Below are positions 1 to 55,518 of a stretch of 55,518 nt of DNA, one piece after another. The stretch comes from Desulfocapsaceae bacterium (GTDB lineage Bacteria; Desulfobacterota; Desulfobulbia; Desulfobulbales; Desulfocapsaceae): positions 1-55,518 of the forward strand of contig JASJDT010000016.1 of the NCBI GenBank assembly GCA_030065655.1, written 5' to 3'. A program made the position numbers and the translations under genes. Positions within the stretch are counted from its first letter, which is position 1. Every line of letters starts with the position of its first letter. The notes below the pieces were generated by a model. It saw nothing but the letters and a program-made list of their open reading frames with translations. It was not told the origin of the DNA and ran no database searches.

Positions 1-108
1 GGGTACCGTCTTCTCGGGCGTCGTTTTGCCGAAGAGGCGATCGAGCTGATCAATTTGCGAAAAAAGGTCAGTCGCACCGATATCGAGGAGGTCGTCACTG
101 AACAATAG
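1..108 (+). CDS. C-terminal end of an unidentified protein (5' truncated)
   Basis: Frame 1 is open from the first base to a TAG stop at 106-108, giving 35 residues that begin GYRLLGRRFAEEA and end in VVTEQ. The piece is charged and probably helical. I do not recognise the family. It runs in the same direction as the broken kinase that follows after about 200 bp, so it could be an upstream signalling gene, but nothing proves it. The body of the gene lies outside the window. Confidence 0.5.
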   Translation, partial: GYRLLGRRFAEEAIELINLRKKVSRTDIEEVVTEQ

Positions 109-314
109 GTACCTTCGTTCTTTTCTCCAATCCAGTAGTTCAACTTTGAAATCATCTACCTCAAGACCACAGCAAATCGCTGGGAGTACTACAGACCTTT
201 GTTCTAGATTACAGAGAGATATAGACGATTAGTCATTCCAGACATATCTTTTCTATAAATTACCTGGACAGCTGAAATTTCAAATTCACTGGTAAAGAGG
301 TTGAACAATCCTTT

Positions 315-1495
315 ATGCTGACAATTCTTGCAAAAGCACTCAGTCAGATCGACCTTGATGGGGAAACGGATAAACTCATCTGCGAGATACTGAGAGGGTT
401 GAGTAAGGCATTAAATGCTTCTTCTTCAACATTCTGGCTCTACGATAAAGTAACGGGGTATCTCTCTCTGCAAATGAAATGACCTGTATCAATGATGGTG
501 GTAAGCAAGACATTATCAGAGACCTGCCGGAAGCACATTTTCCCACAAACTTCCCGGTAAAGCAGTACAGAACCACACGCAAGCTTTACTTTGGAGGGAG
601 ACCTTTTGTGCAGGTGATTGACCCGGAGGACGAAGATTTGCGGGATCATGGTGCCTGGCTGCAATCGTTGGGGGTGAAAGCTGTTTTGCAGCTGCCCGTT
701 ATCTTCGAGAGAAATTTTGTCGGTTGGATCCCAGTCCACAGTAATATTTCTCGAGAACCCTGGAGTGAAGCGGATATCCACCAGGCTAATCAGATGGCCA
801 ATGAACTTGCCATTGGTCTGCGGATAAAAGAATTGGCGGACCAGGCTAGAGAGTCAGCAATTTTGAAGGAGCGAGCGGAATTTGCCCGCGAGATTCACGA
901 CACCCTGGCCCAGGACTTCCTGGGTATTCTGATTCAACTTGAGGTGGCGGAGGAGTTGTGCGGCAAGGATGAAGAAGGTTTCAGGGAGCAATTAGCACGC
1001 CTGAATCATCTGGCAAAACAGGGGCTGCAGGAGGCCAGGCGATCGATACGTTCATTACGCTCACCGGAGATATTGAGCGATAATCTTGTGGCAATGATCA
1101 AAAGAGATATTAAAACCAACTTGCAGAATGTTCCCATTTTTGTAGAAGAAAGCACCCCTTTCCCTGATATCGTCAATGACGCCAAGTATGAAATATATCG
1201 TATCGTTTCGGAAGCACTGGCAAATGCAGTGCGACACGCAGATGCGCAGGAGATAGTGGTGATGTTCACGGCTGCCCCGAATTTGTCAATCCAGATTCGT
1301 GATGATGGCATTGGCATACCCAGTATCGCGCAAGATTCGCAGTGTCATGGGATGGAAATTATGCATGAGCGAGCCCACAAAATTGGCGCCGAAATCAGTA
1401 TAGACACTTATGCAAAGTCCGGAACCACTGTCAATGTAGCAATTCCGCCGACTTTGGCATTGTATAGAGATGAGGGAAACCGTGGAAGAGATTAA
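315..1495 (+). pseudogene. GAF-domain NarL/LiaS-type sensor histidine kinase, frameshifted
   Basis: The gene starts at ATG 315 (AGAGG about 14 nt upstream) and reads a GAF-domain N-terminus up to ...GYLSLQMK, then hits TGA at 480-482. The rest of the GAF domain, a coiled linker and the kinase core continue in another frame from about 479. The break coincides with a perfect 5-bp tandem duplication, AAATG at 472-476 and again at 477-481. Deleting one copy rejoins the protein as ...LSLQMTCINDGG. Downstream, the HisKA_3 motif AREIHDTLAQ (phospho-His), the N-box EALANAVRHAD and the G-box DDGIGI are intact. A shortened cytosolic kinase could still be made from ATG 479, but no good ribosome site precedes it. 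It overlaps its response regulator. No membrane segment is seen, so the ancestral protein was a soluble sensor. Confidence 0.8.
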
Positions 1496-2108
1496 AATAT
1501 TACTTGTTGATGACCACACCATTGTTCGGGAAGGTTTGCGTATGCTTATCGAACTTCAGGATGATATGCTCGTGGTTGGCGAGGCGGCGAATGGCGCTGA
1601 AGCGATCACCTGTTACCGGAAAATGACTCCAGATGTAACTCTCCTGGATTTGATGCTCCCGGATATGTGCGGTGTGGATGTCCTGAAAAAAATACGTCAT
1701 TTCGATCCGGAAGCTTCTATTGCGATTTTAACGACATTTCAGCGAGAAGAGGATATTTATCTGGCCCTGAAGTCTGGCGCTCGCGGGTATTTACTGAAAG
1801 ATTCTCCAAAAAGCGAGCTGTTTGAGGCGATCCGAAAAATTAAAGATGGAGAACATTACATTCCTCCCGGGATAGCAAGCAAACTGGCCGCCTATGTCAG
1901 TGAGTCCAGCCTTACCACCAGAGAGCTGGAAATTTTGGCCCTGATCTCGGAAGGATATGCCAATAAAGAAATTGCCGCCAAAATGTACATCACCGAGGGA
2001 ACGGTAAAGACCCATGTCAATCACATACTCCATAAGTTTTCAGTCAAGAGCAGGACGAAGGCTGTCAAAATCGCTTATGACAGAGGGTTGTTGAGAAACA
2101 GTCCGTGA
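1482..2108 (+). CDS. NarL/LuxR-family response regulator
   Basis: DNA-binding regulator paired with the preceding kinase. The N-terminal receiver has the acidic pair DDH near residue 10, the phospho-acceptor Asp in LLDLMLPD and a conserved Lys in LLKDSPKS. The C-terminal 65 residues are a LuxR HTH (LTTREIEI-like start, GYANKEIAAKM, EGTVKTHVNHIL). I chose GTG 1482 because GAGGG at 1472-1476 sits 5 nt upstream; ATG 1470 is in frame but lacks a good site. The start lies inside the 3' end of the kinase reading frame, a typical coupled pair. With the kinase disrupted, this regulator may be orphaned or served by another kinase. Confidence 0.9.
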   Translation: MEEIKILLVDDHTIVREGLRMLIELQDDMLVVGEAANGAEAITCYRKMTPDVTLLDLMLPDMCGVDVLKKIRHFDPEASIAILTTFQREEDIYLALKSGARGYLLKDSPKSELFEAIRKIKDGEHYIPPGIASKLAAYVSESSLTTRELEILALISEGYANKEIAAKMYITEGTVKTHVNHILHKFSVKSRTKAVKIAYDRGLLRNSP

Positions 2109-2362
2109 AGTTGAATTTATCCAACGTGTAGAAGTCCACACTGAATCTGGCCCAATTCCTTTTCAACGTTCATCTTGATCAGACTATCGCCTTCTAAAGA
2201 TAGTCATCGAGAAGATTAAATATGAGATAGCTTTTTTAAAAGAATTCTGGTGACATGTTACCGTTTTTGTTAAAGAGGATATGTTTTTCAAAATAGTATT
2301 ATGTCCCCTGATTATCCCCAAATTAGATTCCGTAATTTACCAAGATTGACCTGTGTTTAATT

Positions 2363-2391
2363 TAAAAACCCCGCCAATGAGAGAGGGTTTT
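2363..2391 (-). terminator. Terminator after the aldo/keto reductase
   Basis: An AAAACCC/GGGTTTT stem encloses a loop of about 13 nt and is flanked by A and T runs on both sides. It lies directly beyond the TAA of the minus-strand aldo/keto reductase and could work in both directions. The rest of 2109-2362 is AT-rich. Its only structure is a 7-bp stem (GACTATC 2182-2188 / GATAGTC 2199-2205) without a T-run. Confidence 0.6.
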
Positions 2392-3570
2392 TTAAACATC
2401 CGGAGCTTCAACATAAGACCAATTTGCGACAAGCTCAGGAGCGCGCCCACCTTTGATGGTGATTTTGCTGAGTTCGGAATTGAACTCGGCCAGCTCGTTG
2501 CGCGAAATCTTGATATTAGCGGCGTCGATATTTTGTTTCAAGTGCGTGATTTGCGTAGTGCCGGGGATTGGCACCATATCTTCACGTTGCTCAAGCAACC
2601 ATTTGAGCGCAATCTGTCCAGGCTTGGCATTTTTGCGTTTCGCCCATTTTTGAGCAAGCGCGATCACAGCCATATTGGATTTTCTGTTATCTTCATCCAT
2701 ACGCGTTGTGAGTGCACGAAAATCACCCGGTGCAAAACTTGTTTCCTGATCAATCGCGCCTGTTAAAAAGCCATAACCAAGGGGAGAGAACGGAACAAAG
2801 CCGACGCCAAGCTCTTCCGTGAGCGGGATGATGTCTTTTTCTGCACCACGATACAACATTGAATATTCATTCTGAACGGCAGCCACAGGCAAGATTTCAT
2901 GGGCCTTACGCAATGTTTTTGGCCCCATTTCTGAGAGTCCCCAATGCAGAACTTTACCTTCATTCATAAGGTCTTGAACAACGCCTGCGACATCGGCAAT
3001 GGGGACATTTGGATCAACGCGATGCTGATAAAGCAAATCCACACGATCTGTTTTAAGGCGCTTGAGCGACCCTTCCACGGCTATACGGATAGAGGCCGGT
3101 TTACTATTAACAGTAAAATCCCATACACCTGTTTGTGGATCGACACCGAAACCAAACTTGGTCGTCACTTGGATGTTGTTTCTGAAAGGTGCCATTGCTT
3201 CACCCAAAATTTCTTCACAATGAAACGGACCATAAACTTCCGCACAATCAAAGAATGTCACGCCATGATCATAGGCTGTGCGGATCAGTTTGATCATATC
3301 ATCACGATCAGGAACGATTGTATGGAACGTGCGATGCATATTCTGAACACCCAAGCCTAATTCAGACACTTCCAAATTACCAAGCATTCTACGCCCAGGT
3401 GGGGCGATGGGGCGTTCTTTATTGCTGCTTTGTGTTGCAGATGCTACAGCTTGTCCTGGGCCAAGCACAACTGCTGCGGCTGCAACCGCAGGAATGCCAA
3501 TAAGCAAATCACGGCGTTGCTGATCAATCTCTTTTTGTTCTATATCAGTGTTCTTTGTATCATCTGTCAT
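2392..3570 (-). CDS. Aldo/keto reductase with Tat-type signal
   Basis: NAD(P)H-dependent carbonyl reductase of the aldo/keto reductase superfamily, about 392 residues. The catalytic tetrad is visible: Asp and Tyr in FFDCAEVYGP, Lys in VTTKFGFG and His in LLYQHRVDP. The C-terminal cofactor region has GQIALKWLL and VPIPGTT. The N-terminus carries RRDLLIGIPAVAAAAVV, which looks like a twin-arginine signal and is unusual for this family. I chose ATG 3570, preceded by AAGGAAAG; a longer frame from 3621 has no ribosome site. It follows the SnoaL-like gene by 25 bp, so the two are probably one transcript. Substrate unknown. Confidence 0.88.
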   Translation of the reverse strand: MTDDTKNTDIEQKEIDQQRRDLLIGIPAVAAAAVVLGPGQAVASATQSSNKERPIAPPGRRMLGNLEVSELGLGVQNMHRTFHTIVPDRDDMIKLIRTAYDHGVTFFDCAEVYGPFHCEEILGEAMAPFRNNIQVTTKFGFGVDPQTGVWDFTVNSKPASIRIAVEGSLKRLKTDRVDLLYQHRVDPNVPIADVAGVVQDLMNEGKVLHWGLSEMGPKTLRKAHEILPVAAVQNEYSMLYRGAEKDIIPLTEELGVGFVPFSPLGYGFLTGAIDQETSFAPGDFRALTTRMDEDNRKSNMAVIALAQKWAKRKNAKPGQIALKWLLEQREDMVPIPGTTQITHLKQNIDAANIKISRNELAEFNSELSKITIKGGRAPELVANWSYVEAPDV

Positions 3571-3595
3571 GGTAATAATCTTTCCTTTAGTTTTA

Positions 3596-4165
3596 TTATT
3601 CCCCTGGTGTATTACGGACAAATTTGCTACCGCGCTCTGTGAGGGCGTTAAAACTCATAGCATTAATGCGCCAGCCTTCTGCTGTGCGTACAAAACCATG
3701 CTCATACGTTCCCCACACTTCCCATAGCGGATTTCCGCCATTTTCTGGCGCCGCGCCGCGCTCCATTTTGTTCCAAGCATAGCCGTGACTTGTCATGGTC
3801 GCATTATTTGCATCTTGAAAAGTGATGCGGTGGTTGCTGCGCATGTGAAATGAGCTTTTATCGCCTTTAAGATTGGCAGACCAACCGCTGATCAGATCGT
3901 CTGATGCAATGTTTGCAGGCTCACCACCCACTAAAGATGTAAAATCTACCTCAATTTGATCGGTAAAAAGACTGCGTGCAAGTGCCCAGTCCTTGGCGTC
4001 AACGGCGGAATCAAGCGTGTCTGCAATACGGATTATATCGCTATGAGCGACAACATTTTCAGCCGTAATTGGTGTTCCAGCAGTTGTAGAATCAGCCTTT
4101 GCGGGAGTCGACAAAGTCAAAGCGATGATCACAAACGCTAAAGCATACTTTAAAGTATAGATCAT
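3596..4165 (-). CDS. Exported SnoaL/NTF2-like protein
   Basis: A 189-residue protein with a clear Sec signal (hydrophobic FVIIALTLST, cleavage near PAKA-DS). The mature part has the cone-shaped SnoaL/NTF2-like pattern: DTLDSAVDAKDWALARSLF, then DQIEVDFTSL, then a core strand FHMRSNHRITF. Members of this fold include small ring cyclases, dehydratases and many proteins of unknown role, so the reaction cannot be named. First gene of a two-gene unit with the aldo/keto reductase. Both carry export signals, suggesting they act on the same compound in the periplasm (inference). Confidence 0.8.
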   Translation of the reverse strand: MIYTLKYALAFVIIALTLSTPAKADSTTAGTPITAENVVAHSDIIRIADTLDSAVDAKDWALARSLFTDQIEVDFTSLVGGEPANIASDDLISGWSANLKGDKSSFHMRSNHRITFQDANNATMTSHGYAWNKMERGAAPENGGNPLWEVWGTYEHGFVRTAEGWRINAMSFNALTERGSKFVRNTPGE

Positions 4166-4882
4166 GATATTTCTCCCAATTATAATTACTTTGATTAGTT
4201 AGGATGGTAAACACGAATAACAATCCAGTCAATTCGTACTGTTTGTTGCTTTTTGCAAGGGTTGCGCCGGAAGGGGCAAGGGCTGTTCGTTCAAAAATAC
4301 AGCCCTGGACTTTGGAATTGGATCAACGCTAGTTATCCAATCCATACATGCGACTACATTGCTAGGAATTTCCGGGGGCCATAATACCGTTTTTCTGAAA
4401 TTACAATCTTCCACTGAAGCCTAACAATATTAATGGCATTGTTGCGATCGAAATGAGATACCGAAGGGCAATATAAAGCGAGCGCTCAGAACGTCAGGTT
4501 GAGACGTTTCTTGAGAAGTTGAACCGGCTAAGCACAGAAAATTCTGATAATTTAACACCCTATTGTCTGACACTAAAAAGTCGTGACGATGAATCATGTC
4601 AGATCACATTTCCATTTCTCTATCTAAAGATAGATATTTTTATCATTCATAATGGGTAGTCAGAAGTAGTTCTTTTAGCATACCCCAAAACACACCTTTC
4701 CATAACTATCTTTTGCAGGAACCCTTCATATCTTTTTGATAGGCATTACCAAAGTCTATCAGCTAAAAATCTTCTTTGTAATGCAAATTTACGATATTTC
4801 TAAGTTTATTTTTTAGGGCTTTAATAGCAGTGTTAATCAAACGGTTAAATGAGTTTGTTATATCCCATGCGGAGAATTGCTC
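4166..4882. other. Intergenic region between divergent transcripts
   Basis: About 700 bp without a convincing gene. It must hold the promoters of the minus-strand SnoaL gene and the plus-strand ABM cluster. A short palindrome CTATC-TAAA-GATAG lies near 4620. Around 4490-4650 one plus-strand frame stays open for some 50 codons but has no start codon, ribosome site or recognisable family. It may be decayed coding sequence or chance. Confidence 0.4.
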
Positions 4883-5425
4883 ATGGAAGAAAATATTCAT
4901 GTTGCCATTACCAGAACGGTAAAAGCTGGATTTGAGGAACCATTTGAGCAGGCTATCCAGGATTTCTTTGCCAAAACCATGGGCCTGCAAGGCTCCCTGG
5001 GAGTGCAGCTTATCCGACCGGTTCCCGGTTCCGGAAATAATTCCTATGGAATCCTTCGCTCTTTTAAAAGTGAAAAAGATCGTCAGGCATTCTACGCGTC
5101 AGCAGCCTTTATGGAATGGGAGAAGGTGGTAGAACCAATGGTGGAGGGCGAATACACCAGGAAGGATCTGCACGGTCTGGAGGCATTCTTTTCCGATCCT
5201 AACACAATTCGTCATCCGCCGAAATGGAAGATGGCGTTTGTCACCTGGTTAGGAGTCTGGCCCACCGTTTTTGCAGTGACCCAATTACTCTCGCCTCATT
5301 TAAGCCTGCCTGTTTTGGCTGCTACAGGTGTGGATACATTTGTTGTTGTGGTAATCCTCTCCTGGGCTGTCATGCCACTGCTCACCAAAATAATGCGGCC
5401 TTGGCTCCGGTCGAAATCAACCTAG
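4883..5425 (+). CDS. ABM-domain protein with two C-terminal membrane segments
   Basis: Residues 1-100 form an antibiotic-biosynthesis-monooxygenase-like ferredoxin fold (ITRTVKAGFEEPFEQ, then SYGILRSFKSEKDRQAFY, then FMEWEKVVEPMV). The C-terminal third has two hydrophobic helices (WLGVWPTVFAVTQLL and TFVVVVILSWAVMPLL) and a basic tail, so it is anchored in the inner membrane. ATG 4883 is chosen because GGAG at 4871-4874 lies 8 nt upstream; the in-frame TTG 4877 is too close. It opens the hydrolase cluster, 22 bp before the first amidohydrolase. ABM domains with membrane anchors occur widely, but the substrate is not known. Confidence 0.85.
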   Translation: MEENIHVAITRTVKAGFEEPFEQAIQDFFAKTMGLQGSLGVQLIRPVPGSGNNSYGILRSFKSEKDRQAFYASAAFMEWEKVVEPMVEGEYTRKDLHGLEAFFSDPNTIRHPPKWKMAFVTWLGVWPTVFAVTQLLSPHLSLPVLAATGVDTFVVVVILSWAVMPLLTKIMRPWLRSKST

Positions 5426-5447
5426 ATAATAAGAGACGGAGGAGAAG

Positions 5448-7259
5448 ATGACCTCAGAACTATTTTTATATAACGGCAAAGTAACCACCCTCGATACAAC
5501 GCATCCCGAGGTGAGTGCGCTACATATAGTGGATAACAGGGTCGCTGCTACAGGGACAGATGATGAAATCCTCAGCAAAGCTCCACCGGACGGTATTCGT
5601 ATTGACCTCAACAACCGAAGGGTGATTCCCGGTTTAAATGATTCTCACCTGCATGTCATTCGTGCGGGTCTTTTTTTTAACCTTGAACTGCGTTGGGATG
5701 GGGTGCCGACTCTTTCCCAGGCGCTTGACCAACTCAAACTCCAGGCTGAAAGGACTCCTCCACCGCAATGGGTGAGAGTGATCGGTGGCTGGAACGAGTT
5801 TCAGTTTGCCGAAGGGCGCCTGCCAAGTCTTGATGAAATCAACGCGGCCGCTCCCGATACCCCGGTATTCGTTCTCCATCTTTATGACTGTGCCCTCCTA
5901 AACAGGGCAGCCCTGCGCGTGCTCGGTATTGATCAGAATAGTCCAAATCCTCCGGGAGGTCTCATTGCCAGGGATGCATCGGGCAAGCCAACGGGCCTCT
6001 TCATTGCCGAACCAAACGCCTTTATCCTCTATTCAACCATTGCTCAGGCACCGAAGCTTTCTTTTGCTGATCAGCTTAATTCAACACGTCACTATCTGCG
6101 GGAACTGAATCGTTTTGGCATAACCAGCGCCTCGGATGCTGGAGGTGGCGGCCAGAACTACCCCGAGGATTATGGCGTGGTAAAACAGCTTGCGGAAAAC
6201 GATCAGTTGACGCTGAGAATTGCCTATAGCCTTTTTGCCCAGAAACCTGGGGAAGAGCTGAGCGATTACGAGAGATGGATAGCCATGACTCATCCCGGTG
6301 ATGGCGATGAGATGCTGCGAGTTAACGGGGCCGGGGAAAACCTGGTGTGGAGTGCGGCGGATTTTGAAAACTTCCTCCAACCCAGACCGGAACTGGCTCC
6401 GATAATGGAAAGTGAACTTGAGACCATTATCAGAAATCTCGCCAAGGCAAATTGGCCCTGGCGGATTCATGCCACCTATGATGAGACGATAAACAGATTT
6501 CTTAATATTTTTGAGCGGGTTCATCGGGATATACCGATTGATAAACTGCGCTGGTTCATCGACCACGCCGAGACGGTGAGTAAAAAGAATCTGGAGCGGA
6601 TTCAGGCTCTTGGAGGTGGTGTGGCTATCCAGCACCGTATGGCGTATCAGGGCGAATATTTCATCAGAAGGTATGGGGTCAAGGCAGTTCAGTCCAGACC
6701 ACCACTCAAGGCCATGCTGGAGATGGGCCTGCCGATCGGGGGCGGTACGGATGGAACGCGGGTTGCCAGCTATCATCCCTGGACCTGCTTGTGGTGGCTG
6801 GTTTCTGGGAAAACGGTGGGAGGCACTGAAATTAATGCGCCGGAGCTCAGACTGGAAAGAGAGCAGGCCCTGAGGCTGTGGACTGTCGGCAGTGCCTGGT
6901 TCAGTGGGGAGGATGAAAAAAAAGGCAGCCTCTCCGCGGGTAAACTTGCTGATTTTGCGGTGCTCTCCGATGATTATTTTGCTGTTCAGCAAGATGAGAT
7001 TCGCAACCTTGAGAGCGTGCTTACCGTAGTGGACGGGAAGGTGGTTCATGCCAATGCAGAGTATGCGAAATATAATCCCGAATTACCACCTGTCAGTCCT
7101 GACTGGTCACCAGTGAACAAATTTGGTGGTTACCACAACGAGAAAAAACATGACCATGCAGACCATCACCATAGCCATGATCATGGACCTGGGCATCAGC
7201 ACTGGATTCTTGGCGCCGATGGCAGGTCCTGGCAGTCAGGTTGCGGCTGTAATGTTTAA
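5448..7259 (+). CDS. YtcJ-type amidohydrolase (Amidohydro_3) with His-rich tail
   Basis: Metal-dependent hydrolase of 603 residues. It has the metal-binding HxH in NDSHLHV, later His in the IDHAE motif and the Asp in GGGTDGTR. An N-terminal strand LYNGKVTTLD and a C-terminal SAGKLADFAVL complete the composite beta-sandwich typical of amidohydrolases. No signal peptide, so it is probably cytosolic. The last 40 residues are a metal-binding tail with more than ten His and a terminal CGC that its paralogue at 9556 lacks. GGAGGAG lies 5 nt before ATG 5448. Family members hydrolyse amide, formamide or similar C-N bonds; the exact substrate cannot be read from sequence. Confidence 0.9.
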   Translation: MTSELFLYNGKVTTLDTTHPEVSALHIVDNRVAATGTDDEILSKAPPDGIRIDLNNRRVIPGLNDSHLHVIRAGLFFNLELRWDGVPTLSQALDQLKLQAERTPPPQWVRVIGGWNEFQFAEGRLPSLDEINAAAPDTPVFVLHLYDCALLNRAALRVLGIDQNSPNPPGGLIARDASGKPTGLFIAEPNAFILYSTIAQAPKLSFADQLNSTRHYLRELNRFGITSASDAGGGGQNYPEDYGVVKQLAENDQLTLRIAYSLFAQKPGEELSDYERWIAMTHPGDGDEMLRVNGAGENLVWSAADFENFLQPRPELAPIMESELETIIRNLAKANWPWRIHATYDETINRFLNIFERVHRDIPIDKLRWFIDHAETVSKKNLERIQALGGGVAIQHRMAYQGEYFIRRYGVKAVQSRPPLKAMLEMGLPIGGGTDGTRVASYHPWTCLWWLVSGKTVGGTEINAPELRLEREQALRLWTVGSAWFSGEDEKKGSLSAGKLADFAVLSDDYFAVQQDEIRNLESVLTVVDGKVVHANAEYAKYNPELPPVSPDWSPVNKFGGYHNEKKHDHADHHHSHDHGPGHQHWILGADGRSWQSGCGCNV

Positions 7260-7372
7260 CTTCCGGCGCCTGGTCGTTTATGTGACTTAGCCCGACCTAT
7301 TCCGTTGCTGAAGAAACTTAAAGTAGTCTATCTCATCCCAACTCTATCATAAAAAAAACAGGAGAACTAAAA

Positions 7373-8056
7373 ATGAGCAAAAGTAAATTAGAAGTTCTGA
7401 CCCCCAGTAATTCTCAGTTGATTTTTATTGATCAGCAGCCACAGATGGCCTTTGGTGTGCAGAGCATCGATCGCCAGGCTCTAAAAAACAACGTTGTGGG
7501 TTTGGCAAAGGCTGCAAAGATTTTCAACATCCCCACAATCATTACTACAGTTGAAACCGAGAGTTTCTCAGGGCATACCTATCCTGAGTTGCTTGATGTA
7601 TTCCCGGATGCGCCATTATTGGAACGCACTTCAATGAACTCATGGGATGATCAGAAGGTGCGTGATGCACTGTCCAGGAATAATCGAAAAAAGATAATCG
7701 TATCAGGGTTATGGACGGAGGTGTGTAACTGTACATTTGCTCTTTCTGCCATGCATGATACTGATTACGAAATATATATGGTCGCAGATGCTTCCGGCGG
7801 AACTTCTGTGGATGCGCACAATTATGCTATGGATAGAATGACCCAAGCCGGGATTGTTCCGGTGACCTGGCAGCAGGTTCTGCTTGAGTGGCAGCGTGAC
7901 TGGGCGCGCAAGGAAACCTATGATGCCGTAATTGCCCTTGTCCAGGAACACAGTGGAGCGTATGGCATGGGTGTTGATTACGCCTATACCATGGTCCATA
8001 AGGCTGGGCCAAGAGGCAGCTTTAAAGGGGAAACACTTCCACCTGAACCAGCCTGA
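7373..8056 (+). CDS. YcaC-like isochorismatase-fold cysteine hydrolase
   Basis: A 227-residue isochorismatase-superfamily protein. The Asp-Lys-Cys triad is present: Asp20 in FIDQQ, Lys106/107 in RKKIIVSG and Cys118 in WTEVCNC, with the usual cis-peptide neighbourhood before it. Start ATG 7373 follows ACAGGAG. It sits between the first amidohydrolase and the lipoprotein gene (2-bp gap). A second YcaC-like protein lies at 28194. Cytosolic. YcaC proteins have no established physiological substrate; an amide or N-carbamoyl compound would fit the amidohydrolase neighbours (inference). Confidence 0.88.
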   Translation: MSKSKLEVLTPSNSQLIFIDQQPQMAFGVQSIDRQALKNNVVGLAKAAKIFNIPTIITTVETESFSGHTYPELLDVFPDAPLLERTSMNSWDDQKVRDALSRNNRKKIIVSGLWTEVCNCTFALSAMHDTDYEIYMVADASGGTSVDAHNYAMDRMTQAGIVPVTWQQVLLEWQRDWARKETYDAVIALVQEHSGAYGMGVDYAYTMVHKAGPRGSFKGETLPPEPA

Positions 8057-8058
8057 TT

Positions 8059-9273
8059 ATGATGAAATCTCACCGCGCAGGTGGGGGATTTACGATTTCG
8101 CACCTGTTACTTCCATGGCTTCTATCTGCAGTGGTGCTGCAAAGTGGATGCGTGCAGCTTGGCCCGGATGCCATGCGGGCATCACGCCTCAGTTATAACG
8201 AGGCTGTCCAGGTGAGCGATCAGCGTGAGCTACTGCTAAACCTGGTCCGTCTGCGCTACACCGAGGCACCTGAGTTTCTGCAGATAAGCGGAATTTCCAC
8301 CCAGATGAATTTTGAGGCAAGTGCGAGTATCGGCGGAGAATTTGGTGAGGTGGAGGAGAGCAACTCAGCCTTTGTGACCCCAGGTGCTATGGTGGGCTAC
8401 TCCGAGTCACCGACAATTACCTTTGTCCCTCGCAGGGATCAGGAATTTACCAGACAACTTGTCGCCCCGGTTGAGCTGGATTCAATCTATCTGTTGACCA
8501 GTTATGGCTGGGGAATCGACCGAGTTCTAATCTTAATTGCGGATGAAATCAATGAAGTAGGCAACATGGCAACGCGGGAATCTGCCTATCCGCCGGTAAC
8601 TGATCAGCAAACATTTCAAGAACTTATCATGCTGCTGCGCCAACTGGCGGCAGAGCGCTTGGTCCGGGTGGAGGTTCAGAGCCGAAGTAGGGTTCTTTCT
8701 GCCAAGATTCCTAACGATTCGGTATCGATTGAAGAGCTGCTCAAACTCTCTGAAGAAGGCTACCAGCTAACGCAAAATGAAGATGAAACAGGCCATGTAC
8801 TCACGAAAGAGTCCAATCATTATGTCATGAGTGTGGGGATGGCAGCGTGGAGGCGGCCTGAACTCATGACTGTCAGCAGGGCGTTGAATATCAAACCGCA
8901 TCAACCATTTTATGAAATTGACGGTAAAGGTACGTCACCGGTGAATGGTCTCAGTATTACCACGCGATCTGTTCTTGGGGTAATGGCATATTTATCGAAC
9001 GCGGTTTCTGTTCCTGAAGAGCATGCAGAGCTGGTGGATGCAACCATGGCGGCAGACCCGGCTTTGCAACAATATTTGAATATCAGGGTGTCCAAAACGC
9101 TCGAGGAAGGCATGTACCTGGCTGTCAGGTATCGGAGCTACTGGTTTTATATCCAGGACATTGATCTTGAGAGCAAACGAACACTTGGTTTGTTGACCTC
9201 GTTGATCCGTCTGTCGATCAGTGCCGGCGGCGCCCATAATGTTCCGGTCTTGACCCTGCCGGTTTCAAGATGA
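8059..9273 (+). CDS. Lipoprotein of unknown function
   Basis: A 404-residue protein with a signal peptide (FTISHLLLPWLLSAVVL) and lipobox LQSGC, so lipidated and probably outer-membrane attached. The mature part is mixed alpha/beta without repeats. Recognisable stretches such as SDQRELLLNLVRLRYTE and YLAVRYRSYWFYIQD suggest a conserved but unnamed family; I cannot assign a reaction. It begins 2 bp after the cysteine hydrolase stop and is likely translationally coupled, which ties it to the hydrolase cluster. About 280 bp without a gene follow before the next amidohydrolase. Confidence 0.8.
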   Translation: MMKSHRAGGGFTISHLLLPWLLSAVVLQSGCVQLGPDAMRASRLSYNEAVQVSDQRELLLNLVRLRYTEAPEFLQISGISTQMNFEASASIGGEFGEVEESNSAFVTPGAMVGYSESPTITFVPRRDQEFTRQLVAPVELDSIYLLTSYGWGIDRVLILIADEINEVGNMATRESAYPPVTDQQTFQELIMLLRQLAAERLVRVEVQSRSRVLSAKIPNDSVSIEELLKLSEEGYQLTQNEDETGHVLTKESNHYVMSVGMAAWRRPELMTVSRALNIKPHQPFYEIDGKGTSPVNGLSITTRSVLGVMAYLSNAVSVPEEHAELVDATMAADPALQQYLNIRVSKTLEEGMYLAVRYRSYWFYIQDIDLESKRTLGLLTSLIRLSISAGGAHNVPVLTLPVSR

Positions 9274-9555
9274 TAAGGAAAAAATGAGGAAAAACCATTC
9301 CTTTCCCGGTTCCTGTGCACCGGTACTCAATATGGCTGCTGCATGGCTAGGTCGTGATTCTCTTAACCGTTGAGAAAAAGACTGAGCTATGCCCAGCGTT
9401 TTCACCAGCAGCACCTTCTTGATTGAGAAGGATAAAATCAATCTTTAGCTAGTTCGAACTATATGAACTGACAGAACTTACCTTATGCACATATAATCCA
9501 CCCCCGGTTTGTCTATTTTGAATCGAGCAGACCGAAGGAAGGAATGGAGGACGCC

Positions 9556-11409
9556 ATGAAATCAGAAAACACAACAACAGATATATCTAGCCCATCTCGC
9601 AGAAATTTTATCAAAAGCATGGCCGGAACTGCAGCTGCCCTAGGTGCCGGAATTGCCCCCGCAAGCTTTATGCATGCGAAAACGGTCTCGGCAGCACCCT
9701 CTCCGCCAGACATTGTTTTGCTGAATGGCAAAATAGCCACAGTAGACCAGAATGACTCGATGGTGGAGGCCCTGGCCATACGTGGAAATTCGATACTTGC
9801 TACCGGAAACTCCCGCGATATGCAGAGTCTGGCCGGACCATCAACAAAAATAGTCGATCTTGCGGGCAAGACGGTTATTCCGGGGCTGAACGACTCTCAT
9901 ATTCATTTTGTTCGCGAAGGCATGCACTACCTTATGGAGGTTCGCTGGGATGGCGTGGATAGCGTTGAAGAGGCTCTTGAGCTTTTGCGGCAGCAGGCGG
10001 CGCGGACGCCAAAGGATCAGTGGATTCGGGTCATCGGCGGATACTCATGGGAACAGTTCAAAGAAAAACGAATGCCTACGCTGGAGGAAATTAACGCGGT
10101 TGCCCCGGATCACCCGGTTTTTGTCATGTATCTCTATGCCTATGCGCTGATCAATAAGGCTGCCGTTAACTACCTGGGCCTCAATGAGCCGAATGCACCT
10201 ATCTACCCCGGTGGCATCATCACCAGGGATGGACATGGTCGGGCTACAGGGCTTCTGGTGGCAGCGCCCTCCGGGCTCATTCTTTATAAAAGCATCACCG
10301 GTGGTCCTCGTTTAAGTGATGCTGACCGTATCGTTTCATCTCTTCATTACCAGCGTGAGATGCATCGTTTCGGAGTCACCAGCGTCAGTGATGCCGGTGG
10401 TGGTGGCATGGTTTTTCCCGATGCCTACACCACTATCGCCAAGCTGCACGAAATGGGCAAACTCAGCGTCAGAACATCCATGTATACCTTTGCCCAGGTA
10501 AAGGGGCAGGAACTGGCGAACTACCAGCGCTGGACGGCAAGGCACAAACCGGGAGAAGGTGATGAGATGCTTAAGCTCGTTGGCGGCGGTGAGAACATCT
10601 GTTGGGCTGCCTATGACTTTGAGATCTTTGCCATGCCAAGGCCGGACATTGATGATGATGCAGAAAGTGTGGAACGACCTATTTTACGTCAGCTTGCCTA
10701 TAACGAGTGGCCCACCAGGCAGCATATGACCTATAATCAGACCATTGACAGACTGTTGCCGGTGTATGAGGAGGTCCGCAGAGAGGTCTACGGTGACCCT
10801 GCCAAGGCACCGCTCATGATTATTGACCATGCCGAAACAATCACGGAAGACAACATCGAGCGGATAATGAAAATGAATGGCATAATCGGTATCCAAAACC
10901 GCATCATCTATCAGGCACGAGATTTTGTCGCCCGTTACGGACTTGAAGTTCTGCGACAATCCCCACCGGTGAGGAAAATGTTAAAGATGGGAATGAAGGT
11001 GGCTGCAGGCACGGACGCCACAAGGGTTTCCAGCTATAATCCCTGGTTGTCACTTGCCTGGCTTGCTACCGGCAAAAGTCTTGGAGATTTGCAGATGTAT
11101 GGGGATGAAAACCTTCTCAACAGAAGCGAAGCACTGCGCCTGTGGACTGTAAACGGGGCTGCCAGCACGAATGAAGAATCGCTGAAAGGTTCGCTTGAAC
11201 CAGGGAAACGAGCTGATCTTGTCGTTCTGGATCGGGATTATTTTTCCGTAGCCGATCAGGAGTTGAAGAAGATCGAGTCGCAGTTGACCATGGTTGATGG
11301 GGTAATCACCTATGCGACCGGCCCCTTTGCCACCCATGACAGCGAGCCGCTGCCTGAAATCAGCCCACAGTGGTCACCGGTGGCAAAGTTCGGAGGATTC
11401 AGATACTAA
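9556..11409 (+). CDS. Tat-exported YtcJ-type amidohydrolase
   Basis: Paralogue of the protein at 5448, collinear along its length: NDSHIHF holds the HxH, IDHAE the further His, and AAGTDATR the Asp. The N-terminus carries a twin-arginine signal, SRRNFIKSMAG followed by an Ala/Gly-rich stretch, so the folded metalloenzyme should be exported to the periplasm. It lacks the His-rich tail. GGAGG at 9546-9550 sits 5 nt before ATG 9556; ATG 9544 in the same frame is the alternative. Having a cytosolic and an exported copy in one cluster suggests one substrate family handled on both sides of the membrane (inference). Confidence 0.88.
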   Translation: MKSENTTTDISSPSRRNFIKSMAGTAAALGAGIAPASFMHAKTVSAAPSPPDIVLLNGKIATVDQNDSMVEALAIRGNSILATGNSRDMQSLAGPSTKIVDLAGKTVIPGLNDSHIHFVREGMHYLMEVRWDGVDSVEEALELLRQQAARTPKDQWIRVIGGYSWEQFKEKRMPTLEEINAVAPDHPVFVMYLYAYALINKAAVNYLGLNEPNAPIYPGGIITRDGHGRATGLLVAAPSGLILYKSITGGPRLSDADRIVSSLHYQREMHRFGVTSVSDAGGGGMVFPDAYTTIAKLHEMGKLSVRTSMYTFAQVKGQELANYQRWTARHKPGEGDEMLKLVGGGENICWAAYDFEIFAMPRPDIDDDAESVERPILRQLAYNEWPTRQHMTYNQTIDRLLPVYEEVRREVYGDPAKAPLMIIDHAETITEDNIERIMKMNGIIGIQNRIIYQARDFVARYGLEVLRQSPPVRKMLKMGMKVAAGTDATRVSSYNPWLSLAWLATGKSLGDLQMYGDENLLNRSEALRLWTVNGAASTNEESLKGSLEPGKRADLVVLDRDYFSVADQELKKIESQLTMVDGVITYATGPFATHDSEPLPEISPQWSPVAKFGGFRY

Positions 11410-11445
11410 TGATTAAAAAATTATAAGTTCTAAACAGGAATGGTT

Positions 11446-12291
11446 ATGATTCGAAAGGTAAGACAGGTCTTTCAGGGCCAGAAGGTAATTGAAGGTGCCG
11501 GTGTGCACCTTCGCCGGGTTTTTGGTTTTACCAATCCGGAACTCTTTGACCCTTTCCTGCTCCTCGATGATTTCAGATCACCAAATCGGGATGACTTTAT
11601 CAAGGGCTTTCCATGGCACCCTCACAAGGGCATTGAGACAATAACCTATGTGCTCCAGGGCGACGTGGAGCACGGTGACAGTCTGGGCAATAAGGGAATT
11701 ATATCTTCGGGGGAAGTACAGTGGATGACCGCCGGCAGCGGTATCATTCATCAGGAGATGCCCAAGGGGGATGAAAATGGAGAACTCCAGGGTTTTCAAC
11801 TGTGGGCTAACCTGCCGGCCAGCAGCAAAATGATGGCACCGAGATATCGCGGCATCACCGTAACAGACATACCTGTGGTAAATCGGGCAGATGGAACCAT
11901 TATAAGAATAATTGCGGGTGAGGTAGATGGGGCGAAAGGGCCGGCAGATGACATTATCATCGATCCTGATTACCTTGACTGTACCGTGCGACCGCAGACC
12001 GATTTTCGTTTCTCCACCAAGAGGGGGTATACTGTTTTCACCTACTGCATTGGAGGTAGCGGCAGTGTAAATGGAACTCCTTTTGGTGATGGTTCACTCA
12101 TTTTATTTGATGATGGTGATGAAATTGTTCTAACTGGCGGTAATGTTCCTCTGCGTTTTCTGCTTTGCTCTGGCAAGCCGATCAAGGAGCCAATCGCCTG
12201 GAGAGGGCCGATTGTCATGAACACGGAAGAGGAGTTGGATCAGGCATTTAATGAAATAAGGGATGAGACCTTTATTAAGCATTCTAGCTGA
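11446..12291 (+). CDS. Pirin family protein
   Basis: Bicupin of about 281 residues. The N-terminal cupin has the pirin metal site: WHPHKGIETITYVL (two His), then VEHGDSLG (His) and the Glu of HQEMP. The segment QWMTAGSGIIHQEM is diagnostic. Pirins act as iron-dependent quercetinases or redox-sensitive regulators; which applies here is unknown. ATG 11446 is preferred because AGGA at 11436-11439 is 6 nt upstream; ATG 11440 is too close to it. It follows the exported amidohydrolase by 36 bp and probably shares its transcript. Confidence 0.9.
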   Translation: MIRKVRQVFQGQKVIEGAGVHLRRVFGFTNPELFDPFLLLDDFRSPNRDDFIKGFPWHPHKGIETITYVLQGDVEHGDSLGNKGIISSGEVQWMTAGSGIIHQEMPKGDENGELQGFQLWANLPASSKMMAPRYRGITVTDIPVVNRADGTIIRIIAGEVDGAKGPADDIIIDPDYLDCTVRPQTDFRFSTKRGYTVFTYCIGGSGSVNGTPFGDGSLILFDDGDEIVLTGGNVPLRFLLCSGKPIKEPIAWRGPIVMNTEEELDQAFNEIRDETFIKHSS

Positions 12292-12371
12292 TTTTCTTTG
12301 AAGTTGAAAACCTAAGAGCATGGAAAAGTGGCAACCAACAAATAATAAACTCATTGTTAAGGAGGTTCGTA

Positions 12372-12989
12372 GTGAAAAAAAGTCAAATTATTCTCAGTAA
12401 ATACAGTCCGCTTATGGCGGTCGACACAGTTTTGCGCGGCAGTGACGGCGAGGTGATCGAAACCCCAAGGGTCTGCTCCTTATGCCGCTGCGGTGAATCG
12501 GCAATGAAACCGCTGTGTGACGGCACCCACGCCACTGTAGGGTTTGACGGCACTCGTGAAGATTCTGAGAAGGCAGAGATAGAACACTATGAGGGCAAGG
12601 AAATAACTATTGTTTTTGACCGCTATCTCTGTATGGGAGCTGGATATTGTGGTGAACTTGAACCGGTATTCGGGACCCATGATGAACCAAAATATGAACC
12701 GGATGAAGGTTCAGTAGAAGATATAATTGCCACGATTAAAAAATGCCCATCCGGTGCATTGAGCTATATCATTGATGGTGTTCATCATAAGAACTATTTC
12801 AAGGTAACTCAGATTGCTGTCGAAAAAGACGGCCCATACAATTGCGAGGGTGATATCGGCCTGATCGATGATCAAGATTCCGATACGCTCCTGCCCGATG
12901 CCGACCATTATACCCTGTGCCGCTGCGGAGGGTCGAAAAAGAAACCAATTTGCGATGGCTCTCATGCAGAAAACGGATTTAAGGGATAA
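12372..12989 (+). CDS. Double CDGSH / Fer4_19 iron-sulfur protein
   Basis: About 205 residues with three metal sites in a row. An N-terminal CDGSH motif (CRCGESAMKPLCDGTH) and a C-terminal one (CRCGGSKKKPICDGSH) each give the 3Cys-1His [2Fe-2S] ligand set. The middle has a divergent [4Fe-4S] mono-cluster domain with CMGAGYC and KKCPSGAL. Start is GTG 12372 with GGAGG 6 nt upstream. The protein is cytosolic and probably an electron carrier or redox sensor for the hydrolase/pirin cluster, of which it is the last gene. Confidence 0.88.
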   Translation: MKKSQIILSKYSPLMAVDTVLRGSDGEVIETPRVCSLCRCGESAMKPLCDGTHATVGFDGTREDSEKAEIEHYEGKEITIVFDRYLCMGAGYCGELEPVFGTHDEPKYEPDEGSVEDIIATIKKCPSGALSYIIDGVHHKNYFKVTQIAVEKDGPYNCEGDIGLIDDQDSDTLLPDADHYTLCRCGGSKKKPICDGSHAENGFKG

Positions 12990-13066
12990 TAGCTTTTACA
13001 GAAAGAGTGATGACGATGTGTTTTTATAAAGCTCTCAGGCTTGTGGGAGTAAGACTATGATCTTCA

Positions 13067-13345
13067 TCACTCTTTCATGTCTTCTTCCTTGACGCTGCTC
13101 AAGTTTGCAGAATCATTTTTTCCTGTGTTGGTCTTGTTCCTGAAAAAGTTGGCCGGATTCCAAGGATGGGAGTTTATAGGCATTCCATGATCGGCAAGAT
13201 AGGAATGGTGAAGTTCTAAATTTCCTTGTGACATCCTAGCGGATATATTGATCTGATCTGGCAATCTCTTGATGTATTCTATTGCTGGTCCTAGCAAGCA
13301 GGAAAAAGACGCAAAATAATCTTCAACTGTATAAAATAATTCCAT
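13067..13345 (-). CDS. Possible small hypothetical protein
   Basis: A 92-codon minus-strand frame starting at ATG 13345, with a plausible protein composition (MELFYTVEDYF, then ARMSQGNLELHHSYLADHG). There is no clear ribosome site and I do not recognise a family. It lies in a 540-bp space between the CDGSH gene and the Bor-like lipoprotein, convergent with the former. It may be a real lineage-specific gene or a chance frame. Confidence 0.3.
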   Translation of the reverse strand: MELFYTVEDYFASFSCLLGPAIEYIKRLPDQINISARMSQGNLELHHSYLADHGMPINSHPWNPANFFRNKTNTGKNDSANLSSVKEEDMKE

Positions 13346-13529
13346 ATTCAAGAGCTAATTGTTATTGACAGAGCAGTTTGTCAAAACTACACTCCATGTA
13401 TCTGTTTGATTTTTTGTAATTAAACTGCTAAGACAAAGATAATTGATCAAACACAACATGACTGGCTGAATAGACCATATCTCATATAAATGAAAATCTG
13501 CGCTGGGAATCTTGGGAAGGAGAATATCT

Positions 13530-13871
13530 GTGAAAACCGCTCTATCATTGATTGTGATGCTCTGTCTGGCTATCAGCATCTCTGGTTGTGCAACCATGAC
13601 AATCGAAGGTGATGGTCAGAAAACCCCAATGTCAAAAACAGGTACCCACACCAAACATGGTTCATACTACAATTTTGTCTGGTCCGAACCGCCGGTTGAT
13701 AAATGTGATAACCGCAGAGGTCTCTATCGCGTTCGTCATCATACCAATGCTGTATATGCCCTGGTCTCCCTTGTTTCCCTTGGCCTGTATGTACCACAGA
13801 CCGCCCAATGGTGGTGCGATGGTGCTCCTATAGAAGATGATGAAGAAGAGGAGTATATCCCCAATAACTGA
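13530..13871 (+). CDS. Bor/Iss-like small lipoprotein
   Basis: A 113-residue lipoprotein with lipobox ISGC after a short signal (SLIVMLCLAIS). The pattern after it resembles Bor: a beta-rich region, a DKC cysteine, then LVSLVSLGLYVPQTAQWWC with a second Cys, as in the phage-derived Bor/Iss serum-resistance lipoproteins. An acidic tail of Glu/Asp ends it. Start GTG 13530 has AAGGAG 8 nt upstream. It precedes the DUF2235 gene by 23 bp. Probably surface- or outer-membrane-located; function not predictable. Confidence 0.72.
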   Translation: MKTALSLIVMLCLAISISGCATMTIEGDGQKTPMSKTGTHTKHGSYYNFVWSEPPVDKCDNRRGLYRVRHHTNAVYALVSLVSLGLYVPQTAQWWCDGAPIEDDEEEEYIPNN

Positions 13872-13894
13872 TCCCTTCCCCAAGGAGTTCTTCC

Positions 13895-14827
13895 ATGGCC
13901 AGAACAAGAAACTTGATCATTGGTTGTGACGGTACCTGGAATGATACCGATGAGACAGCCCTTACCAATGTGGACAAAATGCTGAAGGCGTGTATGGCAA
14001 GAAATCAAGTCACGCACTATGAGGAGGGCGTCGGCACAGCTCACTGGGAGGCTCTTCCAGGCGGCATATATGGGAAAGGTCTGGATCGTCAAATCTTGGG
14101 AGCCTATCGCTTCTTACGTAAGCGATTTAGTGATGATGACTGGAACAGAGATGAGAACAAGGTGTTCATTTTCGGTTTCAGCCGGGGAGCTTACGCAGCC
14201 CGCAGGCTGGCAGGCTTCATCGATTTCAGCGGTATTCCCGGAGATAGAGAGGATGATGAGTTGGCCTGGCATTTATATCTCAAACAGGATGCGGCAAGTG
14301 TTGCCACGCTTAAGGAAAAAGGGCGCCTGTTTCCTATTCCTGTGGAAATGCTTGGTGTCTGGGATACTGTTAAGACTACGACAGATGAAGACTATGATGA
14401 TAATAAACTGCCAGATTGTGTAGTGGCAGGTTATCACGCCATGGCAATTGATGAAAAACGGAAGTTTTTTCAGGTTCTCAGGTGGAACAAGAACGACAGG
14501 GTGAACCAAACCTGGTTTGCCGGTGTCCATTCTGATGTGGGTGGGGGGTATAGTGAATGCGGCTTGTCTGACATCGCCCTGCAGTGGATGATCGATAAAG
14601 CATACGAGCATGGCCTGAAATTCAAGGCCAGTTCAGTGAATAATCTACAAAAGAATGTTAGCGGTATATTGCATGACTCCTACCAGGGAATTTGGAAGGC
14701 CTTTGGCAAAAGATCACGCTATATTGCTGATTCTGCTAAGATTCATGCTTCAGTTCAGAAGCGAATGGCTGCAGTAGACGATTATCGGCCTAATAACCTG
14801 CCGGCTGAACCCGATTACCAAAGTTAA
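13895..14827 (+). CDS. DUF2235 alpha/beta hydrolase (Tle1-like)
   Basis: A 310-residue DUF2235 protein, the family that includes type VI secretion phospholipase effectors of the Tle1 group. The N-terminal LIIGCDGTWND is the family hallmark. The nucleophile elbow is GFSRGAYAAR with Ser96. VWDTVKT and the HSDVGGGY motif supply the later conserved Asp/His region. It is shorter than many Tle1 effectors, essentially the catalytic domain only. Ribosome site AAGGAG precedes ATG 13895. No secretion apparatus or VgrG/PAAR is nearby, so a housekeeping hydrolase is as likely as an effector. Confidence 0.85.
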   Translation: MARTRNLIIGCDGTWNDTDETALTNVDKMLKACMARNQVTHYEEGVGTAHWEALPGGIYGKGLDRQILGAYRFLRKRFSDDDWNRDENKVFIFGFSRGAYAARRLAGFIDFSGIPGDREDDELAWHLYLKQDAASVATLKEKGRLFPIPVEMLGVWDTVKTTTDEDYDDNKLPDCVVAGYHAMAIDEKRKFFQVLRWNKNDRVNQTWFAGVHSDVGGGYSECGLSDIALQWMIDKAYEHGLKFKASSVNNLQKNVSGILHDSYQGIWKAFGKRSRYIADSAKIHASVQKRMAAVDDYRPNNLPAEPDYQS

Positions 14828-14916
14828 GTTCATTGACCTGCCATTACCGCACCTGCAGGAAAATCATCGTACCAGTCTATGGGTATATGTGCTTCTAACA
14901 TCCCTGCTGAACGGTT

Positions 14917-17370
14917 TCATTTTTCATGAACCGAAGTTTCACAGATGCTTCGAATGAGTCTGGCTATGTCTTCCACGATCAGAGGTTTTAAAAGAAAACC
15001 GGCAAAACCTGATTGTCTAGCACTTTTCTCATCCATTATTTCACTGTAGCCCGTACATACGATTATCGGAATGTCCGGGCGAATGGATTTAATCTGTTTC
15101 CCCAGAACATTTCCAGTCATATCGGGCATGGTCATATCCGTTACCACCATATCAAAAGATTCCGGCTGAGCTCTGAAATGTTCCAGTGCCTGTATAGGGT
15201 CGGTAAACGTCGTGACGGTGTATCCGAGCTGGCCCAATGCTTCTTCAGCCAGTTCGGTTTGCAGCAGTTCATCATCGACGAAGAGGATACGTTCTTTGCC
15301 TATTGGAAGCGTGCTTGTATCCTCCACCTCCTCGGACTCCTCGGCTTCAATGCGTGGCAGATAGACATTGAAAACGGAACCTTTGCCTTCTTCACTCTCG
15401 ACCCGGATGGCACCGTTATAGGATTTGACAATGCCGTGTACCACGGAAAGGCCCATGCCAGAGCCTTCATCCTTTGGTTTCGTTGTGTAGAACGGTTCGA
15501 AAATATGGTCTAGATTTTCTGGGGAAATCCCTGTACCGGTGTCTCCTATTGCCAATTTCAGGTAATGGCCGGACTTGAGATCCGGATTGAGTCTGGTTTG
15601 AACAGGTTCTATTTCGATAGTGGATAGATCAACCCGTAAGCAGCCACCACTATTCCTCATGGCGTAGTTGGCGTTGGCGCAGAGGTTCATGACTATTTGG
15701 TGGAGCCTGGTGGGTTCTGCAATGGTGGCATCTTCAGAGTTGAGATTCTGTTCAAGCCTTATAGTTGTAGGCAGTGAGGCTCGCATGAGCTTCAAGGCCT
15801 CTTTTACGATGGGCTTGAGCATGACCGGACGAGGTTGTTCTTCACTCTGATGGCTGAACGCCAGAATTTGTTTAACCAATTCTTTGGCACGTTTGCTTGC
15901 TGCCAGGACGCGGTTGAGATAGTTTTGGATATCAGGGTAGTCTTTGGCTTTGATGGCTGCAAGATCGGCATAGCCTAGAATCGCTGTCAGGATGTTGTTG
16001 AAATCATGTGCAATACCGCCAGCAAGTGTTCCGAGGGCCTCCATGCGATGACTGGTCTGCAGTTGGCGCTGTAACTGATCCTTTTCCCTTTCCGCCACCT
16101 TCAAATCGGTAATATCGATGGCTACCCCGGCAACCAGCGATAGTTGATGGTCATCGGCAATGGGAAATTTAACTACCAGGTGATGTTGGGCTTTCCCATC
16201 AATCTCGACGGCTTCTTCAACACGGAACACTTTGCCTTCAGTTAATACTCTACGATCATTCTCGATAATCTCCGTAGCAATGGTCTTGGGCCAGAGTTCA
16301 TGGTCGGTTTTTCCCACACGCTGCTCGACTGTCTGGTTATAAAATGATTCTACCGCCCGGTTCAAATAAATATACTTACCGTCCACATCCTTTATGAACG
16401 CCAGGGCAGGCAGATTATCCATGAAGGTATTAAAGCGGGATACACTTTCTTCAAGAGCCTTGGCGGTATGTTTGGCTTTGGTTATGTCAGCCATTACCCC
16501 TACTAAACCTCCCAATGAGCCATCGCCTTTCATATAGGTGGCTTTGCTGAAGACAACATCATGGAGGCTGCCGTCAAAAAAGCGGACCTGGGCTTCGTAG
16601 TTTTGCACACCTCGGCGCTCCATGAGCTCGTTGTCGGCGGACTCATATTTATCAGCCAGTTCACGCGGGGCGATGTCATAAACGGTCTTGCCGACGATTT
16701 CCTCCTTCGACAGTCCGAGGACCTTTTCGAATGCCGTGTTGCAGCCGGAGTATTCACCTTCGGCGTTTTTGTAAAAAATCGGGCTGGGAATGGTTTCAAT
16801 GAGGGTTTTCAGGAATTGGAGCTGGTTGGAAATTTCATCTTCATAACGTTTGCGATCACTGATATCTCTGCAACTTTCAATTATTTGAACGATATTGCCG
16901 TGATCATCGAAAATAGGTGCAGCAATGATTTCTACATGTATGGCTTGTCCCTCTTTGTCGTAGTGAACATGTTCAACCCGGGTGGGCGAGTGGGTGCGAA
17001 GTACCTCCTGGAGAGGACAGGGGTGTTCTTTGCCTGAGCAGGGTTTTTCAAGATGATGCGTTAACTGGTGACAGGTGGGACATTCATCTCGCTGCGATGA
17101 AGATGTACTGTCCCAAACAGCACGATTGGCCATTGCGACCGTATAGTCACGATTAATTATCATAATGGGCTCGGGAATCGCGTCGATTACCTTTTGCAGG
17201 CTCTCGGAAGGTTGTCCGTCACTTTTTTTCTTTTGTGTTGCGTTGGGGGTTTTTCCTGTACTGATGTGTTCATCTTTTTGGTGCTGTAGTTCTGCCAGAC
17301 GGCGTTGTCTTCTAGCAATCTCTTCCTGGAGAAGTGATATCTCTGCTTCGATATTTTCGAGCTTTTTCAT
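14917..17370 (-). CDS. PAS-rich hybrid sensor histidine kinase
   Basis: An 817-residue cytosolic kinase. Order: N-terminal coiled coil (residues 1-40); three PAS domains (about 60-180, 185-300 and 310-430), the first with clustered Cys/His (CPTCHQLTHH, then CSGKEHPC) that could bind metal or haem; HisKA with AGGIAHDFNNIL (phospho-His, about 455); HATPase_c with GDTGTGISPE; and a C-terminal receiver (about 690-810) with the Asp in DMVVTDMTMPD. The Cys-rich first PAS fits redox or metal sensing. Start ATG 17370 has a weak ribosome site. No regulator gene adjoins it, so it may signal to another protein. Confidence 0.88.
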   Translation of the reverse strand: MKKLENIEAEISLLQEEIARRQRRLAELQHQKDEHISTGKTPNATQKKKSDGQPSESLQKVIDAIPEPIMIINRDYTVAMANRAVWDSTSSSQRDECPTCHQLTHHLEKPCSGKEHPCPLQEVLRTHSPTRVEHVHYDKEGQAIHVEIIAAPIFDDHGNIVQIIESCRDISDRKRYEDEISNQLQFLKTLIETIPSPIFYKNAEGEYSGCNTAFEKVLGLSKEEIVGKTVYDIAPRELADKYESADNELMERRGVQNYEAQVRFFDGSLHDVVFSKATYMKGDGSLGGLVGVMADITKAKHTAKALEESVSRFNTFMDNLPALAFIKDVDGKYIYLNRAVESFYNQTVEQRVGKTDHELWPKTIATEIIENDRRVLTEGKVFRVEEAVEIDGKAQHHLVVKFPIADDHQLSLVAGVAIDITDLKVAEREKDQLQRQLQTSHRMEALGTLAGGIAHDFNNILTAILGYADLAAIKAKDYPDIQNYLNRVLAASKRAKELVKQILAFSHQSEEQPRPVMLKPIVKEALKLMRASLPTTIRLEQNLNSEDATIAEPTRLHQIVMNLCANANYAMRNSGGCLRVDLSTIEIEPVQTRLNPDLKSGHYLKLAIGDTGTGISPENLDHIFEPFYTTKPKDEGSGMGLSVVHGIVKSYNGAIRVESEEGKGSVFNVYLPRIEAEESEEVEDTSTLPIGKERILFVDDELLQTELAEEALGQLGYTVTTFTDPIQALEHFRAQPESFDMVVTDMTMPDMTGNVLGKQIKSIRPDIPIIVCTGYSEIMDEKSARQSGFAGFLLKPLIVEDIARLIRSICETSVHEK

Positions 17371-18024
17371 ATGGTTGTCTCTGTTTAAGATAAAGGATCT
17401 TCCAGGGGTATAATATTACGTTATTAGATCACATATTTGGTGTTTGTACCAGTCATGCACTTTAGTTTAGTCATTATTGGCAAATTATTTGAGCTACTTC
17501 TTATAGCAGATTGATACTCGAATAAAACATGTAGATGATGTTAGGGAGGGAGGAAACAGTAGCCTAGCATTCAGAAGATTCTTTCAACGTCATTGACTAT
17601 GAGCTTGTTTTTTTTAGCTACATGAAGATGGATTATCGGATGAGTTGTTGCGTTTTTTCTCGTTTTTAAGCACCGCTTCAGGCACTTTTTTCTTAAGAAT
17701 TACCTCCCTTAAACCGAAAATAACAGTTAATGCAAAGCCGATGTGTTTGCTACCTGATTCGCACGAAAACACCTTAGTAGAATCACAAGGCTTAATTCTA
17801 TGGAGAAGAGGTTTGCTCTAAGATGCGACCAATCAATACAGAAAAACTTTGGACAGCAACCAATATGAAACCATCTGTAATGGTTGAAACTTGTTAGTAA
17901 ATTATTTCTTTAGAAAAAAATGAAACAATTTAATGGGGATCGTTGTTTTTCCTTTATTCCGAAATTTCCATATGATACCATTTCAAAAACGTAATTCTGC
18001 TCAGGATATCAAAAGGGGAAAAAG
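17371..18024. other. Intergenic region before the TonB receptor
   Basis: About 650 bp, AT-rich, with no open frame I would call a gene. It carries the divergent promoters of the hybrid kinase (minus) and the TonB receptor operon (plus). A ribosome site AAAGGGGAAAAAG precedes ATG 18025. I saw no sigma-54 element or clear palindromic operator here. Confidence 0.4.
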
Positions 18025-20046
18025 ATGAGTAGTACAGGTGATATATTCAAGTTTTTTAGCAAAACTGCATTAGTAACGGCAATTGGATCACAAATGGTTG
18101 TTACTGGTGCCGTCGCTTCCGATGACTTTCTCAGCATGGAACTCTCGGAGTTGATGAAAGTTACGGTGACCTCGGTGTCGAAAAAGGAGCAGGATATTTT
18201 CGATGCCGCAGCGGCGATTTATGTGATCACCCAGAAGGATATTCGTCGTTCCGGAGTGACTTCTATACCCGAAGCATTGCGTATGGCTCCCGGGTTACAG
18301 GTTGCCAGAGTCGCCTCCAATAAATGGGCAATATCCTCCAGAGGTCTGGGTGGACAGTTTTCCAATAAACTGCTGGTCTTGGTGGATGGTCGTACCGTGT
18401 ACACCCCAGGATTTTCAAACACCTACTGGGATGCGCAAAATACCCTGCTGGAAGATGTCGACAGAATCGAGGTGATCCGGGGCCCGGGAGCGACCCTCTG
18501 GGGAGCAAATGCCGTAAATGGCGTGATCAACATCATAACCAAAGACTCTGCAGATACGCTGGGAGGACTAGTCACTGCAGGTACAGGCAATAAAGAAGAG
18601 GTGATAAGCGGTTTCAGGTATGGTGGAAAAGTCAATTCCACCACTACCGGCAGAGTTTACATAGCTTATAATCAGCGCGATTCCTTTGACTTGCTTGCCG
18701 ACGGTTCAGATGCAAACGACGACTGGAATAATCTGACCGCAGGCTTCAGGCTTGATGGTGAGGTGACCGGTGACAATTCCTGGACCCTGCAGGGGGATCT
18801 TTACAGCAACCAGGAAAACCAGACAGTGGAACCTCTTTTTATAGCAACCCCACCCTTTGCCATTCGTGATCAAAGCGAACTGGACGCCCAGGGCGGAAAC
18901 ATTAAGGGTAATTGGGAGAAACAGTTCACCTCAAGTGCACTGAAGGTTCAACTCTATTTTGATTATGTCGACAGGGATGAGGTGTATGCCGATCAGACGT
19001 ATAAAACCACAGATGTAGATATACAGTATGACCAGGAACTGGGCACTAGGCAGAATCTTTCCTTTGGTGCAGGTTATCGCTACATCGATGTGACAGTTGG
19101 AGAAACTTTTGTTGCCTCCAATATACCTGATCGAAATTATGATCTGTTCAGTGCTTTTGTTCAGGATACCATCGAAGTGGTTAAAGACAGGTTTTGGCTT
19201 ACTCTGGGGACCAAATGGGAGCATAACGAGTTTACCGGCCATGAGTTTCAGCCATCGGGCCGCGTGCTGTGGAAACCAAAAGATAACCATTCGCTCTGGG
19301 CAAGCATCTCCAGGGCTGTGCGTACGCCATCACTCGCGGAGGTGGAGAGCGATGTTATTTTAGGCTTTGATCCAAATTTGGTGTTCCTTGGTTTCAGTCC
19401 ATACGTAACGGTGAGTGGCAGCGATGATTTTGACTCGGAGGAGGTCATTGCCTTTGAGGCGGGATATCGCTGGTTGGCAACCCCTGAGCTTTCATTTGAT
19501 CTCGCCCTGTTCTATAACGATTATGAAGACTTGCTCGATACTGCACCGATCAGCACAACGGCAACACCCGCGGATTTGGAATTTGTCAATGCTGGCGAAG
19601 GCTATAGCTACGGCTTCGAACTGGCAGCAAACTGGCAGGCCAGGCAATGGCTGGAATTTGCCCTCAGCTATTCCTATTTTGAGCTTGATATTGATTCAGA
19701 TAGTCCAATAGAATCTTCCAACCTGCTTTCTAATACGAATGCGCCAAAACACCAGGTTTCCTTAAGAAGCAGCATCGATTTTGCCGAAAACTGGCAGGCC
19801 AATATCTGGCTGAGGTATGTCGGTGAACTGGAACAAACAAGTTTTTTGCCTGCTTCCGATCCTGAAGTGGATGATTATCTGGAGTGTGATCTCAACATCA
19901 GGTGGCAGGCCACAGAGGACCTGGAGTTCATGCTGGTGGGCCAGAATCTTTTTGATTCAGAAAAACTCGAATACGTCGCAGAACAGTTTACGCCCGCCAC
20001 CGAGGTGGAGACGAGTTATTACCTCAAAGTGCTGTACCGTTTCTAA
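18025..20046 (+). CDS. TonB-dependent outer-membrane receptor
   Basis: A 673-residue receptor. After a signal peptide (LVTAIGSQMVVTGAVA) comes a likely TonB box region (LMKVTVTSVSKKEQD), then the plug domain with SIPEALRMAPGLQV, LLVLVDGRTVY and DRIEVIRGPGATLWGANA. The remainder is a beta-barrel ending in the aromatic YYLKVLYRF. It leads a four-gene unit with YfiR, a CHASE8-like hybrid kinase and a GGDEF-EAL protein, 20 bp before yfiR. Receptors in this context may act as ligand sensors as well as importers (inference). Ligand unknown. Confidence 0.92.
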   Translation: MSSTGDIFKFFSKTALVTAIGSQMVVTGAVASDDFLSMELSELMKVTVTSVSKKEQDIFDAAAAIYVITQKDIRRSGVTSIPEALRMAPGLQVARVASNKWAISSRGLGGQFSNKLLVLVDGRTVYTPGFSNTYWDAQNTLLEDVDRIEVIRGPGATLWGANAVNGVINIITKDSADTLGGLVTAGTGNKEEVISGFRYGGKVNSTTTGRVYIAYNQRDSFDLLADGSDANDDWNNLTAGFRLDGEVTGDNSWTLQGDLYSNQENQTVEPLFIATPPFAIRDQSELDAQGGNIKGNWEKQFTSSALKVQLYFDYVDRDEVYADQTYKTTDVDIQYDQELGTRQNLSFGAGYRYIDVTVGETFVASNIPDRNYDLFSAFVQDTIEVVKDRFWLTLGTKWEHNEFTGHEFQPSGRVLWKPKDNHSLWASISRAVRTPSLAEVESDVILGFDPNLVFLGFSPYVTVSGSDDFDSEEVIAFEAGYRWLATPELSFDLALFYNDYEDLLDTAPISTTATPADLEFVNAGEGYSYGFELAANWQARQWLEFALSYSYFELDIDSDSPIESSNLLSNTNAPKHQVSLRSSIDFAENWQANIWLRYVGELEQTSFLPASDPEVDDYLECDLNIRWQATEDLEFMLVGQNLFDSEKLEYVAEQFTPATEVETSYYLKVLYRF

Positions 20047-20066
20047 AAGAGAAATTTTCTATCCCA

Positions 20067-20606
20067 ATGAGAAGACCTTTTTCTATCACAGCGCTTTTCT
20101 TCCTTCTGCTTATCCTCACGGCAGCGGTGCCGTTGTCCGCTCGGGCTGCTGATGAGCAGCTGGAAAACAAGCTCAAAGCCGCCTTTCTGCTTAACTTTGC
20201 CAAATTTACCACGTGGCCGGAAGATATAACTGGCTCAAGTGAGTTCGGGCTTTGTCTGGTGGGAACCAATCCCCTGGGAGGATCTGCGGAGCAACTTTCT
20301 GGGAAATTAATTGGTCAAAAGCCTATAGAGCTTAGGATGATAAAGAAAATTGCCGACGTTGGTCTCTGTGAAATGATATACATCAGTCCTTCAGCAGAAG
20401 GCGGTATGGCCGAGCTTATCGCTGCCCTCGGCGGCCCGTCACGACTGACAGTGAGTGATCGAGAGGGTTTTGCTGCTCAGGGCGGAATCATTGAACTACG
20501 GATATTCGACAATCGGCTTGGGTTCATCATTAATAACACGAGGGCCAAAGAGGATGGCCTGTCACTTAGCGCTTCTCTGCTGGACCTGGCGAAGGAAGTA
20601 TTATAA
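20067..20606 (+). CDS. YfiR family periplasmic protein (DUF4154)
   Basis: A 179-residue exported protein: signal [19 protein letters not shown], then the YfiR-family start [19 protein letters not shown] and a Rossmann-like core ending [21 protein letters not shown]. In Pseudomonas, YfiR is the periplasmic inhibitor of the diguanylate cyclase YfiN, sensing redox and envelope stress. Here the next gene has a YfiN-like periplasmic sensor domain, so the same control logic is likely, aimed at a kinase. Cys residues in LCLVG and GLCEM could form the regulatory disulfide. Confidence 0.88.
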
Positions 20607-20614
20607 GGACGTTT

Positions 20615-23425
20615 ATGAAGAAGTTGATGCCAAACCTTCCCATCCGGAAAAAGCTCAATGTGATCATCTTTGTTGCCTGTTCCGTGGCATTGATTCTGGC
20701 CACACTTGTTGCCATCACCAGCCAACTCTACCTCAGCCGCAATTATCTGCGTACGGAAATGCAAACCTTGACCAAGGTGCTTGCTGAAAATAGCAGGGCA
20801 GGACTAGCTTTTGCTGACAAAAAAAGCTTGATTACCATTCTCCAATCCTTGGAGGCTAAGAGTTCGGTCGTCTCCGCAGTAATTGCCACTCCTGATGATG
20901 ATTTTTTTGCTAGCTACCGACGCGGCAACGAGGAAGAAACAGTACAGAGCAAAGAAGCCAGTGGAGAATTTGCAGATTTAAGTTCGGGCTTATTTGGCGG
21001 CCTAGCAGTGTTCTCTGAGCCCATAGTTTTGGATGATTCTCAGCTTGGCACCTTGACAATCATCGTCAGTCTCGAAGAGTATCGCCAAAATCTGCTTATA
21101 GTCAGTGGATTTACTTTCATGTGTATGTTGTTGGGAATACTTCTGGCTATTAATCTTTCCAGGAAATATCTCGGCATGGTAATCGAACCCATTGTCTCAC
21201 TCAGTACACTGATGAAGGGAGTTCGTGAAAGCGGTGATTACAGCCTGCGAGCGAAGCCGTACTACAATGATGAGGTCGGTCAACTAGCCAATGGGCTGAA
21301 TTCCATGCTGGAGAAGATCGAGGTACGCGATGAATATCTCGAAACACAGGTTGCCGAGCGAACCCAAGATTTGCTGAGAGCCAAGGAGGCGGCCGAGGAA
21401 GCCAGTCGCATTAAGTCCCAGTTCCTGGCCAATATGAGTCATGAGATCCGCACGCCGATGAATGGCGTTTTAGGCATGGCTGAACTCTTGCAGAAAACCA
21501 GGGTCGATCAGGAGCAGGAGCGTTTGGCCAAGACCATTCAAAGCTCCGGTGAAGCTCTGCTGGAAATTATTAATTCTATCCTTGATTTTTCGAAAATAGA
21601 AGCGGGGCGTCTGGAGCTGGAGAATACCGATTTCAATTTACAGGAACTCACCGAAGATGTCATGCAATTGCTCGCTTCATCGGCTCATGTCAAACGTTTG
21701 GAACTCGCTTTATTATTTGAAGAGGGGTGTGCCGTTCATCTAAGAGGCGATTCTGGCAGACTGCGTCAGGTCATTACCAATCTGGTGGGCAATGCCGTAA
21801 AATTTACCGATGATGGAGAGGTTGTGGTCAGGGTGGCAACCACCCCGGTTGATGAAGATAGCGTAATCCTCAAAATCAGTGTTGAGGATACCGGTATTGG
21901 CATAAGTGAAGAGAGCCAGGAACAGCTCTTTACCCCATTTAGTCAGGGTGATGCCACATCCACCCGCAAATATGGCGGTACCGGACTGGGGCTGGCAATT
22001 TCCAAACAGCTGGTCAATCTCATGCACGGAGATCTCTACTGTCAGAGTGAGTTGGGCATGGGATCCACCTTCACTTTTAGCGTGAAACTCAAGCGTTCCC
22101 ATGAGAAGGTCCACAGTATCAGCGGTCTCGACAAAGAAATCCTCAAGGATTACCGGGTGCTCATTGTTGACGATAACGCCACTAACCGGACCATCGTAGA
22201 GAAACAAACCGCCTCCTGGGGGATGTTAAGTGAAAGCGCGAAAAACGGTGTTGAAGGGTTGGCCAGGATCCATGAAGCGTTTGCCGCCGGTGAGCCTTTT
22301 AATTTCCTGGTTTTGGACATGCATATGCCTGATATGGATGGTTTGGATGTCGCAAAAAATGTCCAGCAAGACAGCCGCTTTGACAATCTGCGCATGATTA
22401 TGTTGACCTCTGTCGGGTATCGTGGCCACGCCAGTAAAGCTCAGCAGCGGGGTATCGATGCCTATCTCACCAAGCCGGTGCGACAAACCGAACTGCACGC
22501 CACCTTTGTCAAAGTTCTGGGCAAGCAGGGCCGTGACGGTACAAGAACCATAATTTCAAAATACGATATCTACGAGTCTACCCCGCAGTTTGACCTCAAA
22601 GTATTGTTAGCTGAGGATAATCCGACTAACCAGGAAGTGGCCTTGGCCATGCTGAGGAACTTCGGCTGCTCTGTCGATGTGGTGGAGAACGGCAGACAGG
22701 CTCTTAATACCCTGGCAGAAAGGCCCTATAACCTTGTGCTCATGGATTGTCAAATGCCTGAGCTGGATGGCTACGACACCACCGCTGAAATACGTCGGCT
22801 GGAGTCTGAAGAGGAGAATGGAACTCGGCAGTTGATCGTTGCTTTGACGGCCCATGCCCTGGCTGGTGATCGGGAGAAGTGTTTGGCGGCAGGTATGGAT
22901 GGCTACATGAGCAAACCCTTTCGCCAGGATCAGATGCAAAACATGCTGCTGCAATTCTGCAGGGATAACATGGTGCATAAAGAGCCATCACTTGGCCAAG
23001 CACCTCCCAAAACCCCCACAGAGTATGGCGAAAGTAATGGGAAAACTCCAGAAGAAGCAAGCGTAGAGTCAGATTCGCCAATAGATTTTTCTGTTCTGAA
23101 AGAGTTGGAGGTGTTACAGGAAGAAGGACAGCCAGATGTCATCGGCAAGATTGTAAAAGCCTATATTGACGGTTCTGCAACATTATTGTCATCCCTGCAA
23201 GAAAACAAGGAGATGGTGGAACTTCAGGAATTACAGAGAATATCCCACACTTTAAAATCGAGCAGTGCCAATGTCGGTGCACTTTCATTGGCGGAGATGT
23301 GTCGTCGCCTTGAACTGGAATGTAAAAGTGGTAGAGAGGATAATTCAGAACTAATTGAACAGATAATTGCCGAATATGCCGAGGTGAAACGGATATTGTC
23401 CGCTAATTTCTTGGATGAAAAATGA
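20615..23425 (+). CDS. CHASE8-like/HAMP hybrid histidine kinase with two receivers and HPt
   Basis: A 936-residue inner-membrane kinase. Order: TM1 (about 15-38); periplasmic CHASE8-like domain (about 40-165, with [17 protein letters not shown]); TM2 ([19 protein letters not shown]); HAMP (about 195-245); coiled coil; His[17 protein letters not shown]; HATPase_c with EDTGIGIS and [11 protein letters not shown]; receiver 1 ([12 protein letters not shown]); receiver 2 ([13 protein letters not shown]); and C-terminal HPt with [12 protein letters not shown]. It has the full phosphorelay in one chain. It begins 8 bp after yfiR and overlaps the next gene by 4 bp, so kinase and c-di-GMP enzyme are co-translated. 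Confidence 0.92.
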
Positions 23426-25542
23426 GTGATTCGAAACCTCAAAAACAGCCTTTGGCGTTGATCATAGATGATGATATGTCATTGCGGATTGCTATGCAAG
23501 CGGCCCTGCATAAATCCGGGTTCGAGGTGCTTGAGGCTGATAATGGCGCGGAGGGCATAGAGATTTTTGCCGAAAGACGCCCGGATCTGGTCCTCTTGGA
23601 TGTCGTCATGCCGGAGATGAGTGGCTATGAGACGTGCTCAGCCTTACGCCAATTGCCGGGAGGCAAATACGCTCAAATCCTGATGGTGACAGGGCTGGAT
23701 GATACTGAGTCGATAGATTTTTCCTTTGAGGCGGGAGCGGATGGTTTTGTTGCTAAGCCTATTAATTGGTCGGTGCTGGGGCACCGATGTAAATATATGG
23801 TGCGGGCAGGAAGCGCCTTTCGCCAACTCGATCAGAGTCGAAAGCGACTGGCCAAGACCCAGGAGATTGCCAGATTGGGTCACTGGGAGATCGATCTTGT
23901 CACTAATGAATTTAGCTGTTCCAGGGAAGCTGCGATTTTGATGGGGAACACCGCTGAGCCTTTGCCAGTGAATCTTAAAGAATTTCTTACCTCTGTCTAT
24001 ACAGAAGATCAGGAAGATACGGAAAAGATAATCGAGGCAGCTCTTAGTGCACACAAGGGCTTCAGCGTGGACTACCGCATCGTCAACGAAGGCGGTGAAA
24101 AACGCAACATCCAGAATCACGGTGAAATCCTCTATAACGAGGAAGGTGAGCCGGCCACTTTGCTGGGTGCAGTGCAAGACATTTCTGCTTTGAAGGCGGC
24201 TGAGGAGGAGATTCGTTCTCTTGCTTTTTACGACAACCTGACTGGTCTGGCCAATCGCATGCTGTTCAAGGATCGCCTGAACTTTGAGATACAGCAAGCA
24301 AGCAGAGCAGGTCAGAAATTCGCTCTGCTTTACCTTGATCTCGATCAATTCAAACTCATCAATGATACTTTCGGCCATCATATCGGCGATAAACTTCTCA
24401 CTGAAGTAGCAGGTTTACTGAAAACCTGTCTCAGAAGTTCCGACATTACTTCAAGGATGAATGACGAATCCGTCAACCCGTTGATTGCCAGACTTGGAGG
24501 AGATGAGTTTACGGTGATATTGACTGATATCAAGGAGGTGGACAATGCCGCCTTCGTTGCCAGAAGAATTATTGAAAAAGTGGCACGACCCTACACCCTG
24601 GATGGTCACGAAATCTATAGCAGCGTCTCCATCGGTATCAGCCTCTACCCATTTGACAGCACAGATGCAATTGAACTCCTCAAATACGCCGATACAGCCA
24701 TGTACCAGGCGAAGAGGAACGGCAGAAATAATTATCAGTTTTATAAAAGTTCATATAACTTTGCGGCTGTGGAACGTTTCACCCTGGAGCGCGATTTAGC
24801 CAGAGCTATTGCTGAAGATGAACTGATCATTCATTATCAGCCGAAGATAAATACCAAGACACAAAGCATAGTAGGAGCGGAGGCCCTGATTCGCTGGCAG
24901 CATCCGCAACGCGGTCTTATACCGCCCAACGTCTTTATCCCCATAGCCGAGGAGTCTGGTTTTATTGTTGATCTTACCCGTTTCGTGGTACGCACCGCTT
25001 CCAGGCATTGGCGGCAGTGGCAGAGTGAGGGCTTAGAACCTGGATTGCTCTCGGTAAATCTTTCTGCTTATAGGTTCGCTCAGCAGAACATCATAGCCAT
25101 CCTCCGGGAGTCTTTAAGCGAGGAGGATGATCCTGTGAATCTTGAGGTTGAAATTACCGAAAATGTTCTCATGCAGGATACCACCAGTACCAAGAATATT
25201 CTGCAGAACGTCAGAGAAATGGGTATAGGGGTGGCGCTTGACGATTTTGGCACCGGTTATTCCTCCCTTAATTATCTGGTTACCTATCCTGTAAATACCA
25301 TAAAGATTGATCGATCATTTGTTAAAGGATGTGAGTTGGAGAGTAAAAAAGGGGTGGTCATCAGATCAATGGTTGAGATGATCCGTCGATTGGATATGAA
25401 GTGCGTTGCAGAGGGCGTGGAGACCGAGGAAGAGTTGATGATTATCAGCGATCTTGGAGTAGAAGAAATACAGGGATTCTACTTTTCCAAGCCTCTTCCG
25501 CAAGAGGAATTTGCTGATTATTTACGACATAATCAAACCTGA
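23422..25542 (+). CDS. REC-PAS-GGDEF-EAL c-di-GMP enzyme
   Basis: A 706-residue cytosolic protein. It has a receiver (1-125; [14 protein letters not shown] carries the phospho-Asp), a PAS domain (about 145-260), a GGDEF domain with an intact RLGGDEF active site, and an EAL domain with EALIRW, a conserved ITENVLM and [13 protein letters not shown]. Both cyclase and phosphodiesterase signatures look catalytically complete, so the receiver may decide which wins. ATGA overlap at 23422-23425 with the hybrid kinase points to the HPt domain of that kinase as phosphodonor. Confidence 0.92.
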
Positions 25543-25635
25543 AAATGCCACTCCGTTGTTGTTCAAGCTAGATTTAATAAACTGATTTTTCTTTTCCAGT
25601 CTGTTAAGCTTAGTGATAATGTCCTTTCTGGTATT

Positions 25636-25818
25636 TTAAAATTGATATCGTAGTCCAGATTCGCAGAATATAACGGTATCAGCGTATCCTTCGTTTTTGT
25701 AAAGCAACCAATAAGAATCTATACTTTCGCTTTTTCCGTGGGAAAACCCGCCTGCCAATCTGCATTTTCCTGATTCGCCTGGCTTGCAATGAGGTGCACA
25801 TTCATCTTTTACAACCAT
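25636..25818 (-). CDS. Possible small Cys-rich peptide gene
   Basis: A 60-codon minus-strand frame with an N-terminal Cys cluster (ECAPHC, then GKC) and a further Cys near the C-terminus. The composition is more protein-like than a typical shadow frame, but the ribosome site (AGCGGAA) is weak and no family is recognised. It lies in the 486-bp space between the GGDEF-EAL gene and the convergent lipoprotein hydrolase. That space also has a stem near 25988-26020 (CTCTTCCCTGA with TCAGGGAGGAG, one G-T pair) just beyond the hydrolase stop. Confidence 0.22.
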   Translation of the reverse strand: MVVKDECAPHCKPGESGKCRLAGGFSHGKSESIDSYWLLYKNEGYADTVIFCESGLRYQF

Positions 25819-26028
25819 TTCCGCTGCGCAATATCAAAAGCGTTAAAAACTACTTTATTAGCTGCGCTTTGAGGTTAAATCATCTAAAAAATTTTAAAAA
25901 CCCTACCACAACCAATGATCGAATTGTTTATTGTTGAATCCTGCCCTTTGATGTATTCATAAATTTTTAGAATCCGCAATGATAGATCTCTTCCCTGAAC
26001 CAAAGGGGCTCAGGGAGGAGAATAGCTT

Positions 26029-27210
26029 TTAGAAATCATCTGGATTAGCAGTTTCCGCAACTTTTGCCGTCTTTACGAAACTGACCAAGTCATTACCGAA
26101 AAGCTCAGGTTTATCGTTGTGGGGAAAATGACCACTGTCAGTGTAGAGTTTGACATTTACTGGACAGCCAGCCGTTCTCATCTTTACGTAAAAGGGCTTG
26201 ATCATTTCTTTTTTGAGGTCTTTCAAGCCACTTATTTTTTTTGGATAGAAGGGTTCATCCTCTCCAAAGATTAATAGAATTGGAGAATTAATCTGATTGT
26301 ATTGCTTGTAGATGCTATTTGCATCCTCTTTAATGATCTCAACACCAAGATTATAGACATCTCGAATACTGGTGAGGCTATAACGTTCAAACTCTTCAGG
26401 ATTACCCTCGATCATTTTGACGCGGATATCTGTCGCCAAACGAGTATCAGCTGTCTCCTTTTTGAAGAAACCCATAGGGACCAGTTTTCCTTGGATTTTT
26501 AATCGCCAGAAGTAAAAGTCTTCGATTAACTGAGCATTGGTGCTGTAGTCAAGCCGAGCTTTAGATGCGTAATAGGGAAAAAAGTTGAAATCTTCTCGGT
26601 TTGTAGTTTGGGCGAACCCTTTTGGGAAGTACTTGGCCGGCAACTCCTCAAGGCCTGCCGGGGCAATGAGAATAAGTTTTTCAACCGCTTCGGGGTAGGC
26701 AAGCGCATAACCCAGTGCCCATTGCCCGCCCAGAGAATGACCGCCATAAACAGCCTTGGCTATCCCAAGCTGATTGACAATAAGATCATAAATTACTTCC
26801 CTGGTCTGTTGGAGACTGCGCACTGCCGGATTGCTGAGATTCCCGGGTATGGATTTTCCGTAGTTCGGCAAATCTGGTACTATGACCCGTATTCCATTTT
26901 TCCTGGCGATAGTAATGGCATCACCAAAATATGCACCACTGCAGGCGCGGCCATGGATCAGAACAAGCACCGGCGGGTTAGGCTTGAAAAGCGGTGAGAC
27001 ATCCATATAACCGATCTCCCACAAGGAACCATCACTGTCTTTGGCATTAGCGTACTTAACTTTATAGGGATAGCGCACCTGTTCCCTGAAAAAGCTTTTT
27101 GTGGGATCACCTTGTTGTACATATGGTTTTTGACTGACACAACTGATAAAAAAGCAGGAAAACAGGATTGCTAAAATCACAATCAACATTTGCCGGGTGT
27201 GCTTTTGCAT
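26029..27210 (-). CDS. Lipoprotein alpha/beta hydrolase
   Basis: A 393-residue alpha/beta-fold hydrolase anchored by a lipobox (FISC after LIVILAILFSCF). Oxyanion region LVLIHGRACSG, nucleophile elbow GGHSLGGQ, acid in FGEDEPF and His in DSGHFPHND complete the triad. ATG 27210 is chosen because AGGAGG lies 5 nt upstream; the frame extends further upstream without a site. It sits downstream of the TetR gene on the same strand. The export signal and fold suggest an ester or amide hydrolase at the cell envelope; substrate unknown. Confidence 0.88.
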   Translation of the reverse strand: MQKHTRQMLIVILAILFSCFFISCVSQKPYVQQGDPTKSFFREQVRYPYKVKYANAKDSDGSLWEIGYMDVSPLFKPNPPVLVLIHGRACSGAYFGDAITIARKNGIRVIVPDLPNYGKSIPGNLSNPAVRSLQQTREVIYDLIVNQLGIAKAVYGGHSLGGQWALGYALAYPEAVEKLILIAPAGLEELPAKYFPKGFAQTTNREDFNFFPYYASKARLDYSTNAQLIEDFYFWRLKIQGKLVPMGFFKKETADTRLATDIRVKMIEGNPEEFERYSLTSIRDVYNLGVEIIKEDANSIYKQYNQINSPILLIFGEDEPFYPKKISGLKDLKKEMIKPFYVKMRTAGCPVNVKLYTDSGHFPHNDKPELFGNDLVSFVKTAKVAETANPDDF

Positions 27211-27307
27211 TGTTGCCTCCTTGGAGTTGTAATGCTCATTTACTGCTAAGCAAAAATCAGATGTCAAATGTATCCAGTGCAAAAGATTCTGGAGCTTTGG
27301 TGTCGGT

Positions 27308-27946
27308 CTACTCTAAAGTAATTCCGCTTATTCGCTGCCTTGTCTTTGCTGGTATCAAATCAAGGGTTTGATAGAGTCGCTGGCTGTTTTGAGTAATCCC
27401 TTCAAGAAGGATTTCACTGCACAATGTGACCATTTGTTCAACAACCTGCTGTTTATTCCAAACTGGTGTAAGTCCCTGATTCACCGATACAGCTATACCG
27501 TAAACTAAAAATGAGCGCAGGTTACGGGCCCAGCCAATCAACTCTGGTTCCATGTCCTTAAAGGGAGGGTAATCAGTCAGGTCTTCGGAAATCCTAACCC
27601 AGAACTGATATCTTCGTTCCTGGACGATATTTATATCTTGGCTGTGCATGCATGAAAAAATCTTGCCATAGTCACGAGCGAAGAGCACATAGCCAACTCC
27701 GTGATCTACCCACGGATCTCCGGTGTAATTGCTACGGGCATAAGTTTCCATCATCATCCAGGCTTTATTGATCAGTTCCTTTTTGAAATCACTCATATTA
27801 GAAAAATGGGAATAAATGGGCATGGTAGAAGCACCAAGTTTCTTGGCGACTTTCTGTGGTGTCAGCCCTTCCCATCCCTCATCTTTAAACTGGTTGATTC
27901 CCGCCTTGATAATATCTTTTTTTGTGTACTTAGGTGTGTTAGGCAT
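27308..27946 (-). CDS. TetR family transcriptional regulator
   Basis: A 212-residue TetR-type repressor. The N-terminal HTH spans about residues 8-55 (KDIIKAGINQFKDEGWEGLT, then VAKKLGASTMPIYSHFSN). The C-terminal part is an all-helical ligand-binding domain. It is divergent from the YcaC-like hydrolase at 28194 and upstream of the lipoprotein hydrolase on the same strand, the usual placement for a local repressor controlling both. Palindromes in the shared 247-bp promoter region are listed separately. Confidence 0.88.
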   Translation of the reverse strand: MPNTPKYTKKDIIKAGINQFKDEGWEGLTPQKVAKKLGASTMPIYSHFSNMSDFKKELINKAWMMMETYARSNYTGDPWVDHGVGYVLFARDYGKIFSCMHSQDINIVQERRYQFWVRISEDLTDYPPFKDMEPELIGWARNLRSFLVYGIAVSVNQGLTPVWNKQQVVEQMVTLCSEILLEGITQNSQRLYQTLDLIPAKTRQRISGITLE

Positions 27947-27975
27947 AGCTGTTTATGGGTGAACATTAATTAAAA

Positions 27976-27991
27976 TATAATTGCTATTATA
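27976..27991. promoter_or_regulatory. Candidate TetR operator 1 (palindrome)
   Basis: TATAAT-TGCT-ATTATA is a perfect 6-bp inverted repeat with a 4-bp gap, 30 bp upstream of the TetR gene start. It lies in very AT-rich DNA, so chance is a real possibility. Confidence 0.3.
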
Positions 27992-28154
27992 TAATATTTG
28001 TTATTTATTGTAAACGAAATATTCCTAACTGAATAATGGGTATGTATATGCTGATGTGATTTATTGACGAAGTGAGGGTGTAGTAATGATTTTCTCCTTA
28101 CTGTTCTTATTATGTAGTGAACAATTTCAGCCTTCTAAATTGCGGATTCATTAG

Positions 28155-28170
28155 AATTCATGGCTGAATT
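28155..28170. promoter_or_regulatory. Candidate TetR operator 2 (palindrome)
   Basis: AATTCA-TGGC-TGAATT is a perfect inverted repeat 24 bp before the YcaC-like start at 28194, where a repressor would block transcription. An additional TTCAGCC near 28125 pairs with the GGCTGAA overlapping the right arm. Its sequence differs from the palindrome at 27976. Confidence 0.3.
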
Positions 28171-28193
28171 TTAATTATATAAGGAGAAAAATC

Positions 28194-28865
28194 ATGACAC
28201 TGCCAAAGAGCAATTTGACGAGTGATAATTGCGTTTTTCTGATGATCGACCATCAGGTGGGCTTGATGCAGTTTTTAACATCTGTGGATCCCCTGCAATT
28301 GAAAAATAATATACTGGGCCATGCTAAAACAGCACAAGCATTTGGTATACCCGTTTTAATGGGAACAAGTTGGCCTCAAGGGCCAAATGGTCCGACGATG
28401 CCGGAGCTTAAAGCTCTCTTCCCGGAAGTGGAAGTAATAGACCGCCCCGTCGTTAACTATTGGGATGACGAGACATCAAAGCAGGCGGTTGTCGCTTCAG
28501 GCCGCAAGAAGCTGGTAATCTCAGGCCTTGCCACTGAAGTTTGTGCAGCTTTTCCGGCAATTTCAGCCCTGCGGGAAGGTTTTGAGGTCTATGTGGTTAT
28601 CGATGCCTGTGCAGATTTTAACAAACTCATAACGGAAGTTACCGTGCAGCGGCTTGCTGCAGCCGGAGCCATTGTCACAACGTGGGTAGCAGTGCTGGCT
28701 GAGCTTGCCGCCAATACGCAAATTAACGGCAAATATATCGGTCAGCTCCTCTCCGAACATATGGGGCAGTATTACGCCGCAATGAACAACTTCTTGGGTT
28801 TTGCCGCAAATGCAGAGGAGGTTAAGGCAGGTATCGGTTTCACAGGCAGTCCGCCCATTCCCTAA
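28194..28865 (+). CDS. YcaC-like isochorismatase-fold cysteine hydrolase (second copy)
   Basis: A 223-residue relative of the protein at 7373. Triad: Asp19 in LMIDHQ, Lys105/106 in RKKLVISG and Cys117 in ATEVCAAF. AAGGAG lies 8 nt before ATG 28194. It is divergent from a TetR gene and ends at a strong terminator, so it is a single-gene unit probably induced by the TetR ligand. The region after the active Cys is hydrophobic (FPAISALREGF), as in YcaC. Confidence 0.9.
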   Translation: MTLPKSNLTSDNCVFLMIDHQVGLMQFLTSVDPLQLKNNILGHAKTAQAFGIPVLMGTSWPQGPNGPTMPELKALFPEVEVIDRPVVNYWDDETSKQAVVASGRKKLVISGLATEVCAAFPAISALREGFEVYVVIDACADFNKLITEVTVQRLAAAGAIVTTWVAVLAELAANTQINGKYIGQLLSEHMGQYYAAMNNFLGFAANAEEVKAGIGFTGSPPIP

Positions 28866-28890
28866 AAAATATTCCGTATAACAGCAATAA

Positions 28891-28933
28891 AAAGAGCTTG
28901 AGCTTTGTGAAAGGTCAAGCTCTTTAGTTTTTT
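28891..28933. terminator. Bidirectional Rho-independent terminator
   Basis: An 11-bp perfect stem, AAAGAGCTTGA (28891-28901) with TCAAGCTCTTT (28915-28925), is followed by a T-run. An A-run precedes it, so it can also stop the minus-strand HEPN/GNAT/ferredoxin transcript arriving from the other side. Confidence 0.85.
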
Positions 28934-28938
28934 GCTAA

Positions 28939-29346
28939 TCAGCAGGCTTGTTTGAGAAGAGGAGAGAGGTAACTCTGCAGGTATGCACCGGAAGAGACTA
29001 TTTCTCGGAGATCTTCGCCGGTTGGTTTTTTGACGACATAAGTATCAAGGTCACAGATTTCCTGAAAGGAATCGAGAAAACGAAGCCTTTCGTCGAGTTC
29101 GTGATTGATGCCAAGGTGTCTTTCCAGGGCTCGCAGCAGGTCAACCATTGTGTGATTCTCGGCGAGATCACCGCGCTGCATAAGGAAGGCCATGATCAGC
29201 TTCTCAATACCCATGCAAGTCAGGTTGTAGATAACCTCGGGAGAAAAACCTTTACTTCTTTTGATGAATGCCGACTGGGCGGTTTTGAGAAACTGTTCGC
29301 CGTCACGTTGAAAAATATGCCAGTCGGTTATCTGAATTGTATTCAT
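28939..29346 (-). CDS. HEPN-like small protein in the nif-linked unit
   Basis: A 135-residue all-helical protein resembling HEPN domains (TDWHIFQRDGEQFLKTAQ start, then PEVIYNLTCMGIEKLIMAFL). The segment RGDLAENH matches the HEPN R-x4-6-H signature, which in some members is an RNase site. No nucleotidyltransferase (MNT) partner is adjacent. Its ATG overlaps the stop of the GNAT gene by 4 bp, so it is translated with GNAT and the ferredoxin. Role unknown; linkage to nif genes suggests nitrogenase-related regulation or assembly (inference). Confidence 0.7.
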   Translation of the reverse strand: MNTIQITDWHIFQRDGEQFLKTAQSAFIKRSKGFSPEVIYNLTCMGIEKLIMAFLMQRGDLAENHTMVDLLRALERHLGINHELDERLRFLDSFQEICDLDTYVVKKPTGEDLREIVSSGAYLQSYLSPLLKQAC

Positions 29347-29813
29347 TTTTCTCCATTTTTGAAATAGCTGCGCAGGCAGATCAATTGGGTCTGTTGCCAG
29401 CCGCTGTGGGCATAAAACCCCAAACCATCGTAATTGTTTTTATCGGCCAGAAGCTGCATACGTCTAGCGCCATGACTGAAACCCCATTTGCCGATTGCTT
29501 CCAGGAGCCTTTTGCCAACTCCCTTTCCCCGCGCCTGTTGTTGAACGTAAAGGTCCTCAATGTGCAGACTTGGGCCGCCTTCTGCCGTTGAAATGAGAAT
29601 CTGACCAGTGATCATGCCAATGACCCCTGAGTCATCTTCGGCCACTATAATGGCGGCACCAGGAGAGTTCAGCAGCAGATTAAGGCCTTGCTGCTGAAGT
29701 TCCGATGAACACTGAAAATCCTCCTCAATGGTGAAGAGATTCTTCAAAAGATTGGTCAGCTCGGCAATGTCATTTTCAACTGCCTGGCGGATAAATGAAG
29801 TTTTCACCATCAA
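29343..29813 (-). CDS. GNAT family N-acetyltransferase
   Basis: A 156-residue acetyltransferase. The acetyl-CoA motif QARGKGVGKRLLEAI, the preceding strand HIEDLYVQ, and a C-terminal YDGLGFYAHSGW are characteristic. Substrate cannot be predicted. It overlaps the ferredoxin by 4 bp upstream and the HEPN-like gene by 4 bp downstream, which indicates tight co-expression of the three. Confidence 0.88.
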   Translation of the reverse strand: MMVKTSFIRQAVENDIAELTNLLKNLFTIEEDFQCSSELQQQGLNLLLNSPGAAIIVAEDDSGVIGMITGQILISTAEGGPSLHIEDLYVQQQARGKGVGKRLLEAIGKWGFSHGARRMQLLADKNNYDGLGFYAHSGWQQTQLICLRSYFKNGEK

Positions 29814-30112
29814 CCGATCAAATATTCCTGGGGTGGTTCTCCATCTTCGAGACCATCTAGTACTGCATCGATGGCCTCTTCGCTGTCAATTCCTTTGAAC
29901 CATTGGTTCTCGGGTTGGATGACCATAATAGGACCCGCCTCGCATTGTTTCAGGCAGCCAGTGGCGACGATTTGCATATCCAAACCGCGGTCAAGAATCT
30001 CTTCTTCAATATACTGCAGGAATCCATCGGTTTGTTTATGACAGATGCCCTTTGGATCTCCTTTTACACGGAAGCTTTGACAAAGAAGGATCTGTCGTTC
30101 AGGTAATGCCAT
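29810..30112 (-). CDS. Thioredoxin-like [2Fe-2S] ferredoxin
   Basis: A 100-residue thioredoxin-fold ferredoxin with the ligand pattern Cys11, Cys24, Cys53 and Cys57 (CQSFRVKGDPKGIC, then CLKQC). Such Shethna-type ferredoxins often sit in nif clusters and may donate electrons or protect nitrogenase. It follows the NifB/NifX-like gene after 260 bp with no strong promoter visible between, so it may belong to the nif transcript or have its own. Confidence 0.88.
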   Translation of the reverse strand: MALPERQILLCQSFRVKGDPKGICHKQTDGFLQYIEEEILDRGLDMQIVATGCLKQCEAGPIMVIQPENQWFKGIDSEEAIDAVLDGLEDGEPPQEYLIG

Positions 30113-30310
30113 GGTAAGTCTCCTTGTGTGGAAATGCTCTCCGATTTTTCTTCCGGATGCAGAGCGAATTATTGATAAATATTTGGTTGCTAATTATTTG
30201 TTGTTCTATGAGCCATTTGCAAAATTATCTTCTCGGTATCTACGTTTATCGGCCCGAACTCTTCGTTATGCTCAAAATTTTATCCTCGGAATATCAAATA
30301 TATGCCTGTG

Positions 30311-30352
30311 GTAAAATTTTTCGCATGCCTTGATTTAGAACGAAAATTTTAC
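30311..30352 (-). repeat. Stem-loop downstream of the NifB/NifX-like gene
   Basis: GTAAAATTTT (30311-30320) pairs perfectly with AAAATTTTAC (30343-30352). It lies 20 bp past the stop of the NifB/NifX-like gene. There is no T-run, so it may be an mRNA-end stabiliser or an attenuator rather than a full terminator. Confidence 0.4.
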
Positions 30353-30373
30353 TTTTGTAAAAGGCTCCTATAC

Positions 30374-31525
30374 TTATTTATTGCCTTTCTTTTTGCCGCC
30401 ACCGTAAAGTACGTCGACCATGCCCTCGATATTGTCTTCAGTGATCAAGATTTTCAGTCCGGCCTGGGCAAGCTGGGAGCGAGGTTTTTCCCCGGCACTG
30501 GCAGTTAGCAAAACAAAACAATCCTTGAGGATTTCAGCGGTTTGCTGCCAGCGCAGTGGACCCGATCCCGGTTCAGGTGCTGCCCGAGTTTCTATAAGGC
30601 AGGCAAGGCCGTCCTGACGAGGGCCATAGATGAGAAACTGGATGGCATGGCCAAGGTGCAGGTCAATCTCAATACCATTGGAACTAACCACAGCGACGTT
30701 CGGCCGCTCGTTACTTGGTTTGGGAACGATACTTTCAGTTTGTTCTGCCGGGAGAGTGCGGTGCGGATGATGAAGGCGCGGCGGCACTACTGGCAAATAT
30801 TGCGAAGCCTTGGTTTTGGCATTCTTGATGGTTTCCGGAGAGGGGCTTTCCAGGTTTACCTCAGCACCGGCTTCCGGGCAATAGGGGACCAGGGAGATAC
30901 TGTCTGCGCCCAGCTCAACCATTTCACTGCTTATTTTGGCAACATGATCAATGTTGTATCCCGGATATAGGGTAGTCAGGATGCCGACGGTTACCTTGCG
31001 GAACTTCAGGGCTGAAACCCCATCACGCTGTTCCTTCAAAAGCAGAGATGCCGCATCTGCAAGTTTAAGCGTCTTGGCTCCGGGCCGTATCCAGGCAAAA
31101 AGCTTTTCAAGGATTTCAGTCCGTACTCCTTCCACCTTCACCTCCACATAGTCGATGCCCGCCTCGGCAAGATCACCAGCCAGCCTGCTGCAGCCGATAC
31201 CAAGGGTGAGCAGGCCAAGGGAAAGGTCGGGGAAACGACTTTTAACCGCTCTTGCCATTGCTAAAGTCAGCTCAGGCGTGGCCAGAGGGTCTCCTGGACC
31301 AACTATTGCCGCCATGGCAATCTTACCTTCGTTCTTCCTCATTTCTGCAGTCAACATTTCCATAGCTTCCTCGACAGGCATACATCGCTTTTTATCGGGG
31401 GGCGGTGAAAATCTGGTGCGGGCAACGAGTTGGGGGGCCACCGGCAGGTATATAATATCCTCCGGATACGGCTTGCTACAGGGGCAGGACGTTGTGCTGT
31501 TTGCCAGGGAAGCTCCGTCCATCAT
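30374..31525 (-). CDS. NifB/NifX-like protein lacking the radical-SAM cysteines
   Basis: About 383 residues. The first 250 follow the NifB radical-SAM barrel: YLPVAPQL, then IVGPGDPLATPELTLAMA, IDYVEVKVEGV, FAWIRPGAK, TLYPGYNIDHV and PYCPEAG. Where NifB has the CxxxCxxC cluster motif (just after VAP), this protein reads VAPQLVARTRF with no cysteine. The later NifB cysteine pair is replaced by PPRLHHPHRT. The last 110 residues are a NifX/Nitro_FeMo-Co binding domain (NVAVVSSNG to MVDVLYGGG). It is therefore probably a non-catalytic cofactor-binding or carrier protein. ATG 31525 is chosen for its GAGGTGG site; ATG 31552 is the alternative. It directly follows nifK. Confidence 0.8.
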   Translation of the reverse strand: MMDGASLANSTTSCPCSKPYPEDIIYLPVAPQLVARTRFSPPPDKKRCMPVEEAMEMLTAEMRKNEGKIAMAAIVGPGDPLATPELTLAMARAVKSRFPDLSLGLLTLGIGCSRLAGDLAEAGIDYVEVKVEGVRTEILEKLFAWIRPGAKTLKLADAASLLLKEQRDGVSALKFRKVTVGILTTLYPGYNIDHVAKISSEMVELGADSISLVPYCPEAGAEVNLESPSPETIKNAKTKASQYLPVVPPRLHHPHRTLPAEQTESIVPKPSNERPNVAVVSSNGIEIDLHLGHAIQFLIYGPRQDGLACLIETRAAPEPGSGPLRWQQTAEILKDCFVLLTASAGEKPRSQLAQAGLKILITEDNIEGMVDVLYGGGKKKGNK

Positions 31526-31554
31526 GTTTTTCCACCTCACGTCATGAAACAACG

Positions 31555-31592
31555 TGAGCGGGCTGCAACATGACTATGCTGCGGCCCGCTCA
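31555..31592 (-). repeat. Intercistronic stem-loop between nifK and the NifB/NifX-like gene
   Basis: TGAGCGGGC (31555-31563) pairs with GCCCGCTCA (31584-31592), GC-rich and without a T-run. It lies between the nifK stop and the next start, a position where hairpins often set segmental mRNA stability in nif operons. Confidence 0.5.
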
Positions 31593-31606
31593 TGTACAGA
31601 CTCGAA

Positions 31607-32980
31607 CTAGAGAACGAGTTCAAATTTCTCCTCGGGATCGTCTCGATCCTTCCGGTCGAGAAGAACTCCCAGGATCTGTTCGAGCAACCGTAGTCCGCCT
31701 TTATAGCCCACTGTGGGAAAGTGCTGGTGACCTTGCCTGTCAAGTATGGGGAAACCCCAGCGTACAAAAGGCAGATCCTCATCACGGGCAATGTACTTGC
31801 AATACGTGTTGCCGATGATGAGATCTACGGGCTCGTTTTTGATCCACTGATGGAGGAGGAACATATCGCCTGCGGCTTTGACGTTAACTTCACGGCCCAT
31901 ATCAGCGGTAATTTCCTTGATGCGTTTTTCAAATTTCTTCCCGGGTGTTCCGGTGACAATATGAACTGGACTCATGTCGATGGATACCAGAAACTCGGTC
32001 ATGGCGATGAGCTGATCGGGATCTCCAACCAGCGCTACCTTTTTGCCATATAGATATTGATGCATATCAGAAACCATATCGACGAGCTTGCCACGTTCTA
32101 TGGCTATTTCGTCGGGTACGGAAGTACCGGCGATGGTCCTCAGGGCATCGATGAATCTATCGGTTGCCTTAAGTCCAAAAGGCATATCGATAACGGAGCA
32201 GGGCACTTTGCAGGTGGTGTCGAGAAGACGTGCTGCATCCGCAGAACACCACTCTCCAAGAGCCAGGGTACCGATACCGCCGCCACTGGCCTTGATGTCT
32301 TCAATGCTGGTTCCACCATCGGGAAACATCTTATATTTTCCGGTAAGTGGACCGTCCAGTACACCGGAGGTGTCCGGAAACATGTTGATCTTGGCACCTA
32401 CCAAGCCGGCGAGTCTTTTGATCTCTTCCATGTCTGCAGGTTCAACCCAGCCTGGTATGAGATTTATCTTGCCGTTTTTCTGCTCTCCTTGTTCGGCCAT
32501 GGCCGCCATGGCTTTCACCATGTTAGAGAAGCCGGTGACATGGGAGCCAACATAGCTTGGCGTAGGTGCGCCTAAGACAGTCTTGCCTTCAGGAACCTTC
32601 TTATCCTTCTTGGCCTTGTCGAAAATCTGCGGTAGATCGTCACCGATGGTTTCGGAGAGGCAGGTGGTGTGGACCGCGACGACTTTCGGCTCGTAGACCG
32701 TAAAAATGTTGTCGATCGCTTGAACCAGATTGGCCTGGCCACCGAAGACTGAGGCACCTTCAGTAAAGGAGCTGGTTGCTGCCGAGATGGGTTCCTTGTA
32801 ATGGCGGGTCAGGGTACTGCGATGGTAGGCGCAGCAGCCCTGCGAGCCATGGCTGTGCGGCAGGCAGTCTTTGATGCCAAGAGCTGCGTACATGGCCCCG
32901 ATGGGCTGACAGGTCTTGGCTGGATTAATCATCAGAGCTTTGCGCTCGGAAATCTCTTTTGGTGTATGTCGTAATAACAT
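31607..32980 (-). CDS. nifK: Nitrogenase MoFe protein beta chain
   Basis: A 457-residue beta subunit of dinitrogenase, pairing with NifD to hold the P-cluster. P-cluster cysteines are seen at Cys24 (AKTCQPIGAMYA), Cys49/50 (GSQGCCAYHRS) and Cys107 (HTTCLSETIGDD). TPSYVGSHVTGF holds the conserved serine region. It is the short form lacking the N-terminal extension of proteobacterial NifK, as in anaerobes. AGGAAGG precedes ATG 32980. It follows nifD by 51 bp in the same operon. Confidence 0.97.
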   Translation of the reverse strand: MLLRHTPKEISERKALMINPAKTCQPIGAMYAALGIKDCLPHSHGSQGCCAYHRSTLTRHYKEPISAATSSFTEGASVFGGQANLVQAIDNIFTVYEPKVVAVHTTCLSETIGDDLPQIFDKAKKDKKVPEGKTVLGAPTPSYVGSHVTGFSNMVKAMAAMAEQGEQKNGKINLIPGWVEPADMEEIKRLAGLVGAKINMFPDTSGVLDGPLTGKYKMFPDGGTSIEDIKASGGGIGTLALGEWCSADAARLLDTTCKVPCSVIDMPFGLKATDRFIDALRTIAGTSVPDEIAIERGKLVDMVSDMHQYLYGKKVALVGDPDQLIAMTEFLVSIDMSPVHIVTGTPGKKFEKRIKEITADMGREVNVKAAGDMFLLHQWIKNEPVDLIIGNTYCKYIARDEDLPFVRWGFPILDRQGHQHFPTVGYKGGLRLLEQILGVLLDRKDRDDPEEKFELVL

Positions 32981-33031
32981 GTTCGTACCTTCCTGAAGGA
33001 GTCGGGTAACTCCGAAATTGATTATTCTGTA

Positions 33032-34669
33032 TTACTCCCAGACATAGGTGGCGGAAAGCTCGGGATTTTCCTGCCAAGGTGCTTTCATGAAGCTCCATAC
33101 CTTGCTGTTGACCAGTCGGTCGATTTCCTGGTAGAAATTAATTGCCCCTTGAAAGCCGGCATATGGTCCGCCCGAGTCATAGCTGTGCAGCTGCTTCATC
33201 GGCACACCCAGCTTCTGGATGGAGTATTTTTCTTTTATACCGGCACAGAAAAGATCCGGCTTCATCAGCTCTACCAGTTTTTCAGCTTCATACTGGTTGA
33301 GATCATCGATGACGATTGTGCCTTCTTCCATCATCGGATTGAGTCCTTCGTATTCCTTGAAATCAACTCCCGCTGCTTCCAGAGCGGCTATTTCTTCGTC
33401 CGTTTTCCTCGGGCGGTAAAGTTCCGGATCCGGCTCAACGTGGATCTCTTCAATGTTTCGACTGTCGGCATCGACCTTGAGATCAGGAATGACATGGCGA
33501 CCTTCGTAATCGTCCCGGTGACCGAACTCATAGCCGGCTGAGAGGGTTTTCATGCCCATCTCATTAAAAAGTTCCTGATAATGGTGAGCGCGAGAACCAC
33601 CGACGAAAAGCATGGCCGTCTTGCCTTTGGTCCTAGGATAAACATCCTCGATGGCTGCCTTCACAGCCGGCATTTCTTCGGCGATAACTTCCTCGACCCG
33701 ATCAATAAGCTCCTGATCATCGAAATATTTAGCAATCTTGCGCAATGATTTGGCTGTTGCTTCAGCGCCAATGAAATTTATTTTAATCCAGGGAATGCCA
33801 TACTTGGTCTCCAGCATGTCCGCCACGTAATTAATGGAGCGGTGGCACATGACACAACTCAAGTCAGCCTGATTTGCCGAAGCAAATTTGTCATAGGTGG
33901 CGTTACCGGAAAATGTTGAAATGTTGGTAATACCGCATTTCTCCAGGATACGGTCTATCTCGAAGCCGTCTCCACCAATGTTGTATTCACCCAGCAGATT
34001 AATCTTATATTTCTCGTTCTTTTCCGTTTCGCTGGAACCCACTATGTGAGTGAATACCTGGTTGTTGGCAATATGGTGTCCCGCAGACTGGGATACACCT
34101 TTATAACCTTCACAACTGAAAGCAAAGACATTGCAATCGCCAAATTTCTCCTTCATCTTCTTGGCAACCGCATGGATATCGTCACCGATGAGTCCTACCG
34201 GACAGGTGGCAAATACGGCTATGGCCTTGGGATGAAAAAGATCATATGCTTCCTGAATGGCTGCCTCGAGCTTTTTCTCACCGCCAAAAATGATGTCGGA
34301 GTCCTGCATATCCGTGGACATACAGTAGCTCAGGTAGTTGGAGTCTGAATCATTAATACCGTCGGTCTGGTTTCTCCTGGTCAGCCAGGCGTAAAAACTG
34401 CAGCCGATCGGGCCGTGCACGAGATTGACGATATCGCTGGTCGGCCCCATAATAACCCCCTTGCAACCGGCATAGGTGCAGCCGCGCATGGTGATTATTC
34501 CAGGTATTGTTCTAACATTGGCAACTATCTCCGGAGTGGTATTCTCCTGGGCTTCGTTGATCATTATCTGTTTGGCGCGCTTGCGGGCAACTTTTGGAGG
34601 ATATTTTTCCAGCAGTTTTTCCTTGACGTTGTGGGGATCCCACTGCACCAGCTTATGTGCTTTTCCCAT
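33032..34669 (-). CDS. nifD: Nitrogenase MoFe protein alpha chain
   Basis: A 545-residue alpha subunit. P-cluster ligands: Cys64 (RGCTYAGCKGV), Cys90 (HGPIGCSFYAW) and Cys156 (ATCPVGLIGDD). FeMo-cofactor ligands: Cys275 (CVMCHRSINY) and His495 (QLHSYDSGGPY). The substrate-site residues Gln194 and His198 sit in GVSQSAGHHIAN. An insertion of roughly 50 residues around 400-455 is the kind found in the clostridial-type group. With no anfG/vnfG gene and intact Mo-type signatures, this is a molybdenum nitrogenase. GAGAGG precedes ATG 34669. Confidence 0.97.
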   Translation of the reverse strand: MGKAHKLVQWDPHNVKEKLLEKYPPKVARKRAKQIMINEAQENTTPEIVANVRTIPGIITMRGCTYAGCKGVIMGPTSDIVNLVHGPIGCSFYAWLTRRNQTDGINDSDSNYLSYCMSTDMQDSDIIFGGEKKLEAAIQEAYDLFHPKAIAVFATCPVGLIGDDIHAVAKKMKEKFGDCNVFAFSCEGYKGVSQSAGHHIANNQVFTHIVGSSETEKNEKYKINLLGEYNIGGDGFEIDRILEKCGITNISTFSGNATYDKFASANQADLSCVMCHRSINYVADMLETKYGIPWIKINFIGAEATAKSLRKIAKYFDDQELIDRVEEVIAEEMPAVKAAIEDVYPRTKGKTAMLFVGGSRAHHYQELFNEMGMKTLSAGYEFGHRDDYEGRHVIPDLKVDADSRNIEEIHVEPDPELYRPRKTDEEIAALEAAGVDFKEYEGLNPMMEEGTIVIDDLNQYEAEKLVELMKPDLFCAGIKEKYSIQKLGVPMKQLHSYDSGGPYAGFQGAINFYQEIDRLVNSKVWSFMKAPWQENPELSATYVWE

Positions 34670-34745
34670 TGTATATTTACCTCTCTAGTTAGCTCCCATC
34701 ATCAAACTGCCATCTAAAATGCCAAGTTTTCTGATGGAAACTTAG

Positions 34746-35120
34746 TTAACCAATTGATGCTGCGCCAGTTTCGCCGGTGCGAACCCGTACGGCGTCTGCC
34801 ATCGGCATGACGAATATTTTACCATCACCGGGCTTGCCGGTTTTGTTGGTTTCCACGATGGTTTCCACAACCTTGTCAACCTCGTCGTCCTCGACGACCA
34901 CGGTGACCATACGCTTGGGGTAGAGTTTTCCTTTTTCGCCAAGCAGTACAGCTGCTTCTTCAAAGCCTTCTTCTGCACCTTCTATCAGCTTTCGATTTAC
35001 GAAGCCCATGCCTCTGCCCTGAGCCTCATGGGCAAAGAAAGCGTCTACACCGGCCGCAGTGAGGGCTGCTTTGGTTTTGTTCATCATGTTCATGCGGACA
35101 ACTGCGATTACTTCTTTCAT
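34746..35120 (-). CDS. nifI2: PII-like nitrogenase regulator NifI2
   Basis: A 124-residue PII-family protein (VIAVVRMNMMNKTKAALTAAGV start, GDGKIFVMPMADAVRVRTGE end). In methanogens NifI1 and NifI2 form a complex that binds and inhibits NifDK when fixed nitrogen is plentiful, relieved by 2-oxoglutarate. Its ATG overlaps the nifI1 stop by 4 bp and it lies between nifH and nifD, the defining position. Confidence 0.95.
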   Translation of the reverse strand: MKEVIAVVRMNMMNKTKAALTAAGVDAFFAHEAQGRGMGFVNRKLIEGAEEGFEEAAVLLGEKGKLYPKRMVTVVVEDDEVDKVVETIVETNKTGKPGDGKIFVMPMADAVRVRTGETGAASIG

Positions 35121-35470
35121 GCCGCTTCCTCCTCTGCTACGGCGTCTTCTTTGACTCCGGAGCTGATGGTGTAGACATCTTCAACGTCGGCGACAAAAAT
35201 CTTACCGTCGCCAAACGCACCCTTTGTTCCGGAGCGGGCAGCGTCCATGATGGTATTGATGACGAAATCTTTGTCTTCTTTCTTGACGACGCTCATCAGC
35301 ATGGTTTTGGGAATTTCGTCGTAGGTCACTTCGCCGATTTTGATTCCACGCTGCTTGCCGCGACCGGTAACGGAATATTTGGTTACTGCCGGAAAACCCG
35401 CATCCATGAGGGCGGCGAGGACGTCGTCAGCTTTTTCGGGTCGTACGATGGCTCTTATCATGATCATCAT
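35117..35470 (-). CDS. nifI1: PII-like nitrogenase regulator NifI1
   Basis: A 117-residue PII-family protein (MIMIRAIVRPEKADDVLAAL start, GAFGDGKIFVADVEDVYTI near the end, then an acidic Ala/Glu tail). Partner of NifI2 in post-translational control of dinitrogenase. ATG 35470 with AGGAG 10 nt upstream; it follows nifH by 31 bp. Confidence 0.95.
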   Translation of the reverse strand: MMIMIRAIVRPEKADDVLAALMDAGFPAVTKYSVTGRGKQRGIKIGEVTYDEIPKTMLMSVVKKEDKDFVINTIMDAARSGTKGAFGDGKIFVADVEDVYTISSGVKEDAVAEEEAA

Positions 35471-35501
35471 TTTCTATAGTCTCCTAATTAAAATGTGTTG
35501 G

Positions 35502-36338
<837 letters not shown>

Positions 36339-36429
36339 CTATGTAGAGTTGTTACTTAACCGTGTTATCAGCTCTGCTGATTTGTATTTAAGAGCTGTTA
36401 CGCGTTGTCATATTGATTGTTTCCTCTTG

Positions 36430-36446
36430 AGCAAGGGCTATGCCAA
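36430..36446 (-). promoter_or_regulatory. Sigma-54 promoter of nifH
   Basis: Reading on the minus strand, TTGGCATAGCCCTTGCT matches the -24/-12 consensus YTGGCAYRNNNNTTGCW at every position. The start site would fall near 36419, leaving a leader of about 90 nt before nifH. Confidence 0.9.
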
Positions 36447-36515
36447 AAGCAACCTGTTGTTAAATACACATGAAAAACAATATGTTAAGGTGTTTTTTTT
36501 CTGTTGAATAAGAAC

Positions 36516-36531
36516 TGTCTGCAGGGTGACA
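36516..36531. promoter_or_regulatory. NifA upstream activator site
   Basis: TGT-CTGCAGGGTG-ACA is a perfect TGT-N10-ACA NifA site centred about 105 bp upstream of the predicted nifH start. This is the usual spacing for DNA looping by NifA. Confidence 0.75.
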
Positions 36532-36538
36532 ACATTCT

Positions 36539-36553
36539 CCTTTTTGTAGGTTT
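36539..36553 (+). promoter_or_regulatory. 15-nt element shared with the amtB upstream region
   Basis: CCTTTTTGTAGGTTT occurs here and again at 38600-38614 in the same orientation, each about 200 bp upstream of a plus-strand sigma-54 promoter (nifA and amtB). It overlaps the TGTAGG palindrome that begins at 36545. Confidence 0.45.
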
Positions 36554-36578
36554 CCTACACATTTGTAGGCATGTGACA
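36545..36578. promoter_or_regulatory. Tandem TGTAGG half-palindromes (candidate operator)
   Basis: TGTAGG-TTT-CCTACA (36545-36559) is a perfect inverted repeat, followed after 4 bp by TGTAGG-CAT-GTGACA (36564-36578). Both have the form TGT-N9-ACA, one base short of a NifA site, and start 19 bp apart. They lie between the divergent nifH and nifA promoters. A second regulator or a variant NifA array is possible. Confidence 0.45.
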
Positions 36579-36740
36579 GCGGGTTGTTGTGTTTCTGAGA
36601 AAATTGAGAGAGCAGCAGAAAACTGCCAGAGTTGAAAAAATAAAAATTTACGACAAATTTGTTAAACAATATGCTGGATTAGGCTCGTCATAATAATCAA
36701 AATGATGAAAATTTGTAATGATTTCAATATTTAATGTTTT

Positions 36741-36757
36741 ATGGCATGGCAATTGCT
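36741..36757 (+). promoter_or_regulatory. Sigma-54 promoter of nifA
   Basis: ATGGCATGGCAATTGCT fits the -24/-12 consensus except for the first base. Predicted start near 36768, which places the nifA ATG at 36822 about 54 nt downstream and argues against the earlier in-frame ATG 36780. nifA expression is thus itself sigma-54 dependent. Confidence 0.8.
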
Positions 36758-36821
36758 TAGATGATGGTTTTAGTGATATATGTCTTTTGCAAATTTTTCA
36801 GGTGCTGGAGGAAAATCGATT

Positions 36822-38426
36822 ATGTCCGAGGAGTACGGAGGCGGGTCAATGGCAGCGAATACCCAGGGTATGGAGCTGCTTGCCTTGCATAGAATAACAG
36901 AGTTGATCGGCAGTGCCGTTGATCTGGAGGTGACCCTGGAGAGAATCCTTGAAGTGCTCAATGATACCCTGAAAATGGACCGGGCTACTCTGCTGCTCTA
37001 CGATCAGAAAACCGGGAGCCTTGTTATCAAAGCCTCCTGTGGGTTATCGGAAGCAGAAGAGATGCGGGGAGTGTATAAGCCCAACGAGGGGGTTATCGGC
37101 CAGATTTTCCGGACCCGTTCCCCTTTTATTGTGCCCGATATTCAAAGTGAACCCCTGTTTTTGAACAGGACCGGAGCCAGGTCGGGCGTCTCACGTGACA
37201 AGGTCTCCTTCCTTGGGGTGCCGGTAATGGTGAAAGGGAGCCCGGAGGGAGTCTTGACGGTGGATCGGCTTTTTGGAGATGAGGTCTCCTTTGATGAAGA
37301 TATTCGCTTTCTTACCGTCCTCGCCACACTCATTGCCCAGTTTCTTACCCTGCATTATGAAATTGAAAAAAAAGAAGCCCGACTTGTCAAAGAAAACGAA
37401 TCACTCAAGGCCAGAATACATCAGATTCACGATGGACATTTTATTATCGGTCACTCGAAGCCCATGCAGCAGGTTTTCAGCGTCATAGACAAAATATCCA
37501 AAAGTAATGCCACGGTCCTGCTTCTGGGCGAATCGGGTACAGGCAAAGAGCTTGTAGCCAGGGCCATTCATGAGAGCAGTGACCGAAAAAACAATGCCTT
37601 TGTGAAAATAAACTGTGCGGCACTACCCGAGACGCTTCTGGAAAGTGAATTGTTTGGCCACGAAAAGGGGGCATTTACCGGAGCGCATGCCGCCAAGCCA
37701 GGCCGATTTGAAATTGCCGATGGCGGATCGATCTTTCTCGATGAAATAGGTGAGATGCCCCTAGCGCTTCAGGCGAAGATGCTTCGCGTCCTGCAGGAAA
37801 AGCAATTTGAGCGTATCGGTGGGACTCATACCTATTCGGTGGATGTGCGCATCGTTGCCGCTACCAACGTAAGTCTTGAGGATGCGGTGAGTCAGGGGCA
37901 ATTTCGAGCCGACCTCTACTATCGCCTCAACGTAGTGCCCATTGTTTTGCCCCCTCTGCGCGACAGGCAGGATGATATTCCCCTGCTCTTTAATCATTTC
38001 CTGGTGAAAAGTAACCAGCGCAACGGCAAAGAGGTCAAGATGACCTCTGAACTTCTTGACTTTCTCATTAACTATACCTGGCCGGGTAATGTCCGTGAGA
38101 TGCAGAATTTGGTGGAACGCATGGTCATTTTAGCTGAAGGTGACCGGATCACCCTGGCTGACCTGCCGCCGAATATCTCCAACCCGGCAGTAGAAGAACC
38201 AGCCCCGGTTGACCGGACAAGTCCGACAAACGGGGAAAGTCCTCAACCTAAAAGCGTGACAAGTGGTCGATCGCTCTCAGATATTGAAAGGGAAGAGGTT
38301 AAAGCAGCCCTGATTCGTAATGGCTGGGTGCAGGTCCGTGCTGCCCGAGAGTTGGGGTTGACGCAGCGTCAGATGGGGTACCGTATCAAAAAGTATGGAC
38401 TCAATCGCTACGATTCCTTCCGTTGA
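36822..38426 (+). CDS. nifA: Nif-specific sigma-54 activator NifA
   Basis: A 534-residue enhancer-binding protein that activates nif promoters. N-terminal GAF domain (about 10-165), linker coiled coil, AAA+ domain (about 200-435; Walker A GESGTGKE, loop GAFTGA, Walker B IFLDEIGE) and a C-terminal Fis-type HTH ([21 protein letters not shown]). The region joining AAA+ and HTH has no cysteines, unlike the oxygen-sensing NifA of rhizobia. No nifL adjoins. GGAGG at 36807-36811 is 10 nt before ATG 36822. Divergent from nifH. Confidence 0.93.
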
Positions 38427-38432
38427 TTTCTC

Positions 38433-38555
38433 TTAGCCCGGATTTCTCCTGAACATTGAGTTGAATTTCAAAAAATGTATTGAGGTTCCGACGCCTTAGC
38501 TTCAGATTTTCTGTCTCATAAAATCAACAGAATTTTCATGAGAAATCCGAGTTAG
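38433..38555. mobile_element. MITE-like short element with terminal inverted repeats
   Basis: TTAGCCCGGATTTCTC at 38433-38448 faces GAGAAATCCGAGTTAG ending at 38555; the arms match at 14 or so of 16 positions around 90 bp of non-coding DNA. Such ends resemble those of small non-autonomous insertion sequences. No clear target duplication was found. It lies just past nifA and could instead act as a long-loop hairpin. Confidence 0.35.
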
Positions 38556-38599
38556 ATTTCCTCCCCTGTATTTTGCTGAAGTCTGCTCTGCTACCAGTC

Positions 38600-38614
38600 C
38601 CTTTTTGTAGGTTT
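38600..38614 (+). promoter_or_regulatory. 15-nt element shared with the nifA upstream region
   Basis: Second exact copy of CCTTTTTGTAGGTTT, about 200 bp before the amtB -24/-12 element. A 14-bp palindrome TTACAT-AA-ATGTAA (38667-38680) lies downstream of it. The remaining 38615-38790 stretch is very AT-rich. Confidence 0.45.
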
Positions 38615-38796
38615 AAGTTGATTAGACGTTCTTTACACAGTAAAAGCAAAACAAAAAATAAAATCATTACATAAATGTAAAATAATAAAATTGCACACAA
38701 CATTTTTGTAATTTTTAAACACAAACCAAAAAAAAAATATGTTCAAGCTGTATCTTAAAACATTGTAAATATTAAATAATGTAAAAATTTAAGCAT

Positions 38797-38813
38797 TTGG
38801 CATACCACTTGTA
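38797..38813 (+). promoter_or_regulatory. Sigma-54 promoter of amtB-glnK
   Basis: TTGGCATACCACTTGTA matches the -24/-12 consensus with one deviation (TTGTA for TTGCA). Predicted start near 38824, 70 nt before the amtB start codon. Confidence 0.75.
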
Positions 38814-38893
38814 TTGTCAGCACCAGTCAGCGTTATGCACTGAAGGTCTGCTTGATGAGGGCAGATAAATTTTAATCTCAGGAGGAACATGTT

Positions 38894-40234
38894 GTGAAAT
38901 CACGAATGAAAATTAAACCTAAAACCTATTGGAGCGGGGCCGCCTTTTTTGCGGTTCTGGCAGCCGGTTTCCCGGCTCTGGCTGAAGATGCAAGTGTTGG
39001 TGATACTGTTATTCATCTTGCCTATTCCATCGACACCTTTTATTTTCTCATGTCAGGAGCCCTGGTAATGTGGATGGCAGCCGGTTTTGCCATGCTCGAG
39101 GCCGGTCTGGTGCGTGGGAAAAATACTGTCGAAATACTCACCAAGAACGTGGCGCTCTATTCCATCGCCTGTATTATGTATATGGTAGTCGGTTACAATC
39201 TCATGTATGGAGGCGGAAACGGCGTCATTCCCACTCTGAGTTTCTTTCTCGGCCCTGATAACAGTGTCGCAGATGTTCTTGCCAGTGGTGGAGATACCTA
39301 TTATTCAGGTATGTCGGACTTCTTCTTTCAGGTTGTGTTTGTAGCCACAGCCATGTCCATTGTTTCAGGTGCCGTTGCTGAGCGGATGAAGCTTTGGGCG
39401 TTTTTGATCTTTGCTATCATTATGACCGGTTTTATCTATCCCGTGCAGGGATATTGGAAATGGGGCGGTGGTTTCCTCGACGGCCTTGGTTTCCTCGATT
39501 TCGCAGGATCTGGTGTTGTGCATCTCTGCGGCGCAACAGCAGCAGTCGCTGGTGTCTTGTTGCTTGGACCACGTGCCGGTAAATATGTCAAAGGCAGAAT
39601 CAACGCTATTCCTGGTGCCAATCTGCCCCTGGCGACCCTGGGAACCTTTATTCTCTGGTTGGGATGGTTCGGTTTCAACGGTGGTTCCGAGCTGAAGATC
39701 AGTAATATCGAAGAAGCAAACGCCGTTTCCATGATCTTTGTTAATACCAACACTGCTGCTGCCGGTGGACTGGTCGCTGCTCTGCTGTTCTCCCGTGCCT
39801 GGTTCGGCAAAGCTGATCTTACCATGGCCCTCAACGGTGCACTTGCCGGCCTGGTTGCCATTACCGCTGAGCCGCTCACTCCGAGCCCGCTCCTGGCAAC
39901 GGTTGTTGGTGCCATTGGTGGTCTGATCGTCGTTGCCTCCATCGTCTTTATCGACAAGGCAAAAATCGATGATCCGGTTGGTGCCATTTCCGTGCATGGC
40001 GTTGTTGGTATTTGGGGACTGATTGCTGTAGCATTCACGAATCCTGATGGATCTATCGTTGCCCAGCTCATCGGTATCGCGGTGATCTTTGCCTGGGTAT
40101 TCGGTACAAGTTTTGTCGCCTGGCTGATTATCAAAGCCGTTATGGGCATCAGAGTATCTGAAGAGGAAGAGCTTGAGGGTTGCGACATATCTGAGTGCGG
40201 CCTTGATGCCTACCCCGAGTTCACCAAAGACTGA
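38894..40234 (+). CDS. amtB: Ammonium transporter
   Basis: A 446-residue Amt/Rh-family inner-membrane channel with a cleavable signal (FFAVLAAGFPALA) and eleven predicted membrane helices. The twin pore histidines lie in SGVVHLCGATAA and SVHGVVGIWG; the start of the first helix DTFYFLMSGALVMWMAAGFAM is typical. The start is GTG 38894 with GGAGG 8 nt upstream. Co-transcribed with glnK (12-bp gap) from a sigma-54 promoter, so induced by nitrogen limitation; GlnK blocks the channel when nitrogen returns. Confidence 0.96.
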   Translation: MKSRMKIKPKTYWSGAAFFAVLAAGFPALAEDASVGDTVIHLAYSIDTFYFLMSGALVMWMAAGFAMLEAGLVRGKNTVEILTKNVALYSIACIMYMVVGYNLMYGGGNGVIPTLSFFLGPDNSVADVLASGGDTYYSGMSDFFFQVVFVATAMSIVSGAVAERMKLWAFLIFAIIMTGFIYPVQGYWKWGGGFLDGLGFLDFAGSGVVHLCGATAAVAGVLLLGPRAGKYVKGRINAIPGANLPLATLGTFILWLGWFGFNGGSELKISNIEEANAVSMIFVNTNTAAAGGLVAALLFSRAWFGKADLTMALNGALAGLVAITAEPLTPSPLLATVVGAIGGLIVVASIVFIDKAKIDDPVGAISVHGVVGIWGLIAVAFTNPDGSIVAQLIGIAVIFAWVFGTSFVAWLIIKAVMGIRVSEEEELEGCDISECGLDAYPEFTKD

Positions 40235-40237
40235 TAG

Positions 40238-40585
<348 letters not shown>

Positions 40586-40616
40586 ACAGTTTTCATTAAA
40601 TTAACCAGCGTACCAC

Positions 40617-40650
40617 GTGCCACCCGAAATTGAATCGCTTCGGGTGGCAC
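40617..40650 (+). repeat. Stem-loop after glnK
   Basis: GTGCCACCCGAA (40617-40628) pairs perfectly with TTCGGGTGGCAC (40639-40650). No T-run follows; it precedes the true terminator by 29 bp and may protect the 3' end. Confidence 0.6.
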
Positions 40651-40678
40651 ATCTGCCATAAAGAAAACTCCTTTTGTA

Positions 40679-40719
40679 CGAAAAACGCCCCTCTCCGGTT
40701 CCGGGAGGGGCGTTTTTCG
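40679..40719 (+). terminator. Rho-independent terminator of amtB-glnK
   Basis: A 15-bp perfect stem, CGAAAAACGCCCCTC with GAGGGGCGTTTTTCG, 11-nt loop, with its own T-run in the 3' arm and TTTCCC following. Confidence 0.9.
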
Positions 40720-40800
40720 TTTCCCTCCATACCCCAGCAGAGATGAATATTTGACTACATCAGGATAGAAACGGTCTCTATCTGAGTCGAGTTGTTGATT

Positions 40801-40816
40801 ATGATATTGATATCAT
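40801..40816. promoter_or_regulatory. Palindrome upstream of the nifS-like gene
   Basis: ATGATAT-TG-ATATCAT is a perfect 7-bp inverted repeat, 122 bp before the cysteine desulfurase start. No sigma-54 element was found in this gap, so this gene may be controlled differently from its nif neighbours. Confidence 0.35.
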
Positions 40817-40937
40817 TAGAAGTTATTTCAAGAATAGACGATTGCATGACGGGCAGAGATACCAAATACCATTGGGCTCCCCTGGAAATCATGGTATCCT
40901 GATTTGGAGAAAGTACAATAGAGAGGACACAGACATT

Positions 40938-42095
40938 ATGCACAAACCTGTTTATCTGGATTATAACGGTACCACTCCGCATGCTCCTGAAGTTATTCAA
41001 GCCATGCTTCCCTTCCTGGAATCAGAGTTTGGCAATCCCTCAAGCAGCCACTGGTACGGGGAAGCTCCTAAAAAAGCGGTGCAGGCTACCCGTCACCAGG
41101 ATTCTGGTTTGCTGGGATGTTCCGCCTCCGAGATACTCTTTACCAGCGGTGGTACCGAGTCAAATAACCATGCCATCAAAAGCATTGCCGGAGCCCGCTA
41201 CGGCAGCGGCAATCACCTTATTACCTCGAGCATTGAACACCCGGCCATCATTGAGGTGTGTCGTTTTATGGAAGGCCACGGATTTGAAGTTACCTATCTG
41301 CCAGTTGATAATTTCGGTCTGGTCAATCCTGCTGACGTGGCTGCTGCGATCAGACCCGAAACGATCATGATATCGGTCATGCATGCCAACAACGAAGTGG
41401 GCACTATTCAACCCATTGCAGAAATCGCGGCTCTGGCCAGGCGCCACGGAATATTGATGCATAGCGATGCAGCTCAAACCGCAGGCAAGATTCCCACCCA
41501 GGTGGACGATCTTAAAGTGGATCTGCTTACCTTGGCCGGCCATAAACTTTATGCTCCCAAAGGTGTTGGGGCTCTGTTTATCCGTGATGATGTCGATAAT
41601 CAAATTTTCTGTCATGGAGCCGGCCAGGAGAGCGGTCGGCGGGCAGGAACTGAGAATGTTCTGGAAATAGTGGGGCTGGGTAAGGCCTGTGAACTTGCTG
41701 CAGAAGGTATCGATCATCATGGTGAACATATGCAGGAGATGCGCGACCGCCTGGAGGAGGGCTTGGCTGCAAATCTTGATGATCTCTACTTTAACGGCCA
41801 CCGGCAGCTCCGCCTGCCCAATACCTCCAGCATTTCCTTTCTGGGTCTGGACGCAGACCGTCTGCTTGAGGAAATTGGCGCAAAGATCGCCGCCTCGGCT
41901 GGTGCTGCCTGTCATGCCGATCAGGTAGAAATCTCCCATGTGCTGAAGGCTATGGAGGTTCCGGAGCAATGGGCCAGGGGTACTCTGCGATTTTCCACGG
42001 GCAGGTACACCACAGCTGAGGAGATTGACCTCGCCCTTGAGGTGATTATTGAATCGGTAAAACGGCTGCGGAGTAAGGGTGATGCTGCCGCTTAA
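40938..42095 (+). CDS. nifS: Cysteine desulfurase, NifS/IscS type
   Basis: A 385-residue PLP enzyme releasing sulfur from cysteine for Fe-S cluster assembly. PLP Lys203 sits in LAGHKLYAPKG; the catalytic loop Cys325 in SAGAACHADQV; SGGTESNNHAI and MHANNEVGTIQP are family signatures. ATG 40938 is chosen because GAGAGG lies upstream and family members begin here; a longer frame from 40842 has none. A nifS role is inferred from the position among amtB-glnK, nifV and the nif operon; iscS or sufS-type housekeeping function cannot be excluded. Confidence 0.88.
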   Translation: MHKPVYLDYNGTTPHAPEVIQAMLPFLESEFGNPSSSHWYGEAPKKAVQATRHQDSGLLGCSASEILFTSGGTESNNHAIKSIAGARYGSGNHLITSSIEHPAIIEVCRFMEGHGFEVTYLPVDNFGLVNPADVAAAIRPETIMISVMHANNEVGTIQPIAEIAALARRHGILMHSDAAQTAGKIPTQVDDLKVDLLTLAGHKLYAPKGVGALFIRDDVDNQIFCHGAGQESGRRAGTENVLEIVGLGKACELAAEGIDHHGEHMQEMRDRLEEGLAANLDDLYFNGHRQLRLPNTSSISFLGLDADRLLEEIGAKIAASAGAACHADQVEISHVLKAMEVPEQWARGTLRFSTGRYTTAEEIDLALEVIIESVKRLRSKGDAAA

Positions 42096-43161
42096 CGTAC
42101 CATTTCTGCCGGAAGAATCGTATATCCACTCTCTGCGAGAGTTGGAATCGCAGATTAATAGTGTACACTTCAGTCTTTATTCTTCCAGCTTGAGTGATGC
42201 CAGGGTGCAATTAGAGCAGATCTCTCTTGATTCATTAATCGAACAACTGCTCAAGCTTCCCCGTCCGAAAAAATATCTGTTAGCCAATGGCCTGATCCAG
42301 ACAAAAGAGACCTATACCGCCAATGAGAGGCTCCAACAGTTGATCGGTCAATTGGAGAGGCTGATTGATGCGGATGTGCTGGATGGTCTGATTTTTGGAG
42401 ACAGTTATCTGCTCACCGTCCTGGGCGATATTTCACCAACCTTGGCTGGCAAGATAGAGGCGGTACCCAGCATCAACTTTACCATCGACAATCCCGGCAA
42501 ACTGAATTCTCTTATGGACCTTATCACCAGCTGTGATTTTCGATTGCCCACCAAAATTGCCCTTGACCGCAGCCTGAACAGGCAGCCTGCTGACCTGGTG
42601 GTGCTCTCAAAAGAGATCAGGCGCCGCTGGCCGGGGGTGAAAATCGAGTTGTTGGCCAACGAGGGCTGTCTCAGCCATTGTCCTTACCGGTCGACCCATG
42701 AGGCCTTCATTGCCTTAGCGAACAGCGCAGCAGGGGCAGATGGAGGAGTCGACACCTACAAGCTTAACAAGGAGCTGGCCTGTCAGCGCCATTTTCAGGA
42801 GAATCCCCAGCGCATTCTAGCCTCTCCCTTCATCCGTCCCGAAGATGTACAATGCTATGAGGAAACGGCTGATATCATCAAGCTCTGTGGACGCACTCTT
42901 GGTCCGGCTTTTCTCGAGAAGGTCGTGCATGCCTACGCTCGTGGTAAATATGAGGGAAATATGCTCGAACTGCTCGATGCCTCCCATTGGCTTTCCCAGT
43001 GCTACCATCTTGCCAATGAAGATTTTCCCGAAGAGTTTTTCACTCGGCTCTCAGCCTGTGATCTGGACTGTCATAGCTGTGATTATTGTACAACTCTCTT
43101 CCAGCGCATCGCCCAGAAGAAAAAACTGCAACTTATCGATTACCGCCGCTCCACTTGTTAA
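42082..43161 (+). CDS. Cys-rich U32-like protein next to nifS
   Basis: About 359 residues. It starts inside the last codons of the desulfurase gene (14-bp overlap), so the two are co-translated. The barrel-like sequence has PSINFTIDNPGKLN, then KIALDRSLNR, then KIELLANEGCLSHCPYRST, recalling the U32 family (UbiU/UbiV/TrhP type) whose conserved cysteines hold a [4Fe-4S] cluster. The C-terminus has SACDLDCHSCDYC, a second Cys cluster. This suggests an Fe-S protein supplied by the adjacent desulfurase. Actual reaction unknown; the U32 link is tentative. Confidence 0.7.
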   Translation: MLPLNVPFLPEESYIHSLRELESQINSVHFSLYSSSLSDARVQLEQISLDSLIEQLLKLPRPKKYLLANGLIQTKETYTANERLQQLIGQLERLIDADVLDGLIFGDSYLLTVLGDISPTLAGKIEAVPSINFTIDNPGKLNSLMDLITSCDFRLPTKIALDRSLNRQPADLVVLSKEIRRRWPGVKIELLANEGCLSHCPYRSTHEAFIALANSAAGADGGVDTYKLNKELACQRHFQENPQRILASPFIRPEDVQCYEETADIIKLCGRTLGPAFLEKVVHAYARGKYEGNMLELLDASHWLSQCYHLANEDFPEEFFTRLSACDLDCHSCDYCTTLFQRIAQKKKLQLIDYRRSTC

Positions 43162-43220
43162 GAGTAGACCGAAGAAAAACGATCATCGGTTGGAATCATT
43201 AGTTGTTAAGATGGCTGAAT

Positions 43221-44339
43221 TTAAAACGTGGATCCGCAGGCTAAAGCGCTCAGATCGTTAGAGGAACATGTTACATTCCTGAGGCTGTTGCGCAGTACCT
43301 TGACCGCCGTATCGTCGAGGTTCTCTATGGGAACGGAGCTGTGCTGCCGGAGATGGTGAAGCAGGGCTTTTCTGCCCGCCTTGGGACCAACCCGGAGGTT
43401 ACGTTTAGCTTCGACCATCTCGGGAGGATAGGGTTCATAGGTTGAAGGATTCTTGTGCAAAGCGGTGAGGTGAAGACCGGTTTCGCAGGTGAAAATTTCC
43501 CGGCCGATAAAGGGCTGATTTGGTGCTATTTCCCGACCAGTTAGTTCTGCGATGAAGCTGGCAAGCTGAGGGATTTTATTGAGATTGAAGAGCCTATTTT
43601 TTTTGATTTTTAAATAGCCGGCCAGCTCCTCCAATTTGGTGCAGCCACATCGCTCTCCCAGACCAAGGAGCGTTGCATCCGCGTAATCCGCACCGTTTTC
43701 AAGAGCTGCGACCGCATTGGCGGTTGCCATACCGAAATCATTATGACAGTGGACAGCGAGTTGGCAAGTTCCAGCTAAATTTCTGGCTACTGTTGCCACA
43801 TTTTTAACCAGGCTGGCTATTTCCGCAGGCGATGAAGTACCAATGGTGTCAGCGAGCCGAATACGCACTGCACCTTGTTGAACGGCCAGTTTGGTCATTT
43901 GCTCAAGAAAGCCTGGATCGGCCCTGGTGGCATCTTCGAAGCCTATGGCAGTCTGCATTCCCAGATCGCGGCAGAGTTTGAGGCTGCTGGTGAGGTTTTC
44001 AGCTGTCCATAATCTGTCTTTTTCCAGTTTATCTCGGATGAGCAGGTCGGAAACCGGCAGAGAGAGGGAGATGATATCGGGCTTAAGGCTGGCTGCAAAG
44101 CGGATGTCTTTGCCAAGACAACGTGACCAGAGAGAGCAGCATAGCTGGGGATGGTATCTGCGACTGTATTCCAGAAGGTGTGCAGGACAATCGATAAGAT
44201 GCGAGGCAATGCCCAGCTCGATTTCGTCTACGCCAATGGTTACAAGTCCATCAATGATCCGTTTTTTTTCCGTCAGGGAAAAACTGATTCCCGGAGTCTG
44301 TTCACCTTCCCGCAGGGTAGTGTCTATTATTTTATTCAT
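43221..44339 (-). CDS. nifV: Homocitrate synthase
   Basis: A 372-residue HMG-CoA-lyase-like enzyme condensing acetyl-CoA with 2-oxoglutarate to give homocitrate, the organic ligand of FeMo-cofactor. DTTLREGEQTPG holds the metal Asp and catalytic Arg/Glu; HCHNDFGMATAN holds the metal His pair; LGERCGCTKLEEL is NifV-like. Length matches NifV, lacking the regulatory domain of isopropylmalate synthases. Convergent with the U32-like gene; a sigma-54 promoter lies 30 bp upstream. Confidence 0.93.
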   Translation of the reverse strand: MNKIIDTTLREGEQTPGISFSLTEKKRIIDGLVTIGVDEIELGIASHLIDCPAHLLEYSRRYHPQLCCSLWSRCLGKDIRFAASLKPDIISLSLPVSDLLIRDKLEKDRLWTAENLTSSLKLCRDLGMQTAIGFEDATRADPGFLEQMTKLAVQQGAVRIRLADTIGTSSPAEIASLVKNVATVARNLAGTCQLAVHCHNDFGMATANAVAALENGADYADATLLGLGERCGCTKLEELAGYLKIKKNRLFNLNKIPQLASFIAELTGREIAPNQPFIGREIFTCETGLHLTALHKNPSTYEPYPPEMVEAKRNLRVGPKAGRKALLHHLRQHSSVPIENLDDTAVKVLRNSLRNVTCSSNDLSALACGSTF

Positions 44340-44365
44340 GGCTAACTCGTTTTTTCTCTTAAATT

Positions 44366-44382
44366 TGCAAGTTTGATGCCAT
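44366..44382 (-). promoter_or_regulatory. Sigma-54 promoter of nifV
   Basis: On the minus strand ATGGCATCAAACTTGCA keeps both core GG (-24) and GC (-12) with the right spacing. Predicted start near 44355 gives a short leader of about 15 nt. I found no TGT-N10-ACA site within 200 bp upstream. The rest of 44383-44654 holds only a short palindrome (TTCGTC-AAAAGC-GACGAA at 44491-44508). Confidence 0.75.
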
Positions 44383-44654
44383 GAGCAGAAGTAGGTGCGT
44401 GTGCTCCAGCATTACCCGGAACACTGAAGAGAATTAGGGCAGAGAAGAGAGGACCTTAAGAAATGGCGGGAGGAGATGTTGTGCTTAGATTTCGTCAAAA
44501 GCGACGAATGAGTAACAATTATACAAAAATGTAGTAAAGCTGTAGTGATTTTTATTTTTATATAATCGATGTTTGCAATATCAATTATATGGCTGTGCTT
44601 GATTTTATGAAAGCGCCTCGACCTCAAAGAAAATAGCAATTCTCCAACACACTT

Positions 44655-45035
44655 CTAAAACTTGCTGAGCATTTCTTCGGCTTCTTCATGGGATTTTACA
44701 TAGACGGGTGTATATCCCTCCATCAAGGCGGTGACATTGAGGATTTGTTTGAATACAATGCGACGCTCATCAACGATCCGAATGACTTTGCCCACCTTAT
44801 TACCAATGAGATGATCAGTGATTTTCTTAAACGTCGACAAACCGCTGAGGGCGGCCAGTGTGCACTGGGAAAGGTCCGTGATCACCGCAAATCCTGGTTG
44901 CAGGTCTGCTACGCAAAAACGAATATCGGTGTAGAGGCCGTCCAGCTCTTTTTTATTCAGTCTGCCGGAGACGGTTATATACAACCTGTTGTTCTTCAGG
45001 TCGGCGCGTGCGCTCGGACCTTTATTAGCGCCCAT
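44655..45035 (-). CDS. STAS-like domain protein
   Basis: A 126-residue single-domain protein with the alternating strand/helix pattern of STAS-like proteins (LYITVSGRLNKKELDGLY, then FAVITDLSQCTLAALSG). STAS proteins usually act as regulatory partners of kinases or transporters. No cognate serine kinase is adjacent. It follows the VOC gene by 72 bp on the same strand. Confidence 0.65.
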   Translation of the reverse strand: MGANKGPSARADLKNNRLYITVSGRLNKKELDGLYTDIRFCVADLQPGFAVITDLSQCTLAALSGLSTFKKITDHLIGNKVGKVIRIVDERRIVFKQILNVTALMEGYTPVYVKSHEEAEEMLSKF

Positions 45036-45107
45036 TCTCTCAAGTTTCCATGGTGGTGAGCAGAGATCTTGGAAAGAAAACCAGACAACCTCAGGATGGT
45101 GATTACT

Positions 45108-45527
45108 CTACCACTTTCCCTTATTCTCCATGGATGCCCAGGGCTCCTGGATGGGCAGTTTTTCACCTTCCTGGAGGAGCTCGATGGAAATCTGGTCGGG
45201 AGTGCGGATGAACGCCATATGACCGTCACGGGGGGGGCGGAGAATGGTTACCCCTTTGTCCATGAGCATCTGACAGTAGTCGTAGATGTTTTCTACGCTG
45301 AAGGCAAGATGCCCGAAATTGTCGCCAATTCTATAGTCTTCCTTCTGATCCCAGTTGTAGGTTAATTCAACTTCCGGTTCACCAGGGGCCGTGGCAAAAT
45401 AGGCCAGGGTGAAGCGGCCACTCTCATAGTCCTTTCGACGTGTTTCCACAAGACCAAGAACATCTGTGAAAAAAGCGGTAGATTGGTCGAGATCTTTTAC
45501 CCGCACCATGGCATGGAGGTATTTCAT
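45108..45527 (-). CDS. VOC-family protein, glyoxalase I-like
   Basis: A 139-residue vicinal-oxygen-chelate protein resembling lactoylglutathione lyase. Metal ligands appear as His5 (YLHAMVRV), Glu in VELTYNW, His in GHLAFSV and Glu in SIELLQE; ESGRFTLAYFATAP is close to GloA. Ribosome site AAGGAAAA precedes ATG 45527. Likely methylglyoxal detoxification, but the thiol cofactor is unknown. Confidence 0.85.
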   Translation of the reverse strand: MKYLHAMVRVKDLDQSTAFFTDVLGLVETRRKDYESGRFTLAYFATAPGEPEVELTYNWDQKEDYRIGDNFGHLAFSVENIYDYCQMLMDKGVTILRPPRDGHMAFIRTPDQISIELLQEGEKLPIQEPWASMENKGKW

Positions 45528-45609
45528 ATCTTTTCCTTTTTCTGTAATTATGCTGAGTAGGGATTATCCATAATGGTCAAAGCATAATCATTTTCCGGTG
45601 AAGGAAAAG

Positions 45610-45641
45610 AAAAAGCCGCTCTTGCTCAGCAAGAACGGCCT
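45610..45641 (-). terminator. Terminator of the chemoreceptor gene
   Basis: On the minus strand, GCCGTTCTTGCT pairs with AGCAAGAGCGGC (one G-T pair) and is followed by TTTTTC. It lies about 30 bp past the stop of the chemoreceptor gene. Confidence 0.85.
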
Positions 45642-45668
45642 TGATCAGGTATTGCTACTAGTTTCAGA

Positions 45669-47675
45669 TTATACTTTGAAACTGCTGACAATCTTGTTCA
45701 ACTCATTGGAGCTGTTGAGGAGAAGTTCAGCGCTCTGCTTAACCTCATTACTACTGTCTGAAATAGATTTGGCGGCACTGGAAACCTCGGTGATGTCTTG
45801 AGTGATGTCAGCCGCCACAGTTGAACTCTGGTTGACGTTTTCGTTGACTTCCTGGATACCCTGACTTGCCTGGGAGATATTATTGGCGATCTCCTGAGTG
45901 GCCGCTGTCTGTTCTTCCACGGCAGTGGCTATGGTTCCAACGATATCGTTGACGCCACCGATGATTTTAGAAATTTCGGTAATCTCGCCTTCCGTAGACT
46001 TGGAAGTGCTTTGGACATCGTCAATCAGGTTTTTGATATCAAGGGTCGCCTCGGCCGTCTGCTTTGCCAATTCCTTAATTTCGTTGGCAACAACGGCAAA
46101 GCCTTTACCGGCCTCACCTGCCCTGGCCGCCTCGATGGTTGCATTGAGGGCGAGCAGGTTGGTCTGCTCGGAAATCTCGGTAATCGTCTCGGTTACCTTG
46201 CCGATCTTGTCGGCAGCCTCGCCCAGCTCATTCATTTTGGCGTAGGCACTGTCGGCCTGACCCACAGCCTGGGAAGAGACATTCCTGGCCTTCTCGGCAT
46301 TTTCGGCAATTTCATTGATGGTCGAACTCATCTGTTCGGCTGCGGTGGCAACCATGGAGGCGTTCGTTGCCGATTCCTCCATGGCGGCGGCAACCGTATT
46401 GAGGTTGGCGCTCATTTCCTCAGAAGCGGTGGCAACGTTGGTTGATCTTTGCGAGGTATCTTCAGCACCGCCCAGAAGGTTTGCTGAAATGCTTGAAAGT
46501 TGGTTGGAGTTGGTGGCCACACCGTTTGAATTCTCGGCAATCTGCTTGATGATGCCCTGCAGTTTCTCGAGAAAAGTGTTGAGCCAAGTGGCCATCTCGC
46601 CAACCTCATCCTTGGAGTTCACAGCTAGACGCTTGGTGAGATCGCCTTCGCCTTCAGCGATATCCTTGAGTCCAGCGACGGCATCATTGATCGGTTTGGT
46701 GATACTCTTTGAGGCGAAGAAGACCAGAACAGCGACGAATAGCTGAGAAAGCAACACTGTTAAGATCAGGCTGTTGCGAATAGTGTGGGGAGTTTCAAGA
46801 AATTCATCTTTGTCCTGGGTGACAGCAACACTCCAGCCTTTGAGCGGTACCGGGGCAAAACCTGAAATCTTCTCAGTGCCTTTGAAGACATAGTCTGCGA
46901 CCCCGGCTTGACCGCTGGTCATGGAGCTGCTAATCTCCTCCATTCCCTCGAGTGTACTTACATTCAACTCGAGAACCAGATCTTCTTTGGGATGAGCGAT
47001 GATGAGCCCATCTTTATTGATCATCCAGCCATAGCCGGTCTTGCCGATCTTTACTCCGGAAACGGCATTTATCACCGTTTCGGCTTTTATGGACATGCCG
47101 AAAACACCCAGAAATTCATTATTTGCCGATAAGACCGGGGCACAGGCCACATAGATCAGATTTCCGGTAGATTTGGACCTGACAATATCACCGATCACAG
47201 CATGTTTGGTACGCTTGGCCTCCTGGAAGTAGCCGCGCGAATTGATATTGGAGCCCTTGTATTCCTTGCCACTGGCCAGCTCTCCAGTGAGCAGCAAGCC
47301 TTCTTCATTGGTAACAAAAATACCCAGGAAGTGATCATCGAGTACTTTAAACTTTTTCTTCATTTCCTCACGGAGTAGAGCGAGTTCGGCAGAGGCAGCC
47401 TGGGAACCTTCAATTTTTACTTTTTCCAGGGTCTCTATGACGTGATACCCTGTGGCAAAAGCAGCTGCTGTTTCAGCTTGGAGCTCCATTGTCGACTCGA
47501 GGATCTCGGCAATTTCGTGCGCTTGGCCAGCGGCATTTTCGTGGCCTACTTCAAGCAGAGCATTGGTGGATTTACTGATAGAGATAAGGCCAACCACAAT
47601 CAGCGGCAGCAATACCAGAATGCAGCCGCCCGCGACCAGCCTGAAAGAGATTGATTTCATGTTCATTTTTGCCAT
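45669..47675 (-). CDS. Methyl-accepting chemotaxis protein with dCache domain
   Basis: A 668-residue chemoreceptor. TM1 near residues 8-30 ([19 protein letters not shown]); periplasmic double Cache domain (about 35-300, with [16 protein letters not shown]); TM2 ([19 protein letters not shown]); HAMP; then the signalling hairpin with the tip [19 protein letters not shown]. The C-terminal end has no CheR-tethering pentapeptide. GGGGAG precedes ATG 47675. Transcribed divergently from the REC-PAS kinase; ligand not predictable. Confidence 0.93.
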
Positions 47676-47858
47676 ACATACTCCCCGATTTGACGTTTTA
47701 GTTTAACATTAATTATCATTAATATTCATCCTCCCATCATATCGGCACGGCCTTTTTAAATATGAAGTATTTTTTTGAATGAAATGCATTTTATATAGAC
47801 CTGGTAAGCAATCAGGAGATTTTTAAAGCACTTAGAATAACCAAAAAAGACTGTTTAT

Positions 47859-47887
47859 TTGACAGGCATGACAGCTTGTCCTACAAT
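47859..47887 (+). promoter_or_regulatory. Sigma-70 promoter for the REC-PAS kinase operon
   Basis: A perfect -35 TTGACA (47859-47864) and -10 TACAAT (47882-47887) separated by 17 bp. Predicted start near 47894, about 110 nt before ATG 48004. Confidence 0.75.
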
Positions 47888-48003
47888 ACAAGCTGTTTTC
47901 GACACCAGAATCTCTGTTGTTTGTTTTCCTGAGTGGTGGGGAATGCTGAGGTGAAGGTGTCTGTTTCAACTATTCGTTAGTAATAAGCTGGATAAAAAGT
48001 GCC

Positions 48004-49491
48004 ATGAAGAAAATACTGGTTGTCGACAATAATCTGGTGATTCTCAAGCTCATGACGGAGTTTCTGGAGCGAAATGGTCATCAGGTAAGTTTTGCAAAGG
48101 ATGCTCTTGAGTGTCTGGACCTTCTGCATGGTTTTCGTCCCGACATCATTTTTGTCGACCTGGTCCTGCCCCGAATAGGCGGTGATGACCTCTGTCGAAT
48201 TTTACGCAGCCTCGACTACCTGAATGATTGCTACATCTGTGTAGTCTCCGCCATTGCCAAGGAGCAGGAAGTAGATTATGGCCAACTTGGTGCTGATTTC
48301 TGTATAGCCAAGGGGCCGTTCAGTGAAATGAGCCGTCATATCCTCACCGCAATTGAGGATTCTGAAAAACCAGTTGGTGAGAGGGCCATTCCTGCTGTTC
48401 ATGGTCTGGAAGGTTTGCATTCCCGTCAAATTACTCAAGAACTTTTACGCCAGAACGAGCATCATCGTTCCATTCTCGAAAGCATCGCCCAGGGAGTGGT
48501 GGAGCTTGGCGGTGAGCGTCTTGTGTATGTCAATCGACGGGCTGTGGAAATGATCGGAGAGGCAAGTGAAAAAATGCTGGGCAGGAGGGCAGAGGATGTT
48601 TTTCCAGAGATGCTGGTTGCGGCCATCAATCAATTTCCTTCGGATTATGAGGGCAAATTTCTTCCTGCTACTTCATCGGCACTGGAGATCAAAGACAAGC
48701 ATATGGTAGTGGAGAGATTTCCATTGCATAATACCAAAGAGAACCAGATTCTGGTGCTCACCGATATAACCGAAAGGAAGAAGATGGAGGCGGTCATTGA
48801 GGCAACCAACCTGACCAAGAATTTGGGCTATGTTTTTTCCGGTATACGGCACGAAATAGGAAATCCGGTGAATTCCATCAAGGTTGCTTTGAGCGTTCTT
48901 CAGCGCAATCTGCAGGAATACGATACTGCCACGGTCGCGGAGTTTGTGGACAGGTCGCTGCAGGAGATCACCAGGATTGAATATCTCCTCAAGGCCTTGA
49001 AAAACTATAGCCTATTTGAGAAGCCGGATATCCAGCAAATCGAGATTGTCGATTTCATTGAGCAGTTCATCCCTCTGGTAGAAAATGATTTTGCCAGCAA
49101 TGGGATTGAGATACAGAATTATGTTGCTGACAAGACTCTCACCGCTCTTGCAGACAGTCGGGCTTTGCATCATGTCATGCTTAATCTCATGACTAATGCG
49201 GCCGACGCGCTCGAAGACAGCGAGCGTCCCTTAATTGTTGTCAGCGTGATAAAGAACGGTTCCTGGGTTGAAATTAAAGTCAATGACAATGGCAAGGGTA
49301 TGTCACAGGTTGACCATGAAAACCTATTTAAGCCGTTTTCAACGGCAAAGACATCGGGTACCGGGCTCGGCTTGGTGATCGTGAAAAAAATGTTGACCGG
49401 CATGAATGGTGATATCGGTATAGAGAGCTACCAGGGAATCGGTACAACGGTCACCATATCTCTACCTGAGGCCAATGCGGAGAACGGATGA
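48004..49491 (+). CDS. REC-PAS sensor histidine kinase
   Basis: A 495-residue cytosolic kinase. N-terminal receiver (1-120; phospho-Asp in IIFVDLVLPRIGG), PAS (about 155-265), HisKA with GIRHEIGNPVNSIK, and HATPase_c with NDNGKGMSQ and TSGTGLGLVIV. The receiver at the front makes it responsive to another kinase. It overlaps the following sigma-54 response regulator by 4 bp (ATGA), so the two form a pair. Confidence 0.9.
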   Translation: MKKILVVDNNLVILKLMTEFLERNGHQVSFAKDALECLDLLHGFRPDIIFVDLVLPRIGGDDLCRILRSLDYLNDCYICVVSAIAKEQEVDYGQLGADFCIAKGPFSEMSRHILTAIEDSEKPVGERAIPAVHGLEGLHSRQITQELLRQNEHHRSILESIAQGVVELGGERLVYVNRRAVEMIGEASEKMLGRRAEDVFPEMLVAAINQFPSDYEGKFLPATSSALEIKDKHMVVERFPLHNTKENQILVLTDITERKKMEAVIEATNLTKNLGYVFSGIRHEIGNPVNSIKVALSVLQRNLQEYDTATVAEFVDRSLQEITRIEYLLKALKNYSLFEKPDIQQIEIVDFIEQFIPLVENDFASNGIEIQNYVADKTLTALADSRALHHVMLNLMTNAADALEDSERPLIVVSVIKNGSWVEIKVNDNGKGMSQVDHENLFKPFSTAKTSGTGLGLVIVKKMLTGMNGDIGIESYQGIGTTVTISLPEANAENG

Positions 49492-50852
49492 AAAGGACAT
49501 TACTCATTATCGATGATGACACGCTGTTTGGCGATGCTGTAGCAAAATTTTTTTTTACCAATGAAATAAGGGTGGCAACCACTCACAGTGGCAAACAGGG
49601 ACTAGCCTGGTGTGAAAAAAATGGAGCTGATGTTATCCTGCTTGATCAAAAGCTCCCCGATGGTAATGGCCTTGATCTTTGCCAACCAATTTTAGCAACC
49701 TGCGAACACGCCAAGATTATCTTTATAACTGCTTATCCCAGTTTTGATCATGCCGTTCAGGCATTACGCAACGGGGCTTATGATTATTTATCGAAACCAA
49801 TGGAGTTGGAGGAGTTGAGTGTTTCGGTTGAGCGCGCCTTTCGGACGCTGGAACTTGAACGGGTCGAGCAGATCCAGCGGTTCCAACTTGATCAGGAATC
49901 ACGGCAAAATGCCCTGATCGGCATTGAAAAAGGACTGCGCTCAATACGACAGTTGGTTGAACTGGCCTGTTCGAACCAGGCACCTGTTCTTATTACCGGT
50001 GAGACCGGTACCGGTAAAAATGTGGTTGCCAAGGCAATACATCACCAGGGGATAAAACATGCTGCCGCCTTTGTTGGTACAAACTGCGCGGCGCTGCCGG
50101 AAAATCTGATAGAATCTGAACTTTTCGGTCATGAAAAAGGAGCATTCACCGATGCATCGACGTTGAAGAAGGGAGTGTTCGAGATGGCCGATGGGGGTAC
50201 ACTCTTTCTCGATGAAGTAGGTGAAATTCCTCTGCATTTACAGTCAAAGTTGCTTGGCATTCTCGATGACGGCATTTTTCGGCGTGTTGGTGGTCAGACG
50301 GCTCAGCGGGTCGAGGTGCGGATCATAGCAGCCACCAATGTCGATCTCGAAGAAGCAATAGGGGCCGGCCGTTTTCGTGAAGATCTCTATTATCGGTTAA
50401 GCGTTATGCGTATCCATCTGCCGCCGCTGCGAGAACGTTCCGAGGATATTGAAGACTTGTGTAGACATTTTCTTCAGCAAATTGCCCCGGATCAGCATCT
50501 TTCCATTCCACCCGGAGAAATTGCCGAGCTTGCCGGCTATTCCTGGCCTGGCAATGTCAGGGAACTTAAAAATATAATCGAGCGGGCGATCATCTTGAGA
50601 TCGGATACAACTATCTATCCCGCTCAATTGATCCAGCAGAGTAACTCATCCACCTATCCTCAGCCATCCCTTGCCGCTGAGTCACCCGCGCCAATCCGTT
50701 CCCTTGCAGAGATTGAGAAAGAGTACATCAAGAAGATTTTGACAATGCTCAACCATAATCATACCCGGACTGCTAAGGCCCTGGGTATCGCTCGTTCAAC
50801 CCTTATTAGAAAGATTGAGCAATATAGTCTCAAAACAGGTGACTCAAATTAG
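49488..50852 (+). CDS. NtrC-family sigma-54 response regulator with variant GAFTDA loop
   Basis: A 454-residue regulator: receiver (phospho-Asp in VILLDQKLPDGNG), AAA+ domain (Walker A GETGTGKN, Walker B LFLDEVGE, R-finger region LYYRLSVMRIHLP) and Fis-type HTH (TRTAKALGIARSTLIRKIEQ). The sigma-54-contacting loop reads GAFTDA instead of GAFTGA. The variant occurs naturally in some activators but may alter promoter activation. Partner of the overlapping REC-PAS kinase; targets not known. Confidence 0.9.
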   Translation: MKRTLLIIDDDTLFGDAVAKFFFTNEIRVATTHSGKQGLAWCEKNGADVILLDQKLPDGNGLDLCQPILATCEHAKIIFITAYPSFDHAVQALRNGAYDYLSKPMELEELSVSVERAFRTLELERVEQIQRFQLDQESRQNALIGIEKGLRSIRQLVELACSNQAPVLITGETGTGKNVVAKAIHHQGIKHAAAFVGTNCAALPENLIESELFGHEKGAFTDASTLKKGVFEMADGGTLFLDEVGEIPLHLQSKLLGILDDGIFRRVGGQTAQRVEVRIIAATNVDLEEAIGAGRFREDLYYRLSVMRIHLPPLRERSEDIEDLCRHFLQQIAPDQHLSIPPGEIAELAGYSWPGNVRELKNIIERAIILRSDTTIYPAQLIQQSNSSTYPQPSLAAESPAPIRSLAEIEKEYIKKILTMLNHNHTRTAKALGIARSTLIRKIEQYSLKTGDSN

Positions 50853-51040
50853 GACAGTGTCTGGAAACAGGTCGCCTATTAAATTACTTAGTTTCTTCCT
50901 TTAGTTCTGCCTGAAGTTCCTAACCAATAGAAATCACTTTTGTTATTTTTTTTATTCGGACCTGCTACCCTGTGGCACGCCATCTGCAATTTCACGATGC
51001 AGGTATATGAGCGTGAATGTCCAACTTACAGAGAGAGCAT

Positions 51041-52258
51041 ATGCAGCAGGTTCTAATAGTTGATGATGAATCCAGATTGTTAGAGAGCATTGAAGCTGGG
51101 TTAGAAGATTACCAGGACCAATTCATGGTAATGACAGCCCCCAACGGGAAAGTAGCTCAGGATATCCTCGAATCCTCAGAAATAGATCTGGTGGTAACCG
51201 ACTTGCGAATGCCGGTTATGGACGGTTTTGAGCTGCTCGCCTACATTAGCCATGCTCATCCCTTCATGCCCGCTATAGTTATGACCGCCTATGCCACAGC
51301 TGAGACTGAGGAGAAGGTAAATAATTCAGGTATTTATAAACTTCTGGAAAAACCTATTGAATTTGACCGGCTGGCGGAAACTATTCTTGAAAGTCTTGAA
51401 CAGGAAAGCAGAGAAGGATCCGTGGCCGGTTTTTCCCTGGCAAATTTTCTGCAGTTGCTGGCCATGGAGCAGAAAACCTGTCTTCTTAACATAAAAAGTG
51501 AGGAGATGGATGGCTATATCTATCTCCATGGTGGTGAAATTTATACAGCCATCCTGGGAAATCTCAAGGGTGAAGAGGCACTTTTCACTTTGCTTGCAAG
51601 TGATAATGCCCGGATAATCTTTAAAAAATTACCAAAAAAGAGAATCACCCGCATGATAAATAAGCCGCTGATGTCTCTGTTGATGGAAGGCATGCAGTAC
51701 ATAGACGAGCAACAGCATTCGGCTAGTCCTCCAGGTTCATCGAAAGATGTTCACCAGAAGAAAAGCAGCACAGCCAAATCTTCTGGAAAGAATACAGCGC
51801 AGATCGATCAAACCACTGAAGCAACACAAGAATCCCTGCAACAATCTAAAAAAGGAGATATCGACATGGGAAAAGTTGAAGAAAGTTTAGGAAAACTCAA
51901 GGACGTGGATGGTTTTATGGGTGCCGGAGTATTTACGCCCAATGGTGAAATGGCTGCCGAGGTCACTAGCTCGAATTTGAAACTGGCGGAGATTGGTTCG
52001 CTGGCCAACGACGTTCTGCTCAAAGCCCAGAAAGCAACAGATGTGATGGCTGTCGGTCGGGGTAATGTCGTGCACGTCGAAGCGCCAAAAGCACATGTTT
52101 TTGCCCGATGCCTTAATGAAAATGCAGATTTTTCCAAAACAGAAGCCGGCAAAGCTCATGTGCACCTCGTCATGCTCCTTGCCAAGGATGGCAATCTGGC
52201 GATGGGAAAAATAAAGCTGGAGTCCGTCATTCAGGAGGTTGCAGCGGCATTCAGGTAA
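51041..52258 (+). CDS. REC-DUF4388-Roadblock-like protein
   Basis: A 405-residue protein. Receiver (1-115; phospho-Asp in LVVTDLRMPVMDG), a DUF4388/PATAN-like domain (about 125-225: FSLANFLQLLAMEQKTCLL, GEIYTAILGNLKGEEALF), a low-complexity linker rich in Ser/Lys/Gln, and a C-terminal alpha/beta domain (about 277-405) resembling Roadblock/LC7. ATG 51041 with GAGAGAG is preferred over ATG 51017. A strong internal ribosome site precedes ATG 51866, so the C-terminal domain may also be made alone. PATAN receivers and Roadblock proteins are linked to motility and GTPase control in other bacteria. Confidence 0.8.
   Translation: MQQVLIVDDESRLLESIEAGLEDYQDQFMVMTAPNGKVAQDILESSEIDLVVTDLRMPVMDGFELLAYISHAHPFMPAIVMTAYATAETEEKVNNSGIYKLLEKPIEFDRLAETILESLEQESREGSVAGFSLANFLQLLAMEQKTCLLNIKSEEMDGYIYLHGGEIYTAILGNLKGEEALFTLLASDNARIIFKKLPKKRITRMINKPLMSLLMEGMQYIDEQQHSASPPGSSKDVHQKKSSTAKSSGKNTAQIDQTTEATQESLQQSKKGDIDMGKVEESLGKLKDVDGFMGAGVFTPNGEMAAEVTSSNLKLAEIGSLANDVLLKAQKATDVMAVGRGNVVHVEAPKAHVFARCLNENADFSKTEAGKAHVHLVMLLAKDGNLAMGKIKLESVIQEVAAAFR
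51854..51868 (+). promoter_or_regulatory. Internal ribosome site for the Roadblock-like domain
   Basis: AAGGAG with GGAG at 51854-51857 lies 8 nt before ATG 51866, in frame, exactly at the junction between the linker and the C-terminal domain. It would yield a 130-residue free domain. Confidence 0.5.
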
Positions 52259-52373
52259 TAAAAGAAATAGCGTGGAATTTAGCCTGGTGCAGACAACCTC
52301 TGGTTGATGCACCAGGAAATCTATATTACCTCTCCTCTAGGCACTTCATCAGGAGGAGGAAATTACCGTTTTG

Positions 52374-53963
52374 CTAATATGCCGACTCCACATTTGTCAG
52401 TCTGGCAAACCAGTTTTTGGCACTTGCAATGTCGTCAGCGGTAAGCTCATGTCCTGCTGATATATCGACAACTTCAACGTGTGCTCCATTTTCTCGAAAA
52501 AGACCGATAAGTTTTTCGGTGCTCTCTGCCGGAATAATGGTATCTCTTAGGCCTCTGAGGATAAGGATGTATTTATCACTGAGATTGGGCTTATAAGAAG
52601 GTAAAAGAGGCAGCATCGGTCTAAAAAGAATTGCTGAGGTATATAATTCAGGTTGCAGGAGCAGGTTGGCAGACGCAATATTTGCGCCATTGGAATAACC
52701 TAAGGCGATAAACTTGTCCAAATGCCTTTCATACCTGGATGCCGCTGTCTTGATGAAGTCGGCAAGTTCACCGGAGCGATTGATGATATCCTGTTCATCG
52801 AGCACTCCTGGAGAGAGGCGTTTGAAAAATCTGTTCATGCCCTGCTCACTGACCCGGCCCCTGGGGCTGAGGATAGCCGTGCCTCCGCCAATTTGCTGGG
52901 CCAAAGGGATCAGATCATTTTCATCGCCCCCTGTGCCGTGCAGAGCTACGATGGTAAACGTTTTTTCAATACCATCTTCAGCTGGAATAAAGCGGTGGGT
53001 AAATTCCTGTCTGTGCAGAAGGGGTAGACGCTCTTCAATGTTCTGGCGCAGCCGCTCATATTGGGGAGGAAGCATCAGCGAATGGCCAAGCTTGTCCGGC
53101 GATTCATCGACAGCAAACCCCGGAGTGTCTGTGGCAATCTCAAAGAGGACTCCTCCCGGTTCATGGAAGTAAATCGATCTGAAGTACTGTCTATCGCGTA
53201 TCGGTGTTACTCCGAGACCACGTTCATATAACGCTTGCTGCCAGTAGGCCTGATCTTCTTCCGTCGGTGCCCGGAAAGCTATATGATGCACCGTTCCACT
53301 TCCTTGCCGACCAGGTCCAATTTCAGGACTGACAACTAAGTCATAGAAAATGCCAAGCTGTTTTGGAACAGCCGAATCATCGTTCATTGTAAACCGGTAC
53401 CTATTTGTTTCCGTACCTGTCAGCTCCATTCCCAGAGTTTCCTGTAAGAAAACAGCTGACTGCTCAAATGAACTTACCTGGGATGTTGCTGAGTGAAATC
53501 CTCTAATCCGGTATTCTCTTTCCGCTGTGGTTTGGGACGCTGAAGAAGACACCGTTTCTTGGGCAGAAGTCACAAGTTCGAGTCGAAGTCCGTCCGGATC
53601 AGCAAAACTAAGCACGGTATCGCTAAAGCGATTTTCCTGGACAGCATCAATATCGTGCCGCTTCAGCCTCTCCAACCAGTAGTCAACTGAACCCTCCGGT
53701 ATGCTGAAACCGATGGCACTGACCATTCCTGTGCCGGCATAACCTTTATTGATCCCCTCCCAGGGGAAGAAGGTCAAGATGGTTCCCGGTGTACCTGTTT
53801 TATCACCATAGTAGAGGTGGTAGGTATAGGGATCATCGAAATTGACTGTCTGTTTGACAAGATTCAATCCGAGAACATTTTCGTAAAAGCGGACGTTCAC
53901 CGAAGGCGAAGAAGCAATTGCGGTTATATGATGAATGCCTGGTATATTAGTATGTGTTTTCAT
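52374..53963 (-). CDS. Fused ring-cleaving dioxygenase and carboxylesterase (MhqO-MhqD type)
   Basis: A 529-residue fusion. Residues 1-300 carry two VOC modules (GIHHITAIASSP, HHIAFRAPTEED, VLFEIATDTPG hold the metal His/His/Glu) like hydroquinone-type extradiol dioxygenases MhqO/MhqA. Residues 325-525 are an alpha/beta esterase like MhqD with VALHGTGGDENDL, nucleophile GYSNGA, Asp in GLRDTIIP and His in SAGHELT. In Bacillus these are separate quinone-resistance genes. ATG 53963 with AAGGTG is the chosen start. Palindromes upstream resemble MhqR operators. Confidence 0.85.
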   Translation of the reverse strand: MKTHTNIPGIHHITAIASSPSVNVRFYENVLGLNLVKQTVNFDDPYTYHLYYGDKTGTPGTILTFFPWEGINKGYAGTGMVSAIGFSIPEGSVDYWLERLKRHDIDAVQENRFSDTVLSFADPDGLRLELVTSAQETVSSSASQTTAEREYRIRGFHSATSQVSSFEQSAVFLQETLGMELTGTETNRYRFTMNDDSAVPKQLGIFYDLVVSPEIGPGRQGSGTVHHIAFRAPTEEDQAYWQQALYERGLGVTPIRDRQYFRSIYFHEPGGVLFEIATDTPGFAVDESPDKLGHSLMLPPQYERLRQNIEERLPLLHRQEFTHRFIPAEDGIEKTFTIVALHGTGGDENDLIPLAQQIGGGTAILSPRGRVSEQGMNRFFKRLSPGVLDEQDIINRSGELADFIKTAASRYERHLDKFIALGYSNGANIASANLLLQPELYTSAILFRPMLPLLPSYKPNLSDKYILILRGLRDTIIPAESTEKLIGLFRENGAHVEVVDISAGHELTADDIASAKNWFARLTNVESAY

Positions 53964-53979
53964 GTTGGTCACCTTATTA

Positions 53980-53993
53980 TCTTGATTTCAAGA
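53980..53993. promoter_or_regulatory. MhqR-like operator 1
   Basis: TCTTGA-TT-TCAAGA, a perfect 6-bp inverted repeat, sits about 17 bp upstream of the dioxygenase-esterase start, overlapping the leader. The same core recurs at 54098-54131. Confidence 0.6.
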
Positions 53994-54097
53994 AAAAAAG
54001 CCATAAGGCTCTTTTTGTTATATTTTGTCTAATATTAGGTTATTAATAACTATTTAAGATTTGCTAAGCCTTGTTTTTTGTTTGTATCTTCACAATA

Positions 54098-54131
54098 ACT
54101 CTATTTGTCTTGATGTCAAGATAAATAGAGT
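54098..54131. promoter_or_regulatory. MhqR-like operator 2, 34-bp palindrome
   Basis: Two 16-bp arms, ACTCTATTTGTCTTGA and TCAAGATAAATAGAGT, face each other across TG with a single mismatch. The centre TCTTGA-TG-TCAAGA matches operator 1. The form agrees with the ATCTcGA-N2-TCgAGAT operators known for MarR-type quinone sensors (MhqR). It lies in the 270-bp gap upstream of the dioxygenase gene. Confidence 0.65.
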
Positions 54132-54239
54132 CGGGTTTTTGAACTTTTCTTAGAGCGGTTGGGGACCGTCAGGATGTGCTTGTGGTGTGTTCGATGATAT
54201 TGAAAATGAGAGTTATAAAGACCATCGGCATCGACATGA

Positions 54240-55518
54240 TCATAATTGTTGGCCTGATTTTATATGCACATCGCGCTGAGGGAAGGGGATCTCTATGTTA
54301 TTTTCTTTAAAGGTATCCCAGATTGCGACCCTGACGGCGCTGCTCACATTGGACACGCCATTTGCTGGATCGCTTATCCAGATGCGCAGCTCCATGTCGA
54401 TTGAATTGTCACCGAAATTTTTCAGTTGGCAGACCGGTTTTGGGGTCTCCAGCACCCGGGGAATTCCTTGAGCGGCTTCCACCATGAGACGCATGACTTC
54501 ATGTACGTCGGAATCATAAGAAACCCCGACAACTATCTTTAAGCGCACCTCGGTATCGGAAAACGACCAGTTGATTACCTGGTTGGTGATCAAGTCCTCA
54601 TTGGGAATCAGGTACTCTGTCCTGTCACGGGTGGCAACGGAGACATACCGTGCGCCCAGTGATTGGATGCGGCCGTAGGTTTCATCTATTTCTATGACAT
54701 CGCCAGGTTTGATGGAACGGTCGAGCAGCAGGATGATGCCGCTGACCAGATTCGATACCACCTTCTGCAAACCAAAACCCACACCGACACCTATGGCACC
54801 GCCAATAAAGGCAAAGGCCGAGAGGTTGATGCCCAGGCTGCCCAGTGCCACGATGACTGCTATGGCCAGCAGGGTAATTTTCAGGGCTTTGGAAAGCAGC
54901 ACCTGTACCGAGGGTGTTAGCTCATCAAAGCTTTGTATCCGCTTTTCCAGAAGAGATGAGCCGCTGGAGGCAAGTTTAATGAGTACGGCAAAGACAATGA
55001 CGCCTTTGATCAGCAGCAGCAGGGAGATGCGTACACCACCCAGATCAATGGCAAGCTGATCAAGCAGATTGATAGCTGGGATAAGAAGATTGAGGATGTG
55101 GAGAGCAGCGATGGTCCAGGCTGCGATGGAGAGCAAACGGGCCCAGTTTGAGTCCTTTAGCAACGATGTGGTGAATTTGATGATCAGCCAGGCAGTCAGC
55201 AACCTGATGGCCGTGTCGATGAGAAAGACGGAAAGCTCGAATCGGGCAACAGCGATGGTGCTTATACGGAGAAAAATAATGGCCAGAATAACACCTATGA
55301 GTGGCAGTAAGGCCCCAATTATTCGACCGGCGGTGCGCTCGTACCAGGGCTGTTTTCGCAGGAAGTTTTCCAGCCGCTTTCTCATTGGCCGTGATAGGCC
55401 GTAGGCTAATAGAATACCAATGACAATTATGCTCACTTCAATGAGAGTCGAGACATTCAATACAGCCTCACTGAGCCATTGCCACAGCAAAAGAAGCTGG
55501 GCAGTAAGAAAATTTGGA
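54240..55518 (-). CDS. Mechanosensitive channel of the MscS family (5' truncated)
   Basis: The frame stays open to the window edge, so the true start is probably beyond 55518; 416 residues are visible from TTG 55490. About five membrane segments precede the pore helix, which shows the MscS Gly/Ala pattern (AFIGGAIGVGVGFGLQKVVSN) followed by LDRSIKPGDVIEI and the beta domain with RTEYLIPNEDLITNQVINWS. C-terminal cytoplasmic vestibule ends near IPFPQRDVHI. Family members release solutes on hypo-osmotic shock. Confidence 0.92.
   Translation of the reverse strand, partial: PNFLTAQLLLLWQWLSEAVLNVSTLIEVSIIVIGILLAYGLSRPMRKRLENFLRKQPWYERTAGRIIGALLPLIGVILAIIFLRISTIAVARFELSVFLIDTAIRLLTAWLIIKFTTSLLKDSNWARLLSIAAWTIAALHILNLLIPAINLLDQLAIDLGGVRISLLLLIKGVIVFAVLIKLASSGSSLLEKRIQSFDELTPSVQVLLSKALKITLLAIAVIVALGSLGINLSAFAFIGGAIGVGVGFGLQKVVSNLVSGIILLLDRSIKPGDVIEIDETYGRIQSLGARYVSVATRDRTEYLIPNEDLITNQVINWSFSDTEVRLKIVVGVSYDSDVHEVMRLMVEAAQGIPRVLETPKPVCQLKNFGDNSIDMELRIWISDPANGVSNVSSAVRVAIWDTFKENNIEIPFPQRDVHIKSGQQL

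Follow-up and report, generated by a model that had tools for sequence, protein, structure and literature searches.

What is known of the route by which FeMo-co passes from NifEN to NifDK comes mainly from Azotobacter, and to our knowledge no NafY has been described for most anaerobic diazotrophs. NifB (TIGR01290), the two-domain bacterial radical-SAM FeMo-cofactor maturase, has a barrel followed by a NifX domain. NafY, the apodinitrogenase gamma subunit, binds the cofactor through H121 and delivers FeMo-co (PMC8496260), and both NafY and NifY bind MoFe protein that lacks FeMo-co (PMC6016461). NifX carries NifB-co by H35, and NifY is without the cofactor His (PMC13128457). Arragain et al. (2017) excluded 28% of putative NifBs, all with a NifX domain and most lacking the Cx3Cx2C motif, which in their view were misannotated NifX (PMC5715403).

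Here we describe a NifB relative, referred to as pseudo-NifB, encoded in a nifHDK operon of a Desulfocapsaceae bacterium. The window, meaning the whole stretch of DNA analyzed (55,518 nucleotides), contains the following features around it.

28939..29346, minus strand: HEPN-like protein, conserved operon member (PF05168, 15.8 bits, under the cut-off)
29343..29813, minus strand: GNAT acetyltransferase, conserved operon member (PF00583, 59.1 bits)
29810..30112, minus strand: thioredoxin-like 2Fe-2S ferredoxin (NF041612, 52 bits, under the cut-off)
30374..31525, minus strand: pseudo-NifB gene, 383 aa; barrel of NifB type lacking cluster ligands, then a C-terminal NifX domain
30377..30721, minus strand: NifX/NafY-type C-terminal domain and tail of pseudo-NifB (PF02579, 38.9 bits; match to NafY 1p90; domain model)
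30777..31462, minus strand: degenerate radical-SAM barrel of pseudo-NifB, about residues 22-250 (alignment and fold match; GPGDP kept, Fe-S ligands all lost)
31607..32980, minus strand: nifK (TIGR01286, 450.7 bits, above the cut-off)
33032..34669, minus strand: nifD (TIGR01282, 676.8 bits, above the cut-off)
34746..35120, minus strand: nifI2, PII-like (PII-family matches and conserved order)
35117..35470, minus strand: nifI1, PII-like (PII-family matches and conserved order)
35502..36329, minus strand: nifH (TIGR01287, 438.1 bits, above the cut-off)
36431..36445, minus strand: sigma-54-like -24/-12 site upstream of nifH (TGGCATAGCCCTTGC, one mismatch)

The pseudo-NifB reading frame runs uninterrupted from an ATG at 31525 to a stop ending at 30374; its start lies 81 bases past the nifK stop, directly behind nifK as the preliminary description had it. 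At the profile level, the homology to NifB exceeds chance (TIGR01290, E 6.8e-33, 114 bits), with the NCBIfam cut-off of 343.65 not reached, and the Radical_SAM profile PF04055 gives 23.8 bits, under its cut-off of 29.5. The NifX domain, described earlier as retained, is indeed present: its PF02579 (NifX/Nitro_FeMo-Co) score lies above the curated cut-off of 26.3, which rules out a chance NifX-like ORF, and the same profile matched 48/48 members of the pseudo-NifB alignment at E up to 0.01.

Alignment of 76 pseudo-NifB orthologues with 43 canonical NifBs bore out the claim that the CxxxCxxC motif and the later Cys pair are gone. The former (C34/C38/C41 in NifB) reads L33/T37/S40 in the window protein and the latter (C261/C264) R250/H253; NifB H12, C47, C114, C222 and C283 are likewise absent. 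Among the 76 orthologues, identity is 0-5% for the three Cys of CxxxCxxC and 0% for the HPC His (the HPC motif is absent from the window protein); it is 0-1% at C114, C222, C261 and C264, the Cx2CRxDAxG pair included, and 0% at the second T of TxTxN. The C47-ExRP stretch is deleted, with the ExRP segment missing in 76/76 orthologues, and N118, T140 and N193, which are near-invariant in NifB, have been lost. A text search for CxxxCxxC anywhere in the protein found it in 0/128 pseudo-NifB orthologues versus 64/65 NifBs, the odd one out being truncated. Of the six motifs that served Arragain et al. (PMC5715403) as the NifB fingerprint, only the GPG (AGPG/GPGD) motif is retained, as GPGDP at residues 76-80 of the window protein; its G, P, G and D are conserved at 100, 97, 100 and 99% in the orthologues. 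The HPCF motif of NifB persists only in five basal pseudo-NifBs (L280, L184, L192, L200 and L214, from Pseudodesulfovibrio, Desulfovibrionaceae and relatives), and several basal members have a Cys within an LCL(T/A)T stretch near the position of NifB C114. These remnants record a stepwise loss of ligands, the radical-SAM cluster going first, in the common ancestor.

The residues of the NifX domain had a different fate. H290 aligns with NifB H314, and it is invariant in the 76 aligned orthologues together with R314, R325, W326, D335 and C336 (100% each). Two residues ahead of H290, D288 is as in NafY and NifX, whereas NifB has N. In a tree of 180 proteins, built with a quick search and with some long branches flagged, 119 orthologues formed one side of a branch with an SH-aLRT of 100, apart from all NifBs, including those of rhizobia and Serratia. 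With the TIGR01290 match and the barrel fold, this single clade bears out the descent from NifB that had been proposed. Median pairwise dN/dS (NG86 script; 35 pairs, non-independent because of shared sequences) was 0.18 for pseudo-NifB overall, 0.22 for its barrel and 0.081 for its NifX domain, compared with 0.082 for the barrel and 0.077 for the NifX domain of canonical NifB. By this measure, the NifX domain is as constrained as that of NifB, and the barrel, which evolves 2.7 times faster than its NifB counterpart, is relaxed but still under purifying selection.

An AlphaFold2 model built on 48 orthologues (pLDDT 90.8, pTM 0.83) placed the predicted barrel on that of MthNifB 7jma with a Z of 29.3 and 1.4 Å over 214 residues (residues 23-248, 28% identity). 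The NifX domain modelled alone (pLDDT 82.1) gave Z scores of 12.1 to the NafY core 1p90 and 11.6 to NifX 9ian, which amounts to a tie. By sequence, the best match of the window's domain among solved structures was the NafY core 1p90 (E 4.8e-5), with NifX at E 0.46, whereas the NifX domain of the same genome's NifB found neither NafY nor NifX in this search. H290 aligns with NafY H121 and C336 with NafY C166, a register checked by C125 and C166, the two NafY Cys named in PMC8496260. The NafY match of the window's domain, not shared by that of NifB, raised the question of a domain swap with NafY, a scenario rejected by the domain tree and by cross-profile scores (91-98 bits median), both of which group the domain with NifB's own. 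At most, therefore, the likeness to NafY reflects convergence driven by a common task; the preference for NafY over NifX is modest, profile scores being mixed. The domain is also more acidic than that of NifB, with a median net charge of -5 versus -1.

Pseudo-NifB thus shares with NifB the barrel fold, the barrel-then-NifX order, the GPGD motif and the His, Arg, Trp and Cys of the NifX domain, but it is without Cx3Cx2C, the HPC His, ExRP, TxTxN and Cx2CRxDAxG and scores far under the family cut-off; its gene lies behind nifK and not nifEN, and it coexists with a true NifB. With NafY it shares the C-terminal fold, the His in register with H121 and the layout of a carrier domain plus another module, and it is probably also expressed with NifDK, as predicted from its operon position. 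However, its N-terminal module is a NifB-type barrel of NifB descent and not the apo-NifDK-binding N-terminal domain of NafY. NifX, NifY and VnfX share the NifX fold with pseudo-NifB, whose His corresponds to NifX H35, but they are single-domain proteins or have another type of N-terminal domain, and a radical-SAM barrel is absent. A NifX-family gene follows nifK-nifT on a Serratia nif plasmid. The family is probably among the sequences discarded by Arragain et al. (PMC5715403): like pseudo-NifB, these were annotated as NifB, lacked Cx3Cx2C and had a NifX domain. Those authors took the motif-less proteins for NifX, whereas pseudo-NifB has a demonstrable barrel in its predicted fold. Text searches of the literature, of incomplete coverage, found no description of the family.

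The search for a canonical nifB elsewhere in the genome, proposed earlier as a check, was successful; the assembly is 84.5% complete and in 286 contigs. A gene for a 425-aa NifB with an intact CxxxCxxC (VAPKCNIKCNFC) directly follows nifE-nifN on another contig (G000:C79), which rules out that pseudo-NifB stands in for a missing NifB. Directly behind nifE-nifN-nifB on this contig (L097, 11115-12548), we also observed a gene for a hemerythrin-type protein (PF01814) and after it one for an encapsulin (PF04454), a nanocompartment whose cargo likely handles iron or oxygen, beside the cofactor-assembly genes. Among 144 relatives, 77 genomes encode a pseudo-NifB orthologue (E below 1e-55); 76 of these also show another, weaker match of NifB type, and in the remaining one, G031, a contig stops inside nifN. 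In seven more genomes of the order, NifB and nifK are present without an orthologue. Pseudo-NifB is therefore found in 77/84 nif-bearing genomes of its order, the rest being taken as nif-less after a nifK test of ten, in which only G033 matched, through its nifN and nifE. The family recurs in a few other groups across the phylum, Desulfarculaceae and some Desulfovibrionaceae among them; its named hosts are Desulfobulbales, including the cable bacteria Electrothrix and Electronema, Desulfarculaceae, Pseudodesulfovibrio and Humidesulfovibrio. At least four genomes (G088, G089, G102 and G119) encode a standalone NifX alongside pseudo-NifB, and a replacement of NifX is not supported. In the nif-bearing genomes G091, G113, G096 and G110, the pseudo-NifB gene is missing and the ferredoxin gene directly follows nifK, and on Nitratidesulfovibrio vulgaris plasmids nifK is likewise followed by the ferredoxin gene, with no pseudo-NifB gene. 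Given these absences, nitrogenase maturation does not in general require pseudo-NifB, which is an accessory factor.

Where the gene is present, its surroundings are highly conserved. In the main set, nifK lies upstream on the same strand in 74/77 loci (74/74 where the contig reaches) and the 2Fe-2S ferredoxin gene is next downstream in 74/77, contig ends accounting for the other three in both cases. The GNAT and HEPN-like genes usually come after the ferredoxin gene; most relatives keep this pair (28939-29813, minus strand, in the window) within their nifHDK operon, sometimes in swapped order, and we know of no nitrogenase role for either member. In the named set, 75/80 loci are behind nifK and one further locus is truncated by the end of its contig; the four without nifK at the locus belong to Electronema, Electrothrix aarhusensis and one Desulfobulbaceae MAG, whose genomes have nifK elsewhere. 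Pseudo-NifB has thus moved away from nifK in some cable bacteria yet has been kept, and all five such genomes tested have nifK. In two cable-bacterial loci (L230, 7980-10328; L244, 7977-10416), a pseudo-nifB-ferredoxin-GNAT-HEPN-like block lies away from nifHDK, near amtB and glnK.

The sigma-54-like site at 36431-36445 is likely the promoter candidate of the operon, judging from its motif and place, a weak indication on its own: eight such sites were seen in the window versus 4.2 expected, which is not a significant over-representation. No sigma-54-like site was seen between nifK and the pseudo-NifB gene, and this, with the site before nifH, is consistent with the predicted co-transcription. 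Further sigma-54-like sites lie upstream of nifA (36742-36756, plus strand) and nifV (44367-44381, minus strand), and NifA-type TGT-N10-ACA sites occur at 36455 and 36516, a pattern not significantly over-represented across the window. Between nifS and nifV, a 360-aa ORF (42079-43161, plus strand) has a Cys-rich C-terminus (CDLDCHSCDYC) and no Pfam match at E 0.01.

Of the possible roles, the one best supported is that pseudo-NifB, its radical-SAM scaffold dead, would carry a cofactor in the manner of NafY and NifX or act as a chaperone for NifDK maturation; we give this a probability of about 0.52. This catalytically dead NifB paralogue would be made together with NifHDK, would hold a nitrogenase cofactor or precursor on the invariant H290 of its NifX domain, and, like NafY in Azotobacter, would help apo-NifDK to mature; what was once a radical-SAM barrel may serve as a docking or prop module, the counterpart of the unrelated N-terminal domain of NafY. 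This reading is favored by the place in the nifHDK operon, the invariant His, the NifX domain being the most constrained part and the predicted fold being nearest to NafY and NifX. It is also favored by the retention of the gene away from nifK in cable bacteria, by D288 and by the NafY match. The acidic NifX domain counts against it, since NifX is reported to bind its cofactor in a positive pocket. We infer that a cofactor is bound, that the partner is NifDK and that the cargo is FeMo-co, not NifB-co; for contact with NifDK, gene order is the pointer. The step served may be the transfer of FeMo-co to NifDK, but also that of NifB-co to NifEN, or else a regulation of NifB. The preliminary description had proposed a carrier or chaperone for NifDK and called it a new role in FeMo-co delivery. 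The first part stands as the reading best supported by operon, invariant His, constraint and fold, but the second was too strong, because FeMo-co delivery by NafY is known: what would be new is the protein that delivers the cofactor.

Less probable is that pseudo-NifB carries the precursor NifB-co, or is a partner of NifB or NifEN, and like NifX buffers or hands over NifB-co upstream of FeMo-co completion. The cofactor His is common to NifX, the domain Z score to NifX is tied with that to NafY, the NifX domain descends from NifB's own, and the barrel could pair with NifB. However, the gene belongs to nifHDK and not nifENB, often lies on another stretch than nifB, and in some genomes a separate NifX-like gene sits beside nifB. 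We consider it rather unlikely that pseudo-NifB regulates nitrogenase or is its partner in electron transfer, acting with the ferredoxin, GNAT, HEPN-like or NifI1/NifI2 proteins and sensing free cofactor through its NifX domain. Such a role would fit the joint movement of the four-gene block, even to the vicinity of amtB/glnK in cable bacteria, but the ferredoxin gene remains behind nifK where pseudo-NifB is lost, which makes the two separable, and it is the cofactor-binding domain that bears most of the constraint.

The faster evolution of the barrel and the clean loss of the gene in some lineages could also be expected of a purely structural remnant that has lost cofactor binding and, to weak benefit, stabilizes NifDK or NifB; this is very unlikely, as the low dN/dS of the NifX domain (0.08) and the invariant ligand His argue for retained binding. 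The chances are slimmer still that pseudo-NifB remains a radical-SAM enzyme with its cluster on non-canonical ligands. GPGD is almost invariant, and 57% of the aligned orthologues have a Cys near the N-terminus at the position of the HPC Cys, but the barrel has no conserved trio of Cys: the only conserved Cys of the family, C309 (91%) and C336, sit in the NifX domain. In addition, N118, T140 and N193 are lost, and residues 1-17, including C14 and C16, are modelled with a pLDDT under 50. Finally, a decaying nifB pseudogene, which the loss of catalytic residues might suggest, or a sequencing error is refuted by the intact ORF, 76 full-length main-set orthologues and an overall dN/dS of 0.18, in line with the earlier view that this is not decay.

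From an evolutionary perspective, the odds are about even that a radical-SAM scaffold was turned once into a dedicated cofactor escort and NifDK chaperone and fixed in the nifHDK operon of many diazotrophic sulfate reducers and cable bacteria, a NafY equivalent of independent origin that arose from a cofactor-making enzyme. For annotation, pseudo-NifB can pass as "radical SAM" or "NifB", and where diazotroph surveys rely on NifB as their marker, counting it would produce false nifB calls. Pseudo-NifB is also a possible part for nitrogenase engineering. Because sulfate reducers that can be cultivated (Desulfogranum, Desulfofustis, Desulfopila and Pseudodesulfovibrio) have this conserved candidate carrier linked to NifHDK, the FeMo-co transfer step becomes testable in these organisms.
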